Translations under genes and position numbers: made by a program | Part shown: in pieces, positions 1 through 47,125 of the stretch | How the letters are laid out: every line of letters starts with the position of its first letter | Numbering within the stretch: position 1 is the stretch's first letter | Notes under the pieces: model-generated | Told to the model about the DNA's origin: nothing | The model's input: the letters and a program-made list of their open reading frames with translations, nothing else | Databases searched by the model: none | NCBI GenBank assembly: GCA_013154375.1 | Contig: JAADCR010000001.1 | Location: 1 to 47,125, forward strand | Reading direction: 5' to 3' | Origin: Aquificota bacterium | GTDB taxonomy: Bacteria; Aquificota; Aquificia; Aquificales; Aquificaceae | Length of the DNA: 47,125 nucleotides

Positions 1-30
1 CTAAGTCATAATTTATGACCTAAGGCTTTT

Positions 31-63
31 AAACGCGCCGGAGGCGCGTCGCGTTTTTATTTT
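31..63 (+). terminator. Putative intrinsic terminator of an upstream gene
   Basis: A 7-bp GC-rich stem (ACGCGCC at 33-39 paired with GGCGCGT at 43-49, loop GGA) is followed by a T-rich run at 54-63. An alternative stem pairs AAACGCG (31-37) with CGCGTTT (50-56). The T-run follows the stem on the plus strand, so it would end a plus-strand transcript entering from the left. It sits only about 10 bp before the next start codon, so it could also attenuate that gene. No gene upstream is visible in the window. Confidence 0.5.
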
Positions 64-72
64 TAAAGAATT

Positions 73-1050
73 ATGGAAGAGAAGTTCGTAGGGACGGTTC
101 TGGGTGCGGCTATAGGGGATGCTCTGGGTAAGGCGGTGGAAGACGTTCCGGGTCAGGAGGTGTTTGAGTTTTACGGCGGGAGGATAGAGGACTTTCAGCC
201 TCCTCACCCGTCGAGCCCGGCTTACGGTCAGCTTCCGGAGGAGACCTCGGACGAGACGACGCCTTTTAGGCTTCTGCTTGAGAGTCTCGTTGAGAAGAAG
301 CGCTTAGACGTGAAGGACTACCTCGAGAGGCTGCTTAAGTGGCTCGAGAGGGAAGAGACGCACCGCTACCCGGACCCGGCGCTCGTTGCCGCGCTTAACT
401 ACCTTGCGCGCGGCGTAGACCCGTCGAGCGTGGGTTTAACCTCTTCTTCTATAGAAGGCGCTTTAAGGAGCGTCGCTTTGGGGCTTTTCCACTACTACAA
501 CCCGGCGCTTGCCGCCGAAGGGGCTAAAGTGGTCTCGATGCTTACGCACCGTAGCCCCGAGGTAAAGGACGCGAGCGCCCTTCTGGCGGCACTAATTGCG
601 CACCTGCTTCGCGAGGACTTTTACTTAGAGAACTTCTCCGAGCGGCTCAGGCTTATAGAGACGCTTAAGCAGTATCTGGAGCGCGACAAGCACAAGAAGG
701 CTTTAGACGCGGTGGCCGAGCTGCTTCAGGAAGGGGCAGACCTCGAGGAGGCCATCTTACGCTTGGGAAACGGCTCTTACGCTTTTGAGGCCCTACCGCT
801 GGCGCTGTTTGTATTCCTCTCGCGCGTAGGTGAGCCGGCGCAGGCTCTCTTTGACGCGGTTAACGCTTACGGCGAGTTCGGCGGAGATACGGACGCGCTG
901 GGCTTTTTAGTAGGCTCTATGGTGGGCGCTTACTACGGCGAAGAAGCCCTGCCTCAGCACCTTAAGGAGCGCGTAGAGGACGCCGAGAAGCTCCGCGAGC
1001 TGGCGCTAAAGCTCCACGAGGTGGCCTCTTCTCAGGCTCCTAATACCTAA
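73..1050 (+). CDS. ADP-ribosylglycohydrolase-fold protein
   Basis: 325 aa, matching the all-helical ADP-ribosyl-glycohydrolase (ARH/DraG) family, which removes ADP-ribose from proteins or small molecules using a two-metal site. Family signatures are visible at both ends: GAAIGDALG at residues 11-19 and GGDTDALGFLVGSMVGAYYG at 270-289, where D272 and D274 would be metal ligands. The usual early DDT metal motif appears as D60-E61-T62, a conservative change. H159 in the THR segment fits the middle of the fold. ATG at 73 is the first usable start because an in-frame TAA lies at 64-66. There is no Shine-Dalgarno sequence and a T/A-rich patch (58-66) sits just upstream. The gene stands alone and its 3' end overlaps fabH on the other strand by 11 bp. 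No partner ADP-ribosyltransferase is visible, so the substrate is unknown. Confidence 0.85.
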   Translation: MEEKFVGTVLGAAIGDALGKAVEDVPGQEVFEFYGGRIEDFQPPHPSSPAYGQLPEETSDETTPFRLLLESLVEKKRLDVKDYLERLLKWLEREETHRYPDPALVAALNYLARGVDPSSVGLTSSSIEGALRSVALGLFHYYNPALAAEGAKVVSMLTHRSPEVKDASALLAALIAHLLREDFYLENFSERLRLIETLKQYLERDKHKKALDAVAELLQEGADLEEAILRLGNGSYAFEALPLALFVFLSRVGEPAQALFDAVNAYGEFGGDTDALGFLVGSMVGAYYGEEALPQHLKERVEDAEKLRELALKLHEVASSQAPNT

Positions 1051-1963
1051 GGAGCGAAGCGCCCCAAGTAAGGCCGCCCCCCATGGCGGTCATAAGAACG
1101 AGGTCGCCCCGCTTTAGCCTCCCTTTCTTTATGGCCTCGTGCAGGGCTATAGGTATAGAGGCGGCGGAGGTGTTGCCGTAGCGGTCCACGTTGACGAACA
1201 CCTTCTCTTCCGGCAGGTTCAGCTTCTCGGCTAAGGCTTTTATAATGCGCAGGTTGGCCTGATGCGGGACCACTAAGCTAAGCTCCTCAGGCTTTACGCC
1301 CACCTCGGCGAGCACCTCCTGACAGGCTTTAGCCATGCTCCTTACGGCCTGCTTAAAGAGCTCTCTGCCTTTCATTTTTATAAAGCCGCACTTCTCGGCG
1401 TAGAGCAGCTCCTCGAGCGAGCCGTCGGCGTACATCTTCGACGAGAGGACTTCCCCGCCGCCGTCGCCCAGCACCGCCGCCCCTGCTCCGTCGCCGAAAA
1501 GTACGCAGGTGCTCCGGTCCGTCCAGTCTACGGCCTCCGAGAGCTTCTCCGAGCCTACCACGAGCACCTTTTTAGCCTTTCCGGACTTTATAAAGGCGTC
1601 CGCGAGGTCGAGCGCGTACAGAAAGCCGCTGCAGGCCGCAGAGACGTCAAAGGCGTAAACGCCTTTAGCCCCCAGCCGTGCCTGCAGGAGGCAGGCCGTC
1701 GCGGGGAAGCGTTTCTCGGGCGTCAGCGTGGCGAGGATTATCAGGTCCAGCTCTCCCGGCTTCACGCCAGCGTTCTTTAAGGCCTCTTTAGAGGCCTCGT
1801 AAGCCATGTCCACCACCGACTCTTTCTCGGCAATGCGCCGCTCCCGTATGCCCGTCCGCTCCCTAATCCACTCGTCGGAGGTGTCGACCATCTTCTCCAG
1901 CTCTTCGTTCGTCAGCACCTTAGACGGCAAGTACGCTCCCGTACCCAGCAGCGTCGTCCCCAT
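1040..1963 (-). CDS. fabH: 3-oxoacyl-ACP synthase III (FabH)
   Basis: 307 aa, normal family length. FabH condenses acetyl-CoA with malonyl-ACP to start each fatty acid chain, in the cytoplasm. The full catalytic triad is visible: Cys111 in DVSAACSGF, His234 in PHQANLRI and Asn264 in GNTSAASIP. The C-terminal GGGLTWGASLLRY is the family's closing motif. It is the last gene of yceD-rpmF-plsX-fabH, a classic order. The plsX stop codon is immediately followed by this ATG with no bases between, so translation is probably coupled. Its 3' end converges on and overlaps the ADP-ribosylglycohydrolase gene by 11 bp. No other fatty-acid genes follow in the window. Confidence 0.97.
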   Translation of the reverse strand: MGTTLLGTGAYLPSKVLTNEELEKMVDTSDEWIRERTGIRERRIAEKESVVDMAYEASKEALKNAGVKPGELDLIILATLTPEKRFPATACLLQARLGAKGVYAFDVSAACSGFLYALDLADAFIKSGKAKKVLVVGSEKLSEAVDWTDRSTCVLFGDGAGAAVLGDGGGEVLSSKMYADGSLEELLYAEKCGFIKMKGRELFKQAVRSMAKACQEVLAEVGVKPEELSLVVPHQANLRIIKALAEKLNLPEEKVFVNVDRYGNTSAASIPIALHEAIKKGRLKRGDLVLMTAMGGGLTWGASLLRY

Positions 1964-2977
1964 CTACACCCTTGCCTCTTGCGGGATGAGCTCTTTCAGG
2001 TTTTTTACCAAAGTGTCGTTAAAGTTCGTGTGCAGAAACTCGCCCGCCACGCGGACGGCGTTTTTTATGGCCTTTGCGTTGGCGCGCCCGTGCGTAATTA
2101 TTACGGGCTTTTTGGCGCCCAGCAGCGGTATGCCGCCGTACTCGGTAAAGTCGGCCTTACGGCGGAAGTTGTTAAGCGCCGGCATCATCAACAGAGCCCC
2201 CAGCCTCGCCAGCCAGCTTTTTTTAATCTCTTCTTTTATCATGTGAAGCACCGCCATGCCTAAGCTCTCGCTCGCCTTAAGTATTACGTTACCCACGAAC
2301 CCGTCGCAGACGATAACGTCGAAGTTTCCCGAGTAGATGTCGCGCCCCTCAGCGTTCCCTAAAAAGTTCAGCTTCGTCTGCTTCAGAAGCGGGTAGGTCT
2401 CCTTCACCAGCTCGTTACCCTTACCCTCCTCCTCACCTATAGAGAGTATCCCCACGCGCGGGTTTTTTATCCCGAGCAGGCTCTCCGCGTAGGTGTGGCC
2501 CATAACCGCAAACTGTACGAGGTGCTTAGGCTTACAGTCCACGTTGGCACCCACGTCTATAAGCACAGTCTTGCCCTTAGGGTTAGGTAGGGCCACGCCT
2601 ATGGCCGGCCGCTCCACCTCGTTCTCGGCCCCCACCACGAACTTACCCACCGCCAGCACCGCACCCGTGTTTCCCGCCGAGACGAGCCCTTCCGCTTTAC
2701 CTTCCCTTACGAGCTTTGCCGCCACGAAGAGCGAAGAGTCTTTCCTCTTCAGCACCACCGAGGGGGGCTCGTTCATGGCAACGGTCTCGGGCGCGTGGAC
2801 TACTTCTAAAAGCGGCTCGTTTAACGCCTTCTCTTCTTTTAAGACGCGCTTTATCTGCTCCTCGTCACCTACGAGGAGGATGCGGTAGCCCAGCTCGCGG
2901 GCGGCCAAAACGCAGCCCTTTACAATCTCACGGGGGGCGTAGTCACCCCCCATGCAGTCGACGGCTATGGTGAGCAT
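1964..2977 (-). CDS. plsX: Phosphate acyltransferase PlsX
   Basis: 337 aa, normal length. PlsX makes acyl-phosphate from acyl-ACP, the donor used by PlsY for the first acylation of glycerol-3-phosphate, so it links fatty acid synthesis to membrane lipid. The N-terminal DCMGGDYAP (residues 7-15) and the SAGNTGAVLAVG segment near residue 100 are typical. The start codon overlaps the rpmF stop by one base (TAATG). The gene lies between rpmF and fabH in the widespread operon that couples ribosome assembly to lipid synthesis. Confidence 0.97.
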   Translation of the reverse strand: MLTIAVDCMGGDYAPREIVKGCVLAARELGYRILLVGDEEQIKRVLKEEKALNEPLLEVVHAPETVAMNEPPSVVLKRKDSSLFVAAKLVREGKAEGLVSAGNTGAVLAVGKFVVGAENEVERPAIGVALPNPKGKTVLIDVGANVDCKPKHLVQFAVMGHTYAESLLGIKNPRVGILSIGEEEGKGNELVKETYPLLKQTKLNFLGNAEGRDIYSGNFDVIVCDGFVGNVILKASESLGMAVLHMIKEEIKKSWLARLGALLMMPALNNFRRKADFTEYGGIPLLGAKKPVIITHGRANAKAIKNAVRVAGEFLHTNFNDTLVKNLKELIPQEARV

Positions 2978-3168
2978 TACTCGGCGTCTATTACCGCCCG
3001 CTTACGGTAAGTGCCGCAGTAAGGGCAGACGCGGTGGGGCAGAATCTTCTCTCCGCACTCGGGACAGGTAACTAACGAAGGGAGGCTCCTTTTAAACTTG
3101 TTAAAGAAGTTCTGGGCGCGGCGACGGTTCCTCCTCCACTTAGAGGTTCTCGACTTCGGGACCGCCAT
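2977..3168 (-). CDS. rpmF: Ribosomal protein bL32
   Basis: 63 aa, a standard bL32 of the large ribosomal subunit. It starts MAVPKSRTSKWRRNRRRA, the conserved bL32 head, and contains a complete zinc ribbon: C35-x2-C38 and C48-x2-C51. It is therefore the zinc-requiring (4-Cys) form rather than the zinc-free paralogue. Both ends overlap their neighbours by a single base (TAATG with yceD upstream and with plsX downstream), indicating tight translational coupling across the operon. Confidence 0.97.
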   Translation of the reverse strand: MAVPKSRTSKWRRNRRRAQNFFNKFKRSLPSLVTCPECGEKILPHRVCPYCGTYRKRAVIDAE

Positions 3169-3671
3169 TACTTACCTCCTTTCTCGTGTAACAAGTCTTT
3201 AAGTATATCAAAAGAGCCGCTTCTCTTTTCCTCCGTCTCGTAGCCCGGTATGCCCCTGCAGTCGGGCTTACAGAGCGGTTTCATAGGCAGACTGAGGAGA
3301 ATCTCTTCCCTTACGAGCTCCGCAAGGTCTACCTTGTCGGGCTCCTCCATAAACGAGACCTCGAGCTCCTTGGGTTTTAACATAAACACCCCTTCTTCCT
3401 GAGGCACGTTCTGGAGAAGCTTCGTCTTCTCGTGCGAGAAGTCCTTCTCGTAAACCTCCAGACAGCGGCTGCACTCGAGCTCCACCGTCCCTTCTACCTT
3501 AACCTTCATCTTGTAGCCTTCCTTGTCCTTGGTTACGTGAACGCTCACCTTTACGGGCTTTTTAAGCTCGCCCACCTCGGGCGGGAGCTTAACCTCTTCG
3601 GGCTTAAGCGTGTAAGTGCCTTTAAACTCGTCGGATATCTTAAAAATCTCTTTTAAGTCGAGGACGGGCAT
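3168..3671 (-). CDS. yceD: YceD family protein (DUF177)
   Basis: 167 aa, DUF177/YceD family, which almost always precedes rpmF and has been linked to accumulation of 23S rRNA. Two Cys pairs are visible: C67-x2-C70 (ECSRC) and C134-x3-C138 (CKPDC), the latter in the family's conserved C-terminal segment before GIPGYE. These may bind a metal. It is the first gene of the operon. A good ribosome binding site, GAGGT, lies about 7 bases before the ATG. The 48-bp gap to holA holds the divergent promoters. Confidence 0.85.
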   Translation of the reverse strand: MPVLDLKEIFKISDEFKGTYTLKPEEVKLPPEVGELKKPVKVSVHVTKDKEGYKMKVKVEGTVELECSRCLEVYEKDFSHEKTKLLQNVPQEEGVFMLKPKELEVSFMEEPDKVDLAELVREEILLSLPMKPLCKPDCRGIPGYETEEKRSGSFDILKDLLHEKGGK

Positions 3672-3719
3672 GGTTACTACCTCGCGGAGGCGTTTAAGTA
3701 GTATTAAATTAATTTAACC
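3672..3719. promoter_or_regulatory. Divergent promoter region, yceD operon / holA
   Basis: This 48-bp gap has an AT-rich core at about 3702-3717 offering -10-like hexamers in both directions, for example TAAATT at 3705-3710 toward holA, ending 9 bases before its GTG. On the minus strand the yceD leader carries GAGGT as a ribosome binding site. No clear -35 is seen for either side. Confidence 0.45.
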
Positions 3720-4718
3720 GTGGAGCTGTCAATATTCCAGCTCCAGAAGGAGCTCGAGAAGGAAGGCCTAAAGCACGACCGGCTCGTTCTTCACGGCGAC
3801 GAGCCGTACCTTATAAAAAACTTCCTGAACAAGCTCTCCGAGAAAGCCGGAGGCTTAAAGGTTCTCTGGGGCGACGAGATTGACGAAGAAGAGCTAACGA
3901 CCGCCCTGTCGGGCGGTAGTCTTTTTAGTGCTAAACCCTTACCCGTAGTTCTAAAAAACCCCGAGCCGTTTTTTAAGCGCTTCGTGCGGAAAAAGAAAGC
4001 GCGCGAGAGCTTCCTCAAGCGCCTCTCAACCTTTAAAACGCCCCTGCTTATCGTCTTCGACCGTAAGCTCACGCCCCAAGACCTCTCCTCCGAGCCTTAC
4101 AAAAGCCTACTGAGCTCGTTTACCTTAGTCTCGGCTCCCAAGCTCTCTAAAGACAAGGTTAAAGCCCTCGTCGTTAAGCGCCTCTCGCGCGAAGGCGTAA
4201 AGCTGCCGCCTAAGCTGCTTAACCTCCTTCTCGAGCGCACGGGCTACGACCTGACGCAGCTTAGGCAGGAGATAGACAAGCTCGTGGCTTACGCCAGAGA
4301 AGGCGGCAAGCTCGACGAAGAGGCGCTCGAGCGTCTGCTCTTTCCCGTAACCGAAGAAAGCTCGCCCTTCGAGCTGGCCGACGCCTTCTTCACCAAAGAC
4401 TACGCAAAGACCCTAAGGCTGTACGAAGAGCTTCTCAGGCTCGGCTATCACCCTCTGCAGCTGCAGAAGCTACTTACGAGCTACCTGCTTAGGCTGCTCG
4501 TTCTGGCCGAGGAGGGGCCCGACAAAGCCGCCGAGCTGGGCGTCAAAAACCCCTTCCTGAAGCACAAGCTTCTTAGCTACCTTAAAAAGCTCTCTAAGGA
4601 CGAGCTGAAGCTGCTTCTCGAGCGCTTCTGGAGGGCAGACTTAGAGCAGAAGCTTTACCTCCGCCCTCCCGAAGAGAGCCTCCGCGAGCTTTTTCAAGAG
4701 CTTCTTTTAAGCTCTTAA
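3720..4718 (+). CDS. holA: DNA polymerase III subunit delta
   Basis: 332 aa, close to the usual HolA length. The delta subunit opens the beta clamp and belongs to the clamp-loader complex of the replisome. Recognisable features are the N-terminal LVLHGDEPYLI followed by the GSLFSAKPLPVVL segment, and the C-terminal helical part with GYHPLQLQKLLTSYLLRLLVL. The start is GTG at 3720 with no Shine-Dalgarno sequence. Its last 125 bp are also coding on the other strand for the DUF3108 protein, the largest overlap in the window. The holA C-terminus looks normal, so holA is probably the older frame. Confidence 0.9.
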   Translation: MELSIFQLQKELEKEGLKHDRLVLHGDEPYLIKNFLNKLSEKAGGLKVLWGDEIDEEELTTALSGGSLFSAKPLPVVLKNPEPFFKRFVRKKKARESFLKRLSTFKTPLLIVFDRKLTPQDLSSEPYKSLLSSFTLVSAPKLSKDKVKALVVKRLSREGVKLPPKLLNLLLERTGYDLTQLRQEIDKLVAYAREGGKLDEEALERLLFPVTEESSPFELADAFFTKDYAKTLRLYEELLRLGYHPLQLQKLLTSYLLRLLVLAEEGPDKAAELGVKNPFLKHKLLSYLKKLSKDELKLLLERFWRADLEQKLYLRPPEESLRELFQELLLSS

Positions 4719-5421
4719 GCAGCGTCTCGTCACCCTCAAGCGCGTCTATCCAGACGTTAGCGCTGCCTATAACGAACGAGACCTTAAGCCTTACCGGCAG
4801 CCGCGTCTCCTCGTCTATCCAGACGAGCCACGAGCCTTTAGGCTTTAAAAGCCCTTCCGTCTTGACAAAAGGCTTAACTTCTACCTTTAAGGTCTTCCAC
4901 TCTCTTCCCATCCGCTCGAGCGTCTCCCTGCCCACGACGCGGTAAACCACGCGCTGCTCCAGCCCGTCGTAGAAAAACCTTATCTCCCGCTCCCGCTCGT
5001 CGGCCGTCAGGTACAGAAGAACGCCCGCTAAAAACGGGTCCACGGGGGAGCTTACGCGGAGCGTCCCCTTTTTAACTTTCTCTTTACCGTTCTCTACTAC
5101 CCTTATCTCGTAGTACACCTCGTTGCCTTTAAAGGCGTAGCGGTGGAGCTTCTCGTACTTGGGCGTCTTTATCCGGGCTAAAAAGCGCTCGGAGGTAAAG
5201 CTGAGTGAGGCCACGGCCTCGCTCTCGAGCCTGAGCTTCTTAACTACGGCGCCTATAAACGAGCTTTTGGTCCAGCCGCTCATAAAGAGCTTACCGTCTT
5301 TTACGGCGTAAGTGGTACACGAGTAGCCGACGGGGAAGAGCAGGTAGTAGCCCTTCTGACAGAACTTAAGCTCTTTCCCGTAGACGAGCGAGAGTAGCAC
5401 CAGCAGTAGCAGCAGCCTCAT
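4594..5421 (-). CDS. DUF3108-type periplasmic protein
   Basis: 275 aa. An N-terminal signal peptide (hydrophobic MRLLLLLVLLSLVYG) is followed by a predicted beta-rich domain. The segment LLKPKGSWLVWIDEETRLPV near residue 200 resembles DUF3108 proteins, periplasmic or outer-membrane-associated proteins of unknown role. The last 40 or so residues are low-complexity, rich in Ser, Ala, Gly and Arg. They are encoded opposite the end of holA, so this tail was probably acquired by loss of an earlier stop codon. The ATG overlaps the pilB stop by 4 bp (ATGA), placing it in the panB-pilB operon. A role in pilus or envelope assembly is possible only by context. Confidence 0.7.
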   Translation of the reverse strand: MRLLLLLVLLSLVYGKELKFCQKGYYLLFPVGYSCTTYAVKDGKLFMSGWTKSSFIGAVVKKLRLESEAVASLSFTSERFLARIKTPKYEKLHRYAFKGNEVYYEIRVVENGKEKVKKGTLRVSSPVDPFLAGVLLYLTADEREREIRFFYDGLEQRVVYRVVGRETLERMGREWKTLKVEVKPFVKTEGLLKPKGSWLVWIDEETRLPVRLKVSFVIGSANVWIDALEGDETLLKSLKEALEKARGGSLREGGGKASALSLPSRSAREAASARP

Positions 5422-7115
5422 ACCGCCAGCACCCGGTTCACTTCCTCGAGCGAGGTTATGCCCTTTTTAACCTTTATAAGCCCGTCTTCGTAGAGCGTCC
5501 GCATGCCTTTCTTACGGGCCTCGCGTCTAATCTCGTCGTGGTTAGCGCCGCGGACTATAAGCGTTCTTAACTCGTCGTCTATCTCGAGTATCTCGTGGAC
5601 GGCGGTCCGGCCTTTGTAGCCGGTGAAGTTGCAGTACTCGCAGCCGCCTTCTTTAGCTTTGTAAACTTTTATCTCTTCGTCCTTCTCGGCGAGGCCCAGC
5701 TGCTTGGCTATGTCGGGCGGGAGCGTCGTCTCTTGTTTACACTTGGGGCAGAGCTTTCTTATAAGACGCTGCGCCACGACCATAACGAGCGAGCTGCCTA
5801 CCAAGAAAGGCTCGACGCCCATGTCTACGAGGCGCGTCACCGTAGAGGGTGCGTCGTTGGCGTGTACCGTGGAGAAGACGAGGTGGCCCGTCAGGGAAGC
5901 CCTTATGGCTATCTCGGCCGTCTCGGTGTCTCTTATCTCACCCACGAGGATGATGTCGGGGTCTTGACGGAGGAAGGCCCTTAGCACCTCGGCAAAGGTT
6001 AGGCCTATCCGCTCGTTTACCTGCACTTGGTTTATACCCGGTATGGATACCTCCACGGGGTCCTCTACGGTCATGATGTTAACGTCGGGGGTGTTACGCT
6101 CCATAAGCGAGGCGTAGAGCGTCGTCGTCTTACCCGAGCCCGTAGGGCCCGAGACGAGTATCATACCCCACGGCTTCCATATAGCCTTTCTGTACTTAAG
6201 CAGGTCGTCCGGCTCGAACCCGAGGTCCTCGAGCTTAACCTTTAGGTACTTCTCGGCTTCCTGTATACGCATAACCACCTTCTCGCCGTAAACCGTGGGG
6301 ACGGTGCTCACGCGGAGGTCTATCTTCTTCTTCTGGACCGTAACGCGTATCCGGCCGTCTTGGGGCTTACGCCGCTCGGATATGTCCATGTTTGCCAGTA
6401 TCTTTATCCGCGCCACGAGCGAGTCTTTTACGCTAGCCGGGAACTCCTTAAAGGGTCTTAAGACGCCGTCTATCCGGAACCTGACCTGCACTTTCTTCTC
6501 GAGCGGCTCCACGTGTATGTCCGAGGCGTCGCGTCTAACCGCTTCGTAGATAATGAGATTCGTAAGTCTTACTATGGGTGCCGCGTCTACGCTCGAGATG
6601 ACCTCCTCTATCGAGACCTCTTCGTCCACCTCCTCTATTGTTATCTCCTCCTCGGGAATCTCCTCTAGCACCTCTTGGACTTTAGGAAACAGCTCCTCCA
6701 GCGCGCGGTTTATCGCCGAAGGCGGGGCGTAAAAGGGTACCACGGGCATCTTGGTTATAAACCTCAGCTCGTTTATAAGGTCTTGGTTAAGCGGGTCAAA
6801 GGTGTATATAAAAAGCCTACCTTTGTCTACTTTAAAGGGTATAACTTTGTACCGCTCTATAAGCTCGCGCGAGAGGACGTTTAGCACCTCCGCGGGTATA
6901 GACTTAACGTCTATCTCCTCGACCACGCGCGAGGGCATCTGCTCTTTAAAAAAACGCGTGATGTCTTCCTCGGTAAGCACGCCCAGCCTTATAAGCGCCT
7001 CTATGGGGTCTTCTTTCTCGTTCAGCTGCCCGACGATGCTCTGGACGTCTTTCTCTTTTATGTAGCCCGTACGGGCTAAAAGAAACAGCAAGCGGTACAC
7101 CCTCTCGCTATCCAT
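5418..7115 (-). CDS. pilB: Type IV pilus / type II secretion assembly ATPase (PilB/GspE)
   Basis: 565 aa, normal length. This hexameric ATPase sits at the inner membrane and drives pilin polymerisation or type II secretion. Order: N-terminal GspE/MshEN domain (about 1-150), an acidic linker (about 150-172), then the ATPase with Walker A GPTGSGKT at 323-330, an Asp box around EDPVE, Walker B DPDIILVGEIRD from 385, and His box TGHLVFSTVHAND. A zinc site follows (C456-x2-C459 and C492-x2-C495). The zinc site and linker favour PilB/GspE over the retraction ATPase PilT. It overlaps panB upstream by 8 bp and the DUF3108 gene downstream by 4 bp. No other pilus gene is in the window. Confidence 0.93.
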   Translation of the reverse strand: MDSERVYRLLFLLARTGYIKEKDVQSIVGQLNEKEDPIEALIRLGVLTEEDITRFFKEQMPSRVVEEIDVKSIPAEVLNVLSRELIERYKVIPFKVDKGRLFIYTFDPLNQDLINELRFITKMPVVPFYAPPSAINRALEELFPKVQEVLEEIPEEEITIEEVDEEVSIEEVISSVDAAPIVRLTNLIIYEAVRRDASDIHVEPLEKKVQVRFRIDGVLRPFKEFPASVKDSLVARIKILANMDISERRKPQDGRIRVTVQKKKIDLRVSTVPTVYGEKVVMRIQEAEKYLKVKLEDLGFEPDDLLKYRKAIWKPWGMILVSGPTGSGKTTTLYASLMERNTPDVNIMTVEDPVEVSIPGINQVQVNERIGLTFAEVLRAFLRQDPDIILVGEIRDTETAEIAIRASLTGHLVFSTVHANDAPSTVTRLVDMGVEPFLVGSSLVMVVAQRLIRKLCPKCKQETTLPPDIAKQLGLAEKDEEIKVYKAKEGGCEYCNFTGYKGRTAVHEILEIDDELRTLIVRGANHDEIRREARKKGMRTLYEDGLIKVKKGITSLEEVNRVLAV

Positions 7116-7905
7116 AGCTCTCCTCCTCGGACGGGAAGCTCCCCCTCTCGACTTCCATTTTAAAGCGCTTCAGCGCTTCCCTTATCAGCTTCCCGCCTTC
7201 TAAGAACCGCCTTACGAACTTAGGCTTAAAGTCTTCGAAAAGACCCAGTAGGTCGTGGAAGACGAGCACCTGACCGTCGACGAACCTGCCGGCTCCTATG
7301 CCTATAACCAGACACGAGGCGCTCTCGGAAAGCTCGCGCGCCAGCTCCGAGGGGACGCTCTCGAGCACTATCATAAAAGCGCCCGCTTCCTCGAGCGCCT
7401 TAAAGTCTTCTCTGAGTTTTTTAGCCTCTTCTTCCGTCCGGCCTACCACCCGCGGCCGTCCGGTAAGGTGTATGCTCTGGGGCCTAAAGCCGAGGTGGCC
7501 CACCACGGGTACGCCCGCGAGCGTGAGCCTCTCTACTAAAGGTGCCAGCTCTTTACCGCCTTCGAGCTTTACCGCCTCGGCGCCCGACTCTTTAATAACG
7601 CGGCCGCAGTTCTCGAGCGCCTTCTCGAGCGAGACCTGATAGCTCATAAAGGGCATGTCGGCTATAACGAAGGCGCGCTTAGCCCCCCTGCGGACGCAGC
7701 GGGCGTGATAGATAATCTCGTCCAGCGTAACCGAGAGGGTGTTCTCCTCGCCTTTTACGACGGTGGCAAGCGAGTCGCCTACGAGGATGCAGTCTACGCC
7801 CGCCTCGTCGCAGAGCTTGGCGCTCCAGTAGTCGTAAGTTGAGACCATAGTAATCTTCTCGCCTCTGGCTTTCTTCTTAAAGAGGCTCTCTACGGTCGTC
7901 TTCAT
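7108..7905 (-). CDS. panB: 3-methyl-2-oxobutanoate hydroxymethyltransferase
   Basis: 265 aa, normal length. PanB transfers a one-carbon unit from methylene-tetrahydrofolate to ketoisovalerate, giving ketopantoate, the first committed step of pantothenate and CoA synthesis. Conserved segments: VGDSLATVVKG (Asp44, metal ligand), ADMPFMSYQ, KLEGG, PVVGHLGFRPQS, IGIGAG and QVLVFHDLLG. It is the promoter-proximal gene of panB-pilB-DUF3108. A TATATA box ends 7 bases before the ATG, so the mRNA may be leaderless. The pairing with pilB is metabolically odd and probably reflects compaction. Confidence 0.96.
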   Translation of the reverse strand: MKTTVESLFKKKARGEKITMVSTYDYWSAKLCDEAGVDCILVGDSLATVVKGEENTLSVTLDEIIYHARCVRRGAKRAFVIADMPFMSYQVSLEKALENCGRVIKESGAEAVKLEGGKELAPLVERLTLAGVPVVGHLGFRPQSIHLTGRPRVVGRTEEEAKKLREDFKALEEAGAFMIVLESVPSELARELSESASCLVIGIGAGRFVDGQVLVFHDLLGLFEDFKPKFVRRFLEGGKLIREALKRFKMEVERGSFPSEEESYG

Positions 7906-7940
7906 GCCGGTCTATATATATTGGTTATAATTCAGTGAAC
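7906..7940. promoter_or_regulatory. Divergent promoters, panB / yjbQ
   Basis: The plus strand has a perfect TATAAT at 7926-7931, 9 bases before the yjbQ ATG at 7941. The minus strand has TATATA at 7918-7913, ending 7 bases before the panB ATG. Both imply transcripts beginning at or within a few bases of the start codon. No good -35 is seen; any -35 would fall inside the opposite gene. Confidence 0.6.
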
Positions 7941-8342
7941 ATGACGGAGGTTATCCGCGTAAGAACGACCAAGAGAACGAGCATCGTCAACATCACGCAG
8001 GCCGTAAGGGAGGTGGTAAAGCGGTCGGGTCTTAAGGAGGGGCTCTGCGTCGTCTACACGCCCCACACCACCGCCTGCGTGTTTATAAACGAAGGGGCCG
8101 ACCCGGCGGTGGTACAAGACATCGCCTACGCTCTTGAGAAGCTTATCCCGTGGAACGACCCGAACTACGCACACCTCGAGGGCAACTCCGCCGCCCACAT
8201 AAGGAGCGCCATAATAGGTAACTCGCGCGTCGTGCCCGTTGTCAACGGCGAGCTCGCCCTCGGGACTTGGGAGTCTATATTTCTGGCCGACTTCGACGGG
8301 CCGCGCGAGCGGAAGGTGATAGTTATGACGCTCGGAGCGTAA
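7941..8342 (+). CDS. yjbQ: YjbQ family protein (UPF0047)
   Basis: 133 aa from the ATG at 7941. A GTG six bases upstream (7935) would add two residues but lies only 3 bases after the -10 box. The family is a small trimeric beta-rich fold; E. coli YjbQ has weak thiamine-phosphate synthase activity, but its main role is unclear. The signature YTPHTTACVFINEGAD (His-Thr metal site) and the final GTWESIFLADFDGPRERKV are both present. The stop codon is one base before rseP, so the two are co-transcribed. A perfect TATAAT precedes it and no ribosome binding site is present, suggesting a leaderless message. Confidence 0.88.
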   Translation: MTEVIRVRTTKRTSIVNITQAVREVVKRSGLKEGLCVVYTPHTTACVFINEGADPAVVQDIAYALEKLIPWNDPNYAHLEGNSAAHIRSAIIGNSRVVPVVNGELALGTWESIFLADFDGPRERKVIVMTLGA

Positions 8343-8343
8343 G

Positions 8344-9639
8344 ATGGTAAGCCTGCTGGCTTTCTTGGTTCTCGTCGGCGTTCTCGTCTGGTTTCACGAG
8401 CTGGGCCACTTTATTATGGCCCGCCTTTTCGGCGTGCGCGTGGAGGTCTTCTCCATAGGCTTCGGCCCGCCCGTCTTTGCCAAACGCGTGGGCGAGACGG
8501 TCTTTCAGGTGGCCCTCGTGCCCTTAGGCGGGTTCGTAAAGCTTTACGGCGAGGAGGAAGCTATAGACGACCCGCGGGCTTTTTCGGCTAAAAAACCTTG
8601 GCAGAAGATTCTCATAGCCCTCGGCGGCCCGCTGTTTAACTTCCTCTTAGCGTGGATTCTCTTTTCGGTAGTCTACGCCGTAGGCGTCGAGGTGCCTAAA
8701 CACTTAAAAGAGCCCGTCGTGGTGGCTTATGTAGAGGAAGGCTCGTGGGCGGACAGGGTGGGGCTGAAGCCGGGCGACCGGGTCGTCCGCGTAAACGGCT
8801 TTAAGGTCTCGAGCTGGGAAGAGCTCCGCGAGGCTCTTATTAAGCTCCGCGTAGAGGGCGTAAAGGAGACGGAGCTCTGGGTAAAGCGCGGAGATAAGCT
8901 CGTTAAGCTGAAAGTGCCCCTGCCGGACCTCGAGCGCGAGCCTCTGGGTATAGCCCCGCCCCTGCCGCCCGTGGTGGGCCGCGTGCTGCCCGGCTCGCCG
9001 GCGGACCAGGTGGGCATCCGTCCGGGCGACGTCATTTTGGAGGTTAACGGTAAGCCTGTTAAAACTTGGTACGAGCTGGTAAAGGTTATCCGCCAGAGCA
9101 AAGGGAAAAGGTTGGTTCTTAAGATAAAGCGCGGAGACAAAGTGTTAGTTAAAGAGGTCGTGCCCGCCACCGACCCGCGGACCGGCCTGCCCGTGCTCGG
9201 TATAGCGCCTAAGGTAGAGACGGTAAAGGAGCGCTACCCGCTTCCCGAAGCTCTTAAAAAAGGTTTTGAGCGCGTTAAAGAGCTTACGCTCTTGACGCTT
9301 AAGCTTCTGGTGGGTCTGTTTACGGGCGAGGTCTCGTTTAAGACCATCGGCGGGCCTATAGCCATAGCTCAGTTTGCCGGTCAGGCGGCCGAGAGCGGGT
9401 TTATACCCTTTCTCTCTACCATGGCCTTTATATCGCTCCAGCTGGCTATATTTAACCTCCTGCCCCTGCCGGTTCTCGACGGCGGGCTTATACTTCTTTT
9501 TACGCTCGAGTGGATAAGGGGCAGGCCCCTGCCCGAGAGCTTTAAAGAGAAGTGGCAGAAGGTGGGCTTTCTGATTATCTTAACCCTGATGGTCTTAGTA
9601 ATTATTAACGACCTGCTTAGGGTGCTACGCGGGGGATGA
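8344..9639 (+). CDS. rseP: Site-2 membrane metalloprotease RseP
   Basis: 431 aa. This intramembrane zinc protease cleaves membrane anti-sigma factors or signal peptides during envelope stress. The zinc motif H18-E-x2-H22 (HELGH) lies in the first transmembrane helix. Two PDZ domains follow (about residues 120-195 and 205-285; KPGDRVVRVNG and RPGDVILEVNG). The third metal ligand is in the LDG motif at 378-380, then a last membrane helix. It is linked to yjbQ by a 1-base gap and to the downstream GNAT gene by an ATGA overlap. DegP, the other envelope protease, is encoded nearby. Confidence 0.95.
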   Translation: MVSLLAFLVLVGVLVWFHELGHFIMARLFGVRVEVFSIGFGPPVFAKRVGETVFQVALVPLGGFVKLYGEEEAIDDPRAFSAKKPWQKILIALGGPLFNFLLAWILFSVVYAVGVEVPKHLKEPVVVAYVEEGSWADRVGLKPGDRVVRVNGFKVSSWEELREALIKLRVEGVKETELWVKRGDKLVKLKVPLPDLEREPLGIAPPLPPVVGRVLPGSPADQVGIRPGDVILEVNGKPVKTWYELVKVIRQSKGKRLVLKIKRGDKVLVKEVVPATDPRTGLPVLGIAPKVETVKERYPLPEALKKGFERVKELTLLTLKLLVGLFTGEVSFKTIGGPIAIAQFAGQAAESGFIPFLSTMAFISLQLAIFNLLPLPVLDGGLILLFTLEWIRGRPLPESFKEKWQKVGFLIILTLMVLVIINDLLRVLRGG

Positions 9640-10145
9640 AGCGGTTCCGTAAGGCTAAGGTAAAAGACGCACACGCCATATACGAGCTACTCTCTAAAGA
9701 GGCCCGTAAGGGCCTGCTTCTGCCCAGAAGCTTAAACGCCATATACGAGAACATACGCGACTTCTGGGTCTGCGAGCTCGACGGGCGCGTCGTCGGCTGC
9801 GTAGCGCTGCACGTCGTCTGGGAAGACTTGGCCGAGATTAGGTCGCTGGCGGTAAAGGAGGAGCTGCGCGGCGGCGGTATAGGCAGAACGCTCGTTCTTA
9901 AGGCCCTCCTCGAGGCCGGCGAGCTCGGCGTCAGACGCGTCTTCTCTTTAACCTACGTTAAAGCGTTCTTTTTAAAGAACTTCCCGTTTAGAGAGATTGA
10001 CAAGAGGGAGCTCCCTCACAAGGTCTGGGGCGAGTGCGTTAACTGCGTCAAGTTTCCCGACTGCGACGAGGAGGCGGTGCTTATAGAGCTTACGCCCGAG
10101 CTACTTACCCGTCTGGCCGCCGAAGAAGCGCTCGCGCAGCGCTAA
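9636..10145 (+). CDS. GNAT acetyltransferase, ArgA-like short form
   Basis: 169 aa. A single GNAT domain: LAEIRSLAVKEELRGGGIG (about residues 65-83) contains the acetyl-CoA pyrophosphate loop R-G-G-G-I-G at 78-83. The C-terminal WGECVNCVKFPDC (C134, C137, C143) is typical of the short N-acetylglutamate synthases found in bacteria lacking full-length ArgA, which make N-acetylglutamate for arginine synthesis. That assignment is by resemblance only. The ATG overlaps the rseP stop by 4 bp. The last 45 bp overlap the convergent unknown gene. Confidence 0.7.
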   Translation: MKRFRKAKVKDAHAIYELLSKEARKGLLLPRSLNAIYENIRDFWVCELDGRVVGCVALHVVWEDLAEIRSLAVKEELRGGGIGRTLVLKALLEAGELGVRRVFSLTYVKAFFLKNFPFREIDKRELPHKVWGECVNCVKFPDCDEEAVLIELTPELLTRLAAEEALAQR

Positions 10146-10520
10146 GGCCGCCTTCTCCACCTCTTCCGCGTCGAAGCGCTCCTTCAAGCTCTTTACCGTA
10201 ACCTCCCAGTCCCAGTAGTTTCTCTTAGCCTCGTAGAAAGATATCTTTTCCAGCCGGTCGTTTTTGAAAAGTGCGATAAAGGTCGAGACGGCGGGCCCGC
10301 CCTTTTTACTCTCCCAAAAAAGCAGGCCGCCTAAAAGCTTCTCGTCGCCGCTTACCTGACCCACGGCCGCCAGCCCGTTTACCGCCTTTACCTGCGAAGG
10401 GTAGAGTCTGAGAAGCCCCTCTTCGAGGGGCTTTAAAAGCTCCTTAAGCTCCTCTTCCGTTAAAGGCCTCCTCTCGGGCTTGCGCGGCTCTTCTTCAAAG
10501 AGCTTAATCACTTTGCCCAT
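10101..10520 (-). CDS. Uncharacterised soluble protein
   Basis: 139 aa from the ATG at 10520 (MGKVIKLF). The open frame continues further upstream, but that part overlaps degP and reads as shadow sequence. I do not recognise a family. Visible: a charged N-terminus with PLTEEELKELLKPLEEGLL (likely helix), a central beta-like part (KAVNGLAAVGQVSGDEKLLGG), and a helical C-terminus rich in Lys and Glu. There is no signal peptide, membrane segment or cysteine. It has its own short promoter region shared with degP, and its 3' end overlaps the GNAT gene by 45 bp. It is probably a real gene because the frame, start and promoter position agree, but no function can be given. Confidence 0.6.
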   Translation of the reverse strand: MGKVIKLFEEEPRKPERRPLTEEELKELLKPLEEGLLRLYPSQVKAVNGLAAVGQVSGDEKLLGGLLFWESKKGGPAVSTFIALFKNDRLEKISFYEAKRNYWDWEVTVKSLKERFDAEEVEKAALALRERFFGGQTGK

Positions 10521-10550
10521 ATCAGTTATAAGTGTAAAATCTTGTGTATT
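10521..10550. promoter_or_regulatory. Divergent promoters, unknown gene / degP
   Basis: Plus strand: TAAAAT at 10535-10540, ending 10 bases before the degP ATG at 10551, with a poor -35 candidate TTGCCC at 10513-10518. Minus strand: TACACT (10536-10531, gap 10) or TATAAC (10530-10525, gap 4) before the ATG at 10520. Neither gene has a Shine-Dalgarno sequence. Confidence 0.5.
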
Positions 10551-11882
10551 ATGGGAAGGTTTACGCTCGCACTCTTTACGCTCGTTAGCTTCCTCTTTGC
10601 CTCCGTTCTCGAGCAGCTCGAGCGCGAGCAGATAAAGGTAATAGAGAAAGTAGCTCCGGCGGTGGTTAAGATAGAGGCCGTACGCGAGAACCGCGGTGCT
10701 TTCCCGGGGCCCTTCTGGTTCTGGCACAACCGCCCCCCTTCCGAGACCTCCGTCGGCAGCGGCGTTATAGTTAAGCTCGACCCTAAGAAAAAGAAAGCCT
10801 ACATTCTGACCAACGCCCACGTGGTGAGGAAGGCTAAAAAGTTAAGGGTCAGCATAGACGCCAAGACGGTTAAAGAGGGTAAAGTAGTAGGCGTAGACGA
10901 GAAGACGGACATAGCCGTGGTAGAGATACCCACCGAGGGCATACCCGACATAAAGAAGCGCGTAGCCAAGCTCGGCGACTCGGACAAGCTTAAGGTGGGC
11001 CAGATAGTGTTTGCCATAGGTAACCCCTTCGGTCTCGAGCGGACCGTAACCATGGGGATAATCTCGGCCTTAAAGCGGAGCATAAACATAACCGCTTACG
11101 AGAACTTTATACAGACGGACGCGCCCATAAACCCGGGTAACTCCGGCGGCCCGCTGGTAAACATAAAGGGTGAGGTCATAGGCATAAACACGGCCATAAT
11201 AGCCAACGCTCAGGGTCTCGGCTTCGCCATACCCATAAATCTGGCCAAGTGGGTTATGGAGCAGCTTATTACCGAGGGTAAAGTTACGCGCGGCTGGCTG
11301 GGCGTAGCCATACAAGAGATTACGCCCGACCTGGCCGAGGCCTTCGGCGTTAAAGAGGGCGTGGTGGTCACGCGCGTCATACCCGGCTCGCCGGCCGAGA
11401 AGGCGGGCATAAAGCCGGGCGACATAATAGTGGCCGTAAACGGCGAGAAGGTCTCCAACTTCAGGGACCTCCAGCTTAAGATAATTAAGCTTAAGCCCGG
11501 TACGGAGGCCACCATAACGGTTCTGCGTAAAGGTAAGAAGAAAGACATTAAGGTCGTCATAGGCGAGCTTAAAGACAGCTACGCCAGAGGCGTCTCTCCC
11601 ATGGACCTCGGTCTGTTCGTCAGAGACCTCTCGGAAGAAGAGATAAAGAGCTACAAAGTGCCTCACGGCGTTCTCGTAGAAAGGGTAGAGTACGGCTCGC
11701 CCGCTTACGAGGCGGGTCTGCGTCCGGGCGACGTCATCTTAGAGGTCCAAGGCGAGCCCGTAAAGAGTGCCCAAGAGTTTTACGAGCGGCTCAAAGAGCT
11801 TAAAGAGCAAGGTAAAAAGAGGGTGGCCTTACGCGTTAAGCGCGGCGAGGACGCCCTTTACGTTGCGCTCCCGCTTGAGTAA
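10551..11882 (+). CDS. degP: Periplasmic serine protease DegP/HtrA
   Basis: 443 aa from the ATG at 10551; a TTG at 10542 is possible but leaves no room after the -10 box. DegP is a periplasmic chaperone-protease that handles misfolded envelope proteins. It has a signal peptide (FTLALFTLVSFLFASV), a trypsin-like domain with the complete triad His90 (TNAHVV), Asp120 (TDIAVVE) and Ser198 (GNSGGPLV), and two C-terminal PDZ domains (KPGDIIVAVNG and RPGDVILEVQG). It heads the run degP-rpoD-like-truB, with a 15-bp gap to the sigma factor gene, so an envelope protease and a sigma factor may share a transcript. Confidence 0.96.
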   Translation: MGRFTLALFTLVSFLFASVLEQLEREQIKVIEKVAPAVVKIEAVRENRGAFPGPFWFWHNRPPSETSVGSGVIVKLDPKKKKAYILTNAHVVRKAKKLRVSIDAKTVKEGKVVGVDEKTDIAVVEIPTEGIPDIKKRVAKLGDSDKLKVGQIVFAIGNPFGLERTVTMGIISALKRSINITAYENFIQTDAPINPGNSGGPLVNIKGEVIGINTAIIANAQGLGFAIPINLAKWVMEQLITEGKVTRGWLGVAIQEITPDLAEAFGVKEGVVVTRVIPGSPAEKAGIKPGDIIVAVNGEKVSNFRDLQLKIIKLKPGTEATITVLRKGKKKDIKVVIGELKDSYARGVSPMDLGLFVRDLSEEEIKSYKVPHGVLVERVEYGSPAYEAGLRPGDVILEVQGEPVKSAQEFYERLKELKEQGKKRVALRVKRGEDALYVALPLE

Positions 11883-11897
11883 GCGAGGTGGAGGGTT

Positions 11898-12830
11898 ATG
11901 GCTTCGGACACAGAGCAGGAGCTGATAAATCAGTATCTTAAGAAAATCTCCAAGATACCGCTCCTTACGCCCGAAGAGGAGAAGGAGCTCGCCCGGAGGG
12001 CCAAGCAGGGCGACGAGGAGGCGCTCAAGAAGCTCGTCGAGTCTAACCTCAGGTTCGTCGTCAGCGTAGCCAAGCAGTACATAGGCTACGGCCTACCCTT
12101 CTCCGAGCTCATCGCCGCGGGTAACCTCGGGCTGCTCGAGGCGGCCAAGCGCTTCGACCCGGACCGCGGCGTAAAGTTCATCTCCTACGCCGTCTGGTGG
12201 ATAAGGCAGGCCATCATGCAGGTGCTCTCCCAGCAGACGGGGGCCGTACGGATACCGTTAAAGCAGTCTCACCTTATCAACAAGATTAGCCACGTGTACG
12301 GTGAGCTGGCCAAAAAGCTCGAGCGCGAGCCCACGCCCGAGGAGATAGCCGAGGAGCTCAGCAAGCAGATGATAGAGAAAGAGCTTGAGAAGGAGCTCGG
12401 CCGTAAACCCACGCCCGAAGAGGTGGAGAAGAAGTTTAAAGAGGTAGGCTACAAGATAACGCCCGAGGAGGTCGAGAAGTACCTACAGGTCTGCCGCGTC
12501 CCCCTCTCGCTCGACGCACCCGTGGGCGAGAACGAAGACACCTTCTTTATAGACTTCCTCAGCAAGCACGGGACGGCGGAGGTAGAGGAGAAGGTTATAG
12601 AAGACGTCATAAAGAAAGAGATTGACGACCTTCTGGACAAGCTCACCGAGAAGGAGCGGAAGGTTATAGAGCTCAGGTTCGGTCTTAAGGGCAACGAGCC
12701 TAAAACCCTCCGCGAGATAGGCGAGATACTCGGCCTGTCGCGCGAGCGCGTCCGTCAGCTCGAGACGCGCGCCTTAAGAAAGCTAAGAAGTCTGGCCATG
12801 AAGCGCCACCTTAAAGACTTCTTAAGCTGA
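11898..12830 (+). CDS. RpoD-family RNA polymerase sigma factor, short form
   Basis: 310 aa sigma-70 protein with regions 1.2 to 4 and no region 1.1, so it is shorter than a full-length housekeeping RpoD. Region 2 (about 45-110) has GNLGLLEAAKRFDPDRGVKF and SYAVWWIRQAI, the -10 reading helix. Region 4 (about 248-302) has LTEKERKVIELRFGL and the helix-turn-helix LSRERVRQLE, the -35 reader. Region 3 is enlarged: TPEEI/TPEEV motifs recur at 146, 172 and 188, suggesting an internal duplication of about 30 residues. A GGAGG ribosome binding site precedes the ATG. It may be the main sigma factor or an RpoS-like group-2 factor; the sequence does not decide this. Confidence 0.9.
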   Translation: MASDTEQELINQYLKKISKIPLLTPEEEKELARRAKQGDEEALKKLVESNLRFVVSVAKQYIGYGLPFSELIAAGNLGLLEAAKRFDPDRGVKFISYAVWWIRQAIMQVLSQQTGAVRIPLKQSHLINKISHVYGELAKKLEREPTPEEIAEELSKQMIEKELEKELGRKPTPEEVEKKFKEVGYKITPEEVEKYLQVCRVPLSLDAPVGENEDTFFIDFLSKHGTAEVEEKVIEDVIKKEIDDLLDKLTEKERKVIELRFGLKGNEPKTLREIGEILGLSRERVRQLETRALRKLRSLAMKRHLKDFLS

Positions 12831-13705
12831 TGGAAGGGGCCCTGCTGCTCGACAAGCCCGCGGGCTTAAGCTCGGCCTCCGCCGTAGACGAGGTTAAGCG
12901 GCTCCTACGCGTAAAGAAAGCCGGCCACACGGGCACGCTCGACCCGTCCGCCACAGGCCTGCTGATTATCCTCCTCGGACGGGCCACGCGTTTCACCCCC
13001 TTCCTCCAGAGCCTGCCGAAAGAGTACCTCTTTACCGTCTCGTTTACAGGCCAGACCGACACGTGGGACGCGGAGGGTAAGCTCGTTTACGCTTCCGACG
13101 CACCGCTCTCGTGCTCAAAACTTAAAGAGCTTCTGCCTAAGCTAACCGGCAGAAGGCTCCAGACGCCCCCGCCCTTCTCGGCCAAAAAAGTTAAAGGCCG
13201 CAGGGCCTACGAGCTGGCGCGTAAAGGTAAAGAGGTAAAGCTTAAGCCCGTAGAGGTAGAAGTAAGACGGCTCGAGCTTTTAAGCTGCAACGAGCGAGAA
13301 CGGGAGGCCCGCTTTCTGACCGAGCTCTCCTCGGGAGGGTACGTAAGGAGTCTCGCGTGGGAGATGGGCCGGCTTTTAGGCACGGGCGGGTTCGTAAAGG
13401 AGCTGAGAAGAACCGCCGTAGGGCCTATAAAAGTAGACGGGGCCGTCACGCTCGAGGAGCTAAAAAGCGCCGACAGACCCGAGCGGTTCGTCCTCCCGGT
13501 GGAGGAGCTCCTCTCGTTTATGCCCGCCGTAGAAGTAAGTAAAGAGGAGTTAAGAAAACTTGTCTGCGGAGCACCCGTAGAGCGCGAGGCGCCCGAGGGT
13601 TGGGTGAGGCTGTTCGCCGGCGGGCGGTTCTTTGGCGTAGGCAGGTCCGAGGGTAGTAAAGTCTACCCTAAAAGATTGTTAGTCCAAAATGATTTACAAA
13701 CTTGA
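12830..13705 (+). CDS. truB: tRNA pseudouridine-55 synthase
   Basis: 291 aa, normal length. TruB makes pseudouridine 55 in the T-loop of tRNAs. The catalytic Asp38 lies in GHTGTLDPSATGLL. The following YLFTVSFTGQTDTWDAEG and PPPFSAKKVKGRRAYELAR segments are family hallmarks. A C-terminal PUA-like part (about 225-291) would help bind RNA. The ATG overlaps the sigma-factor stop by one base (TGATG). Its own TGA stop (13703-13705) lies inside the TTGACA of the dnaJ promoter. The window also encodes TrmFO, which modifies the neighbouring U54 of the same tRNA loop. Confidence 0.96.
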   Translation: MEGALLLDKPAGLSSASAVDEVKRLLRVKKAGHTGTLDPSATGLLIILLGRATRFTPFLQSLPKEYLFTVSFTGQTDTWDAEGKLVYASDAPLSCSKLKELLPKLTGRRLQTPPPFSAKKVKGRRAYELARKGKEVKLKPVEVEVRRLELLSCNEREREARFLTELSSGGYVRSLAWEMGRLLGTGGFVKELRRTAVGPIKVDGAVTLEELKSADRPERFVLPVEELLSFMPAVEVSKEELRKLVCGAPVEREAPEGWVRLFAGGRFFGVGRSEGSKVYPKRLLVQNDLQT

Positions 13706-13760
13706 CAGAAGAGTGCTCAACTTATAACTTTAAAACTTCGGAAAGAGCGGAGGGCAGGCT
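13701..13760 (+). promoter_or_regulatory. dnaJ-hspR promoter with HspR operator (HAIR-like)
   Basis: TTGACA at 13702-13707 and TATAAC at 13723-13728 form a sigma-70-type promoter with a short 15-bp spacer. Over it lies CTTGA (13701-13705), 11 bases, then TCAAC (13717-13721). This matches the geometry of the HspR-associated inverted repeat, CTTGAGT-N7-ACTCAAG, at 10 of 14 consensus positions. A repressor bound here would cover the -35 and spacer. A strong ribosome binding site GGAGGG (13749-13754) lies 6 bases before the dnaJ ATG. HspR itself is the second gene of the operon. Confidence 0.7.
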
Positions 13761-14888
13761 ATGGCTTCTTCCACAAAGCGTGACTACTACGAGATTTTAG
13801 GCGTCCCGAGGAACGCCTCTCAGGAGGAGATAAAGAAGGCTTACCGCCGGCTCGTGCGGAAGTACCACCCCGACATATGCAAAAAGCCCGAGTGCGAGGA
13901 GAAGTTTAAAGAGATAAACGAGGCCTATCAGGTACTCTCGGACCCCGAGAAGCGGAAGCTGTACGACATGTACGGCCACGAAGGGCTTCAGGGCGTACAG
14001 ACGCAGGAAACCGCGCAGACGGTTAACGTCGAAGAGCTGCTACGCGAGTTTATGGAGAGCGTACCCTTCGACTTTGAGACGATATTCGAGCGTGCCGCGG
14101 GCAGAAGGCGCGCCCGCCGTCGGAGCGTCCGCGGCGAAGACATATTCCTCCCCGTCGAGATTACGCTCGAAGAGGCTTACAGAGGCACCACGGTACCCGT
14201 AGAGGTAGAACGGGCCGTCACCTGCCGCGCTTGCGGCGGCGAGGGCGTAGACCGTACGAGTGCCCGCCTGTGCCCCACGTGCGGCGGACGGGGCGAGGTT
14301 ACGCAGAACTTCTTTTTCATGCAGGTACGGCAGACCTGTCCCACGTGCGGCGGGCGGGGTGAGGTCTACGAGCCGTGCCGCAGCTGCGGAGGAGAGGGCT
14401 TCGTGCTCCAGCGCGAGAAGATAAAGGTAAAGATACCGCCGGGCGTACGCGACGGCTCCAAGCTCGTGGTGGAGGGTAAGGGACACGCCGGACGCTACGG
14501 CGGCCCGCCGGGCAACCTGTACATACAGGTCCGCGTAAAGCCCCACAAACTCTTCGAGCGCCGGGGCGACGACCTGTACCTCGACGTCAACCTCACCTTC
14601 CCGGAGGCCGTCATGGGCACCGAGATAGAGGTACCTACCTTAGACGGCGAGAAGGTGAAAGTAAAAATTCCCGCCGGCGCCAAAGAAGGCACCACCGTAA
14701 AGGTGCCCGGCAAAGGTATGCCGAAACTTAAGGGCGGCGGGAAGGGCGACCTCTTCGTCCGGACGCACGTGGACGTACCTAAGATAGGCTTTATGGACAA
14801 GCTCGTGGGGGAAGGGAGGAAGCTCGAAGAGCTCCTTAAAGAGCTTCAGGAGCTTCTGCCCAAACCGCCCAGAGTACGCGAGAGGTGA
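13761..14888 (+). CDS. dnaJ: Chaperone DnaJ (Hsp40), lacking a Gly/Phe-rich linker
   Basis: 375 aa. DnaJ delivers unfolded clients to DnaK and stimulates its ATPase. The J domain (about 8-72) holds the essential H36-P37-D38. Four CxxCxGxG zinc motifs (from C155, C171, C193 and C206) form the zinc-binding domain, followed by the C-terminal substrate domains. Between J domain and zinc domain (about 76-127) the usual glycine/phenylalanine-rich linker is missing; instead there is a Gln/Thr/Glu segment, then an Arg-rich patch (RRRARRR, 115-121). It leads the dnaJ-hspR operon. dnaK and grpE are not in the window. Confidence 0.94.
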
Positions 14889-14894
14889 GGAGCT

Positions 14895-15308
14895 ATGAAG
14901 AAGAGAAAAGCTTACTACACGATAGGCGTAGTGGCCAAGATGTACAACATCCACCCCCAGACGCTCCGCCTCTACGAGAGGGAGGGACTGCTGAAGCCCT
15001 CCAGAACGGAGGGTAACACCCGTCTTTACACCGACGAAGACCTCGAGCGGCTCGAGTTTATCCTCTTCCTTACGCGCGAGCTCGGCGTCAACCTCGCGGG
15101 CGTAGACATAATCCTTAACCTCAAAGAGCAGATGGAAGAGATGCAGCGTCAGATAGACCAGCTTATGGACTTCATCCAGAACGAGCTGTCCAAGCTTCAG
15201 GGCGAGGCCTACCGGCGGGCCATCGTCAAAGTACCCAAAGCCAAAGTGCTAAAAGTCGAAGAGATACTAATCGCCAAACAGAAAGAGAAAGAAGATGAGC
15301 AGGGATAA
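14895..15308 (+). CDS. hspR: MerR-type heat-shock repressor HspR
   Basis: 137 aa. The N-terminal MerR helix-turn-helix reads YTIGVVAKMYNIHPQTLRLY (residues 8-27), then YEREGLLKPSRTEGNTRLY, the form typical of HspR. A leucine-rich coiled coil follows (about 80-115) for dimerisation. HspR binds HAIR sites and represses chaperone operons, with DnaK as co-repressor in studied species. A GAGG ribosome binding site lies before the ATG and the gap from dnaJ is 6 bp. With a HAIR-like site before dnaJ, autoregulation is likely. The last 14 bp overlap the next gene. Confidence 0.9.
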   Translation: MKKRKAYYTIGVVAKMYNIHPQTLRLYEREGLLKPSRTEGNTRLYTDEDLERLEFILFLTRELGVNLAGVDIILNLKEQMEEMQRQIDQLMDFIQNELSKLQGEAYRRAIVKVPKAKVLKVEEILIAKQKEKEDEQG

Positions 15309-16506
15309 ACTGCTCGTCCACGTCTGCTGTGCCCCCGACGCGCTTTACTTTCTTAAGCGCTTCCGTCAAGACCACCCCGAGGCCGAGCTCTACGCCTACT
15401 TCTACGACCCCAACATCCACCCGCCCGAGGAGTACCTGCTCCGCTTAAAAGAGACCGAGCGCGTCTGTAAAGAGCTCTCTATAAAGCTCGTAGAAGGCCC
15501 CTACGAGCCCGAGCGCTGGCTAACCGCCGTTAAAGGTCTGGAGGGAGAGCCCGAGGGCGGAGCCCGCTGCTCCGTCTGCTTTACCGAGCGGCTCGAAAGC
15601 TCCGCCCGTCTGGCGCGTAAGCTCGGAGCCACCGCCTTCACCACCACGCTCCTCATGAGCCCGCGGAAAAACCGCAACGCCCTAATCGAGGCCGGCCGGA
15701 CCGCCGCACGCAGACACGGCCTTACCTTCCTCTCCCCCGACTACCGGAAAGGCGGCGGCACGCAGGAGCTTTACCGCCTCTCTAACGAGTACGGCCTGTA
15801 CCGGCAGAGCTACTGCGGCTGCATTTACGGCCTTATCTCCTCAAAACCGAAAGACGCGGAGCGTCTGCTCTCTCTCACCTCACCCCGCCCTCCCGGCTCA
15901 CCCGCCGAGAAGCTCCTTATAAAAGAGCTCCGCCTCTTTGCCCAAGAGCTCGGCCTACCCGTCTACGAAGAGAGCTTCCCCTTCCTAAACTGGCGGCTAA
16001 AGCGTGCGCTCCTCGAGTGTGACGGCGAGCCGGTACCTTCCGAGGTGCTGCCCTACTCACCCTCCCTGCGCGGTCAGGTAAAGGCCGACTTCGTCAGACA
16101 GAACGGCCCCTTTCTATACTTCAACAAACAGCACCTGAGGGTCTTACTATCGGACCGGCCCGTCCGGCCCTCGTTAAGCCCCGTCACCTACCCAACTTTC
16201 GTAGTACCCGCCTCTTACGAGCAGAAACTAAAGACCCGGCGCGTAAAAGCCCTCTTAGAGACCGAGCTCTTTCACGACGAGACGAGCGTTTTAGTAATAG
16301 GAGAGGCAAAAGACGCCTACGGCGTGCCCGCCGACGCGCCCCGCCTAACCGCGGAGAAGCTCAAGCGGCTCGTCCGCGAGCACGAGGGTAAGATAAAAAG
16401 AGGCGAGCTGAGCGTAGCGCTTTTAGGCGCCCAGAGTCTCGGCGCGGGAGAGCGGTTCGCCCGCGAGGAGCTGAGGCTGAACTTAATCATGGTTTTAGAA
16501 TATTAG
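15295..16506 (+). CDS. queH: QueH-like epoxyqueuosine reductase with long C-terminal extension
   Basis: 403 aa, about twice the usual QueH/DUF208 length. QueH reduces epoxyqueuosine to queuosine in tRNA using an iron-sulfur cluster. The N-terminal domain (1-200) has the expected cysteines: C11-C12 in HVCCAPD, C92-x2-C95 (RCSVC), and C174/C176 (YCGCIYG). The remaining 200 residues have no cysteine pairs and match no family I recognise; they include KADFVRQNGPFLYFNKQ. Its ATG overlaps the end of hspR by 14 bp. QueF, an earlier enzyme of the same pathway, is encoded at 33471-33851, which supports the role. Confidence 0.75.
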   Translation: MSRDKLLVHVCCAPDALYFLKRFRQDHPEAELYAYFYDPNIHPPEEYLLRLKETERVCKELSIKLVEGPYEPERWLTAVKGLEGEPEGGARCSVCFTERLESSARLARKLGATAFTTTLLMSPRKNRNALIEAGRTAARRHGLTFLSPDYRKGGGTQELYRLSNEYGLYRQSYCGCIYGLISSKPKDAERLLSLTSPRPPGSPAEKLLIKELRLFAQELGLPVYEESFPFLNWRLKRALLECDGEPVPSEVLPYSPSLRGQVKADFVRQNGPFLYFNKQHLRVLLSDRPVRPSLSPVTYPTFVVPASYEQKLKTRRVKALLETELFHDETSVLVIGEAKDAYGVPADAPRLTAEKLKRLVREHEGKIKRGELSVALLGAQSLGAGERFAREELRLNLIMVLEY

Positions 16507-16509
16507 AAT
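16504..16509 (+). promoter_or_regulatory. Putative tolC -10 box built on the queH stop codon
   Basis: TAGAAT begins with the TAG stop of the queH-like gene. It would start transcription near 16516, giving a leader of about 26 bases that contains the GGGAGG ribosome binding site (16530-16535) before the ATG at 16542. This efflux operon therefore seems to have its own leadered promoter. Confidence 0.4.
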
Positions 16510-16541
16510 ACGCTAATGTGTTTAACTGCCGGGAGGACGGT

Positions 16542-17855
16542 ATGAAGGTAGCAGTTCTTCTGCTTCTTACGGGCGCCCTCTTTGCGGGCGAGCTTACGCT
16601 AAAGCAGGCGGTACGCGACGCGCTCGAGAACAACCTCGAGCTTAAAGCCTACCGCCGTCAGGTTAAGGCCTCCGAGTACGAGTACAAGTCCGTGCGGGGT
16701 CTGCTCTTCCCTACGGTTAAGCTCGGCGAGACCTACACCAAGACCAACATACCCGGCTACTACCTCGTTATAAAGATGAACCAAGAGCGGATTAACCTTC
16801 CCGACTTTAACCCGGCGCGGCTCAACGACCCGCCCGCTATAAACAACTTCGAGACCAAGCTCTCTATAGAGCTCCCCGTCTGGATGGGCGGTAAGCTCCG
16901 TGCCTTTAAAAACATGGCAAAGCTGAAGTGGAAAGGCGACAAAACTAACCTCGGCCGTAAAGAGGAAGAGGTAGTTCTAAAGGTTTACGAAGCTTACGCC
17001 AACGCCGTTCTGGCCAAAGCGGCCATAGAGGCGGCCCGTCAAGCCGTTAAAGACGCCGAAGAGCACGTCCGTCTGGCCGAGAAGGCCCACGAGACGGGCG
17101 TAGCCCTCTTTGCCGACGTGCTGCGCGCCCGCGTCTACCTCTCTAAGGCCCGCGAGAAGCTAAGACAGGCCGAGAACAACTACCGCGTGGCCAAAGAGGC
17201 CCTCAAGCTCGTAACCAACAAAGACTACGGCGAGTTTGAGGTTAAAAGCTTTACGGGCTGCCCCGAGCTGTCTAAAGAGCGGCTGCTGAAGGTGGCCCTC
17301 TCCTCGCGCGAAGACTACGCCGCCCTTAACTACTACGTTAGGTCTTTAAAAGAGGGCGTAAAGAGCGCCCGCGCCGACTACCTGCCCAAGCTCTTTGCCT
17401 TTGCCAGCTGGTACATGTACGACCAAGACCAGCCTTTTAGCAACGAAGGCGACGGGTACATGCTCGGTCTCGCCCTCACGTGGGACTTCAACCTCGGCTT
17501 CGCTCCCCTTTACAAAGCTAAAAGCTTTAAAGAGCAAGAGCTGGCCCTGCGGCGCCGCCGCGAGCTTCTGGCCAAAGCCATAAAGTTCCAGATAGAAGAG
17601 GCTTTCGCGGCGTACCAGAACGCCCTCGCCTCTTACGAGTCGGCGAAGGCCCGTCTGGAGGAGGCTAAAGAGGTGGTGAGGGTTATGAAGAAGCGTTACG
17701 AGGAGGGGATGGCCCGCATGGTGGACCTCCTCGACGCCCAGACGCAGCTCGACATGGCCCGCTTTGAGCTGGTGCAGGCACTAAAAGCCTGTAACGTAGC
17801 CTACGCTAAAGCCCTCTTCTCGGCGGGAGTACTTAAGGAGGAGGTTCTAAAATGA
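16542..17855 (+). CDS. tolC: TolC-family outer membrane efflux protein
   Basis: 437 aa from the ATG at 16542. The frame opens at a GTG at 16518, but the signal peptide (MKVAVLLLLTGALFAG) starts at the ATG, which has GGGAGG 6 bases upstream. TolC trimers form the outer-membrane duct and long periplasmic alpha barrel of tripartite pumps. The two halves of the family repeat are visible as long helical segments rich in Ala, Lys and Glu (about 140-230 and 345-430), for example AYANAVLAKAAIEAARQAV. It is the first gene of a complete tolC-hlyD-RND operon, coupled to the next gene by an ATGA overlap. Confidence 0.93.
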   Translation: MKVAVLLLLTGALFAGELTLKQAVRDALENNLELKAYRRQVKASEYEYKSVRGLLFPTVKLGETYTKTNIPGYYLVIKMNQERINLPDFNPARLNDPPAINNFETKLSIELPVWMGGKLRAFKNMAKLKWKGDKTNLGRKEEEVVLKVYEAYANAVLAKAAIEAARQAVKDAEEHVRLAEKAHETGVALFADVLRARVYLSKAREKLRQAENNYRVAKEALKLVTNKDYGEFEVKSFTGCPELSKERLLKVALSSREDYAALNYYVRSLKEGVKSARADYLPKLFAFASWYMYDQDQPFSNEGDGYMLGLALTWDFNLGFAPLYKAKSFKEQELALRRRRELLAKAIKFQIEEAFAAYQNALASYESAKARLEEAKEVVRVMKKRYEEGMARMVDLLDAQTQLDMARFELVQALKACNVAYAKALFSAGVLKEEVLK

Positions 17856-18976
17856 GGACGGTGCTTAAGTATCTGTTCTTCCTCGTGCTGCCTGTGACGC
17901 TGATAATCATGTGGCTGGCGGGCGTGTTCCACGAGAAGATACACGCTAAAGAGGTCGAGAGGCCCGCGCGCGAGGTAACCGGCGTTAAAACCGCACCCGT
18001 AAAAGCCGTCACGGAAGTAAAGGTACCCTTCAGCGCCACCGTAACCGCCTCCGACCGCGCGGAGGTCTCCACGCGCGTAATGGGCTACGTCGTTAAAGAG
18101 CTCGTTAAAGAAGGCCAGCTCGTTAAAAAGGGCCAGACGCTCTACGTCATAGACCCTAGGGACGTAAAGGCCCAGACGGAGATATCCAGACAGCGGATAG
18201 AGCAGGCGCGTAAAAACTATCTGGCCGCAAAAGCCGGTTACGAGGCCGCTAAGAAAACCTACGAGCGGTTTAAGAAGCTACTTAAAGAAGGAGCCGTTAC
18301 GCAGCATGAGTTTGACATGGTCGAGGCTCAGTTTAAAGCCGCCGAGGCCCGTCTTAAGGCCGCGGAGGCCGAGATAAAAGTGGCCCAAGAGGCCTACAAA
18401 GCCGCTACCGCTCAGCTCTCGTACGTCGAGATTAAGGCTCCCTTTACCGGTTACGTGGTACAGAAGTTCGCCGACAAGGGCGACATAGCCGCCCCCGGAC
18501 ACCCCCTGCTCGTGCTCGAGAAGCGGCCTTACAAGGTAGAGGTGTCCCTGCCGGAGAAGTACCAAAAGAAGGTTAAGCTCGGCGACGAGCTGGAGGTTTT
18601 CGTCGAGGCGCTTAAAAAGAGCTTTAAGGCTAAAGTGACGGAGCTCGAGCCCGCGGTGGACCCCTACACGCGCACCTTCAAAGTTAAGGCCCTTATAGAA
18701 GGCGAAGGGCTAAAGAGCGGGCTTTACGCCAAGGTCTATCTGGTGGAGAAGCTCGACAAACCTACGGTGCTCGTGCCTAAAAGCGCCGTCTACAGGCGCT
18801 GGGACTTTACGGGCGTGTTCGTCGTACTGCCGGAAGGCATTATAGAGCTGCGGATGGTAAGGCTCGGCAGAGAGTTTGACGGCTACTACGAGGTGCTCTC
18901 GGGCGTCGAGCCGGGAGAGGTGATTATCGTAGAAGGCGTAGAGCGCGCCTGCGACGGCTGTCGTATAGGAGGTTAA
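17852..18976 (+). CDS. Periplasmic adaptor (membrane fusion) protein of RND efflux pump
   Basis: 374 aa, HlyD/AcrA class. An N-terminal membrane anchor (FFLVLPVTLIIMWLAGVF) is followed by a lipoyl half-motif (VMGYVVKELVKEGQLVKKGQ), a coiled-coil hairpin (about 105-185), the second lipoyl half (YVEIKAPFTGYVVQKFADKG), and beta-barrel and membrane-proximal domains. It bridges TolC and the RND pump. It overlaps tolC by 4 bp and is 3 bp before the pump gene. An oddity is a C-terminal CDGC motif (C367, C370) just before the stop, unusual for this family and possibly metal- or redox-related. Confidence 0.93.
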   Translation: MRTVLKYLFFLVLPVTLIIMWLAGVFHEKIHAKEVERPAREVTGVKTAPVKAVTEVKVPFSATVTASDRAEVSTRVMGYVVKELVKEGQLVKKGQTLYVIDPRDVKAQTEISRQRIEQARKNYLAAKAGYEAAKKTYERFKKLLKEGAVTQHEFDMVEAQFKAAEARLKAAEAEIKVAQEAYKAATAQLSYVEIKAPFTGYVVQKFADKGDIAAPGHPLLVLEKRPYKVEVSLPEKYQKKVKLGDELEVFVEALKKSFKAKVTELEPAVDPYTRTFKVKALIEGEGLKSGLYAKVYLVEKLDKPTVLVPKSAVYRRWDFTGVFVVLPEGIIELRMVRLGREFDGYYEVLSGVEPGEVIIVEGVERACDGCRIGG

Positions 18977-18979
18977 GGG

Positions 18980-22978
<3,999 letters not shown>

Positions 22979-24278
22979 ATGAAGGACGCGGTAGTAGTTG
23001 TAGGCGGCGGTCTGGCGGGCGTAGAGGCCGCTTGGCGGATAGCGCAGGAAGGGTTTAAGGTAAAGCTCTACGAGATGAGGCCTAAAAAGATGACGCCCGC
23101 ACACAGAACGGGTAAGCTGGCCGAGCTCGTCTGCAGCAACACCCTCGGCGGGCTCGAGCTTACCACGGGTGCGGGCCTTTTAAAGGCCGAGATGGACCTG
23201 CTCGGCTCGCTCGTTCTCGAGGCGGCGCGGCACGCCCGCGTACCGGCCGGCGGCGCGCTGGCGGTGGACCGCGAGCTTTTCGCCTCCTACGTAACCGAGA
23301 AGCTCGAGTCGCACCCCAACGTAGAGGTAATAAGAGAGGAAGTTACGGAGATACCGTCCGATAGGCCTTTAATAATAGCTACGGGGCCTCTAACCTCGGA
23401 GGCACTTACGGAGGAGATAAAAAAGCTCGTCGGGCACGAGACGCTCTACTTTTACGACGCCATAGCTCCCATAGTTGAGGCCGACAGCGTAGACTTCAGT
23501 AAAGGCTTCTGGGGCTCGCGTTACGGTAAAGGCGGCGACGACTACTTTAACTGCGTCTTAACCGAGGAGGAGTACCGCCGCTTTTACGAGGAGCTCCTTA
23601 AGGCCGAGAAGGTAGAGCCTAAGGAGTTCGAGAAGGCCGTCTACTTTGAGGGCTGCATGCCCATAGAGGAGATGGCCCGTAGGGGCTACAAGACGCTCCT
23701 GCACGGACCCATGAGGCCCGTAGGTCTAATAGACCCGCGGACGGGCAGAGAGCCTTTCGCCGTAGTCCAGCTAAGGAAAGAGAACAGAGAAGGGACGCTT
23801 CTGTCTCTGGTGGGCTTCCAGACGAAGCTTACCTACAAGGAGCAGAAGAGGGTCTTTAGGCTTATACCCTGTTTAAGAAACGCCGTTTTCGTCCGGCTCG
23901 GCTCTATCCACAGGAACACCTTCATCCAGTCAAACAGGGTCTTAAGGCCGGACCTCTCGTTAAGGAGCGACCGGGCGCTCTTTTTCGCCGGGCAGATTAC
24001 GGGCGTGGAGGGCTACGCGGCCTCCGCGGCCACGGGCATACTGGCGGGCATTAACGCGGTAAGACTCCTAAAGGGAGAAGAGCCCGTAGTCCCGCCGCGC
24101 GAGACGATGCTCGGGGCACTGGTTCACTACATAACGGAGAAAGAGGGGGAGCTCCAGCCCATGAACCCGGTCTTCGGTCTGCTCCCGCCGCTGCCGTTTA
24201 AAGTTAAAGACAAGCGGAAGAAAAAAGAGCTTATGGCCCGTAGAGCTTTAGAGGCCCTGAAGCGCTGGCTCGAAGAGG

Positions 24279-27056
<2,778 letters not shown>

Positions 27057-27080
27057 AAGAGAATAATTTATACTGGTGTT
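27057..27080. promoter_or_regulatory. Divergent leaderless promoters, uvrA / mlaF
   Basis: The whole gap is 24 bp. Plus: TATACT at 27069-27074, ending 6 bases before the mlaF GTG at 27081, which is the predicted transcription start itself. Minus: TAAATT (27070-27065, gap 8) or TATAAA (27072-27067, gap 10) for uvrA. The boxes overlap head to head, and any -35 elements must lie inside the opposite coding region. Confidence 0.55.
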
Positions 27081-27860
27081 GTGAGTACGCGGAGCGTCGT
27101 TATAGAGGTTAAGAACCTTTACAAGGAGATTAACGGGCGCGTCATTTTAAAGAACGTCTCGTTTGAGGTCTACGAAGGAGAGATATTTACCATCATAGGC
27201 GGGAGCGGTAGCGGTAAGACCTCAATAACGAAGATTATCGTAGGGCTGTGGAAGCCTACGCGCGGGCTCGTGAGGGTGTTCGGTAAAGAGGTGGACAAGC
27301 TGACGCGCGACGAGCTGGACGAGCTTAGAAAAAAGATTGGTTACGTCTTCCAAGAGGGGGCGCTTTTTGACAGCTACAAGGTCTGGGAGAACGTGGTCTT
27401 TTACTACCTCGAGCATACTAACATGCCCGTGGAGAAGCTGCGGAAGCTCGCCCTCGAGAAGCTTAAGATGGTTAATCTGGACGAGAAGGTTATGGACCTC
27501 TACCCGTCGGACCTCTCGGGCGGCATGCGTAAGCGCGTGGCCATAGCGCGGGCCATAGCCACCGAGCCTAAGCTCGTTATATACGACGAGCCCACCTCGG
27601 GTCTGGACCCTATAACGAGCCGCGTTATAGACCGTCTTATACTTACCTTACGCGACCGGACGCGCAGCACCGCGCTGGTGGTTACGCACGACATGATATC
27701 GGCCTTCACCATATCCGACCGCGTTATGGTCATAAAACAGGGCGAGATTATAGCCATAGGCCCGCCGCACGAGGTTATGGAGAACCCGCACCCGTACATA
27801 CAGGCCTTCGTCGGCGACCTTAAAGAGTGTCTAAAGCCTAAAGCCTACGCACCTTCTTAA
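27081..27860 (+). CDS. mlaF: MlaF/Ttg2A-type ABC ATPase
   Basis: 259 aa from the GTG at 27081 ([12 protein letters not shown]). The open frame continues upstream into uvrA but has no better start. It resembles the ATPase of the Mla lipid-transport system, which moves phospholipids between the membranes: Walker [11 protein letters not shown], signature [14 protein letters not shown], Walker [14 protein letters not shown] and the H-loop VVTHD are all present. The partner permease (MlaE) and MCE protein (MlaD) are not adjacent, so it is an orphan ATPase here. The 3' end overlaps the MsbA-like gene by 23 bp. Confidence 0.82.
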
Positions 27861-29472
27861 CTTTCCCTTCCTCAAGCTCGAGAAGCAGGCTGCAGTAGGC
27901 GAAGTTACTCTCGCGGTGCGCCACTATAAAAACCGTCTTTTCTTTAAAGACGGTGAAGAGGTTGTTAAGCACCCTCCTCTCCGTCTCGGCGTCCAAAGCG
28001 GAGGTGGGCTCGTCGAGTAGTATAAGCTCCCCGCCTCTTAAAAAGACGCGTGCCAGACCCAAGCGCTGCCTCTCCCCGCCCGAGAGGTTCCTCCCGCCTT
28101 CCTCTACCGGGTAGTCGAGCCCGTAGGGCGAGCTTAAGACGAACTCGCAGGCCGCCAGCTCGAGGCTCTTAATAAGCTCCTCCTCCGTAGCTCCGGGCTT
28201 TGCTATAAGGAGGTTCTCCCTTACGGTGCCTTTAAAGAGGAAAGGCTCCTGCGTGGCCATAGAGACGCGGGCGCGCAGCGACGAGAGCCTGAAGCGCCTA
28301 AGCTCGACCCCGTCTACGAGCACGCTACCCTCGTACTCGACGAGCCTCGGGAGAACCCTTAGAAGCGTCGACTTCCCGCTCCCGGTGGGACCTTTTATAC
28401 CCACCTTCTCGCCCTTCTTTACGGTGAGGCTCACCTCTTTTAGAATCTCTTTCCCGTCGGCCTTTACCGAGACGCGCTCGAGCCGGAGCTCCTTTTTTAG
28501 TCCTCTAAAGGGCTCGGTCCCGTCCTTCTCGGCAGGAAGCTTTAGAAAGCCCTCGAGACGCTCAAACAGCGGCTCGGCGCCCTTTACGTGCATTACCGCC
28601 TTCTGGAGGTCCATAAGGGGCTTCTGGAGCATAAAGAGCGCCGTTAAGTAAGAGACGAAGTCGCCCGCGGTTATAACTCCTTCGGCTACGCGTCTCCCGC
28701 CGAGCAGCAGAAAGACCGCCACCACGGCGTAGCCGAAGAGGTAGTTCGTAAAGCTGTTTGAGAGAGCGTAGGCGTGGAGCTTTACCGAGGCTCTAAAGAG
28801 TAGCTCCGAGGCCTGCTCGAACCGCTTTAAAAAGAAGCTCTCGGCCATAAAGAGCTTTATGCTCTCTATCCCCCTAAAGCTCTCGTTTATAAGACTTGCC
28901 AGCCGGCTTACCTGCTCGCGCTGGCGCTTAAGGTGTTTCTTTTTCTTGTCAGAGAAGTAGCGCGTAATGAAGTAAAACGGCGGCGCAAGGAGCGTGAGGT
29001 AGAGCGTAAGGTAGGCGTCGCGGTAAATAAGTACGCCGGCCAAGGCGGCCACTAAAAAGGGCTCGCGCAGCAGCTTGGGCACATGCTCGGCCACGAGCTG
29101 ACGGAGGAGCTCAACGTCGTTAAGGGCACGGCTTACCGCGTCGCCCGAGCTCGTGGCTAAAAAGACGTTTAACGGGCTTTTAAGGAGTTTGTGAAAGAGC
29201 TCCTTACGGAGCTCCTTTACGAGCCGCTCCGAGGCGTAGCCGATGAGGTAAGAGGAGATAAACTGGCCCGTCTGGGCCGTAAGGCCGTAGCCGAGTAAAG
29301 CCAGTGCGGTGATGTACAGCTCGTCGGCGTTTCTCTCTACAAAGACCTCGTCGACGACCTTTTTTACCGTAAGGGCCAGACCCGCGTTCCCGGCCGAGTA
29401 GACGAGCGAGCCTAAGAACGAGAGGGCTATAAGGTGAAGGTGCGGTTTTACGAGCCGCCAGAGGAGCTTCAT
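27838..29472 (-). CDS. MsbA-like ABC exporter (fused membrane and ATPase domains)
   Basis: 544 aa, slightly short for the class. An N-terminal six-helix exporter domain (about 1-300) is followed by an ATPase domain with Walker [13 protein letters not shown] (about 355-366), signature NLSGGERQRLGLARV, Walker [13 protein letters not shown] and H-loop IVAHR. Such half-transporters work as dimers; MsbA flips lipid A-core, others export drugs or peptides. It is the last gene of the run with the LapA/LapB fusion, which favours a lipid A role, but by context only. It overlaps the DUF4388-like gene by 4 bp (ATGA) and mlaF by 23 bp at the 3' end. Confidence 0.85.
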   Translation of the reverse strand: MKLLWRLVKPHLHLIALSFLGSLVYSAGNAGLALTVKKVVDEVFVERNADELYITALALLGYGLTAQTGQFISSYLIGYASERLVKELRKELFHKLLKSPLNVFLATSSGDAVSRALNDVELLRQLVAEHVPKLLREPFLVAALAGVLIYRDAYLTLYLTLLAPPFYFITRYFSDKKKKHLKRQREQVSRLASLINESFRGIESIKLFMAESFFLKRFEQASELLFRASVKLHAYALSNSFTNYLFGYAVVAVFLLLGGRRVAEGVITAGDFVSYLTALFMLQKPLMDLQKAVMHVKGAEPLFERLEGFLKLPAEKDGTEPFRGLKKELRLERVSVKADGKEILKEVSLTVKKGEKVGIKGPTGSGKSTLLRVLPRLVEYEGSVLVDGVELRRFRLSSLRARVSMATQEPFLFKGTVRENLLIAKPGATEEELIKSLELAACEFVLSSPYGLDYPVEEGGRNLSGGERQRLGLARVFLRGGELILLDEPTSALDAETERRVLNNLFTVFKEKTVFIVAHRESNFAYCSLLLELEEGKVKKVRRL

Positions 29473-30839
29473 CCTTCGAGCTTAAGCGCGTCGGGCAGCT
29501 CCAAAATTTTAAACACGTCCTTGTAAGGGCTTAGCTCGTTCTCGAGCTCTTCCTCAAACCGTGTGCGGCCGAGGTGCTTAACGAGACTGTCCGAGACCGA
29601 GACGAGTAGGTTAAAAAGCTCCTCCTCGTCCTCTTTACTTAAAGGTGCGGAGGGGTTTACGTACGAGCCGTCGAGGTACAAGTTGGGCTTGCGGGCTACA
29701 AACTCCACGAGTTTTATCCGCTCGCGCTCAAGCCCGTGCTTTCTTAAAAGGTGTAGGAGCTTGTTAATGAGAAACAGGTAAAACAAGGGCTTAACGTTCT
29801 GAGGCCGCACCTCTTTGTAAAGGTAGACCCTAAAGGGCTCTTCGAACAGCACGCGCCAGTTCTCACTCCAGCGGTCTTTCCTTTTTGCCGAGAGGAGTTT
29901 GCCGTCTTGGAAGATAAAAACGAACGAGCCCTCCGGGCTCTCTATTTTTACGGTACCGCGCTCCTTAAGCGTCAGAAGCGTAAGAAAGAGCTTGCCTAAA
30001 GAGGCGTAGCGGTCCTCGCTCTCGACCGCCGGCGTTCCTACGAAAGCCTGCGCGAAGGTCTCTACGAACTCTTCTTTTATCTTTACTACGCTCGCCTTCA
30101 GGTTGCCGAAGGCGTTTAGAAACAGGTCAAACAGCTTAACGCTCGCGGGGTAGACGCCGAATATCTTACCGCCCTTAAAAAAGACGTAAGCTCTCTCGCT
30201 CTCCCCTTCTATCTCGACGAAGCCCGTAAAGCCTTGCGCTTTTAAGCTGTCGACGATGGGAAAGAGGTTCACCTTACCGTACTCCACGCCCTCGAGCACG
30301 TAGTCTAGCCCGATTTCCTCCACGCTCCCGCTCTCTTCCATCCGGGCTACCGAGACGAGTTTCTCCTCGAAGAGCTTCTTAAGCCGACGGGCTTCGGTCA
30401 CGGGGTCTTCCGAGCTTACGAGAATCTCGGCCAAGGTTCTACCGTCGAGCTTCTCGTCTTTAGAGCGGAGCGTGGCCGCGGGCGTTATGACGAACGGCAG
30501 AAGCTCGTCGAGCTCCTTTCTTAAGATGGTGGCCCGTATGACGAGGCCCTCGAGCTCCTCGTCCGCAGGCAGAAACTCCTCTATGGCGCTCTCGGGCTCG
30601 AACGAGAAGTAGCCCTCCGTGTCGAGCATGAGCTCGGCCAGCGCGTAGAGAAGCAGACTCGAGGGGACGGGCTTTCTAAACTCCAAGTTCGCGTAAAAGC
30701 CCTTTACCTTGCGGTTCTCCACGCGCAGAGACAGAAAGAGGTTCTTACTTAAGACGCTTAAGTAGCCGGACTTTGCACCCGGTAGCCCCGAGAGCAGCTC
30801 CGTCAGCTCCTGTGCGGAGCGGAGCTCGCCGCTTATCAT
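29469..30839 (-). CDS. Uncharacterised protein with DUF4388/PATAN-like segments
   Basis: 456 aa, not confidently recognised. Two segments look like DUF4388 (PATAN) effector domains, which often carry signals in bacterial polarity or two-component pathways: GYLSVLSKNLFLSLRVENRK near residue 25, and GFTGFVEIEGESERAYVFFK with GGKIFGVYPA near 215-240. A third, weaker copy may be GTVKIESPEGSFVFIFQDGK near 300. There are no membrane helices or signal peptide. It overlaps the MglA-like GTPase gene by 4 bp and the exporter gene by 4 bp. Its tight coupling to the GTPase suggests it is an effector or regulator of that GTPase; this is inference. Confidence 0.5.
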   Translation of the reverse strand: MISGELRSAQELTELLSGLPGAKSGYLSVLSKNLFLSLRVENRKVKGFYANLEFRKPVPSSLLLYALAELMLDTEGYFSFEPESAIEEFLPADEELEGLVIRATILRKELDELLPFVITPAATLRSKDEKLDGRTLAEILVSSEDPVTEARRLKKLFEEKLVSVARMEESGSVEEIGLDYVLEGVEYGKVNLFPIVDSLKAQGFTGFVEIEGESERAYVFFKGGKIFGVYPASVKLFDLFLNAFGNLKASVVKIKEEFVETFAQAFVGTPAVESEDRYASLGKLFLTLLTLKERGTVKIESPEGSFVFIFQDGKLLSAKRKDRWSENWRVLFEEPFRVYLYKEVRPQNVKPLFYLFLINKLLHLLRKHGLERERIKLVEFVARKPNLYLDGSYVNPSAPLSKEDEEELFNLLVSVSDSLVKHLGRTRFEEELENELSPYKDVFKILELPDALKLEG

Positions 30840-31408
30840 CTTAGGACGCTCCTAAACTTACGGACCACCTCTCGGATTATAGTCTCGAGCGTCTCCTCCA
30901 CGCCCTCACCTTTAACCGCCACCGCAGGCACGGAAGGCCGGCTAAGCCGGTTGAGCCGCTCCTCTAAAACCTCTATAGGCACGGCGTCGGGCAGGTCGCG
31001 TTTGTTGTACTGAAGCACCAGCGGCGTGTCTTTTATGTCTTTCCCGTAGAGCGCCAAGTCTTCGGCCAAGACTTCTAAAAACTCCTCGTTCTCCTTAAGC
31101 CTTCTCTCCGACGAGTCGGCCACGAAGACCACGCCGTCGGCACCCCTCATAACCGTCCTGCGGATGTCCGTGTAGATGTGCTGTCCGGGGACCGTGTAAA
31201 GGGCGAACGTGAGCGTAAAGTCGCCCACTTTGCGCTGCTCGGTAAGAAGGTCGAAAACGAGCGTACGCTCCTCGCGCGTCTCAAACGAGAGGACCTCTTT
31301 GCCCCGCCTCTCGGCAATTTTTACCACGTTCGTCGTCTTACCCGCGAGGGCGGGGCCGTGATAGACTATCTTAAACTTAACCTCTCTCTTTTGCGGGTTT
31401 ACGAGCAC
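30836..31408 (-). CDS. MglA-like Ras-family GTPase
   Basis: 190 aa with a GTG start. It matches the small bacterial GTPases related to MglA, a polarity and motility switch. G1/Walker A GPALAGKT is at 18-25, switch I contains EERTLVFDLL, the G3 element is TVPGQ (72-76) instead of the Ras DxxG, as in MglA, and NKRD is the G4 motif (135-138). It overlaps the 3' end of the LapA/LapB fusion by 32 bp and the next gene by 4 bp. No roadblock-type MglB partner is visible; the DUF4388-like protein downstream may take that place. Candidate roles are control of pili (PilB is in the window) or of envelope export. Confidence 0.82.
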   Translation of the reverse strand: MLVNPQKREVKFKIVYHGPALAGKTTNVVKIAERRGKEVLSFETREERTLVFDLLTEQRKVGDFTLTFALYTVPGQHIYTDIRRTVMRGADGVVFVADSSERRLKENEEFLEVLAEDLALYGKDIKDTPLVLQYNKRDLPDAVPIEVLEERLNRLSRPSVPAVAVKGEGVEETLETIIREVVRKFRSVLR

Positions 31409-32483
31409 CTTCTTCGCCTCTTCTTACCTTAAGCGAGTTAACGCTCAGGCAGTTGGGGCAGACCGAGTCGTAACGGACGTACTCTTTGCCGCACTCGTCG
31501 CACTCCCACATCCGCACTATCGAGAGAAGCTTTCTACCTTTGTCTTTCACGAGGTTCAGCTCCCTCAGGGTGGGTTTAAGCTCGCCCAGTTTGTCGTGCA
31601 TGTTGAGCTTCAGGTATAAAAAGTAGAGAACGTCGTCCGAGAGCTGCTCGCGGTAGCTCTCTACCAGATTCACGAGCTTAGGTGAGAGCAGGTTCCTCTC
31701 CTCCATTATCTTTACCACTTCGTTCAGTATGCCGAGGTTTGCCGCGGCCTCGAGAACCTCCTCGCCGCCTTCCATACTCCCGAGCAGGGCTGCGGAGGTT
31801 TTCGAGAGAGGCAGCTTCCAGAGCTCTTTAAGTGCGCTCTCGTCTTTAACCGACATGTACTTCTCGGCCAGCAGGCTGGCCAGTGCGCGCTCCTCGTTGA
31901 GCTTACGCTCTTTCTCAATCTCTTTAAGGACCTCCCTCTGGAGGTCTTCGGCTTTCTCCCACTCTTTGAAGGCCATGTAGACGCTGCGGAGCATCCGCTT
32001 AGCCCTTAAGTTTTTGTGGTTCTTCCCGAGGGCGTTCTCGAGGAGTATCTTGGCGTCTTCTAAGCTCTTACGGAACTTCAGCTCGGCCAGACTCGTCTCG
32101 GCAATGCCCTTCGAGTATAGGTCGAGCTGTATGTCGGGGCTGCCCTCAAGCTCTTTTTTGATGCGGATGTAAAAGGGGGCAAACTCCTCGACGGTTATAA
32201 ACTTCCTGAGCACCTGCAGCGCTTTACCTAAGTACTCGCGCCAGTAGAGGTTGAGAAGCTCGTAGATTTTCTCCTCCCGGCGCTTGAGCGCCTTCTCGCG
32301 CAGCTGGTAGTAGATAACGGGCACGATAAAGCCTATGCCCACGCTCAGGAAAACGAGGATGAACATAGGGAGCTTGACCGAGAAGTTGTGAAACCTGACC
32401 TCACCGGGCTGGAGGTTGTAGTAGGTAAAGGCTACGGCAAAGGCTACCACCAGCGCTCCGAGGAGAACTTTTAAGAACCCCAT
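31377..32483 (-). CDS. LapA-LapB fusion: membrane-anchored TPR protein with rubredoxin-like zinc ribbon
   Basis: 368 aa. Residues 1-60 contain two membrane helices with the LapA (DUF1049) pattern YYNLQPGEVRFHNFSVKLP between them. A charged linker and about 200 residues of TPR-like helices follow, then a C-terminal metal site C328-x2-C331 and C342-x2-C345 (CDECG/CPNC) like the rubredoxin domain of LapB (YciM). In E. coli LapA and LapB are two neighbouring genes, and LapB controls LpxC and hence LPS amount. Here they appear fused. A TAAAAT box ends 7 bases before the ATG. MglA-like, DUF4388-like and MsbA-like genes follow. The fusion reading is strong; the LPS role is inferred. Confidence 0.78.
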   Translation of the reverse strand: MGFLKVLLGALVVAFAVAFTYYNLQPGEVRFHNFSVKLPMFILVFLSVGIGFIVPVIYYQLREKALKRREEKIYELLNLYWREYLGKALQVLRKFITVEEFAPFYIRIKKELEGSPDIQLDLYSKGIAETSLAELKFRKSLEDAKILLENALGKNHKNLRAKRMLRSVYMAFKEWEKAEDLQREVLKEIEKERKLNEERALASLLAEKYMSVKDESALKELWKLPLSKTSAALLGSMEGGEEVLEAAANLGILNEVVKIMEERNLLSPKLVNLVESYREQLSDDVLYFLYLKLNMHDKLGELKPTLRELNLVKDKGRKLLSIVRMWECDECGKEYVRYDSVCPNCLSVNSLKVRRGEEGARKPAKERG

Positions 32484-32490
32484 GCATGTT

Positions 32491-32496
32491 ATTTTA
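32491..32496 (-). promoter_or_regulatory. -10 box for the lapAB-mglA-DUF4388-msbA genes
   Basis: On the minus strand TAAAAT lies 2 bases after the cysM stop codon and ends exactly 7 bases before the lapAB ATG at 32483, so the message would start at or next to the ATG. No ribosome binding site is present in the 15-bp gap. Confidence 0.5.
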
Positions 32497-32498
32497 TG

Positions 32499-33458
32499 CT
32501 ATCTGTCAGAAAATAGGGCCGTCGAAAGGTACTTCTCCCCGCCGTCCGGAAAGACGGTAACGATGACGGCCTTCTCGCCCTTCCGGGCAAGCTCACGGGC
32601 GAGGCGGACGCAGGCGCTCAGCGCCGCTCCCGACGACTGGCCTACGAAGAGCGCTTCTTCCTTAGCGAGCTTACGCGCCCACTCGTAAGCTTCTTCCGTC
32701 TCGACGAAGATGGTACGGTCTAAAAACGTCTCGTCGAATATGCCCGGCTTTATAGAGCTCTCTATGTGCTTAAGACCTTCTATCCCGTGAAACGGGTAAG
32801 CCGGCTGGACGCCGATAATCTGGACGTTAGGGTTAAAGACCCTCAGCCTCCGGCCCGTACCCATTATGGTCCCGCCCGTTCCTATGCCCGCGACGAAGTG
32901 CGTAACCCTCCCCTTCGTCTGGTGCCATATCTCTATACCCGTCGAGTAGAAGTGGGCCTTCCAGTTGGCGGGGTTGTTGTACTGGTCGAGGTAGACGTAG
33001 CGCTCGGGATGTTTTTTAACGAGCTCGCGGACGAACAGGATGGCTCCGTCCGTCCCTTCGAGCGGGTCCGTGAGGTACACTTTAGCGCCGTAGGCTTTAA
33101 TAATTTTCTTCCTCTCCTCGCTCACGTTGGCGGGCATGGCCAGCTCGACGGGCACGCCCAAAGCCGCACCTACCATGGCCAGCGCTATGCCCGTGTTACC
33201 CGAGGTGGCGTCTATAACTACTTTTCCTTCTTTAATGACGCCCCGCTTTATCGCGTCTAAAAACATAGATAGAGCCGGGCGGTCCTTTACCGAGCCGCCG
33301 GGGTTAAAGCTCTCGAGCTTTGCCCAGACCTCTATCTCCGGCGGTACGTCCGGCGGGAGGACCTTTCTAAGCCTTACCAGAGGAGTGTTGCCGACGAGCT
33401 TAAGGACGGTCTCCCGGGCTTTACGGTAAGGCTCGTCGTGCTCGCCTAAAACCCACAT
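32499..33458 (-). CDS. cysM: Cysteine synthase (CysK/CysM family)
   Basis: 319 aa, normal length. This PLP enzyme makes cysteine from O-acetylserine (or O-phosphoserine) and sulfide. Lys58 in PGGSVKDRP is the PLP-binding lysine, TSGNTGIALA binds the substrate carboxylate, and GTGGTIMG holds the PLP phosphate. The C-terminal VFPDGGEKYLST fits the CysM side of the family. A TAAAAT box that starts with the queF stop codon ends 9 bases before the ATG, so it may be transcribed both from queF and on its own. Its link with LPS genes downstream is probably positional. Confidence 0.92.
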   Translation of the reverse strand: MWVLGEHDEPYRKARETVLKLVGNTPLVRLRKVLPPDVPPEIEVWAKLESFNPGGSVKDRPALSMFLDAIKRGVIKEGKVVIDATSGNTGIALAMVGAALGVPVELAMPANVSEERKKIIKAYGAKVYLTDPLEGTDGAILFVRELVKKHPERYVYLDQYNNPANWKAHFYSTGIEIWHQTKGRVTHFVAGIGTGGTIMGTGRRLRVFNPNVQIIGVQPAYPFHGIEGLKHIESSIKPGIFDETFLDRTIFVETEEAYEWARKLAKEEALFVGQSSGAALSACVRLARELARKGEKAVIVTVFPDGGEKYLSTALFSDR

Positions 33459-33467
33459 TAGTGAAAG

Positions 33468-33473
33468 ATTTTA
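33468..33473 (-). promoter_or_regulatory. -10 box for cysM overlapping the queF stop codon
   Basis: TAAAAT on the minus strand uses the TAA stop of queF as its first three bases and ends 9 bases before the cysM ATG. There is no ribosome binding site between them. Confidence 0.45.
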
Positions 33474-33851
33474 ATCGTACTTCCCGTCGCTCCTTACGCG
33501 CACCACCGTGTGTACGTTACCCCTCGGGTGGAAGTCCCCTACCACCTCTAAAAACTTAGGCTTTAGAAGCTCGTACAGGGCTTGATATATCTCGTTCGTA
33601 GCCTGCTCGTGGGAGATGTAGCGGTTTCTGAACTTGTTCAGCCAGAGCTTTAACGACTTTAACTCCACTATGTACTTGTCGGGCACGTAGCGTATCTTTA
33701 TGGTGGCAAAGTCTGGGTAGCCCGAGCGCGGGCAGAGACACGTAAACTCCGGGAAGGTTATCTCCACCACGTAGTCGCGGCCGGGCGAGGGGTTCTCCCA
33801 AGCCTCGAGCTCGGCCTTCTCTATCTCCAGCTCGCCGTACTTCTTTTCCAT
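33471..33851 (-). CDS. queF: 7-cyano-7-deazaguanine reductase (QueF)
   Basis: 126 aa from the ATG at 33851; a TTG two codons upstream is less likely. It is the single-domain (unimodular) type. QueF reduces preQ0 to preQ1 with NADPH in queuosine synthesis. [13 protein letters not shown] carries the catalytic cysteine and the proton-donor aspartate. The QueF motif [14 protein letters not shown] and the closing GDFHPRGN are also present. A QueH-like protein elsewhere in the window acts last in the same pathway. It heads a run with cysM and lapAB, each with a possible extra promoter. Its start codon is 23 bp from hypC on the other strand. Confidence 0.94.
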
Positions 33852-33874
33852 ACTCAAATAAAATATTTAGGGGC
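33852..33874. promoter_or_regulatory. Divergent leaderless promoters, queF / hypC
   Basis: The gap is only 23 bp. Plus: TAAAAT at 33859-33864, 10 bases before the hypC ATG. Minus: TATTTT at 33865-33860, 8 bases before the queF ATG. The two hexamers cover almost the same bases, giving predicted starts about 18 bp apart. Confidence 0.5.
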
Positions 33875-34105
33875 ATGTGTTTAGCAATTCCGTTTAAAGT
33901 GCTCGAGCTTCACGACGACAACACCGCCACCGTCGAGACCATGGGCGTTAAAAGGCGCGTCTCGCTCGAGCTTATGCCCGAGCCGGTAAAGGAGGGCGAG
34001 TACGTGCTGGTTCACGTCGGTTTTGCCATACAGAAGCTCGACGAAGAAGAGGCAAAAAAGACGCTCGAGCTTTTCAAGCAAGCCCTCGACGCGGAGCCCT
34101 TCTGA
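33875..34105 (+). CDS. hypC: Hydrogenase maturation chaperone HypC
   Basis: 76 aa, normal length. HypC carries the Fe(CN)2CO group with HypD and delivers it to the large subunit of NiFe hydrogenase. The essential N-terminal M-C2-L-A-I-P is present, as is the beta-barrel segment VLVHVGFAIQKLDEEEA typical of the family. It stands alone, far from hypB (46369), so the hyp genes are scattered here. Its 3' end overlaps the NurA-like gene by 32 bp. Confidence 0.95.
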   Translation: MCLAIPFKVLELHDDNTATVETMGVKRRVSLELMPEPVKEGEYVLVHVGFAIQKLDEEEAKKTLELFKQALDAEPF

Positions 34106-35063
34106 GCATAACCTCGGCCACGAGCCGCCGTATGAGCGCCTGACTGCCCAAGTGCCTCCTTAAGAACGCCTCGAGGTACTTAACCGGTACGAGGTTCTGG
34201 GGCGCCCGCTCGTCGTTAAACTCCTCCGACGCGTAAACGGGCAGCAGGAAGGCCGTAAGGTCGGCCAGCTCCTTTACCCGCTCAAGCCCTAAACTCGCGT
34301 CGGCCTCTACGCGTGCCACGCCCGTAATACCCTCACCGTCGCCCACTTTGACGTACCACGTAAAGCACTCGAGCGTCCTGCCGTCCCTTACCGCTTTGGT
34401 AAGCATCACGGGCGTACGCTGACCTTTTTTAAGCGCCCGGAGCACCTCCATCCCTTCCGGCGGCAGGTACAGCCTGTTCTGCTTTTTTACGTAACCCACC
34501 AATGGCAGGCTGCCCGCCGGTACGCGGAGCGGCCCGTCCGTTATTATAAGCACCGCCCCCTCCTTTATAACGCCCCGTGCCGCCTTCAGCTCGAGCTTTC
34601 CCATAAGCTCGTTCACTTTAGGCGAGAGCTCCCCGTCGGTTTTAAGCACCTTAAACTCCAGAACGCCCGCCCGCGTGACGAACCGCACCACCGGCTCGGA
34701 TATAACCAAGCGGTCGCGAAGAAGCAGGTACCGCTCCACGAGCGCCTCTTTAAGCGCCTCCTCGAGCGGCGTCGGCTCGCCGAAGACGAGCACCAGCGCC
34801 CCCGCCCCTATAGAGACGAAGGCCCCTTCCACCACCGCCGCCTCTTTAGGGTCTTCTATGTAAACCGCGTGCTCGGTTCTTCTCACCCCGTCTACGAAGG
34901 CCACCTTCTTACCGCGCTCGACGGGCTTACCGTCGAGCGGCTCCCAGACCTCCGCCTCGGCGTAATAGTCCTCCACCGTCTGCGACTCTTCGAGCGTGTG
35001 GTCCGACAGCGTTAAAAGCCGCCACCCGCCGAAAGATATGCGGAACTTCCCCCAGTCCGGCAT
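34074..35063 (-). CDS. NurA-like nuclease-domain protein
   Basis: 329 aa from the ATG at 35063 (MPDWGKFR). The frame is open for a further 150 codons, but those overlap mazG and are shadow. It looks like the NurA 5'-3' nuclease family: VAFVDGVRRTEHA (Asp58) fits the N-terminal metal site, GALVLV follows, and VLIITDGPLRVPAG (Asp176) with LVGYVKK fits the second conserved block. NurA normally works with the HerA helicase in DNA end processing; herA is not in the window. A TACAAT box ends 7 bases before the ATG. The assignment is tentative because it rests on short motifs. Confidence 0.5.
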   Translation of the reverse strand: MPDWGKFRISFGGWRLLTLSDHTLEESQTVEDYYAEAEVWEPLDGKPVERGKKVAFVDGVRRTEHAVYIEDPKEAAVVEGAFVSIGAGALVLVFGEPTPLEEALKEALVERYLLLRDRLVISEPVVRFVTRAGVLEFKVLKTDGELSPKVNELMGKLELKAARGVIKEGAVLIITDGPLRVPAGSLPLVGYVKKQNRLYLPPEGMEVLRALKKGQRTPVMLTKAVRDGRTLECFTWYVKVGDGEGITGVARVEADASLGLERVKELADLTAFLLPVYASEEFNDERAPQNLVPVKYLEAFLRRHLGSQALIRRLVAEVMLRRAPRRGLA

Positions 35064-35087
35064 AAAACTAATTGTAGAATCATCTTC
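35064..35087. promoter_or_regulatory. Divergent leaderless promoters, NurA-like / mazG
   Basis: The gap is 24 bp. Plus: TAGAAT at 35075-35080, ending 7 bases before the mazG ATG. Minus: TACAAT at 35076-35071, ending 7 bases before the NurA-like ATG. The predicted starts fall on, or one base before, the start codons in both directions. This is the clearest symmetric example in the window. Confidence 0.55.
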
Positions 35088-35843
35088 ATGGCCGAAGAAG
35101 GGAGAGCCTTCGAAGAGCTGCTTAAAGTTATGGAGCGCCTCAGGCGCGACTGCCCGTGGGACCGCGAGCAGACGCACGAGAGCCTGAAAAAGTACCTCAT
35201 AGAAGAAGCCTACGAGCTGCTCGACGCCATAGACGAGCGCGACGACCGGAAGCTTAAAGAAGAGCTGGGCGACCTGCTGCTTCAGGTAGTCTTCCACGCC
35301 CAGATAGCTAAAGAGAGAGACGCCTTCGGCGTGAAAGAAGTTATAGACGAGCTTATAAACAAGCTTATAGAGCGCCACCCCCACGTCTTCGGCTCCGCAA
35401 AGCCCGAAGAGGCCCTGAAAAACTGGGAGAAGCGAAAGCTCGAAAAACGCGAGAGCGTTCTCGAGGGCATCCCTAAGCACCTGCCCGCCCTCATGCGCTC
35501 GCAGAAAATCCAAGAGAAGCTCGCTCAGGCGGGATTCACCTTCCCTTCCGACGAGGAGCTCTTTAGCAAGATAGAGGAAGAGCTTAAAGAGCTAAAGCAG
35601 GCGCTGAAGCGTAAAAACCCTAAAGAGCTGAAGCACGAGCTGGGCGACCTGCTTACCGCCCTCGTGGAGCTGGCCCGCCGTCTCGGCCTCGACGCGGAGG
35701 AGACGCTTCAGGAGGCTAACGACCGCCTTATAAGACGCTTCTCGTTTGTAGAGAGAAAGCTAAAAGAGCAGGGCAGAAAGCCCTCAGAGGTCTCGTTAGA
35801 GGAGCTCGAGGCGCTTTGGCGGGAGGCCAAAAAGAGCGAGTAA
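35088..35843 (+). CDS. mazG: Nucleoside triphosphate pyrophosphohydrolase MazG
   Basis: 251 aa, the tandem-domain form. MazG hydrolyses nucleoside triphosphates to monophosphates, cleaning the pool or adjusting stress signals. The first MazG domain has CPWDREQTHESLKKYLIEE, then EEAYELLDAIDE and EELGDLLLQVVFHA with the ExxE metal ligands. The second domain has EELKELKQALKRK and ELGDLLTALVELAR. It leads mazG-coiled coil-chaN. The TAA stop doubles as the first half of the next -10 box. Confidence 0.94.
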   Translation: MAEEGRAFEELLKVMERLRRDCPWDREQTHESLKKYLIEEAYELLDAIDERDDRKLKEELGDLLLQVVFHAQIAKERDAFGVKEVIDELINKLIERHPHVFGSAKPEEALKNWEKRKLEKRESVLEGIPKHLPALMRSQKIQEKLAQAGFTFPSDEELFSKIEEELKELKQALKRKNPKELKHELGDLLTALVELARRLGLDAEETLQEANDRLIRRFSFVERKLKEQGRKPSEVSLEELEALWREAKKSE

Positions 35844-35846
35844 ACT
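35841..35846 (+). promoter_or_regulatory. -10 box overlapping the mazG stop codon
   Basis: TAAACT begins with the mazG TAA and ends 6 bases before the ATG at 35853. It would give the coiled-coil gene a leaderless transcript of its own. No ribosome binding site lies in the 9-bp gap. Confidence 0.4.
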
Positions 35847-35852
35847 AAAAGT

Positions 35853-36374
35853 ATGACGGCCGTAGAGACGCTTAACGAAGAGCTCGAGAAGCTCCGCGAG
35901 CGGATAGAGAAAGTTAAAGCCGTGCTCTCCTCCGTGCCCAAAGAGCTCGAGAAGCTCGAAGAGCAGCTGAGGACCGTTAGCGAGCAGCTCACGCGTAAAG
36001 AAGAAGAGGTGCTCGAGACGGCCCGGAAAATTCGGGAGAAGGAGCACGAGTTTAACGAGCTAAGGCACAAGATAAAGCACCTCAGGCAGCTTATGGAGTC
36101 GGCCGACTCGCCGCGCGAGTACGAGCGGCTCTACCAAGAGCGGCTCCGCCTGCTCGAGCGCGCGCACCGCACGGCCGAAGAGCTTCAAGAGCTCAGGAAG
36201 CTCTACGAGAAGCTCCGCGAGGAGGAGCACGAGCTTTTCGTAAAAGAGCAGGAGCTTGAGCGCAAGCTACACAAGCTTAAGCGCGAGTACAGGGGTCTTC
36301 TTAACGAGCTCAGGGGTTTAACGGAAGAGCTTAACGCCAAGGTGAGGGAGCTGGTTGAGAAGTACAATCTTTAG
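35853..36374 (+). CDS. Coiled-coil protein, zinc-ribbon family lookalike without the ribbon
   Basis: 173 aa, almost entirely charged helix with heptad spacing of Leu (residues 8-170). It resembles the coiled-coil part of DUF164/CdsZ-type proteins, which are usually about 230-240 aa and end in a C4 zinc ribbon. Here there is no cysteine and the protein stops where the ribbon should begin, so it is either a shortened member or an unrelated coiled coil. No membrane segment is visible. The chaN TTG start lies 20 bp inside its 3' end, so the two are translationally linked. Confidence 0.6.
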   Translation: MTAVETLNEELEKLRERIEKVKAVLSSVPKELEKLEEQLRTVSEQLTRKEEEVLETARKIREKEHEFNELRHKIKHLRQLMESADSPREYERLYQERLRLLERAHRTAEELQELRKLYEKLREEEHELFVKEQELERKLHKLKREYRGLLNELRGLTEELNAKVRELVEKYNL

Positions 36375-37176
36375 CCTGCTTCTGGCCTTTCTCGCCTTCG
36401 GCTCGGAGTGGCGCTTCTTTAAAGAGGTCTCGTTTGAAGAGATTGTCCGGGAGCTGCTTAAGTACCGCGTCGTGTACTTAGGCGAGGTCCACACGGACGA
36501 AGAGATTCACGAGCTGCAGCTAAAGATTATAGAGGCGCTTTATAAGCACGACCCGAAGCTCATTATAGCCATGGAGGGCTTCCAGCAGCCCTTTCAGGAG
36601 TTTTTAGAGCTCTACTTAGACGAGGAGATAGACGAGGAGGAGATGCTTAAAGGTACCGAGTACAGGAAGCGGTGGTTTCCCGACGAAAAACTCTACGCAA
36701 TGCTCTGGCGGTTTGCCCGTGAGAAGGGCGTAAAGGTCGTCGCGCTAAACGTTCCCACCGAGCTGCTCCGCGAGATTAAAAAGAAAGGTCTTAAAGGCGT
36801 TAAAAGCGTCTACCTGCCGCCCGAGCCGGTCTACCCGCCGGAGGAGTACCGCAAGTACCTGCTCGAGCAGATGAAGCTCCACGGCCATAAAACCGACGAG
36901 AAGCGCTTTATAGATGTCCAGACGGCGTGGGACAACGGCATGGCCTACCGGCTTTACAAGCTTTTGCTGCTCTATCCGGAGCACCGGATAGTGGTTATAG
37001 TAGGGAAAGGGCACCTCTGGCGCGGCTACGGCATACCGTACGTCCTTAAAAAGCTCATGCCCGAGGTTAAGCAGGCTATTTTGTACCCTTGCCCCGAGGA
37101 GCGGTTCTACCTTCTGTTCTCGAGCGACTTCTCTAAAGAGTGCTCGTCGGCCAGCTCCAAAAGCCCGCCGAACTGA
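36355..37176 (+). CDS. ChaN-family protein
   Basis: 273 aa with a TTG start at 36355; AGGGAG lies 5 bases upstream and the signal-peptide-like MRSTIFSLLLAFLAFGSEW begins there. The ChaN/PF04187 domain is recognisable from VVYLGEVHTDEEIHELQLKI, IAMEGFQQPFQEFL, and the C-terminal IVVIVGKGHLWRGYGIP with its conserved His. ChaN proteins are envelope proteins that bind haem in some bacteria; their enzymatic role is not settled. The final 20 or so residues (CSSASSKSPPN) are encoded opposite the end of recR, a 70-bp overlap, and look like an acquired tail. Confidence 0.78.
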   Translation: MRSTIFSLLLAFLAFGSEWRFFKEVSFEEIVRELLKYRVVYLGEVHTDEEIHELQLKIIEALYKHDPKLIIAMEGFQQPFQEFLELYLDEEIDEEEMLKGTEYRKRWFPDEKLYAMLWRFAREKGVKVVALNVPTELLREIKKKGLKGVKSVYLPPEPVYPPEEYRKYLLEQMKLHGHKTDEKRFIDVQTAWDNGMAYRLYKLLLLYPEHRIVVIVGKGHLWRGYGIPYVLKKLMPEVKQAILYPCPEERFYLLFSSDFSKECSSASSKSPPN

Positions 37177-37715
37177 AGCCCGTAGGCGGTCCGCGTAACC
37201 TTTACCGAAGGGAATCGCTTCTTTATAAGGGAAGCCAGATAGCTGGCCGTGGCCTCGCCCTCCACGTTGGGGTTGGTGGCGAGGATGACCTCTTTAGCGC
37301 CGTAGCGCTCTATCCGGTCCATAAGCTCGTTTATCGTAAGGTCTTCCGGCGAGACGCCCTCGAGGGGCGCTATGCGGCCGCCCAGCACGTGGTACACGCC
37401 CTTGTAGCGCTCGAGCCGCTCTATCGCGTACGCGTCCTGACTCTCTTCCACTACGCATATAAACTTCCTGCTGCGCTTCTCGTCGCTGCAGACCCTACAC
37501 AGCTCGCCCTCGGTAAGCAGGAAGCACTCCTTACAGGGCCTCAGCTTTTTAGAAGCCTCTAAGAGCTTGTTAACCACCTCGAGCCGCTTCTCGGGCTCGA
37601 GCTTCATGAGGTTGTAAACCAGTCTCGAGGCCCCCCGCTCACCGTAGGTGGGCACCTCCTGAACCGCCTCGAGCGCCTCTTTTAAGGAAGGGGGGAAGAC
37701 GTCCTCAAAAGCCAA
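37107..37715 (-). CDS. recR: Recombination mediator protein RecR
   Basis: 202 aa with a TTG start, close to the usual 200. RecR with RecO/RecF loads RecA on gapped DNA. Helix-hairpin-helix at the N-terminus, C4 zinc finger (C61, C64, C73, C76), then the Toprim domain ICVVEESQDAYAIER and YHVLGGRIAPLEGVSPEDL, and the Walker-like C-terminus LQFGGLLELADEHSLEKSLENRR. It overlaps ybaB upstream by 11 bp, the common ybaB-recR pairing, and chaN downstream by 70 bp. Confidence 0.95.
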   Translation of the reverse strand: MAFEDVFPPSLKEALEAVQEVPTYGERGASRLVYNLMKLEPEKRLEVVNKLLEASKKLRPCKECFLLTEGELCRVCSDEKRSRKFICVVEESQDAYAIERLERYKGVYHVLGGRIAPLEGVSPEDLTINELMDRIERYGAKEVILATNPNVEGEATASYLASLIKKRFPSVKVTRTAYGLQFGGLLELADEHSLEKSLENRR

Positions 37716-37986
37716 GGTCGAGCCCCCCGAGCTTCTCTTTAGCAGCCTCTTTAACGCGCTCGCGCGCCCTCCTTTGAGCTTCGTTTATAAGCTCCTTAAG
37801 CTCGCTCTCGAGCTCTTTACAGCTTTCGGGCTTTAGCTCCAGCTCCACGAGCTCTCCCAGACCGTTAACTACTACGGTGACCCGTTCGCCCTCGAGCCGC
37901 TCGACGCTGCTTCTTAGCTCCTCTTTAAGGCTCTGTGTAACCTCGGCCAGCTGCTTAAACTGCCTTATGGCGTCGAAGATGTTCAT
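37705..37986 (-). CDS. ybaB: YbaB/EbfC nucleoid-associated protein
   Basis: 93 aa, slightly short for the family. YbaB/EbfC dimers bind DNA and help shape the nucleoid. The pattern is a long N-terminal helix (IRQFKQLAEVTQSLKEEL), a beta segment (VTVVVNGLGELVELELKPE) and a C-terminal helix (LKELINEAQRRARERVKEAA). It is placed directly before recR as in many bacteria, overlapping it by 11 bp, and after pgsA with a 4-bp overlap. Confidence 0.9.
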   Translation of the reverse strand: MNIFDAIRQFKQLAEVTQSLKEELRSSVERLEGERVTVVVNGLGELVELELKPESCKELESELKELINEAQRRARERVKEAAKEKLGGLDLGF

Positions 37987-38573
37987 GGCTCTCCCTCCAG
38001 TGCCTTCTTCGTTTCTAAGATACGCTGAAGGAGCGTAAACATCGAGCCTAAGAGAATTAGTACTAAAGCGGGCTTAAGCAGGCCCAGAAGAAGGCCCGTA
38101 AGAAGTACGGCCCAGCGCTCGGTCCGTTCCATAAAGCCTCTAACGCCCTTAACGCCCAAGCTCTCGGCCCGGGCGCGCGCGTAGCTGACGGCTAGAGAGA
38201 AGGTAAGCGCCAGAGAGCTAAGCAGCGCCCCCGTCTCGTCGGCCAAGGCGGCGAAGCGGCCCGTAAGGGCTACGAAAGGTAAGGCGTCCGAGAGCCGGTC
38301 CAGCGTCGAGTCGAGAAAGGCGCCGAAGCGCGAGCTTCTGCCGGTGCGGCGCGCCAGCGCCCCGTCTATCCCGTCGGCCAGTGCGCCGGCAAGAAGCAGA
38401 AAGAAGGCCAGAAGGTCTTTCTCCAAGTACAGAAAGGCCGAGCCGGCCGCCGTAAGGATAAAGCCCGTGACCGTTACCGCGTGCGGGCTGACGCCTTTTT
38501 TACGGAGCAGCTCGAGCAGGGGAGAGGTGAAGCTTTCGTAGTAGGGCTTAACCCTCCGCGTCAGCTCGCTCAT
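37983..38573 (-). CDS. CDP-alcohol phosphatidyltransferase
   Basis: 196 aa integral membrane enzyme that swaps CMP on CDP-diacylglycerol (or a similar CDP-alcohol) for an alcohol, in phospholipid synthesis. The complete family motif is present: D67-x2-D70-G-x2-A74-R75-x8-G84-x3-D88-x3-D92. About six hydrophobic segments are visible. It could be PgsA (phosphatidylglycerol-phosphate), an inositol-phosphate type (this motif layout and length occur in both), or another class member; sequence alone does not settle it. A TATACT box ends 9 bases before the ATG. Confidence 0.88.
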   Translation of the reverse strand: MSELTRRVKPYYESFTSPLLELLRKKGVSPHAVTVTGFILTAAGSAFLYLEKDLLAFFLLLAGALADGIDGALARRTGRSSRFGAFLDSTLDRLSDALPFVALTGRFAALADETGALLSSLALTFSLAVSYARARAESLGVKGVRGFMERTERWAVLLTGLLLGLLKPALVLILLGSMFTLLQRILETKKALEGEP

Positions 38574-38582
38574 CTAATCCTT

Positions 38583-38588
38583 AGTATA
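38583..38588 (-). promoter_or_regulatory. -10 box for pgsA-like-ybaB-recR
   Basis: TATACT on the minus strand lies in the 19-bp gap after the GNAT gene and ends 9 bases before the ATG at 38573. AAGGA occurs 4 bases before the ATG, so a weak ribosome binding site may also be used. Confidence 0.45.
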
Positions 38589-38592
38589 ACCT

Positions 38593-39066
38593 TCAGAGCT
38601 TTTTAACCATGCGTACCCAGTAGTTGTAGCGGCCTTCTTCTTTAAAGCCTTCTTTCCGGTACAGACTTATGGCCCTCTCGTTCTCGTCGCCTACCCAGAG
38701 CTCCGCCTCGTCGAGCCCCTTACTTTTAAAGTACTCGAGCGCCTTTTTTAGAAGCATCTTCCCCAGACCGCGGCCGCGGTAAGACGGGTCTACGACCAGC
38801 TCGTGGACGGCTCCTACGCGCTTGCGCGCTCTTTTGCTAAACCAGTTAGCGTCCGCGGCCACGAAGCCTACGGGCCTCTCGCCGTCTTTTAAGACTAAAA
38901 AACCCTCCGGGTCTCTTCTGTAGAGCCACTCCATGTAGGCCAGCGCGTCCGACGGATGCGTGTAGGCGTAACTCTCGAGCCCTTCGTAAGCTTTAAGGTA
39001 GAGCTCGGCCAGCTTGTTTAGCTCCTCTTTTCTGACGGGCTTTAGCGTAAGCGTCTCAGTCTCCAT
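38593..39066 (-). CDS. GNAT-family N-acetyltransferase
   Basis: 157 aa single GNAT domain. VHELVVDPSYRGRGLGKMLL (about 90-108) carries the acetyl-CoA loop R-G-R-G-L-G, and ELWVGDENERAISLYRKEGF with YNYWVRMVKK forms the C-terminal half, as in RimI-like enzymes. The substrate (a protein N-terminus, amine or antibiotic) cannot be inferred. The ATG overlaps the lolA stop by 11 bp, so it is co-transcribed with lolA. Confidence 0.85.
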   Translation of the reverse strand: METETLTLKPVRKEELNKLAELYLKAYEGLESYAYTHPSDALAYMEWLYRRDPEGFLVLKDGERPVGFVAADANWFSKRARKRVGAVHELVVDPSYRGRGLGKMLLKKALEYFKSKGLDEAELWVGDENERAISLYRKEGFKEEGRYNYWVRMVKKL

Positions 39067-39649
39067 ACTGCTGCACCCGGTAGCCTTCGGGCAGTTCTAT
39101 TTTAAACAGCTCCTCGGTAGGCTCGAAGTTCCTCTTAAACTCGGTAATCTCGAAGACCGTCTTACCGCCGTCGCCGTAAAGTATTACGAGCCTTTCAGGC
39201 TCGTCTCCTTTTAAAACTAACTTAACCTCTCTAACCGTCTCGTCTCTTTTAGGCTTTAAGACGAAAACCTCGCGGCCGTCTTTTTTTAAGTGAGCCGTAA
39301 GCTCGAAAAGCTCGTTAAGGGGCCGCTCCGCGACGAACAAGCCGTAAAGTAGCTCGCCGCGGGCGTTAAAGCGCTCGGTAAAGACGGTCTTCTCGTCGTG
39401 GTTTAAGACTACGACGGTTCGTCCGTCGGAGACGACCGTTACGCGCTCGGGCGCGTAGTACTCGAGACGGAACTTCCCGTTTCTGGAGGCGTAAAAGACG
39501 CCGCGGCTTATCTCTTCTTTAGGAAACCAGTCGTAGCTGGTTTTTTGCGTAAAGCCTACTTTAACGGTCTGGGTGGTGCGCAGGAGCTTCTCGAGCTTCT
39601 CGAGCGGAAAGGTTAGCGAGAGGCTGAGGAGAAACAGCAGCACGGCCAT
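39056..39649 (-). CDS. lolA: Outer-membrane lipoprotein carrier LolA
   Basis: 197 aa from the ATG at 39649. The frame stays open for 147 codons upstream but those overlap the next genes and are shadow. LolA is the periplasmic chaperone that carries lipoproteins to the outer membrane. A signal peptide (MAVLLFLLSLSLTFP) is followed by the family pattern KVGFTQKTSYDWFPKEEISRGVFYASRNGKFRLEY and VVVLNHDEKTVF. The C-terminal beta part, EVKLVLKGDEPERLVI, also fits. It is the first gene of its run; a TACTAT box ends 11 bases before the ATG. Confidence 0.82.
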   Translation of the reverse strand: MAVLLFLLSLSLTFPLEKLEKLLRTTQTVKVGFTQKTSYDWFPKEEISRGVFYASRNGKFRLEYYAPERVTVVSDGRTVVVLNHDEKTVFTERFNARGELLYGLFVAERPLNELFELTAHLKKDGREVFVLKPKRDETVREVKLVLKGDEPERLVILYGDGGKTVFEITEFKRNFEPTEELFKIELPEGYRVQQYGD

Positions 39650-39685
39650 ACTAAAAAAAGATAGTATGGATGTTAGGAGGTAGAG
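39650..39685. promoter_or_regulatory. Divergent promoters, lolA / small ORF-dapB
   Basis: GATAGTAT gives TAGTAT (39662-39667) toward the plus strand and TACTAT (39666-39661) toward lolA, so the two -10 boxes overlap by five bases. The plus transcript would carry about 12 leader bases including AGGAGG (39675-39680). The lolA transcript would have about 4 leader bases and no ribosome binding site. Confidence 0.5.
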
Positions 39686-39952
39686 ATGACGGACGAGAAG
39701 CAGGAGTTCTCGGTAGTCCCGTTCGCGCTTGTAGGCTTTTTCGCCACGGACGAGAAGGACGTGGCAGAGGCCCTCAGAACGGAGATAACGCCGGAAGAGC
39801 TGGAGGAGCTGCAGCGTCTGCTGGCTAAGTACCTTTTTAAAGAGGGCGTGCGCGTGGCGGTCTACCCGGCGGTGGTGCCGCCGGAGCACGCGAAGGAGGC
39901 GCTTAAGGAGCTTGAGCGGATGATTTTCGGCGAGGAGGAGGGCCGTGATTAA
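39686..39952 (+). CDS. Small uncharacterised protein before dapB
   Basis: 88 aa, not recognised. It has a strong ribosome binding site (AGGAGG, 5 bases before the ATG), which supports a real gene. The first part, FSVVPFALVGFFATDEKDV, is hydrophobic but interrupted by charge, and the rest is acidic helix (EITPEELEELQRLLAKYL and EHAKEALKELERM). There are no cysteines and no clear signal peptide. It overlaps the dapB GTG by 8 bp, so the two are coupled. A regulatory or partner role toward DapB is possible but unsupported. Confidence 0.65.
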   Translation: MTDEKQEFSVVPFALVGFFATDEKDVAEALRTEITPEELEELQRLLAKYLFKEGVRVAVYPAVVPPEHAKEALKELERMIFGEEEGRD

Positions 39953-40730
39953 GCTGGCCGTCTGCGGTGCGCTGGGCAGGATGGGACGGAGCGTCCTCGA
40001 GGTGGCCTTAGAGGAAGGGCTCGAGGTGGTGGGGGGTCTCGAGAGGCCCGAGCGCGTGGGCAGCGGCGACCTCGGTAAAGAGACGGGCATAAAGGAGCTC
40101 GAGGGCGTGCCCTTAACGGCCGAGCCTGAGGAGCTTTTTAAAAGGGCGGACGTGGTTATAGAGTTCTCGGGCGACCCGAGGGCGGCGGTAGGTTACGCGG
40201 GCGTGGCAAGTGCTCTGGGCGTACCCATCGTTATAGGCACGACGGGCTTGGAAGAGTCGGACGTGGAGGAGCTCAGGCGCTTCTCCGAGAGCTGCGCCCT
40301 GCTCTACTCGCCGAACATGAGTTTAGGCGTCAACCTGCTTTTCCGGCTCGTAGAGTTTGCGGCCAAAGCGCTTAAGGGTAAGCCCTTCGACGAGGAGATT
40401 TTCGAGGTTCACCACCGCTACAAAAAGGACGCGCCGAGCGGTACGGCGATAAAGCTGGCCCAGATTGTGGCGGCCGTTACGGGTAAAGAGCCCGTCTTCT
40501 GCCGTAAGGAGGGGCCCCGGAAGGACGGCGAGGTGGGGCTCTGCTCGCTCAGGGGCGGCGACGTGGTGGGTGAGCACACGGTCTTTTTCTTCGGGCCGGA
40601 GGAGAGGCTCGAGCTTACGCACCGCGCCGGCTCGCGGAAGGTCTTTGCCCGCGGAGCGGTGGAGGCGGCTAAGTGGATAAAGGGTAAGCCGCCGGGCTTT
40701 TACGACATGTTCGACGTGCTGGGGATATAG
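39945..40730 (+). CDS. dapB: 4-hydroxy-tetrahydrodipicolinate reductase
   Basis: 261 aa with a GTG start preceded by GAGGAGGAGG. DapB reduces the lysine/diaminopimelate intermediate with NAD(P)H, feeding cell wall and lysine synthesis. The dinucleotide site CGALGRMGRS is at residues 6-15, the central IGTTGL and YSPNMSLGVN are family marks, and EVHHRYKKDAPSGTA holds the catalytic His and Lys. The closing AKWIKGKPPGFYDMFDVLG is typical. Only 3 bp separate its stop from the 3' end of the convergent tRNA-Asn gene. Confidence 0.96.
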   Translation: MIKLAVCGALGRMGRSVLEVALEEGLEVVGGLERPERVGSGDLGKETGIKELEGVPLTAEPEELFKRADVVIEFSGDPRAAVGYAGVASALGVPIVIGTTGLEESDVEELRRFSESCALLYSPNMSLGVNLLFRLVEFAAKALKGKPFDEEIFEVHHRYKKDAPSGTAIKLAQIVAAVTGKEPVFCRKEGPRKDGEVGLCSLRGGDVVGEHTVFFFGPEERLELTHRAGSRKVFARGAVEAAKWIKGKPPGFYDMFDVLGI

Positions 40731-40733
40731 AAG

Positions 40734-40809
40734 TGGCTCCGGGGGAGGGACTCGAACCCCCAACCAGGTGGTTAACAGCCACCCGCTCTGCCGATTGAGC
40801 TACCCCGGA
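40734..40809 (-). tRNA. tRNA-Asn (anticodon GTT)
   Basis: 76 bases read on the minus strand, with every arm pairing. Acceptor TCCGGGG/CCCCGGA, D stem GCTC/GAGC, anticodon stem GGTGG/CCACC with loop CTGTTAA (anticodon GTT), variable loop TGGTT, T stem GGGGG/CCCTC (one G-U pair) and loop TTCGAGT. The discriminator is G and the CCA tail is encoded (40734-40736). It lies 31 bp downstream of dnaB on the same strand and has its own possible promoter. Confidence 0.97.
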
Positions 40810-40822
40810 TAGCCGAGTAAAT

Positions 40823-40841
40823 ATTTTACGCCCGGCCGGGC
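40823..40841 (-). promoter_or_regulatory. Putative tRNA-Asn promoter with 12-bp palindrome
   Basis: On the minus strand TAAAAT (40828-40823) would start transcription about 6 bases before the mature tRNA. Immediately upstream is a perfect palindrome GCCCGGCCGGGC (40830-40841), which overlaps the last base of the dnaB stop codon. It could be an operator, or a short stem (4-bp stem, 4-base loop) marking the end of dnaB. Confidence 0.4.
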
Positions 40842-42238
40842 TAAAAGTCAATACCGCTCACCTCCTCTTCCTCTTGTGCCAGAAGCTCGTCCACGCTCTC
40901 TTCGGAAGGCGGAGCCTCTTCGAGGTTGGAGAACTTGGTAAACTCCTCGAGGTAGGCCAGCTTTATCGTGTCGGTGGGGCCTTGTCGCTGTTTGGCGATA
41001 ATGACCTCGGTTATCCCTTTCTGGTCGGGCGGGACTTTTCTGTACTTCTCGGGCCTGTGGAGAAAGAGGATAATGTCGGCGTCCTGCTCTATCTGCCCGC
41101 TCTCCCTGAGGTCGGCCAGCTGAGGACGCTTGTCGGTCCTCTTTTCTACCTCCCTCGAGAGCTGGGCCAGCGCTATAACGGGCACGCTTATCTCTTTAGC
41201 CAGAGCTTTTAAGCTCCTCGAGACCTCCGCCACCTCTTCTTGCCGCGAGTGCTTACGCACGGGCGAGCGGAGCAGCTGGAGGTAGTCCACGGCCACGAGC
41301 TCGACCTGTCTCTCTTTTTTAAGCTTACGGGCCCGTATTTTTAGCTCCGTCGTCGTTAAAGCGGGCGTGTCGTCGATGTAAATCTCGTAGCGCGACAGCT
41401 CCATCACCGCACCCATTATCTTCTCCATGTCCTCGTCCGAGAGCTGTCCGCTTCTTATCTTCCTCAGCGAGACCTCGGCTATCATGGAGAGCATCCGCAT
41501 AACGAGCTGCTCTTTGCTCATCTCGAGCGAGAATATGGCTACGGGCTTACCCTCGTCCCGTGCCACGTTACAGGCTATCGAGAGCATAAAGGCCGTCTTT
41601 CCCATGCCCGGACGGGCGGCCACGACCACGAGCTCGCCCGGGTGTAGGCCCGTGGTCTTGTAGTCGAGCTCTATAAAGCCCGTAGGAAGGCCCGTAACTA
41701 TCCGTTCCGTCTCGCGGAAGCGCTTTATAAGCTCTATAACCTGCTCAGCAACGTCTTTAACGTGGTATATCTGTACCGGGGCCGTCCCTTCGGCGATGGC
41801 AAATATCTTCTGCTGGGCCTCCTCTATAAGCGCGTTAAAGTCCCTTGCCTCTTTACCTTTGTGGATGAGCTCTATGCCCAGCTCTATAATGGCCCTTTGG
41901 CCCGCCTTCTCCTTTACTATCCGGCAGGCCTCCTCGAGCAGCTCCGCGTCCACGGCCTCCGCGTAAAGCTCCTTTAGCCAGTCCTCGGGCAGCTGCTTTT
42001 CCAACCCTTTGCGCTTTATGTAGTCTCGGAGGATGATAAAGTCCCACTTGCCGCCCCGCTCGTTCCACAGCTCGTGGATTACGCGAAACAGCAGGCGGTG
42101 CTCCTCTACGAAGAAGTCCTCCTCGCGGAGTATCTCCATTACGGTGGGTACGTTGTTCTCGGGGTCTTCGAGCATGCTGCCCAGAACGGCCCGCTCGGCA
42201 CCTTCGTCGGCGGGCAGCTTAAGGTCGGGAAGGTTCAT
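40841..42238 (-). CDS. dnaB: Replicative DNA helicase DnaB
   Basis: 465 aa, normal length, without an intein. DnaB unwinds DNA at the fork as a hexamer. The N-terminal domain begins NLPDLKLPADEGAERAVLGSML. The RecA-like domain has Walker A ARPGMGKTAFMLSIA (about 207-221), the SLEMSKEQLVMRMLS stretch, Walker B VELVAVDYLQLL, and SGQIEQDADIILFLHRP. A TAAATT box that uses the ridA stop codon ends 8 bases before the ATG, so it can be transcribed with ridA or alone. Confidence 0.97.
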   Translation of the reverse strand: MNLPDLKLPADEGAERAVLGSMLEDPENNVPTVMEILREEDFFVEEHRLLFRVIHELWNERGGKWDFIILRDYIKRKGLEKQLPEDWLKELYAEAVDAELLEEACRIVKEKAGQRAIIELGIELIHKGKEARDFNALIEEAQQKIFAIAEGTAPVQIYHVKDVAEQVIELIKRFRETERIVTGLPTGFIELDYKTTGLHPGELVVVAARPGMGKTAFMLSIACNVARDEGKPVAIFSLEMSKEQLVMRMLSMIAEVSLRKIRSGQLSDEDMEKIMGAVMELSRYEIYIDDTPALTTTELKIRARKLKKERQVELVAVDYLQLLRSPVRKHSRQEEVAEVSRSLKALAKEISVPVIALAQLSREVEKRTDKRPQLADLRESGQIEQDADIILFLHRPEKYRKVPPDQKGITEVIIAKQRQGPTDTIKLAYLEEFTKFSNLEEAPPSEESVDELLAQEEEEVSGIDF

Positions 42239-42246
42239 GAGATTTA

Positions 42247-42252
42247 AATTTA
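42247..42252 (-). promoter_or_regulatory. -10 box for dnaB overlapping the ridA stop codon
   Basis: TAAATT on the minus strand begins with the ridA TAA and ends 8 bases before the dnaB ATG. There is no ribosome binding site in the 11-bp gap. Confidence 0.45.
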
Positions 42253-42630
42253 CCCCGCGTAGGCTACGGCTTCTATCTCCACGAGAGCGCCTAAGGGCAG
42301 CTCCTTTACCCCGACGGTTACCCTGACGGGCTTAGGCTCAACGCCCTCTAAAAACTCCGCGTACAGCTCGTTAAAGCGCGGGAAAAGCTTAAGGTCCGTA
42401 AGGTAGACGCAGACGCGTACCAAGTTACGCTTACTAAGACCGGCTTCTTTAAGTACGGCCTCTATGCTCGTTAGCACGCGCTTTACTTGTCTCTCAAAGC
42501 CCTCCTCGAGCTTACCCGTCTCGGGGTTTACGCCTATCTGGCCCGAGATAAAGAGGAAGCCCCCTACGAGAAGGGCCTGCGAGTAGGGGCCCACCGGCGA
42601 GGGGGCGCCTCCCGTTTTTATCTCTTTCAT
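42250..42630 (-). CDS. ridA: RidA family imine/enamine deaminase
   Basis: 126 aa from the ATG at 42630 (MKEIKTGGAPSPVGPYSQAL), the conserved family start; the frame continues 23 codons upstream but has no promoter room. RidA hydrolyses reactive enamines made by PLP enzymes. GPYSQALLVGGFLFISGQIG, VCVYLTDLKLFPRFNELYAEF and PVRVTVGVKELPLGALVEIEAVA include the catalytic Arg and Glu. A TAAAAT box ends 7 bases before the ATG. Confidence 0.96.
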   Translation of the reverse strand: MKEIKTGGAPSPVGPYSQALLVGGFLFISGQIGVNPETGKLEEGFERQVKRVLTSIEAVLKEAGLSKRNLVRVCVYLTDLKLFPRFNELYAEFLEGVEPKPVRVTVGVKELPLGALVEIEAVAYAG

Positions 42631-42710
42631 AGGGAGTATTTTACGGCATACAAAGCCCTTCTTTCTCTTCTCCTGCCCGTTTCTTACGGTCTCGTCCAAA
42701 AAGCGCCTCT
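42631..42710 (-). promoter_or_regulatory. ridA promoter region and pstB 3' end
   Basis: An 80-bp gap, among the longest in the window. TAAAAT (42643-42638) ends exactly 7 bases before the ridA ATG, predicting a leaderless mRNA. Next to the pstB stop a weak hairpin AAAGAG-GCG-CTTTTT could help end the pstB transcript, but it has a G-U pair and its T-run is inside the stem, so I do not call it a terminator. Confidence 0.5.
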
Positions 42711-43481
42711 TTATCCGAACCGGCCGGTGATGTAGTCCTCGGTGAGCTTCTTCTCGGGTTTGGTAAAAAGCTTCTCCGTAGGGCCGAACTCCACCAGCTC
42801 GCCCATGTACATAAAGGCCGTAAAGTCGGATATCCGTGCCGCCTGCTGCATGTTGTGCGTCACTATAACTATCGTGAGCTTCTTCTTAAGCTCTTCTATA
42901 AGCTCCTCTATCTTGGCCGTGGATATGGGGTCTAAGGCGGAGGTGGGCTCGTCTAAAAGAAGTACCTCCGGCTCGGGAGCTATGGCGCGGGCTATGCAGA
43001 GCCGCTGCTGCTGGCCGCCCGAGAGGGCGTAAGCGTTCTCGTGGAGGCGGTCCTTAACCTCGTCCCAGAGGGCGGCGTCCTTTAGCGCTTTCTCTACCTT
43101 CTCGCGTAAAACCTTTTTGTCCTTTACGCCCCTTAGCTTCAGACCGTAGGCCACGTTCTCGAAAATGGACTTGGGGAAAGGGTTGGGCTTCTGGAAGACC
43201 ATACCTATCCGCATCCGCACCAGTATGGGGTCTACGTCTTTACCTATAAGGTTTATACCCTCAGGGTATAAAATGGCCTCGCCCTCGTAACGGGCACCCT
43301 CGTAAAGGTCGTGCATCCGGTTAAAGCACCTGAGCAGCGTCGTCTTACCGCAGCCGGAGGGGCCTATAATGGCCGTAATCTTACGCTCGTAGACGGGGAA
43401 GGTGATGTTCTTAAGCGCGTGGAACGAGCCGTAGTAAAAGTTTAGGTTCCTGACGTCTATCTTTACGCCCTTTTTTTCCAT
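42711..43481 (-). CDS. pstB: Phosphate ABC transporter ATPase PstB
   Basis: 256 aa from the ATG at 43481; an ATG five codons upstream (43496) is also in frame, but it lies inside the TAAAAT box. PstB powers high-affinity phosphate import. Walker A GPSGCGKT is at 40-47, signature [14 protein letters not shown], Walker [15 protein letters not shown] and H-loop [13 protein letters not shown] follow, and [11 protein letters not shown] is specific to PstB. It is transcribed away from pstS-pstC-pstA, whereas the common order is pstSCAB on one strand. No phoU follows. Confidence 0.95.
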
Positions 43482-43562
43482 GGCCCGTTTTGTCATTTTA
43501 ACAGCCCCCTCTTAACCGTTTCTTAACGGAGGGGCGGAATAATATAGATGAGGGGTAAGGAG
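43482..43562. promoter_or_regulatory. Divergent pstB / pstSCA control region with 11-bp repeat
   Basis: Two CTTAAC copies at 43511-43516 and 43522-43527 repeat with an 11-bp period, the layout of PhoB-type (Pho box) sites. On the plus side TAATAT (43540-43545) follows after 12 bp. On the minus side TAAAAT (43500-43495) follows after 10 bp. The site is thus placed like an activator replacing the -35 for both promoters. An inverted CCGTT/AACGG (43516-43529) overlaps it. The pstS leader then contains AAGGAG next to the ATG at 43563. Confidence 0.5.
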
Positions 43563-44573
43563 ATGAGAAGAAGGGAGTTTCTAAAGGCGCTCGGCGGCGT
43601 GGTCTTTCTGCCTTACCTGTCTTTCGGCGACGAGGTTATAAACGGGGCGGGAGCCTCGTTCCCGGCCCCGCTCTACTGGCGCTGGGCTGCCGAGTACTAC
43701 AAAGAGACGGGCATTCGCGTTAACTACCAGTCTATAGGCTCGGGCGGTGGCGTAAGGCAGATAATTAACCGGACCGTAGACTTCGGCGCTACGGACGCCC
43801 CCCTAAAGCCCGAAGAGGTGGAGAAGTACAAACTCGCCCAGTTTCCCACGGTGGTGGGGGGTGTAGCCGTAGTTTACAACCTGCCCGGCGTTAAAGAGCT
43901 CCGCCTATCGGCTAAGGCCCTCTGTGCCATATTTATGGGTAAGGTCCGCTACTGGAACGACCCTATTATCCAGCGCGACAACCCCGGCGTTAAGCTGCCC
44001 AAGCGCCGCATAGCCGTCGTCAGACGGAGCGACGCCTCGGGCACCACTTGGATATTTACCAACTTCCTGTCTAAGGCCTGTCCCGAGTGGCGCGAGAAGG
44101 TCGGCTACGGGAAAGCCGTAAAGTGGCCCACGGGCATAGGCGCTAAGGGCAACGAGGGCGTGGCCAATTACGTGCGGCGCGTCCGCGGAGCTATAGGCTA
44201 CGTCGAGTTTGCTTACGCGCTCCAGAGCAAGCTACCTTTTGCACTGGTAGAGAACCGCGAGGGCAACTTCGTCCCGCCCTCGGTGGAGACCTTTAAAGAG
44301 GCCGCCCGGAACGCCTCGTGGGAGCCCGAGAAACACTTCTACGAAGTACTAACTTGGCAGCCGGGCGAGAAAGCCTACCCCATAGCCGGAGCCACCTTCG
44401 TACTGCTGGCCCGCGACCCCGACCGTCAGGAGATAAACCGTAAGGTCGTAGCCTTCTTCGACTGGGCCTTCCGTAAGGGCGACGCCATAGCCCTCGAGCT
44501 CCACTACGTCCCGCTACCTCAAGAGGTAAAAGACAAAGTAAGGGCCTACTGGAAGTCCTATGGGTGGCTATAA
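43563..44573 (+). CDS. pstS: Phosphate-binding protein PstS, probable Tat substrate
   Basis: 336 aa from the ATG at 43563; an in-frame ATG at 43548 is too close to the -10 box. PstS is the periplasmic phosphate receptor of the Pst transporter. The start MRRREFLKALGGVVFLPYLSF is a twin-arginine signal (R-R-E-F-L-K then a hydrophobic stretch). The mature part begins INGAGASFPAPLYWRWAAEY and has VNYQSIGSGGGVRQI, DFGATDAPL, and RSDASGTTWIFTNFLS, the phosphate-binding loops of the family. It overlaps pstC by 14 bp. Confidence 0.94.
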   Translation: MRRREFLKALGGVVFLPYLSFGDEVINGAGASFPAPLYWRWAAEYYKETGIRVNYQSIGSGGGVRQIINRTVDFGATDAPLKPEEVEKYKLAQFPTVVGGVAVVYNLPGVKELRLSAKALCAIFMGKVRYWNDPIIQRDNPGVKLPKRRIAVVRRSDASGTTWIFTNFLSKACPEWREKVGYGKAVKWPTGIGAKGNEGVANYVRRVRGAIGYVEFAYALQSKLPFALVENREGNFVPPSVETFKEAARNASWEPEKHFYEVLTWQPGEKAYPIAGATFVLLARDPDRQEINRKVVAFFDWAFRKGDAIALELHYVPLPQEVKDKVRAYWKSYGWL

Positions 44574-45522
44574 GCGGCTTAAAGACAAGCTCCTCGACAA
44601 GCTCGTCTTCGTTCTGCTGTTTCTCGTAGCGCTTTTCGTCGGGCTACTGTATCCCGCGGTGGCCCTCTTTACGCTCTACGGTGAGGCCCGGCCCGCCTTA
44701 GAGCGCTTCGGCCTTATAGGCTTTATAACGGGCACCGAGTGGGACCCGGTAAGGGAGCTCTTCGGCGCTCTGCCTGCGCTTACGGGCACGCTAATCTCGA
44801 CCTTTCTGGCCTCCCTGCTGGCCATACCCGTCTGCATCGGCATAGCCGTCTTTATCTCCGAGCTCGCACCCAAAGCTCTTAAGCCCGTCTTTACCACCGC
44901 CGTGGAGCTGCTCGGCGCCATCCCGAGCATAATATACGGGCTGTGGGGCTTCTTCGTCGTAGCGCCTTTTATGGCCGAGAAGGTGGAGCCCTTCCTTCAG
45001 GAGCTGCTACTCGGCCTGCCCGTCTTAGGCCGGCTGGTAGACGGCGTCCCGACGGGCATAGACGTACTCACCTCCTCGCTCGTGCTCTCGATAATGATAA
45101 TCCCCTTTATGGCCACCATAGTAAAAGACGCCTTCGAGATGACGCCGCGGCTGCTTAAAGAGGCCGGCTACGGCCTCGGCGCTACCAAGTGGGAGGTCAT
45201 AAAAGACGTCGTAATACCTTACGCCTTTCCGGGGATAGTCGGCGGCGCCGTCCTCTCGGTAGGGCGCGCCTTAGGCGAGACCATGGCCGTCGCCTTTTTA
45301 ACGGGTAACGTCCACCAGATACCCAGAAGCCTGCTCGACCAGTTTACCACCATAACCGTCGCCATAGCCAACGAGTTTACCGAGGCCGACACGGAGCTCT
45401 ACCTCTCGTCGCTCTACGGACTGGCGCTCATACTCTTCGTTATGTCCTTTACCTTGCTGGCGCTCAGCAAGTTTTTACTTTTCAAGAGGTTAGAGAAGCG
45501 ATGGGCGGTAAAGGGTCTTTAG
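44560..45522 (+). CDS. pstC: Phosphate ABC transporter permease PstC
   Basis: 320 aa inner-membrane permease with about six hydrophobic segments. Family marks are ALPALTGTLISTFLASLLAIPV, ELLGAIPSIIYGLWG, and the coupling loop EAGYGLGATKWEVIKDVVIPYA that contacts PstB. GRALGETMAVAFLTGN is also typical. It overlaps pstS by 14 bp and pstA by 22 bp, so the three are expressed together. Confidence 0.95.
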   Translation: MGGYKRLKDKLLDKLVFVLLFLVALFVGLLYPAVALFTLYGEARPALERFGLIGFITGTEWDPVRELFGALPALTGTLISTFLASLLAIPVCIGIAVFISELAPKALKPVFTTAVELLGAIPSIIYGLWGFFVVAPFMAEKVEPFLQELLLGLPVLGRLVDGVPTGIDVLTSSLVLSIMIIPFMATIVKDAFEMTPRLLKEAGYGLGATKWEVIKDVVIPYAFPGIVGGAVLSVGRALGETMAVAFLTGNVHQIPRSLLDQFTTITVAIANEFTEADTELYLSSLYGLALILFVMSFTLLALSKFLLFKRLEKRWAVKGL

Positions 45523-46355
45523 AGAGAGCCGTAAAGCTCCGCAAGCTAAAAAGCACCTTCTTTTTAAGCCTATCGTTCTTAACGGCTCTTTACGGGCTCT
45601 TCTGGCTGTTCTGGATACTCTTCGACGTCTTCTCGAAAGGGCTTCCTAACCTCTCTTTAGAGCTATTTATAAAAGACCCGGCTCCGCCGGGTGAGGAGGG
45701 CGGCGGGCTCAGGCACGCCTTTATAGGCCACGCGATAGTAACCTCTCTGGCCGTGCTCATAGGCGTGCCCGTGGGCATAGCCGCCGGCGTGTTTTTTACC
45801 GAGTACGGCCGCTTCAGCAAGCTCGCCGAGTTTCTCAGGACCGTAACCGACTCGCTCGTCTCCCTGCCTTCTATAATAGTAGGCACGCTCGTGTACGCCC
45901 TGCTGGTAAAGCCCGTGGGCCACTTCTACGGCCTTAGCGGCTCCGTGGCTTTGGCGCTTTTAATGCTGCCCGTAATAGCCGTAACCACTGCCCAGATGCT
46001 CAAGCTCGTACCCGACTCGCTCCGCGAGGCCGCTTACGCCCTCGGCGCCTACCGCTGGCAGGTTATAAAAGACGTCTCGTTGGCGGCGGCTAAGCGGGGC
46101 ATACTGACCGGCGTCATTCTGGGCATAGCCCGGATAACCGGCGAGACGGCCCCCCTCCTGTTTACCTCCTTTAACAACTTCTTCACCACCTTTAACCCCC
46201 TCGAGCCCATGGCCACGCTAACGGTCACCATATTTATATACGCCACCGGACCTTACGAAGAGTGGCACGCTCAGGCTTGGGCCGCCGCACTGGTTCTTAC
46301 CCTCGGCACGCTCGCCTTCTTCGTGCTGGCCAAAACGCTCTTAAGACGCGGGTAG
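45501..46355 (+). CDS. pstA: Phosphate ABC transporter permease PstA
   Basis: 284 aa inner-membrane permease, partner of PstC. It has about six membrane segments; GGGLRHAFIGHAIVTSLAVL and the ATP-coupling loop EAAYALGAYRWQVIKDVSLAAA identify it, with RITGETAPLLFTSFNN conserved near the end. The ATG overlaps pstC by 22 bp. Its TAG stop is directly followed by the hypB -10 box. Confidence 0.95.
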   Translation: MGGKGSLERAVKLRKLKSTFFLSLSFLTALYGLFWLFWILFDVFSKGLPNLSLELFIKDPAPPGEEGGGLRHAFIGHAIVTSLAVLIGVPVGIAAGVFFTEYGRFSKLAEFLRTVTDSLVSLPSIIVGTLVYALLVKPVGHFYGLSGSVALALLMLPVIAVTTAQMLKLVPDSLREAAYALGAYRWQVIKDVSLAAAKRGILTGVILGIARITGETAPLLFTSFNNFFTTFNPLEPMATLTVTIFIYATGPYEEWHAQAWAAALVLTLGTLAFFVLAKTLLRRG

Positions 46356-46361
46356 TATACT
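46356..46361 (+). promoter_or_regulatory. hypB -10 box abutting the pstA stop codon
   Basis: TATACT follows the pstA TAG with no gap and ends 7 bases before the hypB ATG at 46369, so the predicted mRNA begins at the start codon. There is no ribosome binding site. hypB therefore probably does not depend on the phosphate operon. Confidence 0.5.
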
Positions 46362-46368
46362 AAAACCT

Positions 46369-47067
46369 ATGTGCCGAGACTGCGGATGCGGCCTGCCCGA
46401 AAACGAGCCTAAAACCCTGCAAGTCTTAACTAAGATTCTTAAAGACAACGACGAGCAGGCTCTCCACAACCGTCAACACTTCGACCGCCACCGCGTGCTG
46501 GCGGTCAACCTCATGAGCTCCCCCGGCGCGGGCAAGACCACGCTCTTAGAAAAGACGGTGGAGCTTCTAAACGGGAAGATGCGCGTAGGCGTCGTTGAGG
46601 GCGACCTCGAGACGGAGAACGACGCGGAGCGTCTAAGAAAAAAAGGCGTACCCGCGTACCAGATAACCACCGGCACCGCCTGCCACCTCGACGCGCACAT
46701 GCTCCACCGCGCCCTCCACCACCTGCCGCTCCACGAGCTGGACCTGCTTTTCGTCGAGAACGTGGGCAACCTCGTCTGCCCCGCCTCTTACGACCTCGGC
46801 ACGCACCTGAACGTCGTTCTCTTCTCCGTCACCGAGGGCGAGGACAAGCCCGAGAAGTACCCGGTTATGTTTAAAGACGCCGACCTCGTCCTGCTAACCA
46901 AAACCGACCTGCTACCTTACCTCGACTTTGACCCTAAAAAGGCCGAGCGCTCGCTAAGGAAAGTAAACGCCCGGGCCCCTCTTATACCCGTCTCGGCCAA
47001 GACGGGCGAGGGGCTAAGCGCGTGGGTAAGCTTCCTCGAGCAGGCCTTTAAAGAACGATTTGCTTAA
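46369..47067 (+). CDS. hypB: Hydrogenase nickel incorporation GTPase HypB
   Basis: 232 aa. HypB inserts nickel into NiFe hydrogenases with HypA, using GTP. The N-terminal M-C2-x2-C5-G-C7 is the high-affinity nickel site found in E. coli-type HypB. Walker A SSPGAGKT is at 51-58. C105-H106 and C137 (in GNLVCPAS) form the G-domain metal site at the dimer interface, and LTKTDLLPYL gives the guanine-binding NKxD equivalent. It lacks a long His-rich stretch. The last 20 bp overlap the partial serA-like gene. Confidence 0.95.
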   Translation: MCRDCGCGLPENEPKTLQVLTKILKDNDEQALHNRQHFDRHRVLAVNLMSSPGAGKTTLLEKTVELLNGKMRVGVVEGDLETENDAERLRKKGVPAYQITTGTACHLDAHMLHRALHHLPLHELDLLFVENVGNLVCPASYDLGTHLNVVLFSVTEGEDKPEKYPVMFKDADLVLLTKTDLLPYLDFDPKKAERSLRKVNARAPLIPVSAKTGEGLSAWVSFLEQAFKERFA

Positions 47068-47125
47068 CGAAGAGAATCTCGGGAATACGCTTAAGCTCTA
47101 AAAGCACGTCCTCGGGCACCGGGTC
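47048..47125 (-). CDS. serA: C-terminal tip of an ACT-domain protein, probably phosphoglycerate dehydrogenase (partial)
   Basis: The minus strand at the window edge is open for 25 codons before a TAA: DPVPEDVLLELKRIPEILFV, then KQIVL. This is the typical end of an ACT domain in D-3-phosphoglycerate dehydrogenase (SerA), the first enzyme of serine synthesis. The rest lies outside the window. It overlaps the end of hypB by 20 bp, matching the pattern at every other convergent junction here. Another ACT-domain protein remains possible. Confidence 0.55.
   Translation of the reverse strand, partial: DPVPEDVLLELKRIPEILFVKQIVL

Follow-up and report, generated by a model that had tools for sequence, protein, structure and literature searches.

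A predicted PhoB-type operator of CTTAAC repeats at the divergent pst genes of an Aquificaceae genome

The window analysed here, a 47,125-nt stretch of Aquificota DNA, is contig C61 of a 1.19-Mb draft genome estimated to be 89.6% complete. In it, pstB and the pstSCA genes are transcribed away from each other, and the hexamer CTTAAC occurs twice in the short segment that separates them. A preliminary description had interpreted this pair as a single Pho-box-like element acting symmetrically on two promoters. The locus raises two questions: is the repeat the target of a PhoB-type regulator, and does it act in one direction or in both? As for the first, comparison with related genomes leads us to regard the element, with considerable confidence, as a predicted PhoB operator (Pho box) of the pstSCA operon that would be activated in phosphate starvation through a PhoB-like regulator. 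The second concerns pstB and is taken up last.

The repeat between pstB and pstS

The features of the region are collected in Table 1. Translation of pstS most likely begins at the ATG at 43563 and not at the mechanical ORF start at 43548, which is disfavoured by comparison with congeners and by its position upstream of the predicted transcript start. The ATG at 43563 gives PstS a twin-arginine-like leader (MRRREFLK). For pstB the most likely start is the ATG at 43481; the leader predicted from the sequence is very short and devoid of an evident Shine-Dalgarno motif. The short distance between TAAAAT and this start fits a leaderless gene, a class reported in Aquificae, including A. aeolicus, by a survey (PMC3160421). 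An RNA element between pstB and pstS was considered and rejected, as Rfam yielded no match in the segment from 43000 to 44000.

Table 1. Features of the divergent pst region (window positions; box and -10 elements are predictions)
Feature	Position	Strand	Basis or remark
pstB	42711..43481	-	TIGR00972, 398.3 bits, cut-off 343.2 (NCBIfam); start from congener comparison
pstB -10, TAAAAT	43495..43500	-	10 bp from box at its reverse end; five congeners have 15 bp
Pho box (paired CTTAAC direct repeats, 11-bp spacing)	43511..43527	+, pointing to pstS	sequence and conservation in the family
pstS -10, TAATAT	43540..43545	+	12 bp past box; 10 bp is most frequent in the family
pstS, phosphate-binding protein	43563..44573	+	TIGR00975, 373.5 bits, cut-off 205 (NCBIfam)
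pstC	44560..45522	+	above TIGR02138 cut-off (NCBIfam)
pstA	45501..46355	+	above TIGR00974 cut-off (NCBIfam)

The box reads CTTAACCGTTTCTTAAC, with CTTAAC beginning at 43511 and again at 43522, as originally noted. No other exact CTTAACN5CTTAAC exists in the window, where 0.03 would be expected, or in the entire draft genome (reversed control, 0). At least one such match was present in 3 of 100 shuffled windows. Scored with a matrix built from 17 sites, the box reaches 20.4; the best scores in 40 Markov sequences average 10.7, the largest being 21.8. Another TTAAC, at 43498-43502, was considered as a third repeat and rejected, since it lies 14 bp away and is outside the 11-bp register.

PstS was detected in 37 other genomes, and for 29 of these the upstream region was compared. 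Nineteen of the loci belong to the same family: an exact TTAACN6TTAAC is present in 14, a TTAAT variant in three and neither in two, a box being counted when it precedes pstS or a small ORF just ahead of that gene (loci L003-L014, L016, L018, L019, L021, L024, L025 and L030). No exact box was found in the 10 pstS loci of two other families; the TTAAT variant occurs in two of them (L015 and L017). Genome-wide, YTTAACN5YTTAAC exceeds its reversed control in G011 (6 vs 0), G014 (5 vs 0), G016 (10 vs 0), G019 (5 vs 0), G021 (11 vs 0) and G023 (8 vs 1), and is no commoner than the control in several other genomes (e.g., 4 vs 4 in G006 and 0 vs 1 in G015). Judging from these comparisons, a PhoB-type operator made of CTTAAC repeats appears to recur across the Aquificaceae: a familiar type of regulatory element in a lineage that has received little study.

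Two peculiarities of the pst upstream regions were recorded along the way. At four loci of genera g6 and g9 (L165, L178, L191 and L196, from G011, G021, G048 and G042, respectively), the box is followed by a small ORF of 75-84 codons and then by pstS; the small ORFs that were read have a signal-like start. In G001 (contig C1, approximately 1418900-1419080; L005), the sequence TTCCTAATGTACCGTGTGGAGTTGAAAC occurs three times, running to within 2 bp of the Pho box of pstS; these repeats resemble the terminal part of a CRISPR array.

CTTAAC is a common word in the window's genome because of codon use, as can be seen from the spacing of its pairs: among the matches listed with gaps of 0-16, the gap is divisible by three in 21 of 23. 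The pst pair, the only one of the 23 with a gap of 5, belongs to the remaining two. In five g6 genomes, by comparison, the gap equals 5 in 19 of the 30 listed pairs in the same range. (The tabulation drew on 87 listed rows from the window's genome, G001-G006, G010 and the five g6 genomes, leaving out other g5 rows.) Since CTTAAC pairs in the window's genome are mostly in codon phase, the 105 one-mismatch sites found there, against one in the reversed control, were discarded as evidence. That the pst repeat is itself a chance pair, arising from the abundance of GTTAAG codons in the genome, can be dismissed with near certainty: codon-phase pairs are indeed frequent and shuffling occasionally produces a match, but the pst pair is intergenic and off codon phase, and it is kept in 17 of the 19 same-family loci, TTAAT variants included.

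Spacing and direction of the box

A consensus scan of the window found no -35 partner for the pstS TAATAT or for the pstB TAAAAT, and a sigma-70 promoter with a -35 element was rejected for both. The arrangement initially reported, with one -10 element 12 bp beyond one end of the box, the other 10 bp beyond the opposite end and neither accompanied by a -35, is correct. To place these distances in context, 59 distinct sites (56 of them intergenic) were aligned on the box. A TANNNT hexamer lies exactly 10 bp downstream in 29 of the 59, as compared to a mean of 5.7 and a maximum of 10 in 2000 rotations; the sites are not independent, as the loci were hand-picked around listed matches and phosphate genes (L001-L002 and L032-L141 left out) and orthologous sites were counted separately. 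The full pattern, CTTAAYN5CTTAAYN9-12TANNNT, has 44 matches in 41 genomes, against one for the reversed control. Exactly two are in the window's genome: one at pstS, the other at C47:8808-8840, upstream of a phoB-like gene. None of the six congeners matches the pattern at its pstS site, where four carry TAAAAA or TACAAA at a distance of 10 bp, and in the window itself the pstS -10 is displaced by 2 bp from the forward 10-bp rule of the family.

The CTTAAC box is directional. In 50 of the 56 intergenic sites a gene start (here the mechanical ORF start) is found within 150 bp ahead of the box, and on the reverse side these 56 sites show no -10 peak at 10 bp. There is a small reverse-side peak at 15 bp (6 of the 56 intergenic sites, or 7 of all 59), to which the pstB loci of congeners contribute four. 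A divergent gene lies within 150 bp at 23 of the 56 sites, an example being a CoaBC-like flavoprotein gene opposite phoX (L176); at three sites the divergent gene is the only one.

At four boxes (L164, L177, L173 at 6212, and L189 at 5280), the -10 element is positioned only 7-8 bp before the ATG, an arrangement that suggests leaderless Pho genes. The products behind three of them (L164, L177 and L173) gave no match in Pfam.

Target genes, the candidate regulator and known Pho systems

The first genes behind the boxes include those for PhoU (L171, L190), PhoX (L172, L176, L188), PhoD (L170), a type I phosphodiesterase (L163), Porin_O_P proteins (L187, L201), TonB receptors (L180, L195) and DUF2334 proteins (L162, L173, L192). 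Others have no obvious role in phosphate metabolism: dnaA (L175) and genes for hemerythrin (L165), PHP (L145) and DUF302 (L198) proteins. Pfam assigned no family to 9 of the 40 proteins scanned, which were chosen from a subset of the strict sites. By matrix score, the phoU loci of G014 and G007 reach 16.0 and 16.7, respectively, and the phoU locus of the window's genome 7.0 at best. With a threshold score of at least 9, no box was found at the latter, nor at the pstB genes of G008, G010 and G012; a low score is weak evidence, however, as the matrix missed a CTTAAT box at the pstB gene of G001. The expectation that the repeats should reappear at other phosphate genes was thus borne out in relatives (phoU, phoX, phoD and others), whereas the window's own draft genome has the full pattern at pstS and phoB only.

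Repeats of TTTAAC type with an 11-bp period were also observed near TonB-related genes of Aquifex relatives, namely at L155:2156 and L156:2111 (receptors, relative to which the repeats are reversed) and at L150:3347 (TonB-like). In the window's genome such repeats occur beside a PepSY_TM gene (L142:8864-8915).

The phoB-like gene preceded by a box, G000:C47:7968-8633, encodes the only regulator match in its genome at E below 1e-30. The best match of this protein in G010 is the regulator located beside the pst genes (51% identity; 43% or less for the next). All eight regulators aligned share the motif R[AT][VI]DVH[VI]KH[IL]R in a stretch which we take to be the recognition helix. With 189.6 bits, the protein scores below the cut-off of the PhoB equivalog TIGR02154 (296.2; NCBIfam), a value reached in none of 41 genomes and in 2 of 14 control genomes. 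A phoR-like kinase gene lies divergently across an exact or variant box in G008, G010, G017, G018 and G024. A 926-genome survey published in 2026 places Aquificales among the taxa without an identified PhoP or PhoR, conceding that divergent homologues may have escaped its query (PMC13170248). Boxes accompany the pst genes and also phoB-like and phoR-like ones, which points to a PhoP/PhoR-type pair of divergent sequence in Aquificales.

A small ORF of about 55 codons (M/VKVxVVKxxxQ...KKADVVI) was noticed upstream of phoB, overlapping the phoB start, in the window's genome (L142:2112-2285, minus strand of C47) and in G001, G004, G005 and G006 (L148, L158, L156 and L153). A Pho box or a variant of it precedes this ORF in the window's genome, G001 and G006.

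Direct repeats of similar period are used by other members of the OmpR family as well, and some of the boxes face genes unrelated to phosphate. It is nonetheless very unlikely that the repeats serve an OmpR-family regulator other than PhoB: the targets comprise many phosphate genes along with phoB-like genes, and the genome of the window offers the single regulator match described above. The PhoB-type assignment is also in keeping with how Pho boxes are recognized, the pst site having direct repeats of 11 bp and the same element being present upstream of several phosphate genes. Overall, the Pho-box-like character proposed in the preliminary description receives strong support from footprinting across relatives, gene context, the sharp spacing between box and -10, and the like box at the phoB-like gene of the same genome.

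Nearly the same word and period are found in the PhoP boxes of Bacillus subtilis, which are made of TTAACA-type repeats; these boxes, from the Firmicutes, consist of four repeats and lie on either strand. In E. coli, PhoB boxes are likewise direct repeats of 11-bp units situated about 10 bp before the -10 element (PMC1906773, PMC4415409), with sites at pstS and phoB (PMC10294691); the word, however, is CTGTCAT as opposed to CTTAAC(A) in Aquificaceae, and the spacing in the window is 12 bp. The SphR boxes of cyanobacteria are CTTAACCT repeats with 3-bp linkers (an 11-bp period) that occur at pst and phosphatase genes; they differ in comprising at least three repeats (PMC1906773), whereas the boxes of Aquificaceae, which belong to another phylum, have two and a fixed distance to the -10. 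With two repeats in register, the window falls outside the SphR definition (CTTAACCT, at least three copies). The suggestion that the word is nearer to cyanobacterial CTTAACC than to E. coli CTGTCAT agrees with the sequences given in these sources (PMC1906773, PMC4415409). On the basis of its sequence, the Aquificaceae box can be described as having the geometry of E. coli and the word of cyanobacteria. Among the matches listed in a search of the open-licence literature, we found no description of a Pho box from Aquificota.

Taken together, we infer the following chain of events at the pst box. In phosphate starvation, the phosphorylated PhoB-like regulator (G000:C47:7968-8633) would bind the two CTTAAC repeats head to tail. 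The bound protein would stand in for the missing -35 element and recruit sigma-70 RNA polymerase to the TAATAT -10 of pstS.

One promoter or two

The separation of pstB from pstSCA, flagged as unusual at the outset, proves to be a trait of the window's genus. The divergent arrangement is kept in five of six congeners (L003, L004, L006, L007 and L008), the exception being G001. Outside this genus, seven genomes have pstB inside or just after pstSCA (L161, L165, L167, L178, L184, L185 and G013); in G008 it is on another contig. G001 is informative in that its pstB stands alone, behind a tRNA-Val gene, and carries a forward box of its own (CTTAATTAGCGCTTAAT-N11-TAAAAT). For this reason pstB is probably a Pho gene. 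In the divergent genomes, either pstB borrows the pstS box from behind or this control has been lost. Visual inspection of the divergent region, in the window and in the congeners, revealed no second box facing pstB.

We give a little less than an even chance to the possibility that the box serves pstS only, with pstB relying on a promoter independent of the box, be it the near-leaderless TAAAAT or a weak one further upstream. Such independence would accord with the direction of the boxes, nearly all of which face a nearby gene start, and with the lack of conservation of the reverse spacing. A promoter-like sequence reading toward pstB exists in the window (TTCTCA-17-TATATT, minus strand, 43569-43541); it matches the consensus at 9 of 12 positions and was the one match of the scan, with 0.1 expected. 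However, nothing equivalent is found on the pstB strand of two of the five congeners and only other, weak matches in the remaining three, so that the site is not conserved. Independence from the box is also at odds with the missing -35 of the pstB TAAAAT and with the box at the detached pstB of G001.

That the box also raises pstB expression from its reverse side is plausible. One PhoB dimer site would then drive pstS forward and pstB in reverse, balancing permease and ATPase, a scheme to which we assign an even chance. The TAAAAT of pstB is kept in all six divergent genomes (without a -35 partner in the window), the G001 box marks pstB as a probable Pho gene, and the phoR-like genes offer a parallel case of divergence across a like box. 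A precedent for reverse-side action comes from Streptomyces, where Pho boxes similarly lie between divergent Pho genes, phoU and phoRP, and the repeats run toward phoU even though PhoP activates its own phoRP operon (PMC6283541). That system differs in having two boxes, other genes and repeats of GTTCACC type (PMC4415409). Against action on both sides stands the reverse spacing, which is 15 bp in the five divergent congeners and 10 in the window, that is, about half a helical turn apart. Moreover, reverse-side -10 elements show no peak at 10 bp in general, the small peak at 15 bp includes four of these very pstB loci, and a divergent gene close to a box is a common occurrence anyway. The symmetric box of the preliminary description is therefore not established: the element is directional, the 10-bp rule applies to its forward side (with the window 2 bp off) and the reverse spacing varies.

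The most inclusive picture, in which the phosphate regulon of Aquificaceae is built on CTTAAC boxes and a single PhoB site in Aquifex drives pstSCA forward and pstB backward, at 10 or 15 bp, is put forward tentatively, and we consider it rather doubtful as a whole. If backward action took place at both distances, half a helical turn apart, PhoB would not need to touch sigma in its usual pose. The pstB side may serve as a small natural test of reverse-orientation PhoB action, because the congeners differ by 5 bp and pstB has been relocated in one of them, where it is accompanied by a box. For the family, the analysis offers a predicted operator and promoter rule, CTTAAC-N5-CTTAAC-N10-TANNNT, for the phosphate regulon of a deep thermophilic lineage, one that could be used for listing new Pho genes.
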